A stretch of DNA of 64,000 nucleotides from positions 1 to 64,000 of the forward strand of contig JAGYKZ010000005.1 of assembly GCA_018401385.1 (NCBI GenBank), read 5' to 3'. The notes below the pieces were generated by a model. That model saw nothing but the letters and a program-made list of their open reading frames with translations, searched no databases and was not told the origin of the DNA. Below are positions 1-64,000 of this stretch, piece by piece (position 1 is the first letter of the stretch; the number at the start of each line of letters is the position of its first letter). A program made the translations under genes and the position numbers. The DNA is from Roseicyclus sp. (GTDB lineage: Bacteria; Pseudomonadota; Alphaproteobacteria; Rhodobacterales; Rhodobacteraceae).

Positions 1-261
1 TTATTCTTCGTCCACGCCATATTCTTTGTCCAATTTGTTCATACGCGCCGCGTAGAAGAAAATCAGGACAAGGAATACGAGGATTGAACCTTGCTGAGCG
101 AACCAGAAGCCCAGATCTGTGCCACCTACCGCGATGCCGCTAAGCATCGGGCGGAAAAGAATAGCGAGACCATACGAACAAAATGCCCAGATCACCAAGC
201 AGATGGTGACCAAGCGAATGTTCGCGGCCCAGTATTCCGAGTTGTTTGCCTTTTCGGCCAT
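1..261 (-). CDS. Small subunit of a sodium/substrate symporter (DUF4212)
   Basis: An 86-residue inner-membrane protein with two hydrophobic segments (about residues 15-35 and 50-70) and a short charged C-terminal tail. It matches the DUF4212 family of small subunits that accompany large SSS-type sodium:solute symporters, often of the acetate/pyruvate class. The large subunit would lie just downstream, outside the window. A GGGAG ribosome site precedes the ATG. It follows adk and acs on the same strand, so acetate uptake is a reasonable inference, though the substrate cannot be read from this subunit. The gene is complete; its TAA is the first three bases of the window. Confidence 0.85.
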   Translation of the reverse strand: MAEKANNSEYWAANIRLVTICLVIWAFCSYGLAILFRPMLSGIAVGGTDLGFWFAQQGSILVFLVLIFFYAARMNKLDKEYGVDEE

Positions 262-360
262 TGATATCTCCCTTCGGTTTCTAACCCGTGAGGCGCTGCC
301 TCAACGGTGACATCCGCCGCCGCCTCCTCCTAAGGCGCCGACAGAATTCTTTGGCCCAAT

Positions 361-1047
361 TCAAGCCCCGGTGAGGCGGGACACGATATTGCCAAGTGCC
401 TTGGCAATATCATCAATGGCCCCCATCGCCGCGACTTTGCTAAGTGTGCCGCGGGCATTGTAATACTCGATAAGGGGGGCCGTTTGGGCATGATATGCCG
501 ACAGGCGTGTGCGCACTGTTTCGGCATTATCATCAGGGCGGCGTTTGAAATCGCTGCCCTGACATTTGTCACAAACCCCCGCCGTGGCGGGCTGTTTGAA
601 TTCATCATGATATCCTTCGCCACAGGTGGCGCAGGTGTAGCGGCCCGACACACGGGCCACCATCGCCTCATCATCAACCTCAAGGCTGATGACGGCATCA
701 ATTTGTTGATTGCGCGCGTTCAGAAGGTGGTCCAGCGCTTCGGCCTGTGCGGCTGTGCGCGGAAAACCATCCAAAATCGTGCCTGCCGCCACATCTGGCT
801 GCTCAAGGCGCTCTTGCAAAACGGCGAGCACGATTTCATCCGAAACCAATTCGCCCTTTTCCATCACTGATTTTGCGGCCAATCCCGCAGGGGTTCCCGC
901 ATTGACCGCGCCGCGCAGTAAATCGCCCGTGGACAGTTGAACAAGCCCAAATGCTTCCTCCAGCATGCGGGCCTGTGTGCCCTTGCCCGCGCCCGGAGGG
1001 CCGAGAAGGATCAAGTTAACCGGTCGTGTCATTGTCTCTGCCATCAT
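361..1047 (-). CDS. adk: Adenylate kinase (long, zinc-lid form)
   Basis: Cytosolic enzyme interconverting ATP + AMP and 2 ADP. The P-loop GPPGAGKGT sits at residues 16-24, the LSTGDLLR nucleotide-binding segment follows, and GFPRT is near residue 94. The lid holds four cysteines (CATC at 139-142 and CDKC at 159-162), the arrangement of zinc-binding long-type adenylate kinases. At 228 residues it is of normal long-form length. An internal ATG at 1032 would give a protein starting MTRPVN and is also plausible. It begins 15 bases after acs ends, so AMP released by acetyl-CoA synthetase would be recycled by the next product of the same transcript. Confidence 0.96.
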   Translation of the reverse strand: MMAETMTRPVNLILLGPPGAGKGTQARMLEEAFGLVQLSTGDLLRGAVNAGTPAGLAAKSVMEKGELVSDEIVLAVLQERLEQPDVAAGTILDGFPRTAAQAEALDHLLNARNQQIDAVISLEVDDEAMVARVSGRYTCATCGEGYHDEFKQPATAGVCDKCQGSDFKRRPDDNAETVRTRLSAYHAQTAPLIEYYNARGTLSKVAAMGAIDDIAKALGNIVSRLTGA

Positions 1048-1062
1048 TTACCCATCCACGCT

Positions 1063-3003
1063 TTACTTGACGATGCGGTTGGCGATGAGATCATCCACCA
1101 CACTTGGATCAGCCAAAGTGGAGGTGTCCCCAAGGCTACCAAAGTCATTTTCGGCAATCTTGCGCAGAATGCGGCGCATGATCTTGCCAGACCGTGTCTT
1201 GGGTAATCCAGGTGCGAATTGCAGTGCGTCTGGCTTGGCAATCGGGCCGATTTCCTTGCGCACCCAATTGGTCAACTCGGCGCGCAATTCTTCGGATGGT
1301 TCTTGGCCCGCCATCAAGGTGACGTAGCAATAAATCCCCTGACCCTTAAGGTCATGCGGGAAGCCCACCACAGCGGCCTCTGAGACTTTTTCATGCGCCA
1401 CAAGCGCCGATTCAACCTCGGCTGTGCCCATGCGGTGGCCAGAGACGTTGATCACATCATCCACGCGGCCCGTGATCCAGTAATAGCCATCCTCATCACG
1501 GCGGCATCCGTCACCCGTGAAGTAATAGCCTTTGTAATCGCTGAAATAGGCCTGAACGAAGCGATCAGGATCCCCCCACAGCGTGCGCATTTGTCCAGGC
1601 CAGCTGTCTTTGATGCACAACACGCCTTCTGAGGCAGTTTCATGAATTTCTTGGCCCGTTGTCGCGTCCAGCAGCACAGGCTGCACCCCAAAGAACGGGT
1701 TGGTCGCTGAACCAGGCTTGAGCTTGGTGGCACCGGGCAGGGGCGTGATCAAATGGCCGCCTGTTTCGGTTTGCCACCATGTATCAACAATCGGGCAGTT
1801 CCCCTTGCCGACCACCTCATTGTACCAGTTCCATGCTTCGGGGTTGATCGGTTCACCCACCGACCCCAGAAGCTTTAGGCTGGACAGATCATATTTGGTC
1901 ACGAATTCATTGCCCTGACCCATCAGCAAGCGGATTGCGGTGGGGGCTGTGTAGAATTGATTGACTTTGTGCTTTTCGCAAACGGCCCAGAAACGGCCCG
2001 CGTCAGGATAGGTGGGCACACCTTCGAACATCAGCGTTGTCGCGCCATTGGCCAGCGGGCCATAGATAATGTAGCTGTGTCCTGTGACCCAACCCACATC
2101 GGCGGTGCACCAGAACACATCCCCATCATGATAGTCGAATGTGTATTGATGGGTCATGGCCGCATAGGCCAGATAGCCACCCGATGTATGCACAACCCCT
2201 TTCGGTTTGCCCGTTGAGCCAGAGGTGTAAAGGATGAACAACGGGTCTTCGGCGTTCATCTCCTCGGCGGGGCAGGTGGTTGATTGATCCGCGGATGCCT
2301 CGTGATACCAGATGTCGCGACCTTCGGCCCAAGTCACCTCTTGACCCGTGCGCTTGACCACCAGACATTTCACATGATCATCACAGTGCAGTAGCGCCTT
2401 GTCCACGTTGGATTTGAGGTCGGTGACGCGGCCACCACGCGGCGCGCCGTCCGAAGTGATGACAACCCGTGCCTCAGAATCGTTGACGCGGTTTGCCAGC
2501 GCATCTGGCGAGAAACCCGCAAAGACCACCGAATGGATTGCGCCGATGCGCGCACACGCCAGCATGGCGTAGGCGGCCTCTGGGATCATTGGCAAATACA
2601 GAACAACACGATCGCCGCGCTTCACGCCCAAGGATTTCAGCGTATTGGCAAAACGGCCCACTTCATCCCCAAGCTGCGCATAGGTGATGTGCTGTGCGGC
2701 TTCATTCGGGTCGTCAGGCTCGAACAGGATCGCCGTCTGTGCGCCGCGGGTGGCCAAATGGCGGTCGATGCAATTCGCCGCAACATTGAGCGTGCCATCT
2801 TCGAACCAGCGGATATCCACATTGTCATAGGCAAAGGAGGTATTTTTGACCTTTGTGTAGGGCTTGATCCAATCAAGGCGCTTGCCGTGTTCACCCCAGA
2901 ACGCCTCTGGGTCGGTGATCGAAGCCTCATACATGGCTGTATAATTCGCAGCATCAATATGCGCGCCAGCAAGCAGGTCGGGGAATTTCGTTTCAGTAGG
3001 CAA
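1063..3003 (-). CDS. acs: Acetyl-CoA synthetase
   Basis: AMP-forming acetate:CoA ligase, 646 residues, the usual length. It makes acetyl-CoA from acetate, ATP and CoA via acetyl-AMP. Visible are the AMP-binding signature [15 protein letters not shown], the WWQTETGG motif, YYFTGDG, and near the C-terminus [14 protein letters not shown] with the lysine that is reversibly acetylated in this family. The start codon is TTG, supported by a strong GGGAG ribosome site seven bases upstream; no better ATG exists. It is first in a run acs-adk-symporter subunit. About 570 bases upstream are free for control and contain a perfect palindrome listed separately. Confidence 0.97.
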
Positions 3004-3577
3004 TGTCAGTCTCCCTCAAAGAGTGGCGGCGCGGGTCTCGTTATAACAAAGGGTGCCGCGCCGCAGCTTGGGTGATGTCCTACCCCGATCCCTTCGCAGA
3101 AATATGGCGGCTTGGGTTTGCCAGTCATCCGCAAACGATCCAAACGCAGCACATTGTGATATTTAAACTGATCCTCCCCGATCCCCCGTTTCTTGCGCTG
3201 CACCCCCTCCACTGGGCGCGATCCGCAAATTCGACAGTTTCCCCAATCGCGGCTTGATTTCCAGACCAAGCACACCACCATCGATAACGGATAGTTTACA
3301 TTAAGATTCAGCCTTCAGAATATATTCATCCATGCGCGGTGGATTTCTGTGTAATAAATTTACATCGCAATGCAGAATTTGTAAATATCTTTACAATTCC
3401 TAAGATTTTCATCAGAAAACATACATATTTTGTAAGTCGCCTGTAGATCGCCTGTAGGTCTGTCGCGATTGGGGTTGGGCGGATTGTCTGTGTTAGCGCT
3501 ACTTTCTGCGCCGCAGCATCGCGGGTCCGTCAGGCGCGCTGGGCGAATGGTATGTGACGCGCGCAATTTGGGGCGAG
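3004..3577 (-). promoter_or_regulatory. Upstream region of acs with repeated TTTACA/TGTAAA elements
   Basis: This 574-base stretch has no credible gene. It contains a perfect interrupted palindrome, TTGTAAA-TATC-TTTACAA, at 3379-3396. Half-site-like copies lie at 3295-3300 (TTTACA), 3358-3363 (TTTACA) and 3430-3434 (TTGTA, followed by AG). The core, 3290-3440, is clearly more AT-rich than its surroundings. It sits upstream of acs on the minus strand and downstream of the lysR end, so it most likely holds the acs promoter and an operator. The binding protein is unknown; regulators of acetate and short-chain acyl metabolism are obvious candidates. Confidence 0.45.
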
Positions 3578-4561
3578 TCACCCCGCAGGCAAATGCGCTG
3601 GCAGTGTGCAGAATTCCGACCCAAGCCACGGCATTCGAACAAGCGCAGGTGTAATGAACAATTTTTGTGCAAGGTCGCGGATCAAGCTGGCCATTTCATG
3701 GGGAATAGGGCCAGCCCAATCGTCGCTGCAATAGAGCATGATCTGGCGTGGTAGCGCGGGTTTGGGCAAGGGGTAGGTATCGATCCCATCGGCAAAGCGC
3801 TCCCCACGCATCAGGCTCAGGGGCGTTGTGATGGTGTATCCAATGCCCGCCGCAACCATCGCAGAAATGGATTGGTTCGAGTCGATTTCAAAGCGGCGGC
3901 TGACCGTCACACCACTGCCCGCGAGATAGTCGTCAATATGCTGCGCCATAACCTGTGCTGGATCACGACCAAGAAAAGCCAAGCCTTGCACATCCGAAAA
4001 ACTTCCATCGAACGGGTGGGATTTGGGAAGCGCGAGGATATAGGGGTCACGCAAAATCGGATGTGCTATGACATCTGCTGGTGCGCTGTTGGGCGCGGCG
4101 CAAAGGATCATGTCCAAATTGCGCTTGGCCAACATATTCAGCAAGCTGTGACTTGCGCCCGTTTGCAGGCGAAATTTGCAATCGCTCAAGGCTTCGGCCA
4201 GACGCGCGGCGAGTTTTGGGGTCAGATCATTCTCAAAATCGTCAATGACCCCAAGGCCAAGCGCGGAAATACCCGAGAGGTTGAGGCGGTTCAGATCTTT
4301 CTGGCCCAGACGCAGCGCATCAAGCGCGGCCTCGACCCGCTTCAGGAACAATCGACCTGCCGGGGTGAGGCCCACTGGACGCCTGCGGGTGTCAATCAAT
4401 TCCACGCCCAAAGCCAGAGATAGGTTGCGCAATTGTTGGGATGCGGCAGGAACGGATAGGCCCATTTCCTCGGCGGCATCTGATAACGAACCCGTGCGGG
4501 CCATCACCTCGAAGGTTTCCAGGCTCTTCAGGCTGATCCCTTTGAGATCGGGTCGCGTCAT
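3578..4561 (-). CDS. LysR-family transcriptional regulator
   Basis: A 327-residue DNA-binding regulator. Residues 10-70 form the LysR winged helix (FEVMARTGSLSDAAEEMG, then SVPAASQQLRNLS), followed by a type-2 periplasmic-binding-like effector domain. Its ATG overlaps the stop of the upstream dehydrogenase by four bases (ATGA), so the two are translationally coupled. That layout, regulator behind a dehydrogenase on the same strand, suggests that it senses the substrate or product of that enzyme; LysR genes are more often divergent from their target. The effector is not predictable from sequence. Confidence 0.9.
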   Translation of the reverse strand: MTRPDLKGISLKSLETFEVMARTGSLSDAAEEMGLSVPAASQQLRNLSLALGVELIDTRRRPVGLTPAGRLFLKRVEAALDALRLGQKDLNRLNLSGISALGLGVIDDFENDLTPKLAARLAEALSDCKFRLQTGASHSLLNMLAKRNLDMILCAAPNSAPADVIAHPILRDPYILALPKSHPFDGSFSDVQGLAFLGRDPAQVMAQHIDDYLAGSGVTVSRRFEIDSNQSISAMVAAGIGYTITTPLSLMRGERFADGIDTYPLPKPALPRQIMLYCSDDWAGPIPHEMASLIRDLAQKLFITPALVRMPWLGSEFCTLPAHLPAG

Positions 4562-5574
4562 GCGGCGATGATCCGTTCCAAGAGCGCTTGGGGCACCAAG
4601 ACCCCTTCGGTCAGCGCGGTTTCAAATCTTTGCTTGCGCATCAGCGCGTGCAGCTGCTCGGGGGCCTCCATCACCAAACGTTTGGTGAAGTGTTCAAGCG
4701 CCCCGCCTGATCCATATGATTGCGGCTTAAGGGCCAAAAGACAATGCCCGATCCGCATCGGTCCTCCGCTTGGATCCCCTCTGTCTGCAATTTCGGCGGA
4801 AGCCCCTGTGCCAAGGATGCTGAGAACACAAAGTTCGACCATCACGGCAAGCCCAAACCCATAGCTGCCATGAACGGGCAGGAGGCTTCCATCGAGGGCG
4901 GCGCGCGGATTTTGCGTGGCGCGCCCGTGATCATCAAGCGCCGCATCGGGCGGCAAAAGCGCGCCGCGCGCAATGTGATGTTCGACATCATCATATGAGA
5001 GCAGTGTTTGACCTTGCTCAAAGATCAAAATGGATTGGCCCTGCTGATCTGGCACGGCCAAAGCCATCGGATTGCGACCAAGGCTAGGGGGTGCCGTTGG
5101 GGTTAGGCTGATGCAGGGATGATCGGTTGACATCGCTACGGCCATAAAACCACGTTTGGCGATTTCTTCGGCCAGTTGTGCCATGAATGCAGTGCTGTGC
5201 CCGTTGCGTAGCCCCAATAACCCTGCGCCTTCAGCGGCAAGAATATCCAAAAATCTGGGCAAGGCGTGATCAATGGCGGCGGGCAAAAAACCGTTGGCGA
5301 TGTCGCAGCGCAAATGGACCCCGTTTCGCGGCTCTGTCACGGGTCGGGCCGCGCCATCTACGCGGGCAAGGGTAAGATCCTCCAAGCATTGCAGAAGATA
5401 GCGCATACCCGCTCGCTGGTCGCCCTCTGCCTCGGCGCGCGCGATGCGCTTTGCCAAGGGCTTGGCCTGATGTGCTTGCGCCTGCAAACGCGTCAGACTG
5501 TCAAAGCACAGCGCCTCCAGATCGGCGATGCTTAATCTTTGATATGTTTTCTCGTTTTGCTCATCCATACCCAT
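4558..5574 (-). CDS. Ldh-family NAD(P)-dependent oxidoreductase
   Basis: Belongs to the malate/L-lactate/ureidoglycolate/sulfolactate dehydrogenase family, which reduces or oxidises 2-hydroxy acids and is unrelated to classical lactate dehydrogenases. Family-like segments include GLRNGHSTAFMAQ (the region of the catalytic histidine), GRNPMALAVP and HGSYGFGLAVMVELC. At 338 residues from the ATG at 5574 it fits the usual 330-360. A second ATG at 5568 and an upstream TTG at 5595 are alternatives; AAAGGGCGG directly precedes 5574. It is coupled to the lysR that follows. The substrate is unknown. Confidence 0.85.
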   Translation of the reverse strand: MGMDEQNEKTYQRLSIADLEALCFDSLTRLQAQAHQAKPLAKRIARAEAEGDQRAGMRYLLQCLEDLTLARVDGAARPVTEPRNGVHLRCDIANGFLPAAIDHALPRFLDILAAEGAGLLGLRNGHSTAFMAQLAEEIAKRGFMAVAMSTDHPCISLTPTAPPSLGRNPMALAVPDQQGQSILIFEQGQTLLSYDDVEHHIARGALLPPDAALDDHGRATQNPRAALDGSLLPVHGSYGFGLAVMVELCVLSILGTGASAEIADRGDPSGGPMRIGHCLLALKPQSYGSGGALEHFTKRLVMEAPEQLHALMRKQRFETALTEGVLVPQALLERIIAA

Positions 5575-5728
5575 CCGCCCTTTACGATCCTGCAAAACTG
5601 CAACGAGGGACGGTTATAACAGATGCCGCCCCCGAAAAAGAAACCATCCAACAGGCGAGATTGTATCTGAGAAGAACGGCGTTAACGCGGCGCAAGCGCG
5701 GCAAAAGCGGTGCGATACTGTGACCTGG

Positions 5729-6667
5729 TCAGCCTTCAAGGATCAATTCGGGCAATTTGCGGGCAAAGTCGCGAATGACATTCGCCAATTGTCGATGCGC
5801 AACCCCTGCGCCCGAGGTGCTGCGCCAGACCAATCCGATGGAGCGCGAAAAGCGCCGCCCCTTGAAGGGACGCACAACCACATCCTGCGCGCGTCCCGTG
5901 ATCTCCGAACGCACGTAAAGCGCGGGCAAAAAGGTGGCGCCCATACCCATCGCAACCATTTGGCGCAATGCGTCCAGTGATGTTCCCTCATATTCACGCG
6001 AGAGGGTTGCCCCTGTTTCGACACAAAGTGCTGAGATTTGACTGTGCAGCGCATAATTGGGCGAAAGTGAAAGAATCGTCTCCGTGCTCAGGTCTTGTGG
6101 TTCGATATGCGCGCGTTCGGCAAGGGGATGATCCGCTGAAATGGCCACAACAAGCGGCTCGCGAAACAAACGCTCCGTGACCAAAGATGCACCTGGAATG
6201 GGCAATTGCGTCAGGATCAGATCATGACTGCCCTCGGTGATCTGGCGCGCCAGATCATGCGGAGCGGCTTCGCGCACATAGAGCCTCAGATCGGGGTGAG
6301 ATCGGTGCAAATCCCCCACGATATGTGGCATCAGGTAGGGGCCAAGTGTGCTTGACGTGCCAAGGCGCAATGTGCCGCCAAGCCCAGATTGCAGCGTTGC
6401 AGAGAGATCAACGATGGCTTGGGTCGCATCGAGAATGTCTCGCGCGCGCGCCACAACTTCGCGTCCTGCGAGCGTCAATTGAACAGGCCCGCGTCCCCGT
6501 TCGATCAGCGTAAGCGACAGCGCCTCCTCCAGCGTTTTGATCTGGACCGAAAGCGAAGGTTGCGAAATCCCGCAGGCTTCGGCGGCCAAGCGAAAATGCC
6601 CCGTTTCCTCAATCGCCACCAAGTAGCGGAGTTGACGAAGGGTCAGCGGAATTTTCGGAATGGGCAT
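5729..6667 (-). CDS. OxyR-like LysR regulator lacking the peroxidatic cysteine
   Basis: A 312-residue LysR protein with the N-terminal helix-turn-helix typical of OxyR (LRQLRYLVAIEETGHFRLAA, residues 10-29) and an OxyR-like effector domain ending in a TSLDALRQMVAMGMGATFLP block. In OxyR two cysteines nine residues apart (C199 and C208 in E. coli) sense peroxide. Here the second is kept as Cys215, but the first position is Ala206 (codon GCG at 6050-6052). Peroxide sensing by a disulfide is therefore unlikely as in E. coli. No catalase gene is adjacent. It is probably an OxyR-derived regulator with another signal. Confidence 0.85.
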   Translation of the reverse strand: MPIPKIPLTLRQLRYLVAIEETGHFRLAAEACGISQPSLSVQIKTLEEALSLTLIERGRGPVQLTLAGREVVARARDILDATQAIVDLSATLQSGLGGTLRLGTSSTLGPYLMPHIVGDLHRSHPDLRLYVREAAPHDLARQITEGSHDLILTQLPIPGASLVTERLFREPLVVAISADHPLAERAHIEPQDLSTETILSLSPNYALHSQISALCVETGATLSREYEGTSLDALRQMVAMGMGATFLPALYVRSEITGRAQDVVVRPFKGRRFSRSIGLVWRSTSGAGVAHRQLANVIRDFARKLPELILEG

Positions 6668-6974
6668 CGTTGACCTGTGTTAGTTTTTTCCTATCGAAAT
6701 ATCTTGTAATGCAATATTTTCTTTAAGCAAGGGCAAGACTAAGTCTAGAACATGATCAGGCGCAAACCTGATTGGGCCGATGCGAAGGCACGCGCGCAAA
6801 GGCCATTTGACGCAAGGCCCGTGTCTCTGGTTGTTAGTCCCTTCCAGTGGTTTGAGATGGGCAAAGCGTTTCGGGTGTCCTGACGGGATCCTGCCGTCAC
6901 CCCTGAGGGGCACCCGATTTCTCCTTCCTCGCGCGGGTCAATTGGTCAGTCCGATTGATCCGCGCGCATCCCTT
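6668..6974. other. Non-coding gap with a potential three-way-junction RNA fold
   Basis: About 307 bases without a credible gene between two minus-strand genes. Between 6872 and 6916 the + strand can form a nested fold: an outer stem CGGGTG/CACCCG enclosing hairpin TGACGG-7-CCGTCA and hairpin CCCC-TGA-GGGG. The pairing is exact in all three stems. I do not recognise a known RNA family. The rest of the gap presumably holds the promoter of the OxyR-like gene. Low confidence that this is a functional RNA. Confidence 0.3.
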
Positions 6975-7745
6975 CTAGGTATGTAACACGCTTACCTGTC
7001 CGTCAGGCAAGATGGCCACGGCACTTAATCGTCCCGTCTCATCGGCACGGGTGTTAAGGGCAATGTGCCCCTCGGCTTGTGTGACGGTTTCAACTTCGGA
7101 ATGGCCATGTGCAATCCACAGCCCATCCGTGCGCAAGCGATAAGCAAATTCGGGGTGGCCCCAGATCAGGTTGCGCGGGCTTTGCTGATCAAGCGGGTGA
7201 TGCGGGTCGGCACCCGCATGGGTGGCGGCCAAGTTTCCCGATTTCCAAAACAGTGGCAGCTGATTGAGCCAGTCCAGCCGCGCCGGGCCAAGCGCCGTGG
7301 CAAGCCCCGCACTGAAGGCATCAGCGGGGAGGGCAGGATCGACTGACAATTCTTGCAGAAATGGCGCGGCACCTGCGCGCAGCCAGCGTTGCAGGCGAAC
7401 CGAAGGGATCTCAAGGCTATCAAGCAAAAGCCGCTCTTGCGCGCCGCAAAGGCAGGTGACGTTATCGGGAAATTCGCGGCACAAATCCATCAAGCGATCC
7501 AGCGTGGCAAGGCCTTGCCTGCCGCCATGCAGATAATTTCCAACGAAAACAAGTTTCGGATTCTGCGCGCCACTGTTCCCGATATGGGCATCAATGCGCG
7601 CCAAAATACCCTCGAGGAGCAGGGCGCAGCCCAATAGATCGCCCACGATATAACAGGCCTGTTCAGGCAGCGGCGCGGCCTTGGTGACCTCTGATCCTGC
7701 GGACAATCTGGCCGCGGTGGTTTTGCGTTGAAAGAGTTTCAGCAT
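6975..7745 (-). CDS. Calcineurin-like phosphoesterase homologue with degenerate active site
   Basis: Resembles serine/threonine-protein-phosphatase-type metallophosphoesterases along its length, but the metal-binding motifs are altered. GDxHG appears as GDLLGC (residues 35-40), GDYVDRG as GNYLHGG (69-75) and GNHE as GAQE (101-104). The later histidine motifs survive (THAGADP and AHGHS). With three of the early metal-ligand motifs changed, phosphatase activity is doubtful, and a binding or regulatory role is more likely. The ATG at 7745 (MLKLFQRK) is preferred over an in-frame TTG at 7781. It follows the ABC permease on the same strand. Confidence 0.75.
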   Translation of the reverse strand: MLKLFQRKTTAARLSAGSEVTKAAPLPEQACYIVGDLLGCALLLEGILARIDAHIGNSGAQNPKLVFVGNYLHGGRQGLATLDRLMDLCREFPDNVTCLCGAQERLLLDSLEIPSVRLQRWLRAGAAPFLQELSVDPALPADAFSAGLATALGPARLDWLNQLPLFWKSGNLAATHAGADPHHPLDQQSPRNLIWGHPEFAYRLRTDGLWIAHGHSEVETVTQAEGHIALNTRADETGRLSAVAILPDGQVSVLHT

Positions 7746-7796
7746 GGCGCAAGACTTGCGCGCTTCTCCAGATTCACGCAAGCGCGAATTTCTGTC

Positions 7797-10334
7797 TTAA
7801 TCCTTTGCGCGCAAACGCCCGGCGGGGCGCGTTGCCAATGGACGCCAGGCATAGGCAAGCCCTGCCAAGAGGCTGACCAAAGCCCCGCCCCCGATGATTG
7901 AGACCGCGGAGATGAGATCAAAACGAAACGGGGCTTGCATGACAAATTCCATTACAGCAAAGCCGCCAAGCGTGCCTGCCGCCAAGGCCACCACCCCCGC
8001 CATGGTACCAAGAAGGGCCGAGCGCAGGGCGAAGGACGCCAAAATTTGCGCCCGTGATGCACCAAGGGTTTTCAAAAGTGCTGCCTCATAGCTGCGCGCG
8101 CGCTCCCCCGAAGCAGCGGCACCGATCAACACGACCAGTCCCGTGATCAGCGTAACCCCCGCCCCAAGCGCGGTCGCGGTGGCAATCGCGCCAAGCGCCT
8201 CTGCAACACGGTCGAGGGCATCACGGATACGGATGGCGGTGATGTTCGGCGCATTCCCCGCCAAATCGCGCAACAGCTGCGCTTCTGCTTCTTCTTCGGC
8301 GTAGACGGTTGCGATGAATGTATGCGGCGCACCCGCCAGCGCGTTGGAAGAGAGGGTGATCACGAACCCGATACCCGCGTTGGAAAAATCGACCTCGCGC
8401 AGCGCGGCGATGGTTGCGGTGATGTCGCGCCCCAGAACGTTGACGGTGATCTGATCGCCCAGTCCCACGCCAAGCTCGGCGGCTTCTTCTGCGGCAAAGG
8501 CCATGAGCGGTGGACCATCATATCCTACGGGCCACCAAGCCCCTGCCACGATTTGCTCCGCAGGGGGGGCTTCGTCCAAATAGGTCAGCCCACGATCGCC
8601 CCGCACGACCCAATGGTCGCCTGCCACGCTGCGCGCATCCTCACCGTTGATCCCCGTTACAATGCCGCGCAGCATCGGCGCGGTTTCCACGCGGGAGACC
8701 GCAGGGTCCGTGGTTGTGCGCGTCAGAAACGCGTCAATCTGATTGGGTTGAATATCCACAAAGAAATAAGAGGGCGCAACTTCGGGCAGATCGCGGTCAA
8801 TCGCGTTTTGCAGGTTTGAGGAAATTTGACCCACTGCGGCCAAGACAGAGAGGCCCAAGCCGAGGGAGATCATTACGGCCGTTGCCTCGGAACGCGGTGC
8901 AGCAATCGCGGCAAGGGCTGTACGCAGCACCACGCGACCATGCAAGCTCCGTCCACGAGCGATGGCGCGCAACGCCCGCCGCAAGGCCCATGCCGCCAGC
9001 CAAAGCAGGACCAGCGCAGCGGCGATGCCCCCTGCCGCGCCAAGTGTCAGGATGGGCGCGCCAGAGCGCCACAAGGACAAGCCAAGCAAGGCGGCGCAAA
9101 GCCCCAATAGTGCGGCAAGGTAGCGTTTGCGCGGCATGGCAATCGCGGGGCTGGCCGCATCCCGAAAAATCGCCGCAGCCCGCAAGCGTTCGGTCTGTGC
9201 CAAGGGCAGCAGCGTGAAAATCAATGCGGTCAATGCACCATAGCTGGCCGCCTCGATCAATGCGGCAGGGGCAATACCGATATTGAGGTCAACAGGCATA
9301 TGCGGGGCTAAAAACGGCGCGGCCAGAAGCGGCAACAGCGCCCCAAGTGCCACGCCAAGCGCGACACCCAAGCCGCCCAAGATCACAATCTGAATAAAAT
9401 AGGCCGCAAAGATGGTGCGCCCCTGCGCCTATGGTCTTGAGGATTGCAATTGTCGAGAGGCGGTTCTCGAGATAGGCGCGCACGGCTGCGGCAATTCCAA
9501 CGCCCCCACGGCCAGACCTGCCAACCCGACCAGAACCAAGAATGTCCCAATCCGGTCCACAAATCGCTGCACGCCCGGCGCGGCGCGGCGGCTGTCCTGC
9601 CACCGAATGCCGCCTTCGGGAAAGGCCTGCTCCATCCGCGCGCGCAACGCATCGAAATCCGCCCCTTCGGGCAGTTTCAGGCGCACTTCCGTCTCGTAAA
9701 GCGTGCCGGGTTGGATCAGGCCCGAGGCTTCAAGACCATCAAGCGATAAAATGCTGCGCGGGCCAAGACCAAAGCCGCCCGCCGCCCCATCAGGTTCCGC
9801 GTCCAATGCCGCGCGCAGTTCAAATTCGGCGGTGCCAATGGTGAAGATGTCCCCAATCTGCATACCCAATCTGTCGATCAAGACTTGCTGCATCACCGCC
9901 CCGTGACGGCCATCGCGCAGCGCAATCGCCTCTTGGATAGGGTGTGCAGGCACAAGACCCGCCGAACCATATAGCGGATAGGCGGCATCCACCGCGCGCA
10001 GTTGCGTGAGCGCGTAATCCATTCCGTCAGGACCTTCAAACCCGGCCATGGAACGCAGTTCGATGGTCTCTGAAACTTCGGTTGCGATGGTCTGCATAAA
10101 GGCGCGTTCGTCAGCAGTTGGGCCGCGATAGGTGAATTCCATTTCGGCATCGCCGCCAAGGATGATCGCCCCTTCGCGCGACAGGCCATCGCTGATTGCG
10201 CTGCGCACCGTGCCAACGGTGCCAATGGCAGCGACACCCAAGATCAAACAGGCGAGAAAGATGCGAAAGCCGCGCAATCCGCCCCGCCATTGCGCCCGCA
10301 GTTCGCGCTGGGCAATCCGCCAAGCAACGCTCAT
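7797..10334 (-). pseudogene. YbbP-type ABC transporter permease, broken by two one-base shifts
   Basis: The intact protein would be a large FtsX/MacB-family permease of about 845 residues, with repeated membrane blocks around periplasmic domains, as in E. coli YbbP. The N-terminal part (10334 to about 9505), a short middle part with AAAVRAYLENRLSTIAILKTIG, and the C-terminal part (from about 9420) lie in different frames. The first shift fits one G missing from a G5 run at 9503-9507, and the second one G too many in a G4 run at 9420-9423. The two compensate each other, which suggests run-length errors rather than decay. The start overlaps the ATPase gene by ATGA. Confidence 0.85.
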
Positions 10335-11032
10335 GGGCGCGACCCTGCCTGTGGTGGCGTCTCAGACACCACGCGACCATCGCGCAAGGTGATCATGCGG
10401 TCACATTTGGCGGCCAATTCGGGCGAATGGGTGACGAGGATCAGCGTGGCGCCATCGCGGTTTTGCAGACCCATAAGCAAATCCATAATTTGCGCGCCAT
10501 TGGTCGCGTCCAGATTTCCTGTTGGCTCATCCGCCAATAGGATCGCGGGGCGTGGGGCCACGGCCCGGGCCAGCGCCACGCGCTGTTGCTCGCCACCTGA
10601 CATTTGTGCGGGATAATGATCGGCACGATGGGCCAGACCCACCGCCTCCAACTCAGCGGCAGCGCGCGCAAAAGCATCGCGCACCCCTGCCAATTCCAGC
10701 GGCGTGGCGACATTCTCAATCGCGGTCATGGTCGGGATCAGGTGAAACGATTGGAACACGACACCCATATGGCTGCGGCGAAAGCGGGCCAACGCGTCTT
10801 CATCCATGCGGCCTAAATCATAATCGAGCGCGCGCACCGTGCCTGATGTTGGACGCTCCAACCCGCCCATGAGCATCAACAGGGAGGATTTTCCCGAACC
10901 CGATGGACCAACGAGGCTGACGCTTTCCCCTTTGCTTATCGTCAAAGACACCCCATTTAAGATATCAACGGGCCCAGCATTGCCCATCAAGGACAGGCCC
11001 GCGTCTTCGAGCGAAAGGATTGTTTCAGCCAT
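10331..11032 (-). CDS. ABC transporter ATP-binding protein (YbbA/LolD type)
   Basis: A 233-residue cytoplasmic ATPase energising the adjacent YbbP-type permease. Walker A is GPSGSGKS, the signature is MSGGEQQR, Walker B is ILLADEPTGN, and the switch histidine lies in LVTHSPELA. The family's E. coli members sit next to the TesA esterase gene, as here, where the esterase is divergent. The ATG at 11032 (MAETILSLED) is chosen over an upstream start that would run further into the esterase. The stop overlaps the permease start by four bases. Confidence 0.93.
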   Translation of the reverse strand: MAETILSLEDAGLSLMGNAGPVDILNGVSLTISKGESVSLVGPSGSGKSSLLMLMGGLERPTSGTVRALDYDLGRMDEDALARFRRSHMGVVFQSFHLIPTMTAIENVATPLELAGVRDAFARAAAELEAVGLAHRADHYPAQMSGGEQQRVALARAVAPRPAILLADEPTGNLDATNGAQIMDLLMGLQNRDGATLILVTHSPELAAKCDRMITLRDGRVVSETPPQAGSRP

Positions 11033-11753
11033 GGATGGAAACCCCGCGAAATTCTTTAAACTTCCATATGGGGTATTGCCGCGCCGCGGCAAGGGGCGGT
11101 CTTGGCCTGTGGCGGTGACGGCCTTGATGCTTTCGTTTCTCCCTCAGGCAGTGATGGCACAGATGCAGATCGTGGCCTTGGGCGACAGCCTGACCCAAGG
11201 CTATGGCCTGCCCCAAGGGGAAGGCTTCGTGCCGCAGTTGCAAAATTGGTTGACCGCGCAAGGCCATGATGTGGAGGTCATCAATGCAGGTGTTTCGGGG
11301 GACACCACCGCTGGGGGCCTGTCGCGGATCGACTGGACGCTTACACCCGAGGTTGATGCCGTGATTGTCGCGCTTGGTGGCAATGATCTGTTGCGCGGCA
11401 TTCCCCCCGCTGCAAGCCGCGCCAATCTTGATGCGATTTTGCAAACAATCACCGCACGGGATTTGCCCGTTCTGTTGGTGGGCCTGCCTGCGCCGAACAA
11501 TTACGGCCCCGCATTCAAGGCGGAGTTTGATGCGATTTATCCTGAGCTGGCTGCCACATATGACACGGGGCTTGTGCCAGACTTTCTTGGACCCATTGCG
11601 GCTGAGGCCGAGGCAGATCGCCAGAAGGCCCTTGCGGATTTGATGCAAGCCGATGGCATTCATCCCAATGCGCAAGGGGTCGCGTTGATGGTTGCGGCCA
11701 TCGGCCCCGAGGTCGAATCCTTGATTGCTCGCGCGGCAGAGGGCGGCTCGTGA
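11031..11753 (+). CDS. Secreted GDSL esterase (TesA-like arylesterase/lysophospholipase)
   Basis: SGNH-fold hydrolase with GDSLTQGYG (nucleophile serine), GVSGDTTAGG, GGNDLLRG (oxyanion asparagine) and DGIHPNAQG (catalytic Asp-His). A signal peptide is visible (hydrophobic VAVTALMLSFLPQAVMA, then a likely cut before QMQI), so it is exported to the periplasm. The ATG at 11031 overlaps the divergent ATPase start. A TTG at 11076 would give a more typical signal peptide, starting MPRRGKGRS, and may be the true start. The pairing with a YbbA/YbbP-type exporter is conserved in proteobacteria. Its stop overlaps the next gene (GTGA). Confidence 0.9.
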   Translation: MDGNPAKFFKLPYGVLPRRGKGRSWPVAVTALMLSFLPQAVMAQMQIVALGDSLTQGYGLPQGEGFVPQLQNWLTAQGHDVEVINAGVSGDTTAGGLSRIDWTLTPEVDAVIVALGGNDLLRGIPPAASRANLDAILQTITARDLPVLLVGLPAPNNYGPAFKAEFDAIYPELAATYDTGLVPDFLGPIAAEAEADRQKALADLMQADGIHPNAQGVALMVAAIGPEVESLIARAAEGGS

Positions 11754-12614
11754 ACGCGCCTTTGAACCAATTGCGCGTGGCGGTGGGTCAGATGTGTTCG
11801 GCCGCGCGCCATGGTCCAAATATTGCTGTGATGCAGGACTTTGTGCGCGATGCGGCGGCAGGGGGTGCTGATCTTTTGTGCTTGCCTGAAGTGGCAGGGT
11901 TGATGTGTCGGGACCGTGAGAAGGCCGCGGAACAGATCACCACGGCGCAGGCTGATCCGTTCATCGCTGCGGCACGCGCGGCAGCAGCGGAACAACGGAT
12001 TTGGATTCAAGCGGGCAGCACACCAATCCGAAAACAGGGCTGTGAGAAATTTCGCAATCACGCAGTTTTGATCGCGCCTGATGGTGATGTGGTCGCGGCC
12101 TATGACAAAATCCATCTCTTTGATATCGCGTTGGAGGGGCAAGCCCCAATTGGTGAATCCACCCGATTTGAGGCCGGTGATCGGGCGGTTTTGGTGGACA
12201 CCCCTTGGGGGGCTTGGGGATGAGCATTTGTTATGACATCCGTTTTGTCATCTCTGCGCTGACCATGCAAAGGCGGGCGCGCTCATTTTTGCACCATCCG
12301 CATTTACGCTCCAACGGGCCGAGCGCATTGGGAGGTGCTGTTATGCGCGCGCGCGATTGAAACGTGTTTCGGTGGCGGCAGCCCAATCGACCCATGAAGA
12401 TGGGCGGAGCACCTATGGTCATTCAATAGTCATCTCTCCTTGGGGGAGGTTCTGTGTGATGCGGCACGCGCGCGCCACAGCTGGTCTTTGCATATTGGAT
12501 CGAGCCTGCGTGGAACACGCGCGGGGACAAATTCCGAACCTGTCCAACAAAGCATCATATCAGCTATCGCGTATAGATGCCTGCACCAAAGCGCAGGCGC
12601 GATACGAAAGATAG
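11750..12614 (+). pseudogene. Nitrilase-family carbon-nitrogen hydrolase, frameshifted
   Basis: The N-terminal 155 residues read cleanly (VAVGQMCSAARHGPNI, then LLCLPEVAG with the catalytic Glu and AAYDKIHLFDI with the catalytic Lys), matching the Nit/deaminated-glutathione amidase group. The frame then breaks at about 12217. The cysteine motif SICYDIRF reads in another frame, and HEDGRSTYGHSIVISPWGR and VEHARGQIPNL in further ones to about 12575. All three catalytic parts can be found, so the gene is disrupted rather than lost. It starts with GTG at 11750, overlapping the esterase stop. Confidence 0.8.
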
Positions 12615-13110
12615 CGCCACCTACCGCTAAGATGATCCGCTGTCCCCTGTCCTGCCAGGCAGTTGGGGATAGATTAACCATATCGAAAGCGCGCCGCTTG
12701 CCAAAGTTGCGGCCGCTTTCGGTTCGAGATGGCGGATGATTGATTGGTGAATTTTTGTGAGTGCCTGTCGTCTTGGTTAGTGTTGTGAACGAGTAATTTG
12801 TTTTCGCTCCGTTAACTGGTCACTTTGTGCATGTGGTGGCATGGCGCGAGAGGCCCCTCTCGCGCCTTTTTCAATCGTTGAAGAAGTCCGCTGAACTGAT
12901 CCGCGCGACCTTGGGCAAATCCTCCCTCACTCTGGTGGATTGGGTGTCGCCTTGGGTCCATCTTCGCGGCTTGGCTCTGGTTGCGCTGCGCTGCTCCGTC
13001 TGGCAAGCACTCCACGCTTTCAGGCGCTTGTGACGCGCTTTCTCCATCAGGTCAAAAAATGGTTTCGGTCTCGCCTCGGTGCGGACGGTCAGAAAAAGCG
13101 GCAAAATGGC
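12615..13110 (+). other. Scrambled stretch; possible remnant of a DUF1178 gene
   Basis: About 500 bases without an open gene. An ATG at 12632 is followed by a short run reading MIRCPLSC, which resembles the start of DUF1178 proteins, commonly found just after this nitrilase in Rhodobacterales. The frame is lost at once, so the call is tentative. A rho-independent terminator sits at 12843-12871. Nothing recognisable was found in the last 240 bases, although the first half of the following response regulator should lie there. Confidence 0.3.
12843..12871 (+). terminator. Rho-independent terminator
   Basis: Perfect 10-base stem GGCGCGAGAG/CTCTCGCGCC with a GCCC loop, followed directly by five T. 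It would end the esterase-nitrilase transcript, including any DUF1178 gene, and so marks the true operon end inside the scrambled stretch. Confidence 0.8.
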
Positions 13111-13492
13111 AAAGTGGTGCTGTTTACAGGGCAGGTTGATCGGCATTTTCTCAATTCCGCTCTGGAATTGGGTGTCAAGGGTCTGATCCCCAAAACCATG
13201 CCGTTGCAATCACTGGTCTCGGTGATTCAGCTTGATTGAGTCGGGGCAGGTAAGTCAGCCCATGCATCGATACGGCCGCGCCCATGCCGCAGGCGGCCAA
13301 AGCGATGTGCCGCTGACAGAGAAAGAATTTTGTTCTGCGCTTGGCCGCGGATGGTCTCACCAACAAGGAAATCGCCCGCGATATGGGCACGACCGAAGTG
13401 ACGGTGAAGATGCACATGCGGTCGGTCTGCAAGAAGTTTGGCGCAATCGCGCCCATGCGGCGATCATCAGCCGCGAACGCGCCATTTTATAG
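13111..13492 (+). pseudogene. NarL/LuxR-type response regulator, fragmented
   Basis: Three pieces in changing frames. First is the end of a receiver domain (VVLFTGQVDRHFLNSALELG then VKGLIPKTMPLQSLV, including the conserved Lys-Pro-like turn). Then comes LTEKEFC, and finally a LuxR helix-turn-helix (AADGLTNKEIARDMGTTEVTV then KMHMRSVCKKFG), finishing in RAHAAIISRERAIL. The phospho-acceptor half of the receiver cannot be found upstream. At least two frame changes occur within 250 bases (about 13230-13340 and 13440). The start is not determinable. Confidence 0.65.
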
Positions 13493-13525
13493 CACGGGTT
13501 ACAAAGACGGTCGGTGGAAAAGATT

Positions 13526-13597
13526 TGGCTGGGGTGGTAGGATCTGGAACCTACGGTACGCTTAATTAAAACTGCCTTACCACTTGGCTACACCCCA
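13526..13597 (-). tRNA. tRNA-Gln-like gene with aberrant anticodon arm and T-loop
   Basis: The acceptor stem TGGGGTG/CACCCCA, the D-arm (TAGCCAAGTGGTAAGGC) and a genomic GCCA end match alphaproteobacterial tRNA-Gln(TTG). The anticodon arm reads GTTTTAATTAAGCGTACC instead of the expected stem with loop TTTTGGT, so no valid anticodon can be placed. The T-loop has eight bases (TTCCAGAT) rather than seven. The whole is about three bases shorter than normal. Either the consensus is wrong here or the gene is inactive. It lies next to the fragmented response regulator, within the same damaged patch. Confidence 0.55.
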
Positions 13598-13677
13598 ACC
13601 GTGACGCGCTAGTTACTTTGCACGTGGCGTAGGATCAAGACCCTAGTGCGAAAAATCTTTGGTTTATTTTCGCAGGT

Positions 13678-15174
13678 TCAGATTGTCTGATCATAGGCAC
13701 CCACATCGGGTTCTGTGCGGATAATTCTGTCCAGGTCATGGAAGATTGCGTGCATATCAGCTTCGCTTTCGGGGCTTTCGCACACAACCACCAAATTAGG
13801 GGTGTTGGAGGACGCGCGCACAAGGCCCCAACCGCCATTGTCCAACATGACCCGCGCACCGTTGACGGTGACGACATCGACAATCTTCTGTCCGCCAAGC
13901 GTGCCGCCGTCTGCGTGCAGTTTGGTCAGTTTAGCGACCAGGCGCGCCAGAACATCGTATTTCAGCGTATCCGCGCAATAGGGTGACATGGTGGGGGTGG
14001 CATAGGTCTGTGGCAAGGCGCGGCGCAGATCGGCCATAGAGGCGTCAGCGTTACGATCCATCAATTTGCAAATTTCAACCGCGACCCGCATTCCGCAATC
14101 ATAGCCGCGCCCCAGAGGCGGGGCGAAGAAATAATGACCTGATTTCTCGAATCCCGCGAGCGCGCCCAATTCATGAACGCGGCGCTTCATATGGCTGTGG
14201 CCTGTTTTCCAGTAATCCGCCCGCGCGCCCAATGCGCGCAATTCAGGGTCCGAGGCATAAAGCCCCGTGGATTTCACATCCGCCACGAAAATCGCGCCCT
14301 TGTGGTGCTTGGCCAAATCGCGGGCCAAGATCACGCCCATCTTATCTGCAAAAATTTCTTCGCCCTCATTATCGACCACGCCACAGCGGTCGCCATCGCC
14401 GTCAAACCCAAGCGCGAAATCGGCACCGCTTTCGCGCACCGTGTCGGCCATGTCGTGCAACATTTCCATCGCTTCGGGGTTGGGGTTGTAATGCGGGAAG
14501 GTGTAATCCAAGGCATTGTGCGAGGGGATCACCTCCACCCCCATCCGCGCGAATAATTCAGGCGCAAAGGCCGAAGCCGTGCCATTGCCCGTGGCACAGA
14601 CCACGCGCAATTTTCGGGTCATTTTGAAATCGCCAACGAGGTCATCCAGATAGGCATCCTTCACCCCGTCTACAAATTCATAAGCGCCGCCAGCCCGCGC
14701 GATCCCTTCGCCGCCCAGCACAATGTCACGCAGGCGTGCCATTTCGACAGGGCCATGGGTGAGAGGTTTTTCAAAACCCATCTTCACCCCTGTCCAACCA
14801 TTTGGGTTGTGGCTGGCTGTGACCATCGCCACGGCAGGCGCATCGAGGTGAAATTGCGCGAAATAGGCCATCGGGCTTAGGGCAGGGCCGATATCCCGCA
14901 CTTTGATCCCCGCTTGCATCAAGCCCAAGATCAGCGCGTTTTTGACCGAAAGCGAATAATCGCGGTAATCATTGGCCACCACAATCTCGGGGCGGATACC
15001 CGCCTCATGCATCTGTGTGCCAAGGCCAAGACCCAAGGCGGTGACGCCCGGCAGGTTGATCTCCTCAGGAAACCGCCAACGCGCGTCATATTCGCGAAAA
15101 CCAGTTGGCTTGATCATTGGATCGCGCAGGAATTCCCATGTGTTTGGCGTAACCTCGGCGAGGGGTTTCTTCAT
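13678..15174 (-). CDS. Phosphomannomutase/phosphoglucomutase
   Basis: A 498-residue alpha-D-phosphohexomutase interconverting hexose 1- and 6-phosphates for surface polysaccharide synthesis. The active-site serine loop is TASHNPNGWTGVKMG, the magnesium loop GFDGDGDRCG, the sugar loop GFEKSGHYFF and the phosphate loop RASSNTPNLVV. All four are intact, so it should be active. It follows kdsA and kpsE on the same strand, pointing to supply of capsule or lipopolysaccharide sugars. Mannose against glucose preference cannot be settled from these motifs. Confidence 0.92.
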   Translation of the reverse strand: MKKPLAEVTPNTWEFLRDPMIKPTGFREYDARWRFPEEINLPGVTALGLGLGTQMHEAGIRPEIVVANDYRDYSLSVKNALILGLMQAGIKVRDIGPALSPMAYFAQFHLDAPAVAMVTASHNPNGWTGVKMGFEKPLTHGPVEMARLRDIVLGGEGIARAGGAYEFVDGVKDAYLDDLVGDFKMTRKLRVVCATGNGTASAFAPELFARMGVEVIPSHNALDYTFPHYNPNPEAMEMLHDMADTVRESGADFALGFDGDGDRCGVVDNEGEEIFADKMGVILARDLAKHHKGAIFVADVKSTGLYASDPELRALGARADYWKTGHSHMKRRVHELGALAGFEKSGHYFFAPPLGRGYDCGMRVAVEICKLMDRNADASMADLRRALPQTYATPTMSPYCADTLKYDVLARLVAKLTKLHADGGTLGGQKIVDVVTVNGARVMLDNGGWGLVRASSNTPNLVVVCESPESEADMHAIFHDLDRIIRTEPDVGAYDQTI

Positions 15175-15198
15175 GGCGATGACCTTATTTTCTTTGGC

Positions 15199-16029
15199 TT
15201 AAATGCGAATGGGGTTGGCTTTTGCCAATTGATCAAGCTGCATCAACATCTCGATCAAGGCGGGCATATCCGTCAGGCGGATCATATTGGGGCCATCGCA
15301 AGGGGCGTTGTCGGGGTCTTGGTGGGTCTCCGTAAAGACCGCCGCCACGCCGACCGCCACAGCTGCACGGGCCAAAACGGTGAATTCGCGCTGCCCGCCC
15401 GATGCGCCGCGCCCAGCCGCCCGGCTGTGCCACGGCGCCGGGTCCGCATCCGTGACAACAGGGCAGCCGGTCTTGGCCATTTCGGCGGACTGCCATCCAC
15501 GGCGGTTGGTTTGCAGCCAAACGACCCGCGCTCTGTCAGCGGGATGCGATCATTGCCCGATGCTTTCGATTTTGGCGACCACACGTTGGGTGCTTTGTCC
15601 CACGGTGCCAGAAACTGCCTTTAACGTTGATCCTCCGCACCCGTTTTGCCCGCAGCCAGCAAAAGCGCAGTTTTGGCGGCAGAGGAAAGCGGGGATTTGC
15701 AGCACATCCACCACACTCGGCCACGGGGGCGCATTGCTCTTTTTCGTGAATATCGGTCAGAACAGGAACGCAAGCGTGGATTTGACGGATGCCAAAACCG
15801 CAAGCCCCTTATCCAACCCCAAAGGGGGTGCGGCATTCAACGAAGTGCGATTTGCCTTATCAAAACTGCCCTTAAAGATATATTGCGCGCCTGCCTTGTC
15901 GCAGGCCTCTTTCAGGGCACCTGCAATCATCTGCGCGTGATCCGCGCTTTCCAATTGGCAAGGCCCCGCAATAAGGGTGAGCGGTCGGTCATTGCCGACC
16001 GTCAAATTTCCGATTTGCACGTCTCTCAT
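15199..16029 (-). pseudogene. kdsA: 3-deoxy-8-phosphooctulonate synthase (Kdo8P synthase), frameshifted
   Basis: The intact enzyme condenses arabinose-5-phosphate and phosphoenolpyruvate to Kdo-8-phosphate. The N-terminus is clear (LIAGPCQLES, YIFKGSFDKANRTS), as is the C-terminus (MAKTGCPVV, ASGGQREF, ETHQDPDNAPCDGPNMIRL). Between them the frame changes at about 15768, where one missing G after CTT restores VKSTLGVPVLTDIHE, and more lesions lie between about 15480 and 15720. Kdo synthesis is normally needed in lipopolysaccharide-making bacteria, so a second copy or a sequence error must be considered. It is four bases behind kpsE. Confidence 0.85.
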
Positions 16030-16033
16030 GGGT

Positions 16034-17665
16034 TTATGCCGATACCTGTTCTCGAAGAATGGATGCTGTCATCGATATCAACAGGTAGATGCCCGAAAAC
16101 ACAAGGAAGGCAAGCAATGTATTTTCAAAACTGCGCGGATAGGCCGCCTCGTCAGGGGAAACGGGAAAGACCCCAATCGACAGGTAAAGCGTTTGGCGAT
16201 TGGCTTCGATCCGCGCGCTTTCCATCTGTTGCAAGGCTTGACTGAGCATTTGTTGGCGGGTTTCGAGGTCCGTTTCAGCGACCATTAATTCCGACTGCAC
16301 CCGTGCAAGCGAGGTTGCCCCCGTATCCGTATCGGTCAAACCGCTGCGCAAGCTTGTGATCAGTTGCTCAAGACTGGCGATATTACGCTCGGCCACTTCG
16401 ACACGGGTGGCATTCGGGCGGGGATTGGATTGCAATTCTGAAAGGCGCAGACGCTCCTCTTGCAGTTGCAGCTCGAAATTCGAGATCTGTTGGAACACGG
16501 TTGCCACTTCACGATCCGCAGACAGAATACCACGGCGTTCTTGCAACTCAATGACACGCTGCCGCGCGGACATCATGTTGACCTCCGCCTCTTCATAGCT
16601 TTCGCGCGCACCGCGCATTTGGTCCTCGCGCAGGCGTTGGCTCATTTGATCCACACGCTCCTCCGCGTAGGTGATCAACGCGGTCGAAAAATTCTGCGAG
16701 GTTTGAGGATCGGCTGCGCGAACTTCCATTTTGATCAAACCTTCAGTCGGGTCATAGCCGATGGTCAAATGGCGCAGATAGGTGTCATAGAGCGCCTCTG
16801 CGCTTGCATCGGGTGCCAGCCGTGTCAGCGGGTCCATTTGTGGATTGGTGAAATGCTCTCGCAGGCCCATTTCCGCGTCCAGCCTCAGCATCGCCTCGCG
16901 GCTGGTCAGATAACTTTGAACAGTGATGCTTTCTTGCACAGTGGCAAAACTTGACCCGCCCAAAAGACCACCAATGCCAGAGCCACCCGTCTGCGCCTCG
17001 GCTTTTTGGATGATGAATTCTGTGTTGGTTGCATACATCGGCGTGGCAATCATGAAGAAATACCACCCCACCAGAAATGTGGGCAACAGCACAAAAAACG
17101 ACAAACGCGCGGCCAAAAGCAGAAGCTTGCGCTTACGTCTCGCGGCAATTTCCTGCTGGACATGGCGGATTTCGGCCATGCGCGCGGCCTCGTCCATGGG
17201 CGCTGGTGCAGCGGTTGCGGGCAGGGTGCCTTGTGTCACCCGTGCGGGAAGGTTTTGGCTGCTACTGGTTTCGCCATCTGCGCTGCCCGAAAAGAGATTG
17301 ACCATCGGGGTGCGGGCGAAAGGATCAAGCCCCTTGAGCCGTAATAAACGCACAGCGTCAAAATCTGATGCAGGCTCCAGCCCGTGTTTCATCGCCAAGC
17401 GCCGCGCCATGCGCAATTGGCGCCCCGTCAGCCCTTCACGGCGGATTTCGGCCAGTGCGGCCTCGATGGTCTGAGCTTCGCTTTGGGCTTGGGGCAGGCT
17501 TGTTGTGCCTGCTTCATGGGCTGCGGATCCAGGAAAAACACGGTCACCAAACCCGTCATCACGGGTGTCGAACGGGGCCTCTTGCGGATCGGCAGGAGGT
17601 GTTGACGTGCCTGAGGATACGGCCGCGCCGAAACGGAATTTTCGAGCCTTAGGTGGAGTAGTCAT
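16034..17665 (-). CDS. Capsule polysaccharide export inner-membrane protein (KpsE/Wzz-like)
   Basis: A 543-residue polysaccharide co-polymerase/export protein. It has a long cytoplasmic proline- and serine-rich N-terminus, a membrane segment near residues 180-206 (FFVLLPTFLVGWYFFM), a large periplasmic part with extended coiled coil (from SYEEAEVNMMSARQRVIELQ onward) and a second membrane segment at the C-terminus. This is the KpsE/BexC layout of group 2-type capsule exporters. The ATG at 17665 lies inside the end of kpsT (17-base overlap), so translation of the two is coupled. KpsE links the ABC exporter to the outer-membrane channel. Confidence 0.88.
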   Translation of the reverse strand: MTTPPKARKFRFGAAVSSGTSTPPADPQEAPFDTRDDGFGDRVFPGSAAHEAGTTSLPQAQSEAQTIEAALAEIRREGLTGRQLRMARRLAMKHGLEPASDFDAVRLLRLKGLDPFARTPMVNLFSGSADGETSSSQNLPARVTQGTLPATAAPAPMDEAARMAEIRHVQQEIAARRKRKLLLLAARLSFFVLLPTFLVGWYFFMIATPMYATNTEFIIQKAEAQTGGSGIGGLLGGSSFATVQESITVQSYLTSREAMLRLDAEMGLREHFTNPQMDPLTRLAPDASAEALYDTYLRHLTIGYDPTEGLIKMEVRAADPQTSQNFSTALITYAEERVDQMSQRLREDQMRGARESYEEAEVNMMSARQRVIELQERRGILSADREVATVFQQISNFELQLQEERLRLSELQSNPRPNATRVEVAERNIASLEQLITSLRSGLTDTDTGATSLARVQSELMVAETDLETRQQMLSQALQQMESARIEANRQTLYLSIGVFPVSPDEAAYPRSFENTLLAFLVFSGIYLLISMTASILREQVSA

Positions 17666-18302
17666 AAAGCGCCTTTGCCTCCTCCAAATTATCGAAACGA
17701 TAGAGCGCACCATCCCGCAAAACTGCGGCTTTTTGCGCGAAACGCTCTACGGTTTGCATTTGGTGTGATACGATAACGACAGTTGCCGATTTCAGGCGAT
17801 CGGCAAGGATCGAGCCCGCACGGCGATTGAATTCTGCATCGGTCGAGGACGGCATCCCCTAATCAATCAAATATATGTCAAATTCCAGAGCGAGCATGAG
17901 CGAGAAGGAAAACCGCGCGCGCATACCTGACGAATATGTGCCAATCGGATTGTCAAAATATTCCCCAAGATCACAGACCCAACGACAGAAGGCTTGCACA
18001 TAATCTGCGTCCAATCCGTAAAGGTGGGCGATGTAGCGTGCGTTCTCACTGGCCGATAGCCGACCGACCACGCCCCCCATAAAGCCCAAGGGAAAGGAAA
18101 TTCGGCAGCCGCGGTAAATCTCTCCCTCATCGGGTTTCTCAAGGCCTGCCATCATATTGATCAGCGTGGTTTTACCGGTGCCATTGGGGGCCAAAATCCC
18201 AAGGGATTGCCCCAGCTCCACCCGAAAGGAGGCGCGATCGAGGATCACCTTGCGCTGGGTGCCCGTCCAAAAAGATTTGGAAACATTCACAAATTCGAGC
18301 AT
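17649..18302 (-). pseudogene. kpsT: Capsule export ATP-binding protein KpsT with in-frame amber codon
   Basis: A 217-codon ABC ATPase of the KpsT/Wzt group. Walker A is APNGTGKTT, and the signature region reads GTYSSGMRARFSFSLML. Walker B is FDIYLID followed by TAG at 17859-17861, where GAG (the catalytic glutamate) is expected. The same frame then continues GMPSSTDAEF to the switch histidine (VIVSHQMQ) and a normal end. No base is gained or lost, so this is a point nonsense change at codon 148, not a run-length error. The ATG at 18302 gives MLEFVNVSKSFW. The partner permease KpsM is not in the window. Confidence 0.88.
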
Positions 18303-18568
18303 TCTCAGCCCTATACCGCCTGCAATTGTGCCAATGTTCTGGCTGTTTTTTGCATATATGCCATTTATACATGGTTTGTGTCTACGAATTATGTGTTTGG
18401 ATGGGGCAGCGACCTTCAAATGTCCCCCTCAATTTTTCCAATATCATCAACCAGCCTTGCCTCAGCGCTGTCGGCACAATAGGGCTTGGCGGAAGATGAC
18501 TTCTGCACGATTGGCCCGATATCATCGGATCAACAGTGTTGATGCGCAAAAGACAGGAGGCCCCGATT

Positions 18569-19381
18569 GTGACTGTTCCAAGTGAGTCCATAGCTCTCAC
18601 GCCATTGGATCAGGCGTCCGTGCAGATAAAGCAGGCGCAGAACGCCGAAGCGGCGCGATTGCGGTTTTATGATCGGCTCTTGTCGGCTGAATTGTTTGTG
18701 CTCCTCAATCATCCCGCCGAGGTGCAAGGTGGAAAAATTGACCCGAAAATCCTGTCCTCTGAGGGGGCCGATTTTGTCTTGGCCTTCGACACAGAGGAGC
18801 GCCTTTCGCAGTTTGTCGGAGGGGCTGAGGCCCCTTATGCTGCACTGACAGGGCGTGCTTTGGCGGCGATGTTGGCCCCTCAAAACATTGGTCTGGGTCT
18901 GAACCTTGGGGTTGCACCCAGCGAAATCCTCTTGGATGGGTCTGCGATGATGTGGCTCCATGAGATTGACGCCGAGGCGCCAACCGCCCTTGATGCGCGG
19001 CCCGTGTCGGTGATGTCCCCGCATGGATTGCCCGAAGATTTGCTGCTCGCTCTTGATGGCAAACTGGCGGGGTTGCAGGGGTTGGCGTCCAGTGCCTACT
19101 TGGCCTTGGTGGATTATGAAGGTGGCGGCCGCAATCATCTATTGTGCTTTGTCGATGCTGCGCCAGAGGCGCATGACGCGCTTGCACGCGCGGTGTCGCA
19201 ATCGCTGCATCTGTCTGGCATTGAGGCCGCTGTTCTGGACGTGGTGTTCTTGCCCGCTGTCGATCCCTTTGTTGCCAAGCTTGCCAAGGTCGGTTTGCGC
19301 TTTGATCTACCGCAGCTTCGCAAGTCCCAATCACGCCCCGCCCCGGGAACGGATCCCGATAACCCGCCAAAGCTACGTTGA
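18569..19381 (+). CDS. SseB-family protein
   Basis: A 270-residue cytoplasmic protein with an SseB N-terminal-type domain (YDRLLSAELFVLLNHPAE, then FVLAFDTEERLSQF). In E. coli SseB overexpression alters serine sensitivity, but the biochemical role is unknown. GTG at 18569 is chosen because a perfect AGGAGG lies eight bases upstream (18555-18560); an ATG-like upstream start has no such site. The C-terminal part carries a second domain ending in a proline-rich tail. It is divergent from kpsT and followed by the MAPEG gene. Confidence 0.8.
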   Translation: MTVPSESIALTPLDQASVQIKQAQNAEAARLRFYDRLLSAELFVLLNHPAEVQGGKIDPKILSSEGADFVLAFDTEERLSQFVGGAEAPYAALTGRALAAMLAPQNIGLGLNLGVAPSEILLDGSAMMWLHEIDAEAPTALDARPVSVMSPHGLPEDLLLALDGKLAGLQGLASSAYLALVDYEGGGRNHLLCFVDAAPEAHDALARAVSQSLHLSGIEAAVLDVVFLPAVDPFVAKLAKVGLRFDLPQLRKSQSRPAPGTDPDNPPKLR

Positions 19382-19411
19382 TCTGCCATCTGAACAAGAA
19401 AGGTCTTACCC

Positions 19412-19813
19412 ATGCACGTTGAAATGACGACCGAGATATACATCCTCGCATTAGCGTTCTTTTTGCAGGTGATTCAGCTTATGCTCTACGGCGTGGTTGC
19501 TAATTTGCAGGTGGGCAAGGCCTATTCGATGGGCGCGCGGGATGAGCCGAAAACCCTGTCTGGTGTGGCCGGCCGATTGCAGCGCGCGCTCAACAATCAT
19601 TTCGAGGCCCTCATCCTGTTTGCGATTGCCGTGGGCTTGGTCACGGCACTTGATGCTTCCAACACGGTTACTGAATTATGCGCTCATGCCTATTTGGTCG
19701 CGCGGATATTATACGTGCCGGCCTATGCCCAAGGACTGAACCCATGGCGCTCTGTCATTTGGTCGGCTGGGTTTTTCGCAACAATCGCCATGGTTGTGAT
19801 CGCAGTGTTTTAA
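19412..19813 (+). CDS. MAPEG family membrane protein
   Basis: A 133-residue inner-membrane protein with four hydrophobic segments (about 8-30, 63-83, 90-105 and 112-133). It has the MAPEG features RLQRALNNHFEALILF and ARILYVPAYAQGLNPWRS. Related proteins in eukaryotes are glutathione-dependent; bacterial members mostly have no known substrate. It comes 30 bases after sseB, probably on the same transcript. A 14-base palindrome begins directly after its stop. Confidence 0.88.
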   Translation: MHVEMTTEIYILALAFFLQVIQLMLYGVVANLQVGKAYSMGARDEPKTLSGVAGRLQRALNNHFEALILFAIAVGLVTALDASNTVTELCAHAYLVARILYVPAYAQGLNPWRSVIWSAGFFATIAMVVIAVF

Positions 19814-19827
19814 TTTGTGATCACAAA
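19814..19827. promoter_or_regulatory. Perfect 14-base palindrome upstream of lpdA
   Basis: TTTGTGATCACAAA is fully symmetric and lies 150 bases before the lpdA start. Its core TGTGATCACA recurs at 22210-22219, on the start codon of the nearby gntR-family gene. Sharing between a GntR gene and lpdA suggests an operator of that regulator. Confidence 0.4.
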
Positions 19828-19977
19828 CCCGCAATACGGTTCACGCACCCGTCAAATTCGCCCTATTCGGTGGGGTCATGCGGTGAAAATCCTTGTTTCA
19901 CGCGCGCTGATTTTCTATGCGCTTGGCCAATCCCGCTGTGAGTGCGGCACAGACCACGCGCCAAGGAGGCGAAAATT

Positions 19978-21366
19978 ATGGCAGATTATGATGTTATTGT
20001 TATTGGCGCAGGCCCTGGTGGATATGTTTGCGCGATCCGCTGTGCGCAGCTTGGCCTGAAAACCGCCTGTGTTGAGGCGCGCGATACTTTGGGCGGCACC
20101 TGCCTCAATATCGGCTGCATCCCGTCCAAGGCGCTGCTGCACGCCAGCCATGCGCTGCATGAGGCCGAGCATAACTTCGCCAAAATGGGTCTCAAAGGCG
20201 CAGCACCAAAAATCGATTGGAAGGGAATGTTGGCCTATAAGGATGATGTCATTGGCCAGAATACCAAAGGGATCGAATTCCTTTTCAAGAAAAACAAGGT
20301 CGATTGGCTGAAGGGTTTTGGATCCATTCCCGCGGCGGGGCAGGTGAAGGTGGGTGACGCGGTGCACAATACGAAATCGATTATCATCGCGTCTGGCTCT
20401 GTCCCGTCAACCCTACCAGGTATTGAAGTGGACGAGAAAATTGTTGTGACCTCTGAGGGCGCGCTTGCTTTGGCGAAGTTGCCCAAGAAGATGGTTGTGA
20501 TTGGCGCAGGTGTTATCGGACTTGAGCTTGGCTCCGTCTATGCCCGTCTTGGCGCTGAGGTGGAGGTGATTGAATATCTGGACCACATCACCCCTGGGAT
20601 GGACAGCGAAGTGGCCAAGAATTTCCAGAAAATCCTGACCAAACAGGGTTTGAAATTTACGCTTGGCGCTGCGGTTCAGGGGGTTGAGACCACCAAAACC
20701 AAGGCCACAGTCACCTACAAGCTGAAGAAGGATGACAGTGCCCATCAGGTTGAGGCGGATGTGGTTTTGGTGGCCACGGGTCGTAAGCCTTATACCGAAG
20801 GGCTTGGACTTGACGCGCTGGGTGTTGAAATGACCGAGCGTGGTCAGATCAAAACCGATGGCCATTGGCAGACCAATATCAAGGGTGTCTATGCGATTGG
20901 CGATTGTATTGCAGGGCCGATGTTGGCCCATAAGGCCGAAGATGAGGGCATGGCCGTTGCCGAAGTGGTGGCTGGAAAGCATGGCCATGTAAATTACGGC
21001 GTGATCCCTGGCGTGGTGTATACCAACCCCGAGGTGGCCTCCGTGGGGGCTACGGAGGAGATGCTCAAACAAGATGGGCGCGCCTACAAGGTCGGCAAAT
21101 TCTCCTTCATGGGCAATGGCCGCGCGAAGGCGAATTTCATGGGCGATGGCTTCGTGAAAATCCTCGCGGATAAGGAAACCGACCGCATCTTAGGCGCGCA
21201 TATTATCGGCCCCGCAGCGGGGGATTTGATCCATGAGGTCTGTGTGGCGATGGAATTTGGCGCAAGTGCCCAAGATCTGGCGCTGACCTGTCATGCCCAT
21301 CCGACCTTCTCTGAGGCGGTGCGCGAGGCGGCTTTGGCCTGTGGTGATGGGGCGATCCACGCCTGA
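19978..21366 (+). CDS. lpdA: Dihydrolipoyl dehydrogenase (E3)
   Basis: A 462-residue flavoprotein reoxidising dihydrolipoamide for 2-oxoacid dehydrogenase complexes. The FAD site [10 protein letters not shown] is at the N-terminus and the redox disulfide is in [16 protein letters not shown]. The NAD-binding [27 protein letters not shown] and the C-terminal [13 protein letters not shown] with the catalytic His-Glu pair all follow. The ATG at 19978 has AGGAGG seven bases upstream. No E1/E2 genes are adjacent in the window. A strong hairpin follows the stop. Confidence 0.96.
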
Positions 21367-21384
21367 CGCGCGCGTATAAAGAAA

Positions 21385-21415
21385 GATGCCGAATGCAGGG
21401 GTGGCATTCGGCATC
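21385..21415 (+). terminator. Terminator hairpin after lpdA
   Basis: Perfect 12-base stem GATGCCGAATGC/GCATTCGGCATC with loop AGGGGTG, 18 bases after the lpdA stop. There is an A-rich run before it and only a weak T run after it, so it may act in both directions, also ending the convergent gntR transcript. Confidence 0.7.
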
Positions 21416-21547
21416 GGTCTTCAGGGGTTGCTTGCGCAGTGGTCGGGGAAACCTGTGCGGCAAGTCTCAAGCGGTTCATTCTTGGGGGACTGCAAACCGC
21501 AAAATAAACTTGGAGTGATTCGGCTTAAGTAATGGTTAATGCGCCGT

Positions 21548-22210
21548 TCAGGTCGCCAAAAGCCGCAAGCCATGGGTGACATCGGCGCGCACCGCCAAAC
21601 GCAGCCCAGGCTCGTCCCCCGCTTTGAGCGCTGCAAGGATCGAGCGGTGATGCTGTGGCGCATCCGTGCGGTTCAAGCGCCCATAAAGCGCGCGCATGGT
21701 TGGACCCAATTGCAGCCAAACAGTTTCGGCCAAAGCCAACATCGCTGGTGCTTGCGCCCGCAAATACAGCGTGCGGTGAAATTCGAGATTGAGACGGATA
21801 TAGGCAATAGCGTCCCCGTTATGGATCACACCCGCGATGGCGCTGTTGGTGCTTTCCATCCGTTCAATCAGCGCCATATGCGCCCGCGGCAAGGCGCGCG
21901 CGGCCAATTCTGGCTCCAACAGCGCGCGCAGCGCGGCCAATTCCTCGATCCGCTCATTCGTCAATTCTGGTGTCGAAACCCGCCCCGAAGCTGAAAGAAA
22001 CAGCGCGCCTTCGCTGACCAGACGGCGCACGGCTTCCCGCGCGGGTGTCATGGAAACTTGAAATTCCTTACCAATTCCGCGCAGCGTCATAGCCCGCCCT
22101 GGTAGAATTTCCCCATGCATGATGCGCGAGCGTAATGCCCGATAGACCCGTTCATGGGCAACGGTGGTGGCTTGGTCGTTTGGGCGTGGATTGATCAACA
22201 TGGTTTTCAT
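21548..22210 (-). CDS. GntR-family regulator (FCD subfamily)
   Basis: About 220 residues. An N-terminal GntR winged helix (VYRALRSRIMHGEILPG, then QVSMTPAREAVRRL) is followed by an all-helical FCD effector domain with its metal-binding histidine region (LEFHRTLY, APQHHRSILAAL). Such proteins often sense organic acids. The ATG at 22210 is five bases after the peptidase gene ends (22201 is an alternative start). A TGTGATCACA palindrome covers the start, suggesting autoregulation, and a longer version precedes lpdA. The inducer is unknown. Confidence 0.88.
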   Translation of the reverse strand: MKTMLINPRPNDQATTVAHERVYRALRSRIMHGEILPGRAMTLRGIGKEFQVSMTPAREAVRRLVSEGALFLSASGRVSTPELTNERIEELAALRALLEPELAARALPRAHMALIERMESTNSAIAGVIHNGDAIAYIRLNLEFHRTLYLRAQAPAMLALAETVWLQLGPTMRALYGRLNRTDAPQHHRSILAALKAGDEPGLRLAVRADVTHGLRLLAT

Positions 22211-22214
22211 GTGA

Positions 22215-22955
22215 TCACAAAAAATCATCTCTTGGCAAGGATGCAAAATGCCAGGCCAATATTTCACGGCCATGGGTTTTCAGCCACTGGCGATGTTTTT
22301 GATAGTCTGGGCAAAGGGCCGCACAATGCGCCCAGAATTTTGGCCCATGGTTCATTTCCGCCAAATGCGCCACTTCATGCGCGGCGACATAATCCAGAAC
22401 TTCTGGGGGTGTCATGATCAGGCGCCAAGAATACATCAAATGCCCCTGCGCTGAACAACTGCCCCATCGGCTTTTGGTGTCCCGTAAGGTCAGTTTTGCA
22501 AAGCTGCGGCCCAAGCGCGTAGCATATTTTTCGGAGGCGGCGCGCAAGTCTCTGTGCGCCATCGCCTTGAGTAGGGTCGCCACGCGGACGGGTATACGCG
22601 CGTCATTTGCCACATAAAGGCGTCCATCCGTGATATACGCCGCGCGTGACCTTTCTGTATTGGGGATTTCACAGATTTCATGCAGCTGTCCCGCAATGGG
22701 AATCACCGCACCGATCACAGGCCGCTGCATCGCGGGACGGTTTTGAATATGTCCCATCAACCACCCGCGGCGTGATTGCAGAAAATCCAAAGCTTCGCGT
22801 TCAGGCGCCCAATTTGGCATCGTCAAGCTGACGGTGCCGTCCAGATTGGACACCCGCAGTGAGAGCCGCTTGGCGCGTGTGGATTTCTTGATCACAACAT
22901 CAACGGGCTGCGGCCCGTCCAGCTGATAAATCCATGATGATGGTTTGCGCCGCAT
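22215..22955 (-). CDS. YgjP/SprT-like metallopeptidase (DUF45)
   Basis: A 246-residue zinc-dependent hydrolase of the YgjP-like family. The motif AAHEVAHLAEMNHGPKFW supplies the HExxH pair and a third ligand region. SRWGSCSAQGHLMYSWRL is the family's conserved strand-turn. The N-terminal third (IKKSTRAKRLSLRVS) is also typical. The cellular substrate is unknown. It begins divergently from the FYDLN-protein gene and runs into gntR with a four-base gap, so the two are probably one operon. Confidence 0.87.
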   Translation of the reverse strand: MRRKPSSWIYQLDGPQPVDVVIKKSTRAKRLSLRVSNLDGTVSLTMPNWAPEREALDFLQSRRGWLMGHIQNRPAMQRPVIGAVIPIAGQLHEICEIPNTERSRAAYITDGRLYVANDARIPVRVATLLKAMAHRDLRAASEKYATRLGRSFAKLTLRDTKSRWGSCSAQGHLMYSWRLIMTPPEVLDYVAAHEVAHLAEMNHGPKFWAHCAALCPDYQKHRQWLKTHGREILAWHFASLPRDDFL

Positions 22956-23086
22956 CTAAAACACGCCTTTGTCTTACAGTTTCAAACGCGGCTTGCGCGC
23001 AGAACTTCTCGGAAAGCCTTTACACCCTATCCACATTGTGGCAGGGGATCGCAATTCTCTCGATAGCGTTCATTGAAGGGGGTGTC

Positions 23087-23422
23087 ATGCCCAAAGAGGA
23101 ATGGGGTGTTAAACGCGTCTGCCCAACCACAGGCAAGCGTTTCTACGACCTGAATAACGATCCAATCATCAGTCCCTATACGGGCGAGGTGGTGACATTG
23201 GACACTGGGAAAGGCAGCCGCAGCTTGGTTGCCGAAAAACCATCGGCGGCATCTGCGGCCAAGGCGAAATCTGCCATCGATGATGATGTCGTTTTGGAAG
23301 ATGATGAAGATCTCGTCTTGGATGACGAGTCCGATCTCGAAGATGATCTTCTCGAAGATGACGAAGACGACAATGTGTCATTGGATGACATTGCCGATGT
23401 CAGCTCGGATGATGATGAATAA
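23087..23422 (+). CDS. FYDLN acid domain protein (TIGR02300 family)
   Basis: A 111-residue protein starting MPKEEWGVKRVCPTTGKRFYDLNNDPI. The N-terminal half is a small conserved domain with the FYDLN motif, and the C-terminal half is almost entirely Asp/Glu with Ser and Leu. The family is typical of alphaproteobacteria and its function is unknown. The acidic tail would make it strongly negatively charged, a feature of proteins that bind basic partners or mimic nucleic acid. The ATG at 23087 is chosen because the family motif starts there; upstream in-frame sequence is not family-like. Confidence 0.9.
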   Translation: MPKEEWGVKRVCPTTGKRFYDLNNDPIISPYTGEVVTLDTGKGSRSLVAEKPSAASAAKAKSAIDDDVVLEDDEDLVLDDESDLEDDLLEDDEDDNVSLDDIADVSSDDDE

Positions 23423-23523
23423 GTCACGGATGTGACCTGTCTCTGCGAGGCGGATTTTTCGCTTGATCTGCCTCGCGCGACACCCTAAACGGCACTGCAC
23501 AGCAAATGCTGCATGATCTAAAT

Positions 23524-23599
<76 letters not shown>

Positions 23600-23744
23600 A
23601 ATCCTCATGAAATGATGACGTTTTGACTGTGGGCGCGGGCCGTGGCGTATCTGGCTTGGCACATCTCCTTTTCTGGGGCGAATGCTAAAGCGCGGCTGTG
23701 CTGTGACGTTATCCTAGGAAGATCTGATCCAAAGGATATGTCTC

Positions 23745-25190
23745 ATGAATGCAGAGCCGATCAACCAATTCGCTGCAAAGCAAGTTGCGCCTGATGACGT
23801 TCAGGCACAAGAGCACAAAGACACGATACAAGGCCTTGCACGGCGGGTCGGTAACTTGTCTGTGGCGATTGCGCAGGTCACGGGGGATGTGCAAGATGTG
23901 TCCGCCCTTGCGGATCAGCAGCGCGACCGCTTTCATGTCATCCGCGAACGGATGCGCGAGATGGCGCAGCGTGGCAATGATGTGATGACGGCCGCAACGC
24001 AGGCATTTGACAGCTCCAATTCAGCGGAGCAGCAAATATCGGAAACCACGCAAAGCATCGCACAGATGATGGACAGCGTGACCGCCCTGACGGATCAAGT
24101 CAATGAGATTGCCACCCATTTGGCGCGGGTGGCGACCGCTTTGGATCGCGTTGGAAAAGTCTCTCATCATGTCAGTGGCATCGCCCGCCAGACCAATCTT
24201 TTGTCGCTCAACGCCTCGATTGAGGCCGCGCGTGCAGGGGTGCATGGGCGCGGTTTTATGGTCGTTGCAGGCGAGGTAAAGCAGTTGTCCAACCAAGCGG
24301 GCCTTGCCACCGCCGAAATCGGGGAGACGGTGGAGGAGTTGAGCCAAGAGATGCAGGTGGTGATCACCCAAGCCAGCCAAGCCAGCGAATTGGCGCAATT
24401 GATCCGCGCGCATACGGGCAGTGTGGGCGGTGATGTGCAATCTTTGCCTGACACCTTGACCCGAATGCGCCAAACGCAGGAGCATATCGTGCGCGCCGCA
24501 CGCGCCATTGACGAAGATATCAGCGAGACACAAACCGATATTGATCAAATGACCCAAGGTGTGGACACGCAGGCCGCCACCCTTGCCAAGACCAGCACAT
24601 CCTTGCTGACCATCACCGACAATTCAGAGGCCCTCACGGGTATCTCCGCGCGGCTTGGTGTTGAGACGGTCGACACCCCCTATATTAACGCGGCGAAACA
24701 GGTGGCTTCGGTCGTGTCGCAGATTTTTGAGGCGGGGGTGGCCGAACGCAAGATTTCACAGCCGGAGCTGTTCGATGAGCACTATGTCGACATCCCTCAA
24801 TCCGATCCAAAGCAGCATATGACCAAATTCGTGTCGTTCACGGATATGGTTCTACCTGCAATACAGGAGCCGATGTTGGGTCTGTCGCAAAACGTGGTGT
24901 TTTGTGCTGCGATTGACCGGAACGGTTTTATCCCTACGCATAATCTAAAATTCAGCCAGCCGCAGAAATTCGGTGACCCACAATGGAATGCAAAACATTG
25001 CCGCAACCGGCGTATTTTTGATGATCGCGTGGGGCTAGCCGCCGGGCGAAGCGAGCGGCCCTTCCTGTTGCAGGCCTATCGCCGCGATATGGGAAATGGG
25101 GAATTCAAAATGATGAAGGATGTCTCCGCGCCGATTTGGGTCAATGGGCGCCATTGGGGTGGAATCCGATTGGCCTATCTGATCGATTAG
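23745..25190 (+). CDS. Soluble methyl-accepting chemotaxis protein
   Basis: A 481-residue chemoreceptor without signal peptide or membrane segment. The signalling coiled coil comes first. Its hairpin tip lies around residues 145-185 ([38 protein letters not shown]), which binds CheA and CheW. The C-terminal 150 residues form a separate domain ([48 protein letters not shown]), probably the sensor, of PAS/Cache-like appearance. This order is the reverse of membrane receptors and suggests sensing of an intracellular signal. No other che gene is nearby. Confidence 0.88.
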
Positions 25191-25235
25191 GTCCAGCGCG
25201 CGGGGCCAAGCACGGCAACCCCTGTCGATGCTTGT

Positions 25236-26606
25236 TTACCCTAGCACTTCCTTGATGGCATCGGCGGTGACGCTGACGACAGTATCCGCTTCTTCGCGGC
25301 TGAGGCAAAGCGGTGGTGCATAGCCGATGATATCGCCTTGTGGCATGGCCCGCGCAATCACGCCGCGCCGCGCCATTGCGGCGACAATCTGGGGGGTGAT
25401 CTTTTTGGCAGGATCAAAGAAGGTGCGCGTGTCACGATCCTCGACCAGTTCCACCGCGCACAGCATCCCATCCCCGCGCACCTCGCCAACATGGGCATGA
25501 TCACCCAATGCTGCGCGCATTTCTTGGTTGAAATAGGCGCCTGTGTTGCGGGCATTTTCAACCAAATTCAGGCTGTCTAAAAGTTTGAGATTAGCGACAC
25601 CTGCCGCAGCGCCGATGGGGTGCGCGGAATATGTCCACCCATGACCCAAGGGGCCAAACTCATCTGTGCCGTCTTCGAGAACTTTCCAAACTTTGTCTGA
25701 AATGATCGAGCCAGACAGCGGTGCATAGGCCGAAGTCAAGCCCTTGGCGATGGTCATAATATCGGGTGAGATCCCGTAATGGGGGGAGCCAAACATCGAC
25801 CCCATACGGCCAAAGCCCGTAACCACTTCGTCCGCAATCAAAAGAATATCATGCTTTTGTAAAACGGGTTGGATGGCCTCCCAATATCCTGCGGGGGGCG
25901 GCACAATCCCGCCCGTGCCAAGCAGAGGTTCGGCGATAAAGGCGGCGATGGTGTCAGCCCCTTCGCGCGCGATCAACGCCTCCAGATCAGCGGCGCATTT
26001 GGCTGAGAATGCCGCCTCGGACAGGCTCAGGTCATCGCGGCGGAAAAAATAGGGGCTGGTTGTATGCAAGACCGCATCAAGGGGCAGGTCGAATTTTTGG
26101 TGGAACAGGCTCAACCCCGTTAGCGAGCCCGACATCAACCCCGAGCCGTGATAGCCGCGCCAGCGTGAAATGATCTTTTTCTTCTGCGGCAAGCCACGGA
26201 TGTTGTTGTAATACCAGACCAGTTTGATGTTGGTTTCATTGGCATCGGACCCACCAAGCCCGAAATAGACTTTCGACATATGGTCGGGTGCGCGATCCAT
26301 CACCATCTGTGCCAATGTGATCGAGGCTTCGGTGCCATGGCCCACATAAGCGTGGTAATAGGCCAATTCGCGGGCCTGATCTGCAATGGCTTCGGCCCCT
26401 TCTTGGCGGCCATAGCCGATATTGACGCAGTAAAGACCTGCAAAAGCATCCAGGAACCGATTTCCATCGCGGTCGGTGATGTGACAGCCGTTTGCGGTTT
26501 GCACGATCCGATTAGGGCTTTCGCCGCGTGCGTGTTGGGCCAAATGGGTGGACGGGTGCATAAAGCTGTCGCGATCCCACTTTGACAGCTGGTCATTGGT
26601 CAGCAT
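25236..26606 (-). CDS. Class III aminotransferase of the ectoine cluster
   Basis: A 456-residue PLP-dependent aminotransferase. The PLP site is visible as LIADEVVTGFGRMG (Asp) and TIAKGLTSAYAPL (Schiff-base Lys), with YFGLGGSDANETNIKLVWYY near the N-terminus. It is divergent from doeA/doeB. In known ectoine-utilisation clusters an aminotransferase (DoeD/Atf) acts on 2,4-diaminobutyrate released from ectoine, so that role is inferred here. Omega-amino acid or putrescine-type substrates would fit the family equally well. The ATG at 26606 is followed by a full-length family N-terminus. Confidence 0.85.
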   Translation of the reverse strand: MLTNDQLSKWDRDSFMHPSTHLAQHARGESPNRIVQTANGCHITDRDGNRFLDAFAGLYCVNIGYGRQEGAEAIADQARELAYYHAYVGHGTEASITLAQMVMDRAPDHMSKVYFGLGGSDANETNIKLVWYYNNIRGLPQKKKIISRWRGYHGSGLMSGSLTGLSLFHQKFDLPLDAVLHTTSPYFFRRDDLSLSEAAFSAKCAADLEALIAREGADTIAAFIAEPLLGTGGIVPPPAGYWEAIQPVLQKHDILLIADEVVTGFGRMGSMFGSPHYGISPDIMTIAKGLTSAYAPLSGSIISDKVWKVLEDGTDEFGPLGHGWTYSAHPIGAAAGVANLKLLDSLNLVENARNTGAYFNQEMRAALGDHAHVGEVRGDGMLCAVELVEDRDTRTFFDPAKKITPQIVAAMARRGVIARAMPQGDIIGYAPPLCLSREEADTVVSVTADAIKEVLG

Positions 26607-26640
26607 CGGCTTGATCCTTTGTCACATTTACAGATGGGCA

Positions 26641-26658
26641 TGGCATAAGGTTATGCCA
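26641..26658. promoter_or_regulatory. Perfect 18-base palindrome between the divergent ectoine genes
   Basis: TGGCATAA-GG-TTATGCCA lies 34 bases upstream of the aminotransferase start and 157 bases before doeA, in the 209-base region that must hold both promoters. Its symmetry and place make it a likely operator. No regulator gene of the cluster (AsnC or EnuR type) is in the window. Confidence 0.5.
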
Positions 26659-26815
26659 AAACCTGTTTGGTTTCCATGCCCTGTAAATGCGGCTCAGATC
26701 ACAGACCCGACCCTCCGCACAGCACGAGCGACGTTTTTGGCGCAAGCAGTGACGCGAAGTGCGAAGCGCTTCAATAAAAACTACAGAAAACTCGGCCTAT
26801 TAAAAGGAGACGCCG

Positions 26816-27994
26816 ATGGTTTCACGCATCCATAATTTCCCGACCGAAGAATATCATGCGCGCATCGCACAGACCCGTGCGGAGATGCAGGCGCGCGATC
26901 TGGAGTTTATCATCGTCACGGACCCCTCAAACATGGCTTGGCTGACGGGATATGACGGCTGGTCATTTTACGTTCATCAGGCGGTTCTTTTGGGGCAGAA
27001 AGGTGAGCCGATTTGGTGGGGCCGTGCCATGGACGGTCTGGGCGCACTGCGCACGGTCTGGATGTCCGATGATGCCGTGATTGGCTATGATGATACCTAT
27101 GTGCAGAACCCCGAAAAGCACCCGCATGAAACCCTTGCCGCGCTGATCCATGACCATGGCGGCGTGCGGGCGCGCATTGGCGTGGAAATGGATAATTATT
27201 ACTTCTCCGCTTCGGCCTATGCGGCACTTGTCAAAGGCCTTCCTGATGCAGAATTTGTTGATTGCACGGGCCTTGTGAATTGGCAGCGCGCCGTCAAATC
27301 CGAGCAAGAAATCACCTATATGCGCCGCGCCGCTAAAATCGTGGAACGGATGCATGAGGTGATTCTGGAAACGGCCGAGCCTGGAATGCCGAAAAACGCG
27401 CTTGTGGCCGAGATCAGCCGCGCAGGCATTTTGGGTGCAGATGGGCATTGGGGCGATTATCCCGCGATTGTGCCTTTAACCCCATCTGGTGTGGATGCCA
27501 CCGCCCCGCATTTGACATGGGATGACAAACCCATGGCGGCGGGGGAAGCCACATTTTTCGAGATAGCGGGCTGTTATCGCCGCTATCATTGCCCACAATC
27601 GCGCACGCTGTTCTTGGGTGAGCCACCCGAGAAATATCGCCGCGCCGAAGCGGCAGTAATTGAGGCTATCCATGCGGGGCTTGAGCAGGCGAAGCCTGGA
27701 AATTTCTGCGAAGATATCGCCAATGCCTTTAATAAAAAGCTCAATGACATGGGGTTTGAGAAAGACAGCCGTTGTGGATATGCCATTGGCCTGAGCTATC
27801 CGCCCGATTGGGGTGAGCGCACCATGAGCTTTCGGCGCGGGGATCGTTCGGTGTTGAAGCCTGGAATGAGCTTTCATTTCATGCCTGCTTTGTGGTTGGA
27901 TGATGGTGGGCTTGAGATTACCGAGCCGATCCTGATCACCGAGACAGGTGTGGAATGCCTGTCCAACCTACCGCGTGAGGTGTTTGTAAAATGA
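26816..27994 (+). CDS. doeA: Ectoine hydrolase
   Basis: A 392-residue pita-bread-fold protein (M24 superfamily) that opens the ectoine ring to N-acetyl-L-2,4-diaminobutyrate; also called EutD. The family segments WLTGYDGWSFYVHQAV, VEMDNYYFSASAYAAL, GHWGDYPAIVPL and FFEIAGCYRRYHCP are present. Work on Ruegeria EutD showed catalysis through a covalent glutamate without metal; Glu249 in FFEIAG is the likely counterpart. AGGAG precedes the ATG. It is coupled to doeB by an ATGA overlap, consistent with the hydrolase-deacetylase complex. Confidence 0.93.
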   Translation: MVSRIHNFPTEEYHARIAQTRAEMQARDLEFIIVTDPSNMAWLTGYDGWSFYVHQAVLLGQKGEPIWWGRAMDGLGALRTVWMSDDAVIGYDDTYVQNPEKHPHETLAALIHDHGGVRARIGVEMDNYYFSASAYAALVKGLPDAEFVDCTGLVNWQRAVKSEQEITYMRRAAKIVERMHEVILETAEPGMPKNALVAEISRAGILGADGHWGDYPAIVPLTPSGVDATAPHLTWDDKPMAAGEATFFEIAGCYRRYHCPQSRTLFLGEPPEKYRRAEAAVIEAIHAGLEQAKPGNFCEDIANAFNKKLNDMGFEKDSRCGYAIGLSYPPDWGERTMSFRRGDRSVLKPGMSFHFMPALWLDDGGLEITEPILITETGVECLSNLPREVFVK

Positions 27995-28974
27995 CCCCTA
28001 CCATTGCCCTCGATGGCATGGGCAAGGCGCATGGGTTCCTGCGCCTGCCCCATAGCCGCGATGACAGCGCTTGGGGCCATGTGATGATCCCGATTTGCGT
28101 CATTGCCAATGGTCAAGGGCCGACCGTTTTGCTGACGGGTGGCAATCATGGCGATGAATATGAGGGGCCGATTGCCCTACATGATTTGGCGTATCGGCTT
28201 GAGGCGGCTGATGTTGCGGGGCGGGTGATCATCCTGCCGCAGATGAATACCCCCGCCTTCTTGGCGGCACGCCGCACCTCTCCGATTGATGGCGGTAATA
28301 TGAACCGCGCCTTCCCTGGTGATCCGCGCGGGACGGTCACGCAAAAAATCGCGGCATATCTCAATGATGCGATCTTGCCGATGGCGGACGCGGTTCTCGA
28401 TTTTCATTCGGGCGGTAAGACGCTTGATTTCTTGCCCTTCGCGGCAAGTCACGTTCTATCTGATCCGATGCAGGATGCCGCCTGTGCCACGGCCGCGCGT
28501 GCCTTTGGGGCACCCTTTACGGTCAAAATGCTGGAAATTGACGATACAGGAATGTTTGACGGTGCCGTGGAGCGGGCAGGGAAAACCTTTGTCACGACCG
28601 AGCTTGGCGGCGCAGGCATGGCGCGGGCTGAAACCGTGGCCATTGCCAAACGCGGGGTTCGCAATCTGTTGACCCATCTTGGCGTTTTGCGCGGTGCGGT
28701 TGAGCTGCGCGAAAGTCGCTTGTTGGATATGCCTGATGCGGATTGCTTCACCTTCGCGGAAACCAACGGGCTTTATGAAGCATTGATTGATTTGGGCGCG
28801 CCTTTGCGGGCGGGTCAGGCGCTTGCGCGCATTTGGCCCGTTGAGGCCACAGGCAAGCCCCCGCTTGACCTTGTGGCCAAACGCGATGGTCTGCTGGTCG
28901 CCCGCCACGCGCCGGGCCTGATCAAATCAGGGGATTGCGCGGCGGTTGTGGCCGTGGATTTGGGTCTCGCTTAA
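27991..28974 (+). CDS. doeB: N-acetyl-L-2,4-diaminobutyrate deacetylase
   Basis: A 327-residue zinc deacetylase of the AstE/aspartoacylase family, also called EutE. It removes acetate from the doeA product to give 2,4-diaminobutyrate. Zinc-ligand motifs are GGNHGDEYEG (His, Glu) and LDFHSGGKTLDF (His), and ARRTSPIDGGNMNRAFPG is the substrate loop. The released acetate could feed acs elsewhere in this window. The start overlaps the doeA stop. Its end overlaps the convergent small gene by four bases. Confidence 0.93.
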   Translation: MTPTIALDGMGKAHGFLRLPHSRDDSAWGHVMIPICVIANGQGPTVLLTGGNHGDEYEGPIALHDLAYRLEAADVAGRVIILPQMNTPAFLAARRTSPIDGGNMNRAFPGDPRGTVTQKIAAYLNDAILPMADAVLDFHSGGKTLDFLPFAASHVLSDPMQDAACATAARAFGAPFTVKMLEIDDTGMFDGAVERAGKTFVTTELGGAGMARAETVAIAKRGVRNLLTHLGVLRGAVELRESRLLDMPDADCFTFAETNGLYEALIDLGAPLRAGQALARIWPVEATGKPPLDLVAKRDGLLVARHAPGLIKSGDCAAVVAVDLGLA

Positions 28975-29282
28975 TCTGCGTCCTTTGGGTTGGCCAAATC
29001 GGCGAGACGTACAGGGTCGATGCCCCGCTTGGTCAGCTCATAGGCGCTGTAAGACAGCCAGAGCGCAAATTCCCGCCCCTTGCGGATGTCATGGCGATTT
29101 TCGCCATCCTTAAAGGTTTTTGCGATAACTTCGCAGGCTTTCAGCACCACACCGATCAGGTCTGACACCCGAACATCTGGCCAAGTCTCGGCCAACTGAC
29201 GGGCGTCTTCTGTGAAATTGGAGGCGGGACGCATCAGCGCCTCCATCACCGCTTCGAGCAGTTCTTCATCGTCCATCGACAT
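28971..29282 (-). CDS. Conserved-looking small hypothetical protein
   Basis: 103 residues beginning MSMDDEELLEAVMEALMRP. It is probably all-helical and cytoplasmic, with no membrane segment, cysteine pair or known motif that I can name. The coding frame is clean and uses typical codons for the region, and WPDVRVSDLIGVVLKACEVI and EFALWLSYSAYELTKRG look like ordered amphipathic helices. The ATG at 29282 is chosen because upstream in-frame residues look like non-coding translation; 29276 is also possible. It is convergent with doeB, with no operon partner. Confidence 0.6.
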   Translation of the reverse strand: MSMDDEELLEAVMEALMRPASNFTEDARQLAETWPDVRVSDLIGVVLKACEVIAKTFKDGENRHDIRKGREFALWLSYSAYELTKRGIDPVRLADLANPKDAD

Positions 29283-29494
29283 TTGGGGTTCCCCGCGCCA
29301 TGAGATTTTGGTCGGATTCTCCGAGCCATCCCTTCCAAGCTGTCCTTGAAAGCGCATTGGGACGTGCAAATGCCGTGCCGCGTTGCGAAACAAAAGAGCG
29401 CAATTTGAAAAATACTTTCCACGAATTTTGGTTAACTTCGCGCCACAGGCATTTTGCCGTGGCAGCGTTTAAACTGGGGCGCTAGGGTGCGCTT

Positions 29495-31035
29495 ATGTCT
29501 GCGCTGACCTTCTCCTCCGATCAGGCCGAGGCCTTCGATAGTGTCGCTGCCATGCTGGTGGGGCATGGGATTGATATCGAGGGCGAAACGATCACGCCGA
29601 TCAGCGATGGAAAATCGGGTGTTCTTGCGATCACGGGCAAAGCAGGGTCGGGCAAGACGATGTTGTTATCTGCCTTGGTCAAGGCCTTGGACGCGGCGGG
29701 GTCGACCTGATCACGGGCGACTTTGGCCGCGCCCGCCGTAAGGACCGCCGCTCTGCTGCCATTCTCGCGCCCACCAACAAAGCCGCCAGCGTGTTGCGAA
29801 TGCGTGGCGTGCCGGCCACCACGATCCACCGCATTCTGTACACGCCCGTCTATGATCCAGAATTCGAAAAAGTCGCGGAATGGCTGATGGGGCAGGGGGA
29901 GAAGCCCAAGATCGAAGCCCTGAGCGATGCCGCTTTGGAGCGCGCAAAAGCCACCTACGACACCCATAAATCCGTGCCCGCTGCCTTGGCCGCGGCAGGA
30001 TTGCGGGGGTCGGATTTCATCACCGGATGGAAACGGCGAGAGGAGCCTTTGGATATCGGCCTCGTGGATGAGGCCAGTATGTTGGACGATAAGCAATTCG
30101 CCGACCTGCGTGAGATTTTCCCAGCGCTTGTTCTGTTTGGCGATCCCGCGCAATTGGCACCAGTGGGCCAGTCGGGCAAGATGGTGTTCGAGCAGATCCA
30201 TCAAAAATCCGTTTTTTCGCTTGGCCGCATCCACCGCCAAGATGCCGACAACCCGATCTTGGATTTAGCCCATGCCTTGGGGGATCCCGCGCTAGGGTTT
30301 GAGCAATTCGAACGCATGATCGAAGAGGCCGCAGCGCGTGATGACCGCGTGGTGGTCTCGCCGCGCGCCGATAGCGACCTGATGGCGCGAAGCCCCGTTC
30401 TGGTCTGGCGCAATGCCACGCGGGTGCGGTTGATTACGGGTTTTCGATCCGTTCATGCGGCTCCCGCAGATGCGCTCTTGCCTGGTGAGCCGCTGATTTG
30501 TGACGGGATTGAACTGCCGCTAAAGCATCGCAAGAAGCGGATTGACCTTGAGGCACGCGGCCTGATCAAAGGGGCGCAGGTGGTCTATATTGGCGCTGGA
30601 TCAAAGCCTGGATTTTCGCGGCTTCATGTGGTCGGGGCCGAGGCACCACGCCTGTCAGCTGCCTCGATCGTGAAAATCGAACTGCCCGATGAAGAAGAGC
30701 CCTTTATTCCCTATGCGGCCCATATGGGGGCTGCATTTTTGCACGGGGCGGCGGTCACGATCCACAAGGCACAAGGGAGCCAATGGCCGGATGTTCAGGT
30801 TTTTGCGCCTGATCTCTATGCCGCTGCACGGATGGGCCGTGTGGAGGCGGGGCAGGCCTTGTGGAAACGTCTGGCCTATGTGGCCATCACCCGCGCGGAG
30901 AACCGTCTCATTTGGGTGACACGCTATATGCTCTCGAAACCAAAAACCCCGCTTGGCATCGCAGATCTTGAGGTGCCAGTCGCGCCCTTGGTTTTGGAGG
31001 GGTCATCAGGCGCGGATCATGCGGAACAGGGCTGA
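29495..31035 (+). pseudogene. RecD-like helicase / exodeoxyribonuclease V alpha-type ATPase, one frameshift
   Basis: About 514 codons. The N-terminal 70 contain Walker A (ITGKAGSGKTMLLSAL), and the rest includes LAPTNKAASVL, LVDEASMLDD (Walker B), FGDPAQLAPVGQ, TIHKAQGSQWPDV and LAYVAITRAENRLIW, the set of superfamily 1B helicase motifs. The frame breaks once, at GGGG 29698-29701; adding one G restores AAGVDLITGDFGRARRKD and joins both halves perfectly. That is best explained as a run-length error, so the gene is probably intact. No RecB/RecC partners are nearby. The end overlaps the convergent TIGR02186 gene by 30 bases. Confidence 0.85.
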
Positions 31036-31770
31036 GACCAACCATCCAACAGAAATCGCAACGATCAGGGCCAACAGTCCGTAGAGCAGCGGCTGTTCAT
31101 GTGCCAGACGAAAGGCAGCGCGCTCAATGCCGACTTTGCGCACGGCAATTGTGCTTTCATGGACGTTGATGACCCGACCAGCACGGGTCAGGAATATCCG
31201 CACCTTGTAATCGCCTTCGATCAAATTCGCAGGCAGGGCAATGGCGGTTGAAAAAAGCGTGTCCTCGCGCAGATCAACTGTGTTTTCCTTGATTTGATAC
31301 AGCCCATCGTCCATGCGCAATCGCCTTAATGCCTCAAGGAAGCTGCTTGCGTGCTCGGCATCGCCTTGCACATTGCGAAAGGCGCGGGGCAGGGAGATGC
31401 TGTATAAAGCATCTGACACGCCGCTCACCGCCTCGCGATAGGGGGCACTGGTGGCGACAGCGTAAAACGTGGGGGCGGCATCAATCTGGGCCGCCGCACG
31501 GTTGATCCAGATACCTGCAACGCGCTCCTTGCGCCGCATGGTCACGGGGCGGCTTGGTCCCGCTACGGTTACAACCACCGCTAGGGGATTGTCCTGTGCA
31601 ATTGGGGCCTCGCGGCGCACTGCGCCATAGATCAGGATCTCCGACCCCGAAAAATTCGTGGTGATCGAAATTGTGTCGTGGCTAAAGCCCGCAACCACCT
31701 GTTCGGCACGAGTAGATAAGGCGGGCAGAGCGGCACAAACGAAGATCAGGAGCGCGATCAGGTTTCTCAT
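31006..31770 (-). CDS. TIGR02186-family membrane-anchored protein
   Basis: 254 residues. A signal peptide (LIALLIFVCAALPALSTRA), a periplasmic domain of about 200 residues (ISITTNFSGSEILIYGAV, IWINRAAAQIDAAPTFYAVA) and a C-terminal membrane anchor (LLYGLLALIVAISVGWLVSAL) are visible. The family is known in alphaproteobacteria beside TauE/SafE-type exporters, as here with an ATGA overlap, so it probably serves the exporter. The biochemical role is unknown. Confidence 0.87.
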   Translation of the reverse strand: MRNLIALLIFVCAALPALSTRAEQVVAGFSHDTISITTNFSGSEILIYGAVRREAPIAQDNPLAVVVTVAGPSRPVTMRRKERVAGIWINRAAAQIDAAPTFYAVATSAPYREAVSGVSDALYSISLPRAFRNVQGDAEHASSFLEALRRLRMDDGLYQIKENTVDLREDTLFSTAIALPANLIEGDYKVRIFLTRAGRVINVHESTIAVRKVGIERAAFRLAHEQPLLYGLLALIVAISVGWLVSALFRMIRA

Positions 31771-32690
31771 TGGCCCGCCCTCCCTGCGTGATAGGAGATG
31801 GAGTAAAGTTCGGACGGCTCAACAAGCAGATCAAAGGCCAGTTTCAAACACACCGCCAGAACCAAGCTGGCAAGAAGGATGCGCAATTGTTCGGCCCGCA
31901 GCTTCGTGCCGATCTGGGTCCCGATTTGCGCGCCAATCGCGCCGCCGACCAACAGCACAATGGCCAAGATGATATCGACCGTCTGGTTTGTCACAGCGTG
32001 CATGACCGTGGCAAATCCCGTAACAAAAATGATTTGAAACAGGGATGTGCCAACCACCACCTTGGTGGGCATTCCAAGAAGATAGATCATCACGGGCACC
32101 ATGATAAAGCCCCCGCCAACACCCATGATGGCGGCCAGAAGCCCAACCAACACCCCTGCAAGCAATGGGGGGATGACGGAGATATAAAGTCCAGAAACCC
32201 GAAATTTCATTTTGAACGGCAGTGCGTGCACCCAATTGTGCCTCCGCCGCGCGGGTGGTGCGCCACGATTGGTTTTGCGCAAGGCGCGCAGGCTTTCGAC
32301 AAACATGATGCTGCCGATAATGCCGAGGAAAAGAACATAGGCGAGCTGCACCACCAGATCGACTTGTCCCATCGCGCGCAGGGTGGCAAAGATCTGCACC
32401 CCAGCCCCCGCGCCAATCAGACCGCCGATCAGCAAGACGACACCCATTCGAAGGTCCACTGTCCGCCGCTTGAGATGGGCCATCACGCCAGAAACGGAGG
32501 AGGCCACCACTTGGCTGGCCGATGTCGCCACTGCGACCGCAGGCGGGATGCCGATGAAAAACAGCAAAGGCGTGATCAGGAAACCGCCACCCACACCAAA
32601 CATTCCCGATAGAATACCGACCAAGCCACCGATGCCAAATATGGCAAAAGCGTCTACACTGACTTCGGCAATGGGCAGGTAAATTTGCAT
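31767..32690 (-). CDS. TauE/SafE-family anion exporter
   Basis: A 307-residue inner-membrane protein with about eight hydrophobic segments and the two glycine-rich repeats of the family (GGLVGILSGMFGVGGGFLITP near the N-terminus, GLLAAIMGVGGGFIMVPVMIYLLG in the second half). TauE/SafE proteins are thought to move sulfite, sulfoacetate or related sulfur anions outward. The substrate cannot be assigned. The start codon is two bases from a 32-base inverted repeat, and no ribosome site is evident. It is followed in overlap by its TIGR02186 partner. Confidence 0.9.
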   Translation of the reverse strand: MQIYLPIAEVSVDAFAIFGIGGLVGILSGMFGVGGGFLITPLLFFIGIPPAVAVATSASQVVASSVSGVMAHLKRRTVDLRMGVVLLIGGLIGAGAGVQIFATLRAMGQVDLVVQLAYVLFLGIIGSIMFVESLRALRKTNRGAPPARRRHNWVHALPFKMKFRVSGLYISVIPPLLAGVLVGLLAAIMGVGGGFIMVPVMIYLLGMPTKVVVGTSLFQIIFVTGFATVMHAVTNQTVDIILAIVLLVGGAIGAQIGTQIGTKLRAEQLRILLASLVLAVCLKLAFDLLVEPSELYSISYHAGRAGQ

Positions 32691-32691
32691 A

Positions 32692-32723
32692 TAACGGGGC
32701 CGCTTGTCGCTTATACCCCGTTA
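32692..32723. repeat. Inverted repeat over the tauE leader
   Basis: TAACGGGG and CCCCGTTA, perfect 8-base arms with a 16-base spacer, lie directly before the tauE ATG and fill most of the 59-base gap after the nucleoside phosphorylase gene. It may be an operator, or a leader hairpin affecting translation. Confidence 0.4.
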
Positions 32724-32749
32724 CAGCATAGCCAGACCGCGGGGAAAAG

Positions 32750-33562
32750 TTAAATTTCTTTGACGCTTCCGAGGGCGTGTCGCAAAATTGCTTCGAATTT
32801 CCGCGCACCACTCGGGGCCATGGCCTTTGTGTGTGCATGGCTGATTGCTTCGTCTGAGAGGCCTGCTGCCATATTCGTGATGATAGAAACAGCCGCCACC
32901 TCCAATCCCAGAAAGCGACACAGGATCGCTTCGGGCACGGTGGACATTCCGACCGCATCCGCACCAAGGACGCGCATGGCGCGGATTTCGGCTGGGGTCT
33001 CGAATGAGGGACCAGAAAACCACGCATAAACCCCCTCAGGCAGTGCAATGCCCAAAGTTTCTGCGCAATCACGTAATGTTTGGCGCAACGTGGGATCATA
33101 CGCATCCACCATGGAGACAAAGCGTGTGTCATCCGCAATACCAATCAACGGGTTTTGGCCAGAAAAATTGATGTGATCGCGGATCAGCATCAGATCCCCA
33201 GGTTGCACAGCGGGCGAAAGCGACCCCGCGGCATTGGTCAATAATACACGCCTGCCACCAAGCGCTTTGAACACCGCCAAAGGCAGGTGCATCGCATCGG
33301 CTTGGCCTGTCTCGTAGTAATGGCTGCGACCACCAAAGATCAGAACACGGCGGCCCTCAAGCTGTCCGATGGCCAGATAGGGCACATGGCCCGAAACGCC
33401 CGCATCGGGGAAACCTGCAAGGTCAGCGTAAGCGATCTTCACCCCATCCACCAGATCCACCAGATGGCCAAGACCAGACCCCAGAACAAGGCCCAATTCG
33501 GGCGGGGTTTCGCCCGCAATGGATTGGATATGCGCGGTGAGCGCCGCAATCATGTCTTCCAT
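32750..33562 (-). CDS. Purine-nucleoside phosphorylase (trimeric type)
   Basis: A 270-residue phosphorylase splitting purine nucleosides with phosphate to base and ribose 1-phosphate. Phosphate site GSGLGHLVD, FGGRSHYYETGQ, base-pocket LLTNAAGSLS, SGPSFETPAEIRAM and GMSTVPEAI are all present, the pattern of PunA/XapA-type enzymes. Length is normal for the family. The ATG at 33562 is taken; an internal one at 33553 is possible. It lies between the broken tsaB/rimI pair and tauE, on the same strand as both. Confidence 0.93.
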   Translation of the reverse strand: MEDMIAALTAHIQSIAGETPPELGLVLGSGLGHLVDLVDGVKIAYADLAGFPDAGVSGHVPYLAIGQLEGRRVLIFGGRSHYYETGQADAMHLPLAVFKALGGRRVLLTNAAGSLSPAVQPGDLMLIRDHINFSGQNPLIGIADDTRFVSMVDAYDPTLRQTLRDCAETLGIALPEGVYAWFSGPSFETPAEIRAMRVLGADAVGMSTVPEAILCRFLGLEVAAVSIITNMAAGLSDEAISHAHTKAMAPSGARKFEAILRHALGSVKEI

Positions 33563-33638
33563 GCTCTATGGCTCCATCAACGGTTTGACACGACCCATGA
33601 GGTCGGCGACAGGGACCGAATATAGGTCAGGTCTTGCG

Positions 33639-34052
33639 TCAATAAAACAATGTCTTGGCCAGAAGGATCGCATCGCCATAGCCGCCGTTGTTGTAACGGT
33701 AATAGTTCTTGCGCAATCCCGTTTCGTCAAACCCCGCCGCTGCATAAAGGGCGCGGGCGGCATGGTTGCTGCTGTCCACTTCCAAGAAAATATCTTCGAC
33801 CCTTGCGCTGCGCGCTTGTGCAAGCACCGCATCTAGCAAGGCCCGACCATGGCCTTGGCGCTGCATTTCAGGTGCAATCGCAATGGTCAAAATTTCCGCT
33901 TCTGGTGCCACGATCCGCAGGGCCGCAAAACCGTGTGGATGATCACAGATCACCATATTGCGCGTCTGAAGCAGGTCTCGGAAATCGCTTAAAGACCACG
34001 CACCGCCTTTGGCAAATGCACGTGCGTGAAGGGCGGCCCATCTGCGCGGCAT
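33639..34052 (-). CDS. rimI: Ribosomal-protein-alanine N-acetyltransferase RimI-like
   Basis: A 137-residue GNAT acetyltransferase. The acetyl-CoA loop is IAIAPEMQRQGHGRALLDAV, and DIFLEVDSSNHAARALYAAAGF and RKNYYRYNNGGYGDAILL match RimI. In E. coli RimI acetylates the N-terminus of ribosomal protein S18. It directly follows tsaB, the common order in alphaproteobacteria. The ATG at 34052 is close to where tsaB should end; upstream sequence is disturbed, so a slightly longer start is possible. Confidence 0.88.
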   Translation of the reverse strand: MPRRWAALHARAFAKGGAWSLSDFRDLLQTRNMVICDHPHGFAALRIVAPEAEILTIAIAPEMQRQGHGRALLDAVLAQARSARVEDIFLEVDSSNHAARALYAAAGFDETGLRKNYYRYNNGGYGDAILLAKTLFY

Positions 34053-34694
34053 CGCGGCTCACAGTAGGGTGGCCCGTAATCGCGCGCGCAGGTCGCCGCA
34101 TCCGCCGCGCGTAAATACAGGGGCGCGGGGCGCGGCCGATCACCGCCACGGGCCAGTTTCGCCTGTGCGATATGGGCAATGGCCTGCTGCGATCATAAAG
34201 GCTTCGGCACAGCGTCTGCGTGCCATAAGGCTGCGGCCTCTGCGCTCAGGTTGCCCGGGCGACACGCGCAATGTCTGACAGGTCGCAAAGCCCGCCCCAT
34301 GGCAGCAAGCGGGGCGGAACTGGACCATCTGCGTCAAACTGTTGGAGATATACATCACCGGCGGGCATCTTCGACCACGGTCACGGGACGATCGACCCCA
34401 TAGCTGCGGGCTTCAAAATGTTGGACCCAAAGGGCGGGTTTGCCAAGCGCCAAGGCAAACCCCGCGCCGTGGACACAGCGATGCGAAGGCCTGTGAAATG
34501 CCGGCAATCCCAAAGCGCCGATCAGGATCAATATCGGACGCGCTTTTTGCCTGCCTCGTGCATCCAGCTCATCCACCAAGGGCATCAGGCGCTCTGCCTG
34601 ACCCTTTGTCAGGTTCAAGGCGCGCGGCCAACCTGCGAGTCCCCATCGAGGCCGCGCAATGCGCGGCCGATGTATCTATGCTAAGGCAAAGCAA
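34053..34694 (-). pseudogene. tsaB: tRNA threonylcarbamoyladenosine protein TsaB, frameshifted
   Basis: TsaB is a partner of TsaD in making t6A in tRNA. Pieces are visible in different frames: LSIDTSAAHCAA at the N-terminus (from a possible TTG at 34694), then LTKGQAERLMPLVDELDA, then GLALALGKPA-like and VQHFEA segments, and PLYLRAADAA near the C-terminus. At least three frame changes occur in 600 bases. The exact end is unclear and probably meets rimI. Since t6A synthesis is normally essential, this is either a sequence error or a second copy exists. Confidence 0.75.
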
Positions 34695-34700
34695 GGGTGA

Positions 34701-35264
34701 TCAGACCGTCACAGGGCGCACTTCCACCACTTCGGGGATGTAATGGCGCAACAGGTTCTCGATGCCCATCTTGAGCGTCAAAGTCGATGAGGGGCAACCC
34801 GCACAAGCACCCTGCATATGCAGATAGACCACGCCGCGATCAAAGCCGTGGAAGGTGATGTCACCGCCATCTTGTGCCACGGCGGGGCGCACACGGGTGT
34901 CGAGCAATTCCTTAATTTGGCCAACAATCTCAGCATCCTCACCGGTATGTTCGGCATGGCCGCCTGTGGCGGTCGCCTCCTCACCCATGACGGGTGCGCC
35001 AGATTGGAAATGCTCCATAATCGCGCCAAGAAGGGCGGGTTTGATATGGTCCCATTCGACAGTTTCTGCTTTGGTGACGGTCACAAAATCCGTGCCAAAA
35101 AACACCGCCGTCACGCCCTCAACACCAAAAATGCGGGCGGCGAGGGGTGATTTATCGGCAGTGTCGCGCGATGGAAAATCAGCCGTGCCCATATCCAGCA
35201 CAGTTTGCCCCGGCAAAAACTTGAGCGTGGCTGGGTTTGGTGTCGATTCTGTTTGAATGAACAT
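34701..35264 (-). CDS. NfuA/NifU-type iron-sulfur scaffold protein
   Basis: 187 residues. The N-terminal Nfu domain begins MFIQTESTPNPATLKFLPG and the C-terminal NifU domain carries the cluster-binding CAGCPSS. It carries an Fe-S cluster to target enzymes in the cytosol. The ATG at 35264 is chosen because GGAG lies eight bases ahead; the ATG two codons earlier would be too close to that site. It is upstream of tsaB with a six-base gap. Confidence 0.94.
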   Translation of the reverse strand: MFIQTESTPNPATLKFLPGQTVLDMGTADFPSRDTADKSPLAARIFGVEGVTAVFFGTDFVTVTKAETVEWDHIKPALLGAIMEHFQSGAPVMGEEATATGGHAEHTGEDAEIVGQIKELLDTRVRPAVAQDGGDITFHGFDRGVVYLHMQGACAGCPSSTLTLKMGIENLLRHYIPEVVEVRPVTV

Positions 35265-35350
35265 GAGCATATCTCCTGCGCGCAATCCTACGCCAGATAT
35301 GCGCCCCGATGGGGCAGAAGTCAAGTTTTAGAACAATTCTAAAAATGCGA

Positions 35351-35806
35351 TTATGTGATCTGCTCAAGCTGCTCTTTGGTCAATTCACCGGGGACAATGG
35401 TGATCGGGGCGGGTAAGCTGCCCGCCTGTTTGCTCAATTGCGTGACCAGCGGCCCAGGCCCGCCCTTGTCTGATCCTGCCCCGAGCACGAGGACGCCAAT
35501 TTGCGGATCGGCGTGAATATGGGCAAGGATTTCCTGAACAGGTTCCCCCTCACGGATTGCAAGGCTGGGGTCTATGCCTTGCCGGTCGCGCATCCATTTT
35601 GCGAACACCTCGAAATGTGCTTCGATCCGTTCGCGGGCTTCGGCCCGCATCAAGTCCCCAATACCGATCCAATGTTGAAATTCTTCGGGTGGGATGATCG
35701 AGAGAATCTCAACTGCGCCACCCGTGTTAGCGGCGCGCATGGCCGCAAAGCGCATGGCGTTGAGACATTCACGCGTATCATCAAGGACAACCAGAAATTT
35801 CCGCAT
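35351..35806 (-). CDS. Universal stress protein family
   Basis: A 151-residue UspA-fold protein, starting MRKFLVVLDDTRECLNAMRF. The ATP-binding pattern is near the end (VLVLGAGSDKGGPGPLVTQL, then SLPAPITIVPG), close to the usual Gx2Gx9G(S/T). It is probably cytosolic, with an unknown target. The ATG at 35806 is preferred over 35830 because the Usp fold begins there. Confidence 0.88.
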   Translation of the reverse strand: MRKFLVVLDDTRECLNAMRFAAMRAANTGGAVEILSIIPPEEFQHWIGIGDLMRAEARERIEAHFEVFAKWMRDRQGIDPSLAIREGEPVQEILAHIHADPQIGVLVLGAGSDKGGPGPLVTQLSKQAGSLPAPITIVPGELTKEQLEQIT

Positions 35807-35879
35807 ATCCCGCTCCCTTATCACCGCCAAGAAGGATGCGCATTCGCGCGGCGCATTTCAACAAGAAAGCACGCACAAC

Positions 35880-36753
35880 TTAGGCGGTATCTTCGCTATG
35901 CGCCCATTCCCAGTATAGCGCGCGGGCTTTTTCGCTGATCGGCCCGATCTGATAGCGCGTCTCATCAAAGGCGCTGACGGGGGTTATTTTTTGTAAATTA
36001 CCTGTCAGGAACACCTCATCGGCGCGGCGGAAATCGTCAAAACTGAGCACGGTCTCGACAACCTCAATCCCTGCAGCGCGCAAATTCTTGATGTGACGTG
36101 CGCGCGTGATTCCAGCCAAAAAGGTGCCATTGGGAATAGGCGTAAACACCACGCCATCGCGGACGATGAAGACGTTGGCGGTCGCTGTTTCGGCCACATT
36201 TCCCATCGCATCTGCGACCAAGGCATTGTCAAATCCTTTGGATTTGGCTTCCAAAAGCATCCGCGCGTTATTCGGATAAAGGCAGCCTGCTTTTGCATCG
36301 ACCACATTATCCGCCAAAACAGGACGACGGAAGCGGGTGGTGGTAAGACGTACTGTTTTCGTGGGGTCCGACATGGGTATTTCTTCAAGGCTGATGGCGA
36401 AGCCCGTTGTGCCCGCTTTCGGCAAAATCCCCAATTCACCGCCATCGAGTGCCCAATACATGGGACGGATATAGACCGCAGCATCCATTGGATAGCGCGC
36501 CAAACCGTCCCAAATGATCTCACACATTGCGCGGTGGCTGTGGTTGGGCGTGATCATCAACGCCTTCCGCCGAGCGGTTGACCCGCGTGCAATGGGCCAG
36601 CAGGTCAGGGGCAATCCTGTCCACAGCGCGCGCCATCAAACACGTTTGTGCCAGCTACAGCGCCGCATCGGCGGCGCGGATATGGGAATATCCGCATCAT
36701 GCCATGCGCCGTCAAAATAGGTTTTGATATTGCTGCCAGTTGCCAGCGAGCGG
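35880..36753 (-). pseudogene. Branched-chain-type class IV aminotransferase, N-terminal part frameshifted
   Basis: The C-terminal 230 residues are intact and typical: MYWALDGGELGILP, RRPVLADNVVDAKAGCLYPNN (PLP lysine in DAKAG), VAETATANVFIVRDG and GITRARHIKNL. The start of the protein (SNIKTYFDGAWHDADIPI) and the next block (GTNVFDGAR) lie in two other frames between about 36610 and 36750. The enzyme belongs to the IlvE-like fold type IV and would aminate branched-chain 2-oxoacids; a broader substrate is possible. The start codon cannot be fixed. Confidence 0.8.
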
Positions 36754-37126
36754 TCCTCCTCACGGCAAAGCTCATAGGCGCTCCAGCCCGTTGGGCCAGT
36801 CGCAAAGCCCAATTGATATTCCATCGCCGAGGATAAGGTTTCTCCGTCACCTTTGGGCGTTTTGTCTGTGGACGCGACGGTGCCTGCGCTGGTCTTTGGC
36901 GCTTTGGGGTGGTGTTTCTTGGTGTCGTCGTCATTTTGAACTCTCCGCTTCAACATCATCAATGACCCGCATCTAGCTACGAGAGGTTTTAGGCAGAGTG
37001 CTGCCCGCGTGGCAGGATGCCCGCAAGTCTTTACAACGGCGTGACAAATAAAATGTTAACTCAAGACGTGTTGTCCATGGCATTTATGCTGCCCATGGTA
37101 ACGATACGGCTGCGGTGCAGCAAAAG
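36754..37126. other. Intergenic stretch, no gene seen
   Basis: 373 bases between the broken aminotransferase and the VOC gene. Short open frames here do not resemble proteins and are low-complexity on both strands. An AT-rich segment at 37040-37070 and a GGCAG/CTGCC repeat near 36995 could belong to a promoter or terminator. I see nothing firm. Confidence 0.5.
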
Positions 37127-37612
37127 TCAAGCTTCTGCAAGCAAAAGCCGCGATGTCCAATCGGGCGTTGATAAGATCATGCGCAATGGCCCGCCGAACT
37201 TCGCGGCCAATCTGTGGCTTGGCCTGCGATATAATTCAATGCCATTGCCGTCTGGGTCCGACAAATACAGCGCCTCGGAGATACCATGATCTGCGGCGCC
37301 TTCAATCGGCACATCATGGGCGATCACCTGCGCCAAGGCCCGCGCCAGGCTGGCACGGTCGGGATAAAGAAAAGCCACATGATACAGTCCTGCGGCGCGT
37401 TTCGGGGCTGGACCTGCCCCAGCGCTTTCCCACGTATTCAGGCCCAGATGGTGGTGATATCCACCCGCAGACAAAAAGGCGGCTTGTGAACCATAGCGTT
37501 GTTGCAGCGCAAGCCCCAACACATCTTGGTAAAATGATATCGAGCGTTCGAGGTCACTCACTTTGAGATGGACATGGCCAATGGCCAAGTCCTCGGGTGC
37601 GGTATAAGCCAT
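37127..37612 (-). CDS. VOC-family dioxygenase/glyoxalase-like protein
   Basis: A 161-residue protein with one vicinal-oxygen-chelate module pair. HVHLKVSDLERSISFYQDVL contains the first metal histidine, LYHVAFLYPDRASLARAL the second, and DPDGNGIELY the glutamate. This looks like a catechol-2,3-dioxygenase (CatE)-like protein, but the substrate is unknown. AGGAG precedes the ATG at 37612. It is separate from trpS by about 95 bases. Confidence 0.87.
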   Translation of the reverse strand: MAYTAPEDLAIGHVHLKVSDLERSISFYQDVLGLALQQRYGSQAAFLSAGGYHHHLGLNTWESAGAGPAPKRAAGLYHVAFLYPDRASLARALAQVIAHDVPIEGAADHGISEALYLSDPDGNGIELYRRPSHRLAAKFGGPLRMILSTPDWTSRLLLAEA

Positions 37613-37708
37613 GATGTATTCTCCTTTGAGGGGCAATCTGCCCTCAAAGCGCGCACATATAAACGGGCCATTCCGCATGGTCGCTGTGCAAAAATGTATA
37701 AGCCGCGC

Positions 37709-38731
37709 CTAGCTGCGCACCATGCCCACGATGTCATAAGCCTGTGCCAAAATAGGCGCTGCAATCTCCCGCGCGCGCTCCGCGCCACGGCCAAGGATGT
37801 GGTCAATCTCGGCCTGATCCTGCATCAGGCGCGCCATCTCGGTGGAAATCGGGGCTAGTTTCGCAACGGCCAAATCCGAAAGCGCCATTTTGAAATGACC
37901 AAACAGCGCGCCTTGATGTTGGTCAAGCACGGCTTGCGGTTCAATCTCGGCCAAGGCGGCATAGATATTGATCAGATTGCGCGCCTCGGGCCTTGCGTCC
38001 AATTCCTTTAGACTGTCGGGCAAAGGATCGGGATCTGTTTTGGCCTTGCGGATTTTTTTGGAGATCGCATCGGCATCATCGGTCATGTTGATCCGGCTTG
38101 CATCGGCGGGGTCGGATTTCGACATTTTCTTGGTGCCGTCCTTGAGGCTCATCACCCGTGTTGCGGCGCCTTCGATCACAGGTTCTGCGATTGGGAAGAA
38201 CTCCACCCCGAAATCGTGATTAAACTTGGCGGCAATATCGCGGGTCAGCTCCAAATGCTGTTTTTGATCTTCCCCAACGGGCACATGGGTTGCGTGATAA
38301 ACCAAGATATCCGCCGCCATGAGTGCGGGATAGGCGAATAACCCAAGCGATGCGTTTTCAGCATTCTTGCCTGCTTTGTCCTTCCACTGGGTCATGCGAC
38401 CCATCCAACCCATGCGGGCCACACAATTAAACAACCAGCCAAGCTGCGCGTGTTCTGGCACCTGACTTTGGTTGAAGAGGATGGATTTTTCAGGGTCAAT
38501 CCCCGCTGCAATGAAGCCTGCGCAGAGCTCGCGGGTGTTTTTCTTCAGATCGCTTGGATTTTGCCAAACGGTGATCGCGTGCAGATCAACCATGCAATAG
38601 ATGGTCTGAAATCCGCCTGCCTCTTGCATATCCACAAAGCGCTTCATTGCGCCCAAATAATTTCCAAGGGTCAACCCACCCGAAGGTTGGATGCCCGAGA
38701 AGACGCGCGGTGTGAATTCTGTGTCCGCCAT
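37709..38731 (-). CDS. trpS: Tryptophanyl-tRNA synthetase
   Basis: A 340-residue class I synthetase charging tRNA-Trp. The HIGH-like region is [17 protein letters not shown] and the second signature is [27 protein letters not shown] and [10 protein letters not shown] are also typical. The ATG at 38731 (MADTEF) is preferred over 38791. In many Rhodobacterales trpS follows murJ, but here murJ lies 12 kb away on the other strand. Confidence 0.96.
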
Positions 38732-38846
38732 AATGCGACCTATTGCTTGAGTGATGTTCCGCCCGCAGAAAATCTTGTGATACGCTGGCATTTATGTCGC
38801 GTATCGCTTACCCACGGGGGGCAATAACGTCAACCAAGGTGCTGAT

Positions 38847-39530
38847 ATGGATCAAGAGAATAACAGCCTGTTTAACGACATTCATCCCGTGGTGATGGGA
38901 TTGGCTGTGGTGATCTTCGGGCTTGAGGTGATGTTTCAATTTGCAACCGCTGGGATGCTAGGTGGTGCGGGTGGCTTGGGTTGGCGCATGGCCGCAATCC
39001 GCGATTATGGGGTCTTTCATGAAATTGCCGTTTGGATGGTCTCCAATCGCACCTATCCGTCAAGCGATCTATTCCGCCTTTTCACCTATCCGCTGATCCA
39101 TGGTGGATTCATCCATGCGTTGTTTGTCAGCGTCTTTATTCTAGCCATTGGCAAGATGGTGTCTCAGGTGTTCTCAGGCGCTGCGGTGTTGGTTTTGTTT
39201 TTCGCGGGCTCCATCATTGGCGCATTGGCCTTTGTTGGGTTTCTGAACAGCCCTTATCCACTGATCGGCGGCTATCCTGGGGTCTATGCGTTGATCGGCG
39301 CATTCACCTTTATCTTATGGGCCAATATGGGCCAGACAGGTGACAATCCGATGCGGGCCTTTTCGCTGATCGCAATGCTGTTGGGCATTCAGATCCTGTT
39401 TGCCTTCTTGCAAGGCGATTGGGGCAGCGTTGTGTCTGATTTATCAGGCTTCATTGCAGGGTTTGCCCTGTCATTCATTCTCGTTCCTGGAGGTTGGACC
39501 CTACTGTTGCAACGCCTGCGCAAGCGCTAA
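38847..39530 (+). CDS. Rhomboid-like membrane protein without catalytic dyad
   Basis: A 227-residue protein with six hydrophobic segments and rhomboid features (FRLFTYPLIHGGFIHALFV; glycine-rich helices later). Active rhomboids carry a GxSG serine motif and a histidine in helix 6. Here the first reads GYPG (residues 142-145, Pro144 in place of Ser), and the second reads SDLSGFIAGF, with Asp198 at the histidine position. It is therefore probably a proteolytically inactive rhomboid. AAGG precedes the ATG. It is divergent from trpS and convergent with rpoH. Confidence 0.85.
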   Translation: MDQENNSLFNDIHPVVMGLAVVIFGLEVMFQFATAGMLGGAGGLGWRMAAIRDYGVFHEIAVWMVSNRTYPSSDLFRLFTYPLIHGGFIHALFVSVFILAIGKMVSQVFSGAAVLVLFFAGSIIGALAFVGFLNSPYPLIGGYPGVYALIGAFTFILWANMGQTGDNPMRAFSLIAMLLGIQILFAFLQGDWGSVVSDLSGFIAGFALSFILVPGGWTLLLQRLRKR

Positions 39531-39531
39531 A

Positions 39532-39657
39532 TCAGCGCGCTGCGGCCACCATCAGAGGCTCGATTGGGGATATTGTCACCACGGCTTCAGGCGTATTTGT
39601 GGCCATGGCCAAAACCGCCAAGCCACAAATCGCCAGAAGTGGCGCGTGAAGAATCAA
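39532..39657 (-). CDS. Possible small secreted peptide overlapping the rpoH stop
   Basis: A 41-residue frame from a TTG at 39657 that overlaps the rpoH TGA by three bases (TTGA), with GGGG just upstream. It reads a signal-like hydrophobic stretch (HAPLLAICGLAVLAMA) and a short tail. It ends one base from the convergent rhomboid stop, so it fills the gap exactly. It may be a coupled small gene or chance. Confidence 0.3.
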   Translation of the reverse strand: MILHAPLLAICGLAVLAMATNTPEAVVTISPIEPLMVAAAR

Positions 39658-40535
39658 CCCCCGAGAAATGCTGTCACCTCATGCGATTGTGCTTCAAGGG
39701 ACTTGCGCATTTTGGCGAAGGCTGCGGCCTCAAGTTGACGCACACGTTCTTTGGATAGACCCAGTTCTTCACCCAAAGATTCCAATGTGCGCGGCTCATC
39801 CCGCAATTTGCGTTCGCGCACAATAAACCGCTCCCGCTCGTTCAAAGACGATAAAGCGTTTAACAACCACTCGCGCAATTGCGCGCGGTCGCGGGATTGT
39901 TCCACCAATTCGGCGGCCTGCTCGCTGCTATCTTCAAGTGTGTCGATCCATTCACGCCCCTCATCCTCAACGGATTGGGTCGCATTCAGCGAATAATCGG
40001 ACCCTGCAAGACGGCCTTCCATCATCTCCACATCGTGCAAAGGAACGCCGACCTCGGTGGCGATCATCTGCAACAGCTGATGTTTGTCGAGGGTTTCGCC
40101 CGCCGCCATCGCCTCGCGCTCAAGGCGCGTTTGCACGCGGCGCATATTGAAAAACAGGGATTTCTGGCTGGAGGTCGACCCTGTCCGCACCATGGACCAG
40201 TTGCGCATCACATAATCTTGAATCGAGGCCTTGATCCACCAAACCGCATAGGTCGAAAAACGCACACCACGATCAGGATCGAATTTATCCGCGGCCTTCA
40301 TCAAGCCCAGACCCGCTTCTTGGATCAGGTCATTCATGGGCGCGCCATAACGCTTGAACTTTGCGGCCATCGAAATGGCCAGTCTCATATAGGCCGTCAC
40401 CAGACGATGCAGCGCTTGCTCGTCACGGTGATCGCGCCAGGCATAGGCCAGCTGCAATTCTGTTTCTGCGTCCAACAGTTCCGCTTTCATCGCATGGCGC
40501 GAAAGCGCTTTCTCTCCACCCATGTCCAAAGCCAT
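39654..40535 (-). CDS. rpoH: RNA polymerase sigma-32-type factor, RpoHII group
   Basis: A 293-residue alternative sigma factor. Region 2 is clear (DLIQEAGLGLMKAADKFDPD, FSTYAVWWIKASIQDYVMRN), the RpoH box reads QKSLFFNMRRV, and region 4 ends in SLGEELGLSKERVRQLE. The N-terminus resembles RpoHII of Rhodobacter, not the classical heat-shock RpoHI. RpoHII is induced by RpoE in singlet-oxygen and photooxidative stress. A matching RpoE-type promoter lies 69 bases upstream. Divergent cobU shares this control region. Confidence 0.93.
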   Translation of the reverse strand: MALDMGGEKALSRHAMKAELLDAETELQLAYAWRDHRDEQALHRLVTAYMRLAISMAAKFKRYGAPMNDLIQEAGLGLMKAADKFDPDRGVRFSTYAVWWIKASIQDYVMRNWSMVRTGSTSSQKSLFFNMRRVQTRLEREAMAAGETLDKHQLLQMIATEVGVPLHDVEMMEGRLAGSDYSLNATQSVEDEGREWIDTLEDSSEQAAELVEQSRDRAQLREWLLNALSSLNERERFIVRERKLRDEPRTLESLGEELGLSKERVRQLEAAAFAKMRKSLEAQSHEVTAFLGG

Positions 40536-40603
40536 AACGCACCCCCTGTTGGCGTATCATTCGTGGCAGTGATCTTGTTCCGCGCTTTTTGCGGTTCTAT
40601 TGA

Positions 40604-40632
40604 TGTTACGCGGCGGTCTTGTGATTGGATCA
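40604..40632 (-). promoter_or_regulatory. RpoE-type promoter of rpoH
   Basis: On the minus strand, TGATCC (40627-40632), an 18-base spacer, then TAACA (40604-40608). The known Rhodobacter RpoE/ChrR promoter pattern is TGATCC-N18-TAAGA. Transcription would start near 40597, giving a leader of about 60 bases to rpoH. Confidence 0.6.
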
Positions 40633-40652
40633 CTTTTGGTGAGGAATTTATT

Positions 40653-41174
40653 TTGGCGGGTTTGGCAGGTTTGACATTGGTTTTTGGCGGTGCGGCTTCT
40701 GGCAAGTCGCGCTTTGGCGAGGAATTGGTTCGGCAATCGGGGTTGGCCCCCGTATATCTTGCCACCGCCGAGGCACATGATGACGAGATGGCCGCAAAAA
40801 TAGCCAAGCATAAATCCGCACGCGCGGCGGCGCAGTGGCGCACCCTTGAGGTGCCGATGGATATCACCACGGCCCTTGGCACTGTCTCACGGGGTGAGGC
40901 GGTATTGATAGATTGCGCCACGCTTTGGCTGTCAAATCTGGGTATGGCGGGGGGAGATTGGCGGGCGGAATGGGTCGCGCTTGCGCGCGTCATCGCCGAT
41001 TGCCCCGCGCCCGTTGTGATTATTTCCAACGAGCTTGGGATGGCGTTTCAGCAGATCATCCCCGTCGCGGGCTTTTCGTCAGATCAGGGCGAATTCGCCG
41101 CCGATCTTGTCGTGATGGTTGCCGCAGGTCTGCCTCTGGTGCTTAAAGGGCACTTGCCAAAGGGGCGGGCGTAA
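40653..41174 (+). CDS. cobU: Adenosylcobinamide kinase/guanylyltransferase
   Basis: A 173-residue bifunctional enzyme of late cobalamin assembly, making GDP-cobinamide. The P-loop is VFGGAASGKSRFGE, and YLATAEAHDDEMAAKIAKHK holds the GMP-accepting histidine region. DCATLWLSNL and ISNELGMAFQQIIP follow. The frame is open far upstream, but that part is a shadow of rpoH. The TTG at 40653 with GAGG ahead is the best start. The stop overlaps the following ATG (TAATG). Confidence 0.9.
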   Translation: MAGLAGLTLVFGGAASGKSRFGEELVRQSGLAPVYLATAEAHDDEMAAKIAKHKSARAAAQWRTLEVPMDITTALGTVSRGEAVLIDCATLWLSNLGMAGGDWRAEWVALARVIADCPAPVVIISNELGMAFQQIIPVAGFSSDQGEFAADLVVMVAAGLPLVLKGHLPKGRA

Positions 41175-41749
41175 TGCGCCGCGCCTTTTGGCTGCGCCAT
41201 GGTCCGACCCACACCAAGGTGATCACGGGTTGGCGCGATGTGCCTGCCGATCTGAGTGATGACGTCATTATCGCGCGGCTAAACGCATTTCTTCCATCTC
41301 AGGCGGTGGTGGTTTCCTCTGATCTGATCCGAGCGGTGGCGACTGCGGATGCCCTATCGCACCGCTTGCGCCTGCCCCATGATCCCGATTTGCGCGAGTT
41401 TCATTTTGGCGATTGGGAGGGGCAGGGGTTCGATGCGGTCAGCCAATCCCACCCTGATCTTTCGCGTGCCTTTTGGGAGGGTGGCGCGGATATTTGCCCG
41501 CCCAATGGCGAAAGTTGGGACATGGTCACAGCGCGGGTCAATCGCGCGGCGGATCGCGTGTTGGCGCAGCATCCCGACCAAGATGTGATCTTTACCTGCC
41601 ATTTTGGCGCAATCCTGACGCAAATCGCGCGGCATTCGGGATTAAGCGCATATCAGGCTTATGCCCATACCATTGCGCCGCTGTCGGTCACTGAATTTCA
41701 CGAAACAGACGGCACATGGTCCGTTGTAAGAATCGGATTTTGCCCGTAG
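41174..41749 (+). CDS. cobC: Histidine phosphatase, probably alpha-ribazole phosphatase
   Basis: A 191-residue histidine-phosphatase-superfamily protein. The catalytic motif is LRHGPTHTK with the nucleophile histidine, DLREFHFGDWEGQGFD follows, and FTCHFGAIL contains the second histidine. Its overlap with cobU supports a role in removing phosphate from alpha-ribazole 5'-phosphate in cobalamin assembly. Taken alone the fold could serve other phosphates, so the symbol rests partly on context. Confidence 0.8.
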   Translation: MRRAFWLRHGPTHTKVITGWRDVPADLSDDVIIARLNAFLPSQAVVVSSDLIRAVATADALSHRLRLPHDPDLREFHFGDWEGQGFDAVSQSHPDLSRAFWEGGADICPPNGESWDMVTARVNRAADRVLAQHPDQDVIFTCHFGAILTQIARHSGLSAYQAYAHTIAPLSVTEFHETDGTWSVVRIGFCP

Positions 41750-41782
41750 CCAAGTTATCGTTGGCACATGAAGGGCTGGGGC

Positions 41783-42408
41783 ATGACATATAGGCTTTTG
41801 ATCGGGCAACGCTCCTATTCAAGTTGGTCGCTTCGGGGCTATCTTTGCTTTGCGATGTTCGACATTCCCGTGATCCTTGAAGAGGCGGTGATCTACAGCC
41901 CGGAATTTGCTTCTCAAGTCAGCGCCTTTGGCGGTGGATCAAGCGTGCCTGCCGTGGCCACGGAAGACGGCGTTATCTTGCGCGATAGCCTCTCGATTGC
42001 TTGGCATTTGAGCGAGACCTTCCCGAGAAATGGTCTTTTGCCCCAAGATGTTGCTGCGCGGGCTGAGGCGCAAAACCTCATCGCTGAAATGCATTCAGGC
42101 TTTGGTGCCTTACGCAGTGCGTGCCCCATGAATCTGCGCACGGCTTGGATCGGTTTCGTCCCAAGTGACGCGGTTATGGCCGATCTTTTGCGCTTAGAGG
42201 CACGCTTGGGCGCGGCGCTTATCAAATCGGGCGGGCCACTCCTATTTGGCGCCCCCACATTGGCGGATGCATTTTATGCCCCTGTCGCCATCCGTATCAG
42301 CGCTATGGTCTGCCAGTCAGTGCGCGTCGCGGCCTATGTCAACGCGATCTCGCGTTGCCAGTGATCCAAAAATTGGCGCGCGGCAGAAGTCTGCACGAGG
42401 ATGAATAA
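41783..42408 (+). pseudogene. Glutathione S-transferase family, C-terminus frameshifted
   Basis: The N-terminal thioredoxin-like domain is good (MTYRLLIGQRSYSSWSLRGY, then SSVPAVATEDGVILRDSLSI) and the helical domain reads to about residue 170 (LFGAPTLADAFYAPVAIRI). Then the frame changes near 42300 (SAYGLPVS in +1) and again before the end; the natural end is probably LHEDE with TAA at 42406-42408. The uncorrected frame would stop at 42364. Substrate unknown. The upstream ATG at 41768 is an alternative start. Confidence 0.7.
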
Positions 42409-42510
42409 GAAGTTGCGGTTTACGACATGGCCCACTTGAGCGGCGGCCCTTCCCGCAGCAGGTTTGAGTTAACCTCTCGCTAACCATGTGCCGCCTATGC
42501 TGCGGGGCCC

Positions 42511-44027
42511 ATGTCGACGCCCAACCCATCTTCGCTTGCCACCATCCACACCGTCAGCTTTGAGGGGTTGAGGCGTGCTGAGGGTGCAATGTGCGGTCAC
42601 CTGGTGGGCAGCCCAAATTCATCATTGCTGGTTTGGGTCTGACAAAGCCGTGACCGAGGCGAAGGAGCCGTGCGCACCGCATTGACCCATATGGCCATCG
42701 CCCTGCCTGCGCGGCGTATCACGATTAACTTCGCCCCGCAGATCATCCAAAGGAGGCGCATGAGACCTGCCCATCGCCTTGGCGCCGTGGCGCCCTCGGC
42801 GGATCCCAAAAGACCGCAGGAGTGAGGCTTGGTCTGGGGCGGTTGCCGCCTATGGCAGGCTTCGCCCGCCGAAGGGGCTCACAGCGCGCCCCGCGGCGGG
42901 CGAAGATGGCGGGTTCTTGCTGCCCTGCCGCGTGCGGGTGGAGGGCGGCATGTGGTTGCGTAACTGCCGTGTTCGCTGCGCGTGATCTGGCTCAGATGAT
43001 TGCGCATCTGAATGACAAACGCCCGTTATTGCCCGCTGAACCCGGCGAGGTGCGCGGGGTGACTATGCCACCTGCTTTCTGAGGTGCGCGGACAGGAACG
43101 GGCCAAAGGTGGCGCTTACTGCAGCGGGCCGCCACCATGTGTTGATGATCGGCCCGCCTGAGTTCTGGGAAGTAAGTCCATGGCGGCTGGCTGATGCCAG
43201 CCAATCCGCTATGTTCAACCCCTGCGGAGGCGTTGGAAACCTCGATGATTCATTCCATTGCGGGGCTTTTGGATGAGGGTGGGATTTCCCGTGATCGCCC
43301 CTTTCGCGCGCCCCATCACACGGCCTCCATGGCGGCGCTTGTGGGCGGGGGGCGTCATGCCAAACCGGGCGAGATCAGTTTGGCGCATAATGGCGTGCTG
43401 TTCTTGGATGAATTTCCCGAATATCCGCGCCCCGTCTTGGAAACGCTGCGCCAACCGATTGAGACGGGTGATGTCCATGTGGCCCGCGCCAATGCCCATG
43501 TCAGCTACCCGTGTAGGTTCCTGTTGATCGCGGCTGCAAACCCTTGTCGCTGTGGTCAGCTCTATGATGCCAATGCCGCCTGCGCGCGGGCACCGAATTG
43601 CGGCGCGGATTACATGGGTCGCATCTCTGGTCCATTGATGGACCGCTTCGATATTCGATTGGAGGTTTCGGCCGTGGCCTTTAGCGACCTTGAGCGCCCG
43701 CCTGCGGGGGACGCATCCGCTGTCATTGCCGCGCGGGTGGCTGCTGCGCGCGCCCGTCAAAGCGCGCGGTTCGAGGTGATGGGGGTGGAGGCACGGGTTA
43801 ACGCGGATGCCACAGGCAAATTGTTGGAAGATATCGCGGAGATCACCCCCGCTGCGCGCGCCCTGATGACACGGGCGGCGGAGCGATTTGGCCTTTCGGC
43901 GCGTGGCTATCACCGGGTGCTGCGCCTTGGCCGCACCATTGCCGATTTGGCCAATTCCGACCGAACCGAAGAGGCACACATCCTTGAGGCGGTCGGCTAT
44001 CGCATCACGCAAAGCCGCGAAGGTTAG
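42511..44027 (+). pseudogene. comM: YifB/ComM-family magnesium-chelatase-like ATPase, N-terminal half scrambled
   Basis: ComM is a hexameric helicase aiding integration of transforming DNA. The C-terminal 275 residues are intact (SIAGLLDEGGISRDRPFRAP, NGVLFLDEFPEY Walker B, AAANPCRCG, LMDRFDIRLEV, LSARGYHRVLRLGRTIADL). The first 690 bases contain only pieces (TIHTVSFEG, ALTHMAIALPARRITINFAP) in changing frames. The Walker A region (about 43150-43175) is altered, including a tandem AAGTAAGT. The end overlaps gshB by four bases. Confidence 0.85.
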
Positions 44028-44968
44028 GCACCGCGCCGCGCTTCAATGGCCTGCCAGATGATTTCCGCGACATTTACCCCGTCAAAGCGCTCCAACTCTT
44101 GGATGCCCGTGGGGGAGGTCACATTAATCTCGGTCAGGTAATCCCCGATCACATCAATGCCCACGAAAATTTGGCCCTTCTCGCGCAGAAGCGGACCGAT
44201 TTTGGCGCAGATGTCATGTTCGCGCGCGGTCAACCCGATTTTCTCGGCGCGTCCGCCAACGTGCATATTTGATCTTGTTTCCCCTTCGGCGGGCACACGG
44301 TTGATCGCCCCGACAGCTTCGCCGTCAATCAGGATGATCCGTTTGTCCCCTGCCGTCACATCAGGCAAGAATTTTTGCGCAATCAACGGCTCGCGGCTCA
44401 TGGATGTGAACATTTCATGCAGCGAATTGAGGTTGCGATCCGAAGGCTCCAAGCGGAACACGCCCGCGCCGCCATTGCCATAAAGCGGTTTGATGATGAT
44501 ATCGCCATGGCGCGCCCGAAAGTCGCGCAAAGCGCGGATGTCGCGGGCAATCATCGTGGGCGGGATAAGATCAGGAAAATCCAGAACCAATAGTTTTTCA
44601 GGGTAGTTGCGAACCCAAAACGGATCATTCACGATCAACGTCTTGGGATGAATCCGCTCCAACAAATGCGTGGTGGTGATGTAGCCCATGTCAAAAGGCG
44701 GGTCTTGGCGCAAAAGCACCACATCCCAATCGCCAAGGTCGATGGTTTGCTCCGCCCCGAGGGTGAAATGGTTGCCCTTTTCACGGCGCAAGGTCAGCGG
44801 CCAGCCGCGTGCGCAGACACGCCCCTCGTCCAAAAAAAGGCGATCTGGGGTGTAGTAAAACAGCTCATGACCGCGTGCCTGCGCCTCTAGCCCAACACGA
44901 AAGGTGCTGTCTGCGTCAATATTGATCGGCCCGATAGGGTCCATCTGAATTGCGACTTTCAGTGCCAT
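44024..44968 (-). CDS. gshB: Glutathione synthetase
   Basis: A 314-residue ATP-grasp ligase joining gamma-glutamylcysteine and glycine. [19 protein letters not shown] is the conserved N-terminus. [14 protein letters not shown] (ATP loop), [16 protein letters not shown], and [21 protein letters not shown] (metal-binding) are all present. Length is normal. It is convergent with comM. It runs about 80 bases after yraN on the same strand, as in many alphaproteobacteria. Confidence 0.95.
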
Positions 44969-45046
44969 ATTTCACCCTTGGTTTTGCGTGCCCCATTCAT
45001 GGCCTTTGGGGCAGGGGGACGCAATGGTCAAAACGTGACAACAGCC

Positions 45047-45400
45047 TCATTCCAAAAAAGCGTTCTCGACAACGTGAATGCGCCCGATCTGATCCACCGC
45101 TGCGATATCGTAGCGGCATGGGGTGGCCAGACCAGATGTAAATTGACCCAAATATTCATCACCTGCTTGCAGGATGCGCGCGCGCTGCGCGCGACTGACA
45201 CGCGTCAATGCCGTCTCAAGCCTGCGTGATTTTTTCACTTCCACAAAGATGACCTCCTGATCCTTGGAGAAAACAAGATCAATTTCGCCCGACCTTCCGC
45301 GCCATCGCCGCGCGTGTATCTTGTAGCCATGGTCCTGATAATGGCGGCAAACCTGCGCCTCGGCGGAAAGACCAGCAAGATAAGCGCTTTGCCCTGTCAT
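45047..45400 (-). CDS. YraN family (UPF0102) putative endonuclease-fold protein
   Basis: A 117-residue protein with the restriction-endonuclease-like core GRSGEIDLVFSKDQEVIFVEVKK (the D and ExK pattern). Its biochemical function is unproven. The start overlaps the rsmI stop by ATGA, and the pairing rsmI-yraN-gshB is common in this group. Confidence 0.9.
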   Translation of the reverse strand: MTGQSAYLAGLSAEAQVCRHYQDHGYKIHARRWRGRSGEIDLVFSKDQEVIFVEVKKSRRLETALTRVSRAQRARILQAGDEYLGQFTSGLATPCRYDIAAVDQIGRIHVVENAFLE

Positions 45401-46293
45401 CCTGCGCTGTCCAAGGACAGTCCCAACTGATAGACATCGCGCTTGGGCAAGCCCAGTTCGGTGGCCACCTGCGCGGCCGCAGTTTTCAATCGCTCGGATT
45501 TTAGGCGCTCGCGCAACAGGGCGATCACGGTGGCCTCATCTGCGATTTGTTTTTCCGCGCGATCAATCACAAGAACAATTTCGCCTTTCAAGCTGCGCTC
45601 GGATACCGCCGCGATCACCTCGGCCAGCGATCCACGAATGATTTCTTCAAATTTTTTGGTCAATTCACGGCACAATGCGATTTGGCGATCATGGCTCCAA
45701 AGTTGGGCCATTTCGTTTAACAATTTGTGAATCCGTTTGGGGCTCTCATAAAGGATCAGCGTGGCGGGCACTGTGTTCAATTCGGCCAAGAATTTTTGGC
45801 GTTCACCGCTTTTGGGTGGGGGGAAGCCTGCGAAAAGGAATCGGTCACTGGGCAGACCCGATACGGTCAGCGCTGCCAAGGAGGCCGATGGGCCGGGGGC
45901 GGTGGTGACAGCATAGCCTTGCGCAATCGCAGCACGCCCCAAGGCAAAGCCTGGATCGGCCACCAGCGGTGTTCCTGCCTCGGACGCATAGGCCACAGAT
46001 TTCCCTTCCGCCAAATGCGCCATGATCTTGGGGCGCATCTCGGCCCCGTTGTGATCATGATAGGGCAGCACTGGCCGCCCGTTCAAAGCCACGCCGTGAA
46101 TATCCAACAAATGGCGCAAGCTTCGGGTATCCTCGGCGGCAATTACATCGCAATTGGCCAAAATATCCAAACCGCGCAACGTGATGTCGCGCGCGCTGCC
46201 AATGGGGGTGGCGATGAAATACAGCCCCGCAGCCAGCTTGGCCGTGCGGGGGGCGTATAAGAACTCGCGCCCGTTTTCTGTGTGGTTTTGCAT
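45397..46293 (-). CDS. rsmI: 16S rRNA 2'-O-ribose C1402 methyltransferase
   Basis: A 298-residue SAM-dependent methyltransferase (tetrapyrrole-methylase fold). GLYFIATPIGSARDITLRGL, DVIAAEDTRSLRHLL, YASEAGTPLVADPGFAL, APGPSASLAAL and LYESPKRIHKLLNEM are the expected blocks. It modifies C1402 of 16S rRNA near the decoding site. The ATG at 46293 gives a slightly longer N-terminus than some homologues. It is divergent from the LpoA-like gene. Confidence 0.95.
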   Translation of the reverse strand: MQNHTENGREFLYAPRTAKLAAGLYFIATPIGSARDITLRGLDILANCDVIAAEDTRSLRHLLDIHGVALNGRPVLPYHDHNGAEMRPKIMAHLAEGKSVAYASEAGTPLVADPGFALGRAAIAQGYAVTTAPGPSASLAALTVSGLPSDRFLFAGFPPPKSGERQKFLAELNTVPATLILYESPKRIHKLLNEMAQLWSHDRQIALCRELTKKFEEIIRGSLAEVIAAVSERSLKGEIVLVIDRAEKQIADEATVIALLRERLKSERLKTAAAQVATELGLPKRDVYQLGLSLDSAG

Positions 46294-46396
46294 TTGATCC
46301 GTTGTTTATCTGTCAGGCTGTGCCATTGCGAGCGTTTACTTGGCGGGAAGGAGTGGCTAGGGTTTGCCAGAATTGGCCCCACTGGGAGAGACCACT

Positions 46397-47551
46397 ATGA
46401 TCCCTGCTTTGACAAAGTTTCGCAAGTTCTTGCGGGTGAGTTTGCTTTTGTTCGTTGGCGCGGCTGTTTCGGCCTGTCAGGTTGGTCTGGGATCAGGCCC
46501 GCAGGTCGGTCAAACCGTGCGTGTGGCGATGCTGTTGCCTTATGGCTCTCCCAATGCGGGGGATGATCTTTTGGCATCAAGCCTTGAAAATGCCGCACGG
46601 CTTGCCGCCTCTGAGGCCATCGGAACAGAAATTGAATTGGTGGTCTATCCAACCCAAGCCGATGCAGGCACCGCCGCCGCTGTGGCGCAGCAAGCGGTGT
46701 CCGAAGGGGCTGATGTGATCTTGGGGCCGTTGCGCTCGGATGCGGCGGCGGCGGTGGGGGTGGCTGTGGCAAACTCCAACGTCTCGGTCCTGAGCTTTTC
46801 CAACAATGCCAGCATCGCGGGCCGGAACCTCTTCGTTCTGGGGCTGACCTTTGACAATGCGGCCCAGCGTATGGTGGCCTATGCGGCGGCCAATGGCCGT
46901 GACAGGATCATGGTGGTTCATGCGCGTAATCTGGCAGGTGAGGTGGCCCGTGATGCCGTCCGCCGCGCGGCCGCCGCGACTGGTGCCAATCTGGTCGGCG
47001 AGGTCGCCTATGAATTCAGCCAAACGGGCGTTGTCGCCGCCCTGCCCGAGGTCGAGGCGATGGTGGCCCAAACAGGGGCTAATGCAATGATCCTCACAGC
47101 GGATGCTTCTGGTGCCTTGCCGCTGTTCGGCCAATTGTTGCCCGATAATGGATTTGACACGGAAGCCACCAAGATCATCGGCCTCACCCGCTGGGACATT
47201 CCCGCGCAAACCTTGGATATTCGGGGGTTGCAAGGCGGCTGGTTCATCCTGCCAGACCCCAATGCGGAAAGTGCGTTCCGCACACGGTATCAATTGGCCT
47301 ATCAGCAAGCACCCCATAATCTTGCGCCTTTGGCCTATGATGGGATGCGCGCCGTGATCGATACGGTCGGACGCACGGGCCGACTGGGGGGCGTTGATTT
47401 TGCTTCTGGCTCTGGCTTTGCGGGCGCAAACGGGGTATTCCGCTTCCTACCCGATGGCACGATTGAGCGCGGTCTTGCCGTTGTGACTTTGCAAGAAGGG
47501 CAGATCATCCTTGTTGACCCCGCACCAAGAACTCTCGGCGCTGGACTCTGA
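46397..47551 (+). CDS. Penicillin-binding-protein activator (LpoA/LppC-like lipoprotein)
   Basis: A 384-residue exported lipoprotein: signal LLLFVGAAVSAC with lipobox cysteine near residue 22, then a periplasmic-binding-like domain (VAMLLPYGSPNAG, GADVILGPLRSDAAAAVG). In E. coli LpoA activates PBP1a from the outer membrane; the same role is inferred here. The ATG at 46397 is chosen as the signal peptide begins there. Its end overlaps the glnD start by about 40 bases. Confidence 0.85.
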   Translation: MIPALTKFRKFLRVSLLLFVGAAVSACQVGLGSGPQVGQTVRVAMLLPYGSPNAGDDLLASSLENAARLAASEAIGTEIELVVYPTQADAGTAAAVAQQAVSEGADVILGPLRSDAAAAVGVAVANSNVSVLSFSNNASIAGRNLFVLGLTFDNAAQRMVAYAAANGRDRIMVVHARNLAGEVARDAVRRAAAATGANLVGEVAYEFSQTGVVAALPEVEAMVAQTGANAMILTADASGALPLFGQLLPDNGFDTEATKIIGLTRWDIPAQTLDIRGLQGGWFILPDPNAESAFRTRYQLAYQQAPHNLAPLAYDGMRAVIDTVGRTGRLGGVDFASGSGFAGANGVFRFLPDGTIERGLAVVTLQEGQIILVDPAPRTLGAGL

Positions 47552-50342
47552 ACAGAACCCGCGCCTTTCCCTGATCCCATCATCAGCGGGGCAATTGATT
47601 TGTCCCGCTGATGATATTTTCAATGCAGATGCAGTGTCACTGGCCATCGATAACGCGATTGCGGATGTGCAGGACCCCGCACAAATCCGCATGGCGGTCG
47701 TGGCCATTTTGCAAAAAAACCAAGCCGAGGGTCGCGCGGCGATTGAGCGCGCATTTTCAGAAACACCCCTGACCGCACGGCGTGTGACGCGAGCCTATGT
47801 GCATTTGACGGATGGTTTGGTGCAACAGGTTTTGCGCGTGGCCGCCACAAGGTTGCATCCCAATCCGACACCCACCGAGGGAGAGCGGATGGCCGTCTTG
47901 GCCGTGGGTGGTTATGGCCGTGGCGAGATGGCCCCGTTTTCCGATGTCGATCTTTTGTTTCTTACCCCATGGAAAAGCACGGGCTGGGTCGAGAGCGTGA
48001 TTGAATCGAGCCTTTATATGCTGTGGGATTTGAAGCTTAAGGTGGGCCATGCCACCCGCAACATCAAAGACTGTCTGCGCTTGGGACGCGAGGATTTCAC
48101 GATCCGCACCGCATTGTTGGAGATGCGTCATCTGACGGGAAATGCGGAGCTGTCGGCGCAGCTCAAAAACACCCTGCGCAAGGACCTGTTTGACGGAAGC
48201 CTTTCCGATTTTATCGAAGCCAAGCTTGAAGAACGCGTGACGCGCCACAAAAAACAAGGTGGTCAGCGTTATATGCTTGAGCCGAACGTGAAGGAGGGCA
48301 AAGGCGGTTTGCGTGATTTGCAAACCCTGTATTGGATCGCAAAATATCAGCACGGGGTTGCACAGGCCGAGGATTTGGTCGCGCTCAAAGTGTTCAGCCG
48401 CGATGAATTTGACGCCTTTGATGCGGCAGAACGTTTTTTGTGGTCTGTGCGCTGTCACCTTCATGCCATTGCGGGGCGTGCGCAGGATGTCCTGAGCTTC
48501 GATTTGCAGGTGCAGGTCGCGGAGCGGATGCATTACGCGGATCATTCAGGCCGCCGCGCGGTCGAGCATTTCATGCAAGATTATTTCCGCCATGCCACAC
48601 GGGTGGGTGAGTTGACCCGTATTTTCTTGACCGCGCTAGAGGCAAGTCACGCAAAGAGTGAACCAAAAATCTTGGGTTTTTTGCGCGGACGCAGCCGCAA
48701 AAAGAAACTGAAAGCGGGCTATGCGCTCAAACAGAACCGTCTGACCGTGGAAAACGAGGCGATTTTTCTATCCGATAAAATCAACCTCTTGCGCATTTTC
48801 GAGGAGGCCTTGCGCACAGGTTATCTTCTGCATCCCGATGCGATGCGGATGATTTCGGCCAATCTGCACCTCATCGACTATGCCATGCGCCGCGACCGTG
48901 AAGCAAACGGAATATTTCTCGATCTCGTGCTGAAACAAGGCAACCCCGAGCGCGCTTTGCGGCGGATGAATGAATTGGGGGTGCTTGGGGCGTTCATTCC
49001 CGATTTTGCGGCCATTGTCGCGATGATGCAGTTCAATATGTATCACAGCTACACGGTGGATGAGCATACGATTCAGGTTGTCTCCACCCTCGCGCAGATC
49101 GAGCGGGGTGAATTGGTTGAAGAGCTGCCTATTGCCTCCGCTATTCTCAAGCGGGGGGTGAACCGCAAGGTGCTCTATATTGCGTGCCTGTTGCACGATA
49201 TCGGCAAGGGGCGCAAAGAGGATCACTCGATCTTGGGCGCGCGCATAGCCCGTGCGCTTTGCCCGCGATTGGGGCTGAAAAAACCCATGAGACCGAGACG
49301 GTCGAATGGCTGGTGCGCTATCATTTGCTGATGTCTGATATGGCGCAGAAAACGCGATATCGCGGACCCGCGTACGGTGCGGGATTTTGCGAAATTGGTC
49401 AAAACGCGCCAGCGTCTGGATTTGCTGACGGTGCTGACGGTCTGCGATATTCGCGGGGTTGGACCTGATACATGGAATAATTGGAAAGCCACGCTGTTGC
49501 GCGGTCTTTATCGCGCCACGGCGGAGGCATTGGAGACAGGGCTTGAAGACCTGAACCGTGACAAGCTGGAAAGTGAAGGCAAGAAAACCTTGCGCGCGGC
49601 TCTGGCCAACTGGCCAAAAGCGGAATTGAAGGCCGAGATTGACCGCCACTATGGCCCCTATTGGCAGGGGTTGGACATCGCCAGCCAAATCATTTTTGCC
49701 AATATGTTGCTGGGTTTGCGCGATGATGAAATTCGCATTGATATCCAGCGCGACACGGATCGCGATGCCACCCGCGTCTGTTTTGCCCTTGTGGATCATC
49801 CAGGCATCTTCAGCCGTTTGGCGGGGGCCTTGTCGCTTGTGGGGGCGAATGTCGTGGATGCGCGCACCTATACCTCCAAGGATGGCTATGCCACGGCTGT
49901 GTTCTGGGTCCAAGATTCCGATGGCAATCCCTATGAAGATGCCCGCTTGCCTCGCTTGACGGCCATGATTGACAAAACCCTGCGGGGCGAAGTTGTGGCG
50001 TCCAAAGCCTTCGAGGGGCGCGACAAGATCAAGAAGCGCGAGCGCACCTTTAATGTGGCCACCAACATCACCTTCGACAATGACGGGTCCGAGATTTATA
50101 CCATCATCGAAGTGGACACTCGCGATCGTCCGGGTCTGCTCTATGATCTGACCAAGACCTTGGCGGCGAATAACATTTACATCGCAAGCGCCATGATTGC
50201 GACATTCGGAGTGCAGGTGGTGGATGTGTTTTATGTGAAGGATATGTTTGGTCTGAAACTGCACTCAAAATCGCGGCAGGATATGCTTGAACGCAAACTG
50301 CGCGATGCCATAGCCCGCGTGGCAGAGCGCGCGGGGGTATAG
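47511..50342 (+). pseudogene. glnD: PII uridylyltransferase/uridylyl-removing enzyme, two compensating shifts
   Basis: GlnD modifies PII proteins by glutamine level, the master nitrogen sensor. The nucleotidyltransferase core is VGGYGRGEMAPFSDVDLLFL, the HD domain includes YTVDEHTIQV and LLHDIGKGRKEDHS, and two ACT domains follow (VCFALVDHPGIFSRLAGALS and EVDTRDRPGLLYDLTKTLAA). The frame breaks near A6 at 49278-49283 (one A short) and near A4 at about 49348 (one A too many). Between them ETETVEWLVRYHLLMSDMAQK reads cleanly. Both lesions are in A-runs and cancel out, so an intact gene is likely. TTG start. Confidence 0.9.
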
Positions 50343-50347
50343 CGGGC

Positions 50348-51880
50348 GTGGCGACCTCTCCGATCAGATTGGGTTTTGGTTTTCTCACCGTGGGGGGCTG
50401 GACCCTAATCAGCCGCGTCCTCGGGTTTCTGCGCGACATCTTGATTGCGCGCTACTTGGGCGCAGGCGGGGTGGCCGAGGCCTTTTTGGTGGCGTTCTCC
50501 TTGCCCAATATGTTTCGCCGCTTTTTTGCCGAAGGGGCGATGAACACGGCCTTTGTGCCAATTTTTTCCAAAAAACTGGAAGGCGGCAGCGATGCGCTGC
50601 CTTTTGCGCGCAATGCGCTATCGATGCTTGGCGTATTTTTGATCCTCTTCACGCTGCTTGCCCAAATGGCCATGCCATGGCTTGTCTTGGCGATGGCCTC
50701 TGGGTTTGCGGGGGACACCACACATGAGTACTGGTGAAGGAATTGGCCGGATTTGTTTCGCCTTACATTCCGCTGACACTGATGGCTGCTCTGATCTCCG
50801 GGATGCTTAATGCAGGGCGCTGCCGCCGCCGCCGCGCCTGTTCTGCTGAATGTAATCCCCAGGTCGGCTCTGATTTATGGCGCGCAACGCGCAGATGGCA
50901 GCCCCGCCGCGCGCGTGATCGGCTTGGCGCTCTCTTTGGGGGTGCCCGTGGCTGGTGGCGCAATTGATCTCGGGTGTGGTGGGTTGCTTGACGGCAGGTT
51001 TCAAGAGACCGCCCACATGGCCAAAAACTCACCCTGACTGCGCCGATTGGCCATTGTCGCAGGGCCTCGCGCTTGCAGGTGGTGTGGTGCAGGTCAACTT
51101 TGTTAAGGTCAGGTGGCCAGTTTTTGAAGGCGCGAATGGTGATGGCTGTCTACGGACAGCTGCACACTGCTGCTTGGGGTCGTGGGCATTGCCATCGCGC
51201 GGCCCTTCCTCCCCGAGCTTTCCTGTCGCTTGCGCAGGATGAGGCGGAGGGGCGTGATGCGCTGCCGCGCGCGGCGGAGATCGGGATGATTTGACCATTC
51301 CGGCTGCGGTGGCCTTGGTCGTGATCCCCAGGCCTTGGTCTCGGTCCTGTTCGAGCGGGGCTCGGCGCAAGTGATACCATCGCTACCGCATGGGCCGTTG
51401 CGATTTATGGCGCGGACTGCCGCTTTGTGGCCAAAAAATCTGGCAGCTCGTATTTTATGCCCGCGAGGATACCAAGCGCCCGTTTCAATATGCGCTTGTC
51501 GCGATGGCTGTGAATGCTGGTTTGGCCATCGGGCTTGCCTTCCTTATCGGCTATCAACGCTGGTTTTGGCGACCATTGGTTTCGGCCTGGGTCAGCGTCA
51601 CTAACAGCCTTTGGCGCTGAAACGCTATTGGCATGCTCAGCAGCCTATGATGGCGCGGCATCGAAAATCCCAGCCCCGCGACGGCAGCTGCGCTGCGGCG
51701 ATGGGCGTTGTTCTATACGGTGCCAGCCTGACCTGCGCCCGTCTTTGCAGGGGGTGGCGCGCTGCGCCATCTGGGCCTTGCGGGTCTGATCGTTGGCATG
51801 GCATCTATGCGGCATTCGGGCGGTTGTTCGGGGCCTTTTCATTTCAAGTGAACTCACAGGGCGGCGCTCAGTCGAAAGGG
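50348..51880 (+). pseudogene. murJ: Lipid II flippase MurJ (MviN), heavily frameshifted
   Basis: MurJ flips lipid II across the inner membrane. The first 125 residues read well (GWTLISRVLGFLRDILIARY, FFAEGAMNTAFVPIF) from a GTG at 50348, five bases after glnD. Then pieces appear in changing frames: SPYIPLTLMAALISGMLNA, GAAAAAAPVLLNV, FYAREDTKRPFQYALVAMA and LAFLIGYQRWFWRPL. More than five frame changes occur in 1.1 kb. As MurJ is normally essential, this is hard to accept as real unless another flippase exists. The end is estimated. Confidence 0.82.
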
Positions 51881-51971
51881 GAGACGGTAGAGGGGCGGTT
51901 TCCTATTTAAGCCCCCTTGTGCCGCGCCACATAGGTTTAGATGGATGACGAAGTGAAAAGGTGAGATCATC

Positions 51972-53175
51972 ATGATTTCAGGAAAGCGCATTTTGCTCAT
52001 TATTGGCGGGGTAACGCGTTTATAAATGCCTTGAGCTGATCCGGGCCGTCTGCGCGATCAGGGTGCCACAGTGACCCCTGTGTTGACTAAGGCGGCAGGG
52101 GAATTTGTCACGCCAAGCTTCCGCTGCGGCGCTGGCCGCTCAAAAACCCTACACCGATCTATTCGATCTGACCGATGAGGCCGAGATGGGGCATATAGAA
52201 TTGTCCCGTGCCGCGGATTTGGTTGTGGTGGCCCCTGCAACGGCAAATCTGATGGCCAAAATGGCGGGGGGCCATGCGGATGATTTGGCCTCAACCCTAT
52301 TGATGGCAACCGACAAGCCCGTGTTGATTGCACCAGCCATGAATGTGCGGATGTGGGAACACCCTGCAACCAAGCGCAATCTGGCGCAGCTTTTGGCGGA
52401 TGGCATCCGCACCGTTGGCCCAAATGACGGTGGCATGGCCTGTGGTGAATTCGGCCCCGGTCGAATGGCCGAACCTGACGAGATCATCCACGCTATTGCC
52501 GCGCAATTTGGCCAAGGCGCGCTTACAGGGCGACATATCCTGATCACCTCTGGGCCAACACATGAACCGATTGATCCCGTGCGCTATATCGCGAACCGTT
52601 CCTCTGGCGCACAAGGTGCCGCAATGGCGATGGCCTGCCGTGATTTGGGTGCAACGGTCACCTTCATCACGGGCCCTGCCACGGTGCCGCCACCGCATGG
52701 CGTGGATGTCATTAAGGTTGAGACAGCCGCCCAGATGGCCCAAGCCGTGACAGAGGCCCTTCCTGCCGATGCGGCGATTTTCGCCGCTGCTGTGGCGGAC
52801 TGGCGGGTGGATCAGTCCGCTGCGCAGAAGATCAAGAAAACGGCGGATGGCGCGCCACCTGCGCTCAGTTTCGTGGAGAACCCCGATATTTTGGCCAAGG
52901 TGGCGCAGATGAAAGCAGGTCGTCCTGCATTGGTTGTGGGCTTTGCTGCCGAGACCGAAAACCTTGTCGATCATGCCCGTGCGAAATTGGCCCGCAAAGG
53001 ATGCGATTGGATTGTCGCCAATGATGTTTCACCCGAAACGTGCATCATGGGTGGTGCGCATAATGCGGTGACGCTGGTGACCAAAGACGGGGCGGATGCA
53101 TGGCCGCGCCTCAGCAAACATGAAACCGCCACGCGTCTTGCCGCGCGTCTTGCAGAAGCCTTGGAGCGCGGCTGA
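51972..53175 (+). pseudogene. coaBC: Phosphopantothenoylcysteine decarboxylase/synthase CoaBC, N-terminus frameshifted
   Basis: A bifunctional coenzyme A biosynthesis enzyme. The start MISGKRILLIIGG at 51972 loses frame near 52008, regains it for TVTPVLTKAAGEFVTP, and shifts again near 52113 (two bases missing). From there to the stop it is intact: LSRAADLVVVAPATANLMAK, APAMNVRMWEHP, GRHILITSGPTHEPIDPVRY and AAVADWRV. The clean part includes most of CoaC's active site and all of CoaB. Coenzyme A synthesis is essential, so the lesion is suspect. The stop overlaps dut (TGATG). Confidence 0.85.
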
Positions 53176-53641
53176 TGGCGGTGACGGTTCACTTCCTGCG
53201 CGAGGAATGGGCTGATCCCGATCTGCCCCTGCCACAATACGAGACAGATGGCGCGGCGGGGTTTGATCTGCGCGCGCAATTACCCGCGCCGGAGCGGGAA
53301 GTGGGGCTGATCCTTGCCCCTATGGCGCGCGCCTTGATCCAGACGGGGTTTCGCGTGGCCGTGCCTGATGGGTTCGAGTTGCAAATCCGTCCGCGCTCGG
53401 GCCTTGCATTGAAGCATGGTGTAACCTTGGCCAATGCGCCTGGAACCGTGGATTGTGATTACCGCGGTCCCTTGGGGGTCATTTTGATCAATCTCAGCGA
53501 TACGCCCTTTGCCATCGCGCATGGGGATCGCATTGCACAAGGCGTGGTGGCCGCGATGGTGCAGGCGCGCATCACGGCGGTTTCGGCGCTTGATGAGACC
53601 GCGCGCGGGGCGGGTGGTTTCGCTCGACTGGGCAAGGCTGA
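53175..53641 (+). pseudogene. dut: dUTP diphosphatase with one-base loss at the last motif
   Basis: A trimeric dUTPase that keeps uracil out of DNA. Motifs 1-4 are intact (ETDGAAGFDLRA, IRPRSGLALKHG, GTVDCDYRGPLGVIL, GDRIAQGVV). Motif 5 should read RGAGGFGSTG but loses one G at about 53620, so GGFARLGKA follows and the frame runs on to 53906, fused to the next gene. Restoring a G puts a TGA at 53639-53641, overlapping the next ATG. The corrected protein is about 155 residues. Confidence 0.88.
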
Positions 53642-53906
53642 TGGTGGCGGTTCTTGTGGTCATGGCCTCCCTTTGGGGTTTTGGCGCGGTGATGAAAACC
53701 GCCTATACGCTTTCGGCGGGGCTCGTGATGATTGCTCTGGTTTATTTTGTGGTGTGTTATTATCGGTTTCCGCCCGTGGACACGGCTGCGCGTGGCCATT
53801 TGGCGAGAGCGCCGCGCCATGGTTGATGCTGGGCGCTGCGGTTTTGGTGGTTCTGGCCTATCGCGCGGTGCTCAACTGCCTGCGCCAGGCGTGGCGCAGC
53901 CCGTGA
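53641..53906 (+). pseudogene. Small two-segment membrane protein, one frameshift
   Basis: Starts at ATG 53641 within TGATG of dut and reads VAVLVVMASLWGFGAVM and GLVMIALVYFVVCYYRF. The frame then changes near 53770 to continue as PWLMLGAAVLVVLAYRAVLNCL in the other frame, ending at 53906. It resembles an uncharacterised small membrane protein that I expect between dut and the moeB-like gene in Rhodobacterales. Function unknown. Confidence 0.55.
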
Positions 53907-54670
53907 TGCAGGTCGTCCCAAGCCAACAGGGCGTTTTCACGTCCGAGGAGCTGCAACGCCAGCGCCATATCACCTGCCCGACATTGGAGGGAGGGGCAAA
54001 AGGCGCTAAAAGCCGCCAAGGTTTTGCGGTGGTGCGGGCGGGCTTGGTCGCCGGTGCTTCTTTTTATCTGGTGGCTGGGGTAGGGCGGACAGGATTGACC
54101 TGATCTCGTCAGCCTCTCGAACCTTCCCCAGCGCCAGATCATTCACCGTGATGTCGATCAGGATATACCCAAAGTCTTTCTGCCGAACGCGCAATGAAGG
54201 CGATCAACCGCACCTGGACATCCGCCCCATCAATGTGCATTGGCCGAGGATTTCGGCAACTGATCTGTTCACGGAATATGATCTGATTATTGACGGAACA
54301 GACCGTTTCCTGAGACCGTAATGATCAACGTTGCGGCGGTTGCCGCAAAACGCCCTTTTGGCCGGGGCGATTTCCGCATGGGAAGGGCAAATCACGCTTT
54401 ATGCGCCCGATCAAAACGGGCCGTGCATGGCTTCAGTTTTCCCGCATCCACCCAAAGAGGGCATGGCTGCCACCGCGCTGAGACAGGTGTCATCGGGGCG
54501 CTCTAGGGATCATCGGGACCATGATGGCCTTGGAGGCAATCAAACACATCACGGGCGCGGGGCAGGGGCTATTGGGGCGCATGGTGCTTTATGATGCGCT
54601 TGCGCCTGAAACACGCATCTTGCGGCTGAAGCGGGATCCAAACTGCCCCGTTTGCGGTCCGCGAGGTTAG
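53906..54670 (+). pseudogene. MoeB/HesA/ThiF-family adenylyltransferase, scrambled
   Basis: ThiF-fold enzymes adenylate sulfur-carrier proteins. Segments in different frames follow the family in the right order: FTSEELQRQRHI, QALKAAKVL, SLSNLPQRQIIHRDV, DLIIDGTDRF (54284-54312), AISAWEGQITLYAP, ETGVIGAL, ALEAIKHITGAGQGL, MVLYDALAPETRILRL and finally CPVC with the zinc-cysteine pair. I count at least six frame changes in 760 bases. It overlaps the small gene before it by TGATG and the convergent SH3 gene by four bases. Confidence 0.7.
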
Positions 54671-55281
54671 TCAAACACCTCATCATCCATCACGCCCCAG
54701 AGGATGGATTTTTCGACCCATCCCGTAACCCCATCCACCGCAAAGCGGCACCATTGGAATTGGCATTCGCTGACACGCCCGACCACGCCCCGCTCGGCTT
54801 GGGCAATCACGGGAGAGTTGAGGTCGGGGCGTTGACGCAAATCGGCGCGCAGGCTGTCGATGATGGCACTGCGGCGCCCTGATAAAAGCGCGTAATGCAT
54901 CCATCCGCCCACCCCGTCATGATCAACCACACGCCGCCAATGGCCATGTTCGGCCACCACCATCAGAGGCATATTGCGCTGTTGAAACACCCAATCAATG
55001 CGGTGATTGCGCGAGGGTCCCCGCCGCGCATAGGCGCGCGCGGCATCCATGGACACATAGCGGGGCAGGGGAAAGCCTGTTTCCGAGCCGATGGTTGGTG
55101 CCTCGAAACTTGGGACTGGCACGGGGCGCGGTGTATTCTCTTCTGGGATCTCAACGGGCACCAAGTTTTCTGGGCGTGGCAGCGGCACCGCGCCATCCGT
55201 GCTTTGCGCATCAACAGGCCCTGTCATGAGCGCCGCGCAGAGACCCAAAACCACAAAGTTGCGCACTGCGTGCTGCGCCAT
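54667..55281 (-). CDS. Exported SH3-domain protein
   Basis: A 204-residue protein with a signal peptide (FVVLGLCAALMTGPVDA), a proline-rich linker, and a bacterial SH3-like region of about 120 residues (ARAYARRGPSRNHRIDWVF, HGHWRRVVDHDGVGGWMHYAL, LNSPVIAQAERGVVGRVSEC, GVTGWVEKSILWG). It is probably periplasmic and perhaps binds cell wall. The family is common in Rhodobacterales and not characterised. It is followed convergently by the moeB-like gene. Confidence 0.85.
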   Translation of the reverse strand: MAQHAVRNFVVLGLCAALMTGPVDAQSTDGAVPLPRPENLVPVEIPEENTPRPVPVPSFEAPTIGSETGFPLPRYVSMDAARAYARRGPSRNHRIDWVFQQRNMPLMVVAEHGHWRRVVDHDGVGGWMHYALLSGRRSAIIDSLRADLRQRPDLNSPVIAQAERGVVGRVSECQFQWCRFAVDGVTGWVEKSILWGVMDDEVFD

Positions 55282-55464
55282 CCTATCCCTCGATCATGCC
55301 TCGATCCGCGTGCTGTCGCGCGGATTGTGTTCTTTGTAGCCAAGGTAACGAAAATCCACTGCGGGGGGAAGATAGGATTAACCGCACGGCCAATGCTTGC
55401 ACGCGGGCCGAGAATGGGGGAGTGTTAGATCATATGCACCTGCCCCTTGTCTTAGGAGATGGTT

Positions 55465-56445
55465 ATGCCCGCCCCGCGCCTCAAAGTTGTCGTCACCCGC
55501 CACTTGCCCGAAGCGGTCGAAACCCGCATGAGCGAATTGTTCGATGTGCAGTTGAATGACGAAGATCGCAAGCTGACGCGCGAGGAATTGGTGGCCGCCA
55601 TGCAAGCTGCAGATGTGATTGTCCCTTGTGTCACTGACCAGATTGATGCGGCCATGCTGGCCCAAGCGGGCGCGCAGCTGAAACTTATCGCCAATTATGG
55701 TGCAGGTGTGGACCATATTGACGTGGCCACGGCCCGCCAACGGGGGGTTTTGGTGACGAATACGCCCGGGGTGATGACCGATGACACGGCGGATATGACC
55801 ATGGCGCTGATTTTGGGTGTTTTGCGCCGCGTGCCCGAAGGGCAGGCCGTGATGCAATCAGGCGCATGGCGGATGGGCGCCAACCGCGCTGATGGGCGGT
55901 CGCGTGTCGGGCAAACGTTTGGGCATTCTGGGCATGGGCCGCATCGGGCAGGTTGTAGAGAGCGCGGCGGCCTTCTGGAATGCAGGTGCATTATCACAAC
56001 CGCCGCAGGTTGCACACTGATATCGAAGCTGCCCCTGGCGCGACCTATTGGGGAGAGCTTGGACCAGATGGTGGCGCGCATGGATGTGATATCGGTCAAC
56101 CGCCCGCACACGCCTTCGACATTCCATCTGCCTCAATGCGCGCAGGTTGAAATTGATGAAACCGTCCGCGGGATCGTCAACACCTCGCGCGGGAAGTGAT
56201 TGACGAAAACGCGCTGACACGGATGCTGCGCGCAGGCGAGATCGCGGTGCGGGCTTGGATGTGTTTGAGCGTGGCCATAATCAACCCGCGTCTGCGTGAA
56301 TTGGAAAACGTGATCCTGCTGCCCCACATGGGCTCGGCTACCGTGGAGGGGGCGGATCGAGATGGGTGAGAAAGTCTTGATCAACATCAAGACCTATGCC
56401 GACGGGCACAGACCCCCCGATCTGGTGGTGCCAAGCATGGTGTAA
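55465..56445 (+). pseudogene. D-2-hydroxyacid dehydrogenase (glyoxylate/hydroxypyruvate reductase type), frameshifted
   Basis: The first 130 residues read cleanly (VVVTRHLPEAVETRMSELF, LKLIANYGAGVDHID, RGVLVTNTPGVMTDDTADM). The NAD-binding GILGMGRIGQ reads in another frame near 55930. Then come HYHNRRRLHTDIEA, LDQMVARMDVISVN, IVNTSRG and ALTRMLRAGEIA in further frames, and LVVPSMV before the TAA. The ATG at 55465 is chosen by GGAG spacing. It would reduce glyoxylate or hydroxypyruvate. Confidence 0.8.
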
Positions 56446-56468
56446 GCGGGGCGGTTTTTGTCAAGGCC

Positions 56469-56936
56469 TCACCCCCGACAGTCCCGCCGAACCTCACGCT
56501 CCCGCAGGCCTGTCTCGACCAACATACAGCGGTCCCGCGCCACGTAGTAATAGCCGCGTGCGTAATGCATCACCGCCGTGTCATAGGAGCCATCCGCCAA
56601 GAGCCATGCGCCGCGCAGGTATTTGACGGCATAGGTGAGGTTGGTTTCTGCATCCAGCAGATCGGCATCCGCGCCCTGAAACCCCATATTGCGGGCCGTT
56701 GCGGGCAGGATTTGCATCATCCCGTAATATGGTCCGTTGCGGGCATGGGCGCGGTAATCACTTTCGCGTTGGATCACGCGGTGAATCAGCGGGGCAGGCA
56801 CGTCATATTGGCGCGCCATCTTGTTCACCAAAGCACGGATTTCGGGTGTCTCGCCGGGGTAAAGATCGGGTTCGGGTGTGCTTGCGCAAGCGGCGAGGAG
56901 CCAACAGAGCGCGGCCATCAGCAGGTGGCGATTCAT
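56469..56936 (-). CDS. Lytic transglycosylase lipoprotein
   Basis: A 155-residue SLT-type muramidase. Lipoprotein signal with LLAAC (cysteine about residue 17), the catalytic glutamate in IHRVIQRESDYRAHARNG, and GMMQILPATARNMGF and NLTYAVKYLRGAW of the family. It cleaves peptidoglycan glycan strands at the envelope. The start at 56936 is one base after the AsmA stop, so the two are co-transcribed. Confidence 0.9.
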   Translation of the reverse strand: MNRHLLMAALCWLLAACASTPEPDLYPGETPEIRALVNKMARQYDVPAPLIHRVIQRESDYRAHARNGPYYGMMQILPATARNMGFQGADADLLDAETNLTYAVKYLRGAWLLADGSYDTAVMHYARGYYYVARDRCMLVETGLREREVRRDCRG

Positions 56937-56937
56937 C

Positions 56938-58911
56938 TCAATTCCCTCCCAGAAGGCCGCGCAAGGCCCCTTCGACCTCGTTGCGCAATTGGTTTTCAAT
57001 GGCATCGCGGGCATCGCCCTCTGCGGGGATGTTCAACCGTTCGCGGGCCTCTTGCTCAAGGCGCTCGCGCTCGGCATCAATGCGGGCTTGGGCGGCTTCC
57101 TCCAGTTGTTCGCGCTCCAATTCCAGGCGCTGCCGTGCCAGATATTCCAGATCAGGTGCAAAGCTGAGATTGGCCCACGGTCCACGCACGATCACAGGCA
57201 CCGCGATGTTTGAGCCATCCGAGGAGGTTTGCACCGCAGGGATCACGCGATAGTCGACCGATTGGCCGCCGATATCGATGGCGCCCGCACCCGTCACACC
57301 ACCCCATCCCGCATCAAGGCGCAAATCGTCATTGCGCGCCACCCCACCCGTGATGGCAAGGGTCGCTGTGATGCTGTCATAGACGGTGCGTGCGCCTTGC
57401 CCGCGATAGGAGCTGTCAAGGTTGCGGATCATCCCCGCCAGATCCAAGCCCTCAATCGCGCCTTGCCCGAAATCAAGCGCCACATTGCCCTCAAGGCTGT
57501 TCATCCACGCGGCAACCGAGCGCCCGCTCGCCAAAAGGTTCAGCGTCACATTGCCCGTTCCCGAAAGGCGTTCGTAATCGGCAAAGTCGCGCATCAAAGG
57601 CTGCAATTGCACGGCGCGGATGGTCATGGTGCTGGCCACTGATCCATTGCCACGGGCATTGATCACTGTCTGTCCTGCAATGGTGCCGCCATAGGCCACG
57701 GCGCGGGCCAAATCGGCCTGAAGGCGACCCGCGTCCAATCGTGTCTGTAGCGCGATATCTGACAGCTTCATCATTCCCAAATCCAATTCCGCAAGGGTCA
57801 GATCAAGGTTCGCATCCACGGCAAACAGGCCAGAGAGGTCGATCTCGTCACGGGGCCAGCCGCCCGCTGCGTTACCGCCTGCGCCGCGGCCTTCGGGCGC
57901 GCCGCTTTGGGTCAGGGCGCTCAGGTCCACGCGACCGCTTACAATGCGACCCGTGATTAGAGGGCGCTCCGCCCCTTGGGTCAGTTCGGCGGATAGGGTG
58001 ATGGTCGTTTCATCAAGCGCAAGGCTTGCATCCGTGATCTGAACCACCCCCTCAGGCGTGATCGCGATCGGGCCGCTGAGGGCGATGCGGTCACGACCAA
58101 ATCCCGCTGGCAGGGTCACTGCGCCCGCCCCCGCTGCTGTGACAACAGGGGTCAGGTCGGTGATATCTGCATTCAAATCGCCCGCAAGGGCAAAGGGTGT
58201 AAGTGTCAGCGCACCGCGGTAGCTGAGGCTGCCGCCTGCCCAAGACAGGGACGTGTCAATCCGCGTCTCGCGCCCTGCCATGGCATCTGCAAGCGTGTCC
58301 AAACTCAGGGTGCCGCTCAAGGCGGCCCCGTTGATAAAGGCGCTGACATCGCCCGTCAGGGGGGCGTTCATAGCGGACGCAGAAAGGGTCATATTGACGG
58401 CCTCAGCCGCAAAGGATTGGCCGGTGCGGGCATCCTCAAAACGAATCCGACCATCGGTGATCTTCGCTTGCGCCAATCCGATCTGGGGCAGGGCGCTGTT
58501 GCTGCGGGGTGTGTTGGTTGTGGCTGTGCCAAATTCCCAATTTGCGTGCCCATCTGCGGCGCGCAGCAGCACGATATCAGGTCTGTCGATTGCAGCTTCG
58601 GAAATACGCACCTCGCCCGAGAACAGCGGGATCAACGCGACCCCCACATTCAGCGCCTCTGCGCGCAGCATTGGGCCTTGATCTGCGGCCCAATCAGGGT
58701 TGGCGATCTCAAGCCCTTCAGCGCTGATCCCGATCATGGGATAGAACGAAGGCCGCACCGCGCCTGTTATCCTGACTTCACGCTCCAGACTGCTCGACAA
58801 GCGTTCGGTCGCCAAGCGCGCGATAGTCTCGGCCGGGATCAGCGCGACACCCCCCAAGGCCACACCCCCGAAAATCATCACTGCCAACAGTGCACGAACG
58901 AGCCATTTCAT
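56938..58911 (-). CDS. AsmA-family protein
   Basis: 657 residues, with an N-terminal membrane anchor (LLAVMIFGGVALGGVALIP) and a long periplasmic body ending in an AsmA C-terminal domain. The last 60 residues are a strongly charged coiled coil (ELEREQLEEAAQARIDAERE). Proteins of this group affect outer-membrane assembly and may move lipids between membranes. All of it is in one clean frame, in contrast with its neighbours. Confidence 0.9.
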   Translation of the reverse strand: MKWLVRALLAVMIFGGVALGGVALIPAETIARLATERLSSSLEREVRITGAVRPSFYPMIGISAEGLEIANPDWAADQGPMLRAEALNVGVALIPLFSGEVRISEAAIDRPDIVLLRAADGHANWEFGTATTNTPRSNSALPQIGLAQAKITDGRIRFEDARTGQSFAAEAVNMTLSASAMNAPLTGDVSAFINGAALSGTLSLDTLADAMAGRETRIDTSLSWAGGSLSYRGALTLTPFALAGDLNADITDLTPVVTAAGAGAVTLPAGFGRDRIALSGPIAITPEGVVQITDASLALDETTITLSAELTQGAERPLITGRIVSGRVDLSALTQSGAPEGRGAGGNAAGGWPRDEIDLSGLFAVDANLDLTLAELDLGMMKLSDIALQTRLDAGRLQADLARAVAYGGTIAGQTVINARGNGSVASTMTIRAVQLQPLMRDFADYERLSGTGNVTLNLLASGRSVAAWMNSLEGNVALDFGQGAIEGLDLAGMIRNLDSSYRGQGARTVYDSITATLAITGGVARNDDLRLDAGWGGVTGAGAIDIGGQSVDYRVIPAVQTSSDGSNIAVPVIVRGPWANLSFAPDLEYLARQRLELEREQLEEAAQARIDAERERLEQEARERLNIPAEGDARDAIENQLRNEVEGALRGLLGGN

Positions 58912-59032
58912 CGAGAATCCCCACTCTCAGCAACCCAAATCAACAGCTCTTGTTTAGCGTTTGATGTGGTCAGGTGCAAAGCGGGAATGCTTTGCCCTTC
59001 CTCTGGGCAAAATCTCGCGCTATAGCCGCCCC

Positions 59033-60392
59033 ATGAGCCAGAACCCGCCAAATCTTCGCCCAGACCTTGCCCGTGCGCGTATCGCGGAGACGATCCGCGA
59101 GGGTCAACCCAAAATCGGGATGGTCTCTCTTGGCTGTCCCAAGGCACTCGTGGACAGTGAACGTATCCTGACCCGTCTGCGTGCCGAAGGCTATGGGATC
59201 AGCGCAGATTACAGCGGCGCGGATGCGGTGATTGTGAACACCTGCGGCTTTCTCGACAGTGCCAAGGCTGAAAGTTTGGACGCGATTGGCGAGGCCTTGC
59301 GCGAGAATGGCCGCGTGATCGTCACGGGATGTCTCGGGGCGGAGCCTGATTATATCACGGGCGCGCATCCGCGCGTTCTTGCGGTCACTGGCCCACATCA
59401 ATATGAACAGGTTTTGGACGCGGTACATCGCGCCGTGCCACCTGCGCCCGATCCGTTCATTGATCTGTTGCCAAGCACGGGCGTCAGCCTGACACCGCGC
59501 CATTACAGCTATCTCAAGATTTCCGAGGGCTGCAATCACAAGTGCAAATTCTGCATCATCCCTGATATGCGCGGGCGTCTGCAAAGCCGCCCTGCAAAAG
59601 CCGTGCTGCGCGAGGCGGAAAAGCTGGTCGAGGCAGGGGTGAAAGAACTTCTGGTGATCAGTCAGGATACATCGGCCTATGGCACGGACTGGGCGGGGCG
59701 GGATGTAAAATTCCCGATTATTCCCTTGGCCCGTGATCTGGGCCAATTGGGCGCATGGGTGCGGTTGCATTACGTCTACCCTTATCCCCTTTGCGGGTGC
59801 GATTTGATCCCGCCTGATGGCTGAAGGTTTTGCCCTATTTGATATTCCCTTCCAACACGCGCATCCCGATACGCTCAGGCGCATGGCGCGCCCCCGCAGC
59901 ATCAAGCAAGACCTTGATGATTGCCGCGTGGCGTGCGGATTGCCCCCAGATTACGCTGCGCTCCACCTTTATCGTGGGCTACCCGGCGACGGAGGCCGAA
60001 TTCGAGATACTTCGATTGGTTGATGAAGCACAGCTCGACCGTGTGGGGTGTTTTACCTATGAAAATGTCGCGGGCGCGCGCTCGAATGATCTTCCTGATC
60101 ATGTGCCGTAAGACGTGAAGGAGGAGCGCTTTGCACGGTTCCAGTGGAGAAGGCGCAAAGCATTTCGAGGCCAAACTTGCCGCAAAGATCGACAAAGCCT
60201 GCCGAGATCGTGGATGAGGTGGGATGAAGAAGGGGCGACCTGCCGCACCACATCAGATGCGCCCGAAATTGATGGCAATCTTTTCATTGACGAAGGGTTT
60301 GAGAGCCTAAAGGCGGGTGACACGTGACCGTCACTGTTGATGAGGCCAGCGCCTATGATCTTTGGGGTCAGATCACTGACCTCTTATCCTAG
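59033..60392 (+). pseudogene. rimO: Ribosomal protein S12 methylthiotransferase, C-terminal half frameshifted
   Basis: A radical-SAM enzyme adding a methylthio group to S12 Asp. The N-terminal domain is intact ([20 protein letters not shown] with one cysteine, [15 protein letters not shown]), and the radical-SAM cluster motif CNHKCKFC is intact. From about 59795 the frame changes repeatedly, with [74 protein letters not shown] and SAYDLWGQI in separate frames. The end is inferred from the TRAM-domain remnant. Confidence 0.85.
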
Positions 60393-61203
60393 CGCAGGTT
60401 TGCCATTGTCTCGCGCACCACTTGATGCGATTGCATTGGGCGGGTGTGTGCTGCTGAAGGTGTTGCTGATCAGGCAAGCGCGTGAGCGTATTGCGCACCC
60501 TGTTCTGATCATAGCCCGCACGATGCGATGATCGCCCCCAAAGCATCCGCCTGCACCAGGATCTGGCTGAAGTGGCGTGCGCTGACTAGGCCCCAATATC
60601 GGCGGCATTTGCACCATGCTTCTGTCACCGCCTGCAAGCCCTGCGGCACGCTGAGGTAACTCAGCGCGCCCTCGGTGCGGAGGCCCGTTGGCGCGGGATA
60701 TGGCGGGCGATGGGATGGGTTGCCCCATGCCCCATGACAAAGGTACTCTGTCAATATTGCGCGTCTTCAATCAGGCCGATTAATACTAAATGAGGTTGCT
60801 CACGTTGAGGCCTGAAAGCGTTGATGCCCGCATTTGTCCTGCCTAATCGCAACAGTGAAATCACAGATTTGATCTTGGGGGTTTTGGCGACAGATGTCTT
60901 CGGTAATTGTCTGATTTTTGCTATTTACTAGCGGAAATTATCCATGGCCTGTGTCGGGCTGAGCTTTGGTAGGCTGGCACTGCTTAAGATTTAGCCGCGG
61001 GCGGGGCCGCGGGGGGTGGGTCACTTGACAGGCGGCGAGAAACGCCAATGATTTGGCAACAGAATAGAAAGGCGCGCATTTGGGATCATCTCCTGCAATT
61101 TTGAGCCGTCATTTAGCAGCCGAATCTTGATATCTCACCATTTCTTGCTCGCCATCCTGTTCACATCATTACAAGTCGTAAATATCTGCCTAGCGTGAGC
61201 CAT
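60393..61203. other. 811-base stretch with no identified gene
   Basis: A minus-strand frame at 60509-60754 (82 codons) has an ordered look (ALSYLSVPQGLQAVTEAW, CRRYWGLVSARHFSQILVQADALG). It may be the remnant of a real gene that I cannot name. The 3' part, 60780-61150, is lower in GC and has no convincing frame on either strand. This region joins the end of broken rimO to another broken gene, so it may be degraded as well. Confidence 0.4.
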
Positions 61204-61453
61204 ATGTTTAGCATCGAACACGAATTTGACGTCACGGTCGTCACCTTTGATGGACGAGAAGGTGACAGCCCCTTGCAGGAGGATGTTGTCCTGACTGCGT
61301 TTTGAGGTGTTGTGCAGGTCGAAACAATACGACCCGCGCCATGACCGCACCCAGAAAATTTCCATCTCTATGGCACAATTGCGTGACGGCGGCCTGAACC
61401 TTCCCGAGGGGTGTATCGGATTGACCGCCCAAGCCGCTGAGGCGCTGTCGTGA
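61204..61453 (+). pseudogene. Small conserved hypothetical gene, one frameshift
   Basis: ATG at 61204 gives MFSIEHEFDVTVVTFDGREG then LQEDVVLTAF and a stop. Another frame carries on as YDPRHDRTQKISISMAQLRDGG and LNLPEGC, ending at 61453. Joined, these make a protein of about 80 residues of a type I believe occurs in Rhodobacterales, of unknown function. One or two bases are gained or lost near 61305-61330. Confidence 0.5.
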
Positions 61454-62392
61454 GTGCGGCGCAAACTCCGCACGCGGGCCAATCTGCGCGGCAGCCTGTC
61501 TGGTGGTTGCGGCGATGCTGGCCTTCACCCTTGAAGATGTGTTTATCAAAGCCACTGGCGCAAGTTCCGCTTGGTCGTAGATGGTGACCTCGGCTGCGGT
61601 GGTTTGATCGTCTGTGGCGATGGCGCGGATGCGCGAGAGAGCGATCATTCACCCAGGCTCGGGCCCCTGCCATGGCATGGCGCGCCCTTGTTCGAGATCA
61701 TTGGGCGGTATACACGGTGGCCATTGCCTTGACGCCATTGTCATCGGCCAGTGCGATTTTGCAGGCCACGCCTTTGGTGGCAGCGGGCGCTGTGTTGGTG
61801 TTCCGCGAAACGGTAAGTCGGCGTCACTGGGGCGCGATTGCTGCGGGTTCCTAGGTGTTCTCTCTGATCCTACGACCCGCCTGACGCTTTGAACCTCTGT
61901 CCTTGTTCGCGGTTTTGGGATGATTGGTTTTGCGGGGCGTGACCTGGTAACATGTGCCGCTCCCAAATCAATGACCACCGCACAATTGGGGTTTACGGGT
62001 TTTTGATGCTCTCCATCGCGGGGGGCATTGTTTGGGTCTATCAAGGTGGCAGTGCTGCGATGGCTACTGCGCAGTGGTTCCTGTCTTTAAAGGTACCTTT
62101 TTGCGTTGTGGGGATGAGAGAGTTTGACTTGGCGATGCGCACGCGCAGGATTTGCCAGTTGCCCTGTTTCGCTACACGCGTTTGGTTCTGCGACGATATT
62201 GGCTGTGGTCGTCTTTGGGAGCGGCCAGATGGGCTGACGGTCATCGGCAGTATGATTATTGTGGTCGCAGTGCCTTACACGGTTTGGCAAAGTCGCAGAA
62301 CCGCGCCGCGCCGACTTGACACATATGCAAACCCGTTGCGTGCTATCAGGCTGCGTGCCACTCTCTTGCGAGAACGAGAGGGACGCAAATGA
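61450..62392 (+). pseudogene. EamA/DMT-family transporter, fragmented
   Basis: Membrane-segment pieces in changing frames: AANLRGSL and VVAAMLAFTLEDVFIKATGAS at the start, VAIALTPLSSASAILQATPLV in the middle (a very typical EamA segment), then GVYGFLMLSIAGGIVWVYQGG and TVIGSMIIVVAVPYTV toward the end. I count at least five frame changes. The last codons overlap the deacetylase gene by ATGA, the original operon junction. Substrate unknown for this family. Confidence 0.65.
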
Positions 62393-63501
62393 CAACGGGC
62401 TTTTTCTGGGATGAGCGTTGCTTTTGGCATTCGGGCGGAAATTATGCCTTTCTTGCGCCTGTGGGGGGATTGGTTCAACCCCTTGCTGCGGGCGGTTTGC
62501 CTGAAAACCCCGAGACCAAGCGGCGCTTGAAAAATCTTCTTGAGGTCACGGGGCTGTGGTCCGACCTTGTGCCGCGCCATGCCGAGCCTGCAACTGACGA
62601 AGATATTTTGCGCGTCCATCCCGAAACCTATCTGCGCCAGTTTCAGGACATTTCTGCGCAAGGCGGGGGCGAGTTGGGTCTGCGCACGCCCTTTGGCCCT
62701 GACGGGTTTGAGATCGCGGCCCTGTCCGCAGGTCTGGCCAAGGCGGCTCTTTTTGCTGTGCTTGAGGGGGATTTGGACAATGCTTATGCGCTGTCTCGTC
62801 CGCCGGGGCATCATTGCTTGCCCGATTTCCCCAACGGGTTCTGCCTGCTTGCGAATATCGCCATCGCGATTGAAGCCGCGCAGGCCGAAGGGTTGGGCGT
62901 GAAATTCGCGGTGATTGATTGGGATGTGCATCACGGCAATGGCACCGAGGCGATTTTTTATGACCGCAATGATGTGCTGACCATCTCCCTGCATCAAGAT
63001 CGCAATTATCCGCGCGACAGCGGCGCGTTTGAGGATCGGGGATCAGGCGCAGGGGCGGGGTTCAATTTGAATATCCCGCTACCACCCGGCGGCGGGCACA
63101 CCGCCTATCTTGAGGCGATGGAGCGTCTGGTGATCCCTGAACTGGAACGTTTCGGCCCTGATGTCATCATCATCGCTTGTGGGTTTGACGCATCGGGGGT
63201 TGACCCGTTGGGGCGAATGATGGCGGGCAGCCATACGTTTCGCGCGATGGCCGAACAGGTGCGGGACGCAGCCGAGACCCTCTGCGAAGGTCGTCTCGTG
63301 ATGGTGCATGAGGGCGGCTATTCCGAGTTGCACGTGCCATTTTGCGCTCATGCCGTTTTGGAGGTGATGAGCGGCAGCCCGATCACCGCGCCCGACCCAT
63401 TGGCCGAACGGATTGAGGCGCAGCAACCCGATGCGCGGTTTGATGCATTTGTCAGTGAATGGATCGATGAAATGGCCACAAGCCTGAATGATCTGCGCTA
63501 A
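62389..63501 (+). CDS. Class II histone-deacetylase-family amidohydrolase
   Basis: A 370-residue zinc-dependent deacetylase. The catalytic segments are SRPPGHHC (tandem histidines), IDWDVHHGNGTEAIF with the zinc Asp/His, ISLHQDRNYP, and CGFDASGVDPLGRMMAG (second zinc Asp). Bacterial members deacetylate polyamines or similar small substrates. The ATG at 62389 overlaps the transporter stop. All motifs are intact, so it should be active. Confidence 0.92.
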   Translation: MTTGFFWDERCFWHSGGNYAFLAPVGGLVQPLAAGGLPENPETKRRLKNLLEVTGLWSDLVPRHAEPATDEDILRVHPETYLRQFQDISAQGGGELGLRTPFGPDGFEIAALSAGLAKAALFAVLEGDLDNAYALSRPPGHHCLPDFPNGFCLLANIAIAIEAAQAEGLGVKFAVIDWDVHHGNGTEAIFYDRNDVLTISLHQDRNYPRDSGAFEDRGSGAGAGFNLNIPLPPGGGHTAYLEAMERLVIPELERFGPDVIIIACGFDASGVDPLGRMMAGSHTFRAMAEQVRDAAETLCEGRLVMVHEGGYSELHVPFCAHAVLEVMSGSPITAPDPLAERIEAQQPDARFDAFVSEWIDEMATSLNDLR

Positions 63502-63601
63502 CAGACCCGCAAACTGATCCTTGCTGCGTTGCAGCACGTTGACTCCGCCCATGTTGCGGTTCAGTTTGTCATAAATCTTTTTGGAAAAAGGGTGATACCC
63601 C

Positions 63602-64000
63602 ATGAAGAAAATCTATGGTTCCGCTGCCGAGGCTTTGGATGGCCTCCTGCAAGATGGAATGCTGATTGCGGCAGGCGGCTTTGGCCTCTGCGGAATTCCT
63701 GAATTGCTGATTGATGGCATCGTGGAAAGCGGGGTCAAGGATTTGACCGTGGCCTCCAACAATGCAGGCGTGGATGATTTCGGCTTGGGCAAACTTCTTG
63801 CGACACGCCAAATCAGAAAGATGATGTCCTCCTATGTGGGCGAAAACGCCGAATTCATGCGCCAATATCTGGCGGGCGAATTGGAGCTGGAATTCAACCC
63901 CCAAGGCACATTGGCCGAGCGGATGCGCGCAGGCGGGGCGGGCATCCCAGGGTTCTACACCAAAACAGGTGTGGGCACGGTGATTGCCGAAGGCAAAGAC
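63602..64000 (+). CDS. 3-oxoacid CoA-transferase subunit A (cut by window end)
   Basis: The first 133 residues of the alpha subunit, starting [33 protein letters not shown] is the CoA-binding glycine motif, and [16 protein letters not shown] and [19 protein letters not shown] are typical of the succinyl-CoA:3-ketoacid type. It moves CoA between succinyl-CoA and acetoacetate. Its beta subunit, with the catalytic glutamate, should follow outside the window. Confidence 0.92.

Follow-up and report, generated by a model that had tools for sequence, protein, structure and literature searches.

The gene at 38847-39530 of the window (the whole stretch of 64,000 nucleotides of Roseicyclus sp. DNA analysed here) encodes a rhomboid that lacks the serine, the histidine and the oxyanion asparagine of rhomboid proteases. 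With a probability of roughly 60%, it represents a dedicated bacterial rhomboid pseudoprotease that arose by one ancestral loss of catalysis, has been kept under selection and would act as a non-cleaving binder of transmembrane clients. It is a membrane protein of marine bacteria that keeps the shape of an enzyme cutting within the membrane. The gene and its upstream surroundings are as follows:

37709-38731, minus strand: trpS (tryptophanyl-tRNA synthetase), the divergent neighbour, with Pfam tRNA-synt_1b
38732-38846, no strand: intergenic region of 115 bases between trpS and the pseudorhomboid gene
38847-39530, plus strand: pseudorhomboid gene, 227 amino acids from ATG to TAA, identified by open reading frame call, Pfam and structure model

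The encoded protein is a member of the rhomboid superfamily by both sequence profile and six-helix fold. Rhomboid (PF01694) is the sole Pfam family above cut-off (E-value 1.8e-16; 61.1 bits against a cut-off of 22.6). No NCBIfam model reached its cut-off in a profile scan of this protein, and Rhombosortase (TIGR03902) scored 14.7 bits, below its curated cut-off of 84. Structure prediction, one of the checks proposed in the initial annotation, gave an AlphaFold2 model built from 58 sequences with a mean pLDDT of 88.7 and a pTM of 0.86. Its six helices, taken as transmembrane (TM), span residues 14-34, 88-106, 111-132, 143-164, 170-189 and 193-212; the N-terminus before TM1 comprises 13 residues and loop 1 comprises 53. 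Significant Foldseek matches of the model are rhomboids only (25 at E<=0.001), with a TM-score to GlpG of up to 0.75 by target length. In VIA-align, iRhom1 (Z-score 18.8) and GlpG (up to 18.1) are tied, and derlin-bearing entries score 8.1-10.3, a range that the tool calls uncertain for helical bundles; the absence of a family from the VIA-align list was not counted as evidence. The protein gave no PHROG match at E<=0.01 that would indicate a phage origin, and Rfam matched nothing in the window but a tRNA at 23524-23596.

The catalytic positions were assigned from profile alignments to GlpG of Haemophilus influenzae and to close dyad-bearing relatives. The Asn in TM2 of rhomboids has the oxyanion role. 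The corresponding codons are:

39126-39128, plus strand: Val94, at the position of the oxyanion Asn
39273-39278, plus strand: Tyr143-Pro144, at the positions of the catalytic Ser and the next Gly (GGYP versus GASG)
39438-39440, plus strand: Asp198, at the position of the catalytic His

The three counterparts in rhomboids are numbered Ser201, His254 and Asn154 (PMC2989971). The claim of a rhomboid fold without a Ser/His dyad thus holds, with Tyr143 and Asp198 at the two positions. The initial annotation had read GYPG in place of GxSG; the motif is indeed lost but the register differs, because Tyr143 rather than Pro144 stands at the Ser position and G141-G142-Y143-P144 replaces G-A-S-G. It had placed Asp198 correctly at the helix-6 His position, and the loss of the oxyanion Asn (Val94) was absent from it. 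As judged from the sequence, the features of an active rhomboid protease (a GxSx Ser in TM4, a His in TM6 and an Asn in TM2) are missing from this protein.

The loss is fixed among the relatives whose catalytic positions were read. The three positions were read in 138 distinct sequences scoring above 120 bits, including that of the window and with identical sequences collapsed. The Ser position holds Y in 73, F in 58, W in 2, T in 2 and H, M and S in one each, so that 133 of the 138 are aromatic (Y/F/W), and Pro follows directly in 134. At the His position, for which 137 sequences have a letter, D occurs in 113, E in 20, N in 3 and Q in 1 (D/E in 133), and His in none; Asn is found at the oxyanion position in 0 of the 138. 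The highest-scoring dyad-bearing sequence reaches 108.9 bits, and all 16 dyad-bearing sisters have the Ser, the next Gly, the His and the oxyanion Asn. The dyad loss is more than chance. One relative with an in-frame stop (L028) was left out of alignment A1, and alignment A2 comprises the window sequence and 57 of the 80 named loci. Ser followed by Pro is kept in L126 (1462-2154, above 120 bits) and in the more distant L134 (1477-2184), which at 90 bits lies below the 120-bit cut and outside the 138; His is replaced by D in the former and N in the latter, and both may be transitional forms or reversions.

These two sequences bear on the reading that proteolysis persists through a different nucleophile or a displaced dyad. 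The initial annotation named an intact Ser/His dyad in shifted alignment as what would overturn its claim, and none was found among the relatives. Its nearest candidates are Ser209, conserved in 123 of 137 sequences, and His85, conserved in 120 of 138. In the model, Ser209 sits close to where TM6 ends, and His85 immediately precedes TM2. By rhomboid topology, the end of TM6 and the start of TM2 are on opposite membrane faces, and the two residues are accordingly predicted to lie near opposite faces. Although the Ser of L126 and L134 and the conservation of Ser209 and His85 could favour this reading, the His is missing from both sequences and the oxyanion Asn is gone. In addition, insertion of a Pro into the serine motif, there before the Ser, abolished or strongly reduced the activity of three rhomboids, bacterial AarA included (PMC3149277). 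Residual proteolysis is thus very improbable.

The dyad-less form is distributed across most of one family. In a first search, 35 of 61 genomes had a match and the close matches aligned over nearly their whole length; a relative is encoded in at least 590 stretches, and the named loci include Rhodovulum, Ruegeria, Phaeobacter, Shimia, Litoreibacter, Salipiger and Roseicyclus. Within Rhodobacteraceae, 289 of 296 genomes (a sample at least 95% complete, the window's own genome excepted) match the profile, 268 of them at E<=1e-40 and 21 more weakly. In a class-wide sample of 290 genomes, 167 have no match, five of the matches listed come from the family, and the best match outside the family scores 68 bits. 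The 25 outside-family matches that were read (L094-L118) have Ser in 25, Asn in 25 and His in 24. The exception, L118 (1384-2175) from another family of the class, has the Ser but apparently lacks the His in the alignment, possibly an isolated loss of the dyad.

The initial annotation's impression of a clean, well conserved gene is borne out by an open reading frame that runs exactly from 38847 to 39530, by the 268 family genomes matching at E<=1e-40 and by a dN/dS of about 0.05. Six pairs were compared within the window's genus: five give a dN/dS of 0.05-0.06, and the closest one, with a dS of only 0.06, gives 0.19. For comparison, the canonical rhomboid and TrpS of the same genomes yield 0.05-0.11 and 0.02-0.03, respectively. 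These ratios support strong purifying selection on the dyad-less form. A decaying gene would explain two isolated cases: L028 (1501-2190, genome G035) has one in-frame TGA, either a real loss or a sequence error, and genome G168 retains a mere short rhomboid remnant beside trpS (L289, 1161-1334), showing that loss of the gene can occur. Across the whole clade, decay was rejected as contradicted by the dN/dS, and it is hardly tenable given also the 268 strong matches and the positions conserved specifically in this clade.

Those positions emerge from a comparison of 41 dyad-less with 16 dyad-bearing sequences, and two further stretches of the gene belong to the list of features:

39075-39077, plus strand: Arg77, a clade-specific constraint aligned with the Arg of the GlpG Trp-Arg pair in loop 1
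39486-39527, plus strand: C-terminal tail Pro214-Arg227 (PGG...RLRKR), conserved solely in the dyad-less clade

Arg77 occurs in 136 of the 138 sequences and in 38 of 41 dyad-less members versus none of the 16 sisters, 11 of which have M. Tyr81 is present in 40 of 41 versus 6 of 16, Gln182 in 32 of 41 where all 16 dyad-bearing sequences have Asn, and Phe206 in 38 of 41. Ser209 (32 of 41 versus 0 of 16) is new to the clade. A PG-x...R tail ends 129 of 134 distinct dyad-less proteins versus 0 of 17 dyad-bearing relatives, and the stop-truncated L028 is one of the five misses; by rhomboid topology, this tail would be cytosolic. Older features persist as well: the TM6 GxxxG (Gly201 in 94% and Gly205 in 100% of the 138) and, in most members, the TM2 histidines (the aforementioned His85, and His90 in 101 of 138).

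Some of these residues could instead speak for a different membrane function, such as a proton or ion relay or ligand binding through Glu27, Gln182 and Asp/Glu198. Glu27 is invariant in the 138 sequences, and Asp/Glu198 and Gln182 replace the sisters' His and Asn. However, Glu27 is ancestral, since it is common to all 16 dyad-bearing sisters, and the rhomboid-only Foldseek matches offer no other fold; a gain of this kind is distinctly unlikely.

The gene also has a characteristic location. Neighbour names rest on Pfam, and adjacency was not counted from the gene-order listing, since gene calling there had failed to pick up the rhomboid at some loci. Of 80 named loci, 79 have a divergent trpS no more than 400 bases away (the exception, L223, covers just 52 bases upstream), as do 40 of 40 further wide loci, some from the same genomes. 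A convergent murJ lies within 400 bases in 61 of the 80 and 27 of the 40. Among 16 dyad-bearing genes that were classified, seven are divergent from trpS, six of these also being convergent with murJ; one (L143) is beside murJ only and eight have neither gene within 1.5 kb. Outside the family, none of the 28 trpS loci returned among 57 genomes searched has a rhomboid within 1.5 kb upstream, and 22 have murJ there. Seven genomes (G205, G140, G018, G295, G327, G114 and G145) carry a dyad-bearing copy elsewhere and no rhomboid in the stretch covered upstream of trpS.

In the window, both immediate neighbours, trpS and a sigma-factor gene, are on the opposite strand, and an operon partner was therefore dismissed. 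A sigma-70-like site scan listed none in 38732-38846, which is evidence neither for nor against a shared divergent promoter. In the window's genus, the side of the locus on which most relatives carry murJ and glnD is taken up by other genes, among them those for a sigma-70 family protein and a histidine phosphatase (39654-44968 in the window). The window also has a Mg-chelatase/ComM-type gene (42365-44027) with Pfam ChlI and its C-terminal domain on 43194-44024. An open N-terminal half seems to be absent from it; by eye, similar pieces lie upstream in different frames, broken by stops.

The recurrent murJ raises the possibility that the protein serves a single client encoded next to it, most likely the lipid II flippase MurJ. 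Besides the 61 of 80 loci, murJ remains the neighbour in two divergent members, L124 and L134, which have no trpS within 1.5 kb upstream. However, the window's genus keeps the gene with trpS and has no murJ in the flank covered, and the gene is antisense to murJ, which precludes a common operon. A MurJ-specific role is quite improbable.

The phylogeny points to one origin. In a tree built from 80 rhomboids, one branch (support 100/98) has the dyad-less sequences (40 relatives and that of the window) on one side. Sixteen dyad-bearing sequences make up the sister clade (98/95), and both clades together have 98/97. When the tree was rebuilt without the catalytic columns and with six more rows (nine loci were added, of which L342, L343 and L345 gave no usable row), the dyad-less clade keeps 98/96 and the sister clade of 19 rows is weaker at 93/73. 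In both trees, the canonical rhomboid of the window's genome is far from the dyad-less clade. L143 falls outside the sister clade in both and was not counted in it, though it supplies one of the 17 dyad-bearing tails; this GVSG- and His-bearing rhomboid beside murJ (1300-1980, genome G081) either occupied the place independently or is a rapidly evolving ortholog.

Because the dyad-less sequences form one clade, and its dyad-bearing sister has seven members at the same place divergent from trpS, catalysis was most likely lost once by a protease, and probably in place. In the simplest history that the sequences suggest, the gene was inserted between murJ and trpS in antisense orientation and then lost catalysis once. 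At least five genomes (G064, G179, G013, G022 and G010) carry both the dyad-less and the dyad-bearing form, so an old duplication, or a transfer, is a possible alternative history; for the same reason, the idea that the two forms nearly exclude each other was dropped. In a TrpS tree, carriers of the dyad-less form are not one group and the label needs 10 changes, at least four of them forced by starred branches, which implies that losses or transfers are needed too. This tree is poorly resolved, has no outgroup, does not contain L124 and L275 (no TrpS) and is a poor stand-in for a species tree. Rooting the history with TrpS alone was abandoned on account of its poor resolution, its lack of an outgroup and the 10 changes, and the dyad-bearing lineages are not claimed to be basal.

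The cell need not have lost rhomboid proteolysis with this gene. Of 25 family genomes checked, 21 bear the dyad-less form and all 21 have a further rhomboid above cut-off. The canonical rhomboid of the window's genome (G000:C137) has GASG and the His. The dyad-less protein might thus regulate the cell's canonical protease, either as a competitor for substrate helices or as part of a mixed complex, much as iRhoms inhibit rhomboid-dependent signalling (PMC3149277). However, the co-occurrence says little given that rhomboids are found in 34 of 41 genomes checked, including all 14 control genomes, and the window's genome has the two genes on separate contigs. Such regulation is unlikely.

The preferred reading, a pseudoprotease that binds clients, can be put as a sequence of steps. 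A protease-type rhomboid gene most likely stood at the trpS/murJ place in an ancestral genome. Within a single lineage, Ser then gave way to Y/F followed by P, His to D/E and the oxyanion Asn to V/A. The altered form was afterwards kept by strong purifying selection across most of the family, with new constraints at Arg77, Tyr81, Gln182, Phe206 and Ser209 and a new basic C-terminal tail. With loop 1 and the lateral gate of rhomboids, the protein may still bind transmembrane helices yet not cut them; the aromatic-Pro pair and the acidic residue would remodel the former active site for binding, and the tail may serve as a docking place for a cytosolic partner. Bound clients would most likely be handed to another membrane protease, with FtsH as the leading candidate, or unassembled subunits would be shielded.

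By analogy with known rhomboids, a non-cleaving client-binding role of some kind is probable, and a role as a chaperone or in quality control is plausible. GlpG and Rhom7 act on orphan membrane subunits (PMC7232013), and catalytically dead YqgP of Bacillus subtilis is an FtsH adaptor that presents MgtE to FtsH (PMC7231995). The window's own genome has an FtsH-type M41 domain. Handover to FtsH is, however, a tentative proposal: the YqgP adaptor role requires an unobstructed active site and a cytosolic N-terminal domain (PMC7231995), whereas the Tyr or Phe of the dyad-less protein may fill the former active site and its N-terminus is short, at 13 residues, which argues against a YqgP-like role. 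A more speculative and rather doubtful version is that the family has its own derlin-like protein, which would pass clients through the new tail to FtsH as a bacterial parallel of ERAD, with protease and pseudoprotease forms both alive at one locus.

Rhomboid pseudoproteases are an already known kind, studied mainly in animals and yeast, and a 2025 review takes conserved active and inactive members as a sign that the last universal ancestor had two rhomboid copies (PMC12615303). The open-licence literature, covered mostly at abstract level, yielded no account of a rhomboid family in these bacteria that is dyad-less throughout. The bacterial adaptor idea rests on YqgP, itself an active protease, so that its two roles are hard to separate. 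Related bacteria with both states at the same locus, and some genomes with both, allow direct swaps bearing on the change from protease to pseudoprotease and on the role of the dead form. The Pfam rhomboid label, moreover, would suggest a serine protease in genomes where one is very unlikely.

Compared with GlpG and the rhomboid proteases, the family shares the fold, the six helices, the TM2 histidines in most members and the TM6 GxxxG, with Glu27 common to its dyad-bearing sisters, but it lacks the Ser, the His and the oxyanion Asn and has GxYP and a conserved C-terminal tail. The likeness to iRhoms and derlins drawn in the initial annotation is fair for the fold (Z 18.8 for iRhom1 and 8.1-10.3 for derlins) and fails for membership, as iRhom hallmarks are absent and half of the derlin WR pair is present. 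Like iRhoms (RHBDF1/2), its top structural match tied with GlpG, the protein is a pseudoprotease of rhomboid descent, and its serine motif has acquired a Pro. The iRhom Pro, however, precedes the Ser position (GPx), whereas here Gly142 comes before and Pro144 after it (GxYP), and the long cytosolic N-terminus and large loop-1 homology domain of iRhoms are both missing.

With derlins (Derlin-1, Der1 and Dfm1), it shares a catalytically dead rhomboid fold, the retained TM6 GxxxG and the presence of a conserved C-terminal tail, the SHP tail of Dfm1 binding Cdc48 (PMC8641752). A Cdc48/p97-binding SHP tail is also a feature of Derlin-1. In Dfm1, WR is needed for client binding, and WR and GxxxG are both needed for retrotranslocation (PMC8641752). 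The structural match to derlins is lower, and the protein has Phe76-Arg77 in place of WR, with only the Arg conserved. YqgP resembles the role proposed here in being a bacterial rhomboid with a protease-independent FtsH adaptor function (PMC7231995); it differs in keeping the catalytic Ser and a cytosolic N-terminal domain, whereas the protein of the window has lost the dyad and has an N-terminus of 13 residues.
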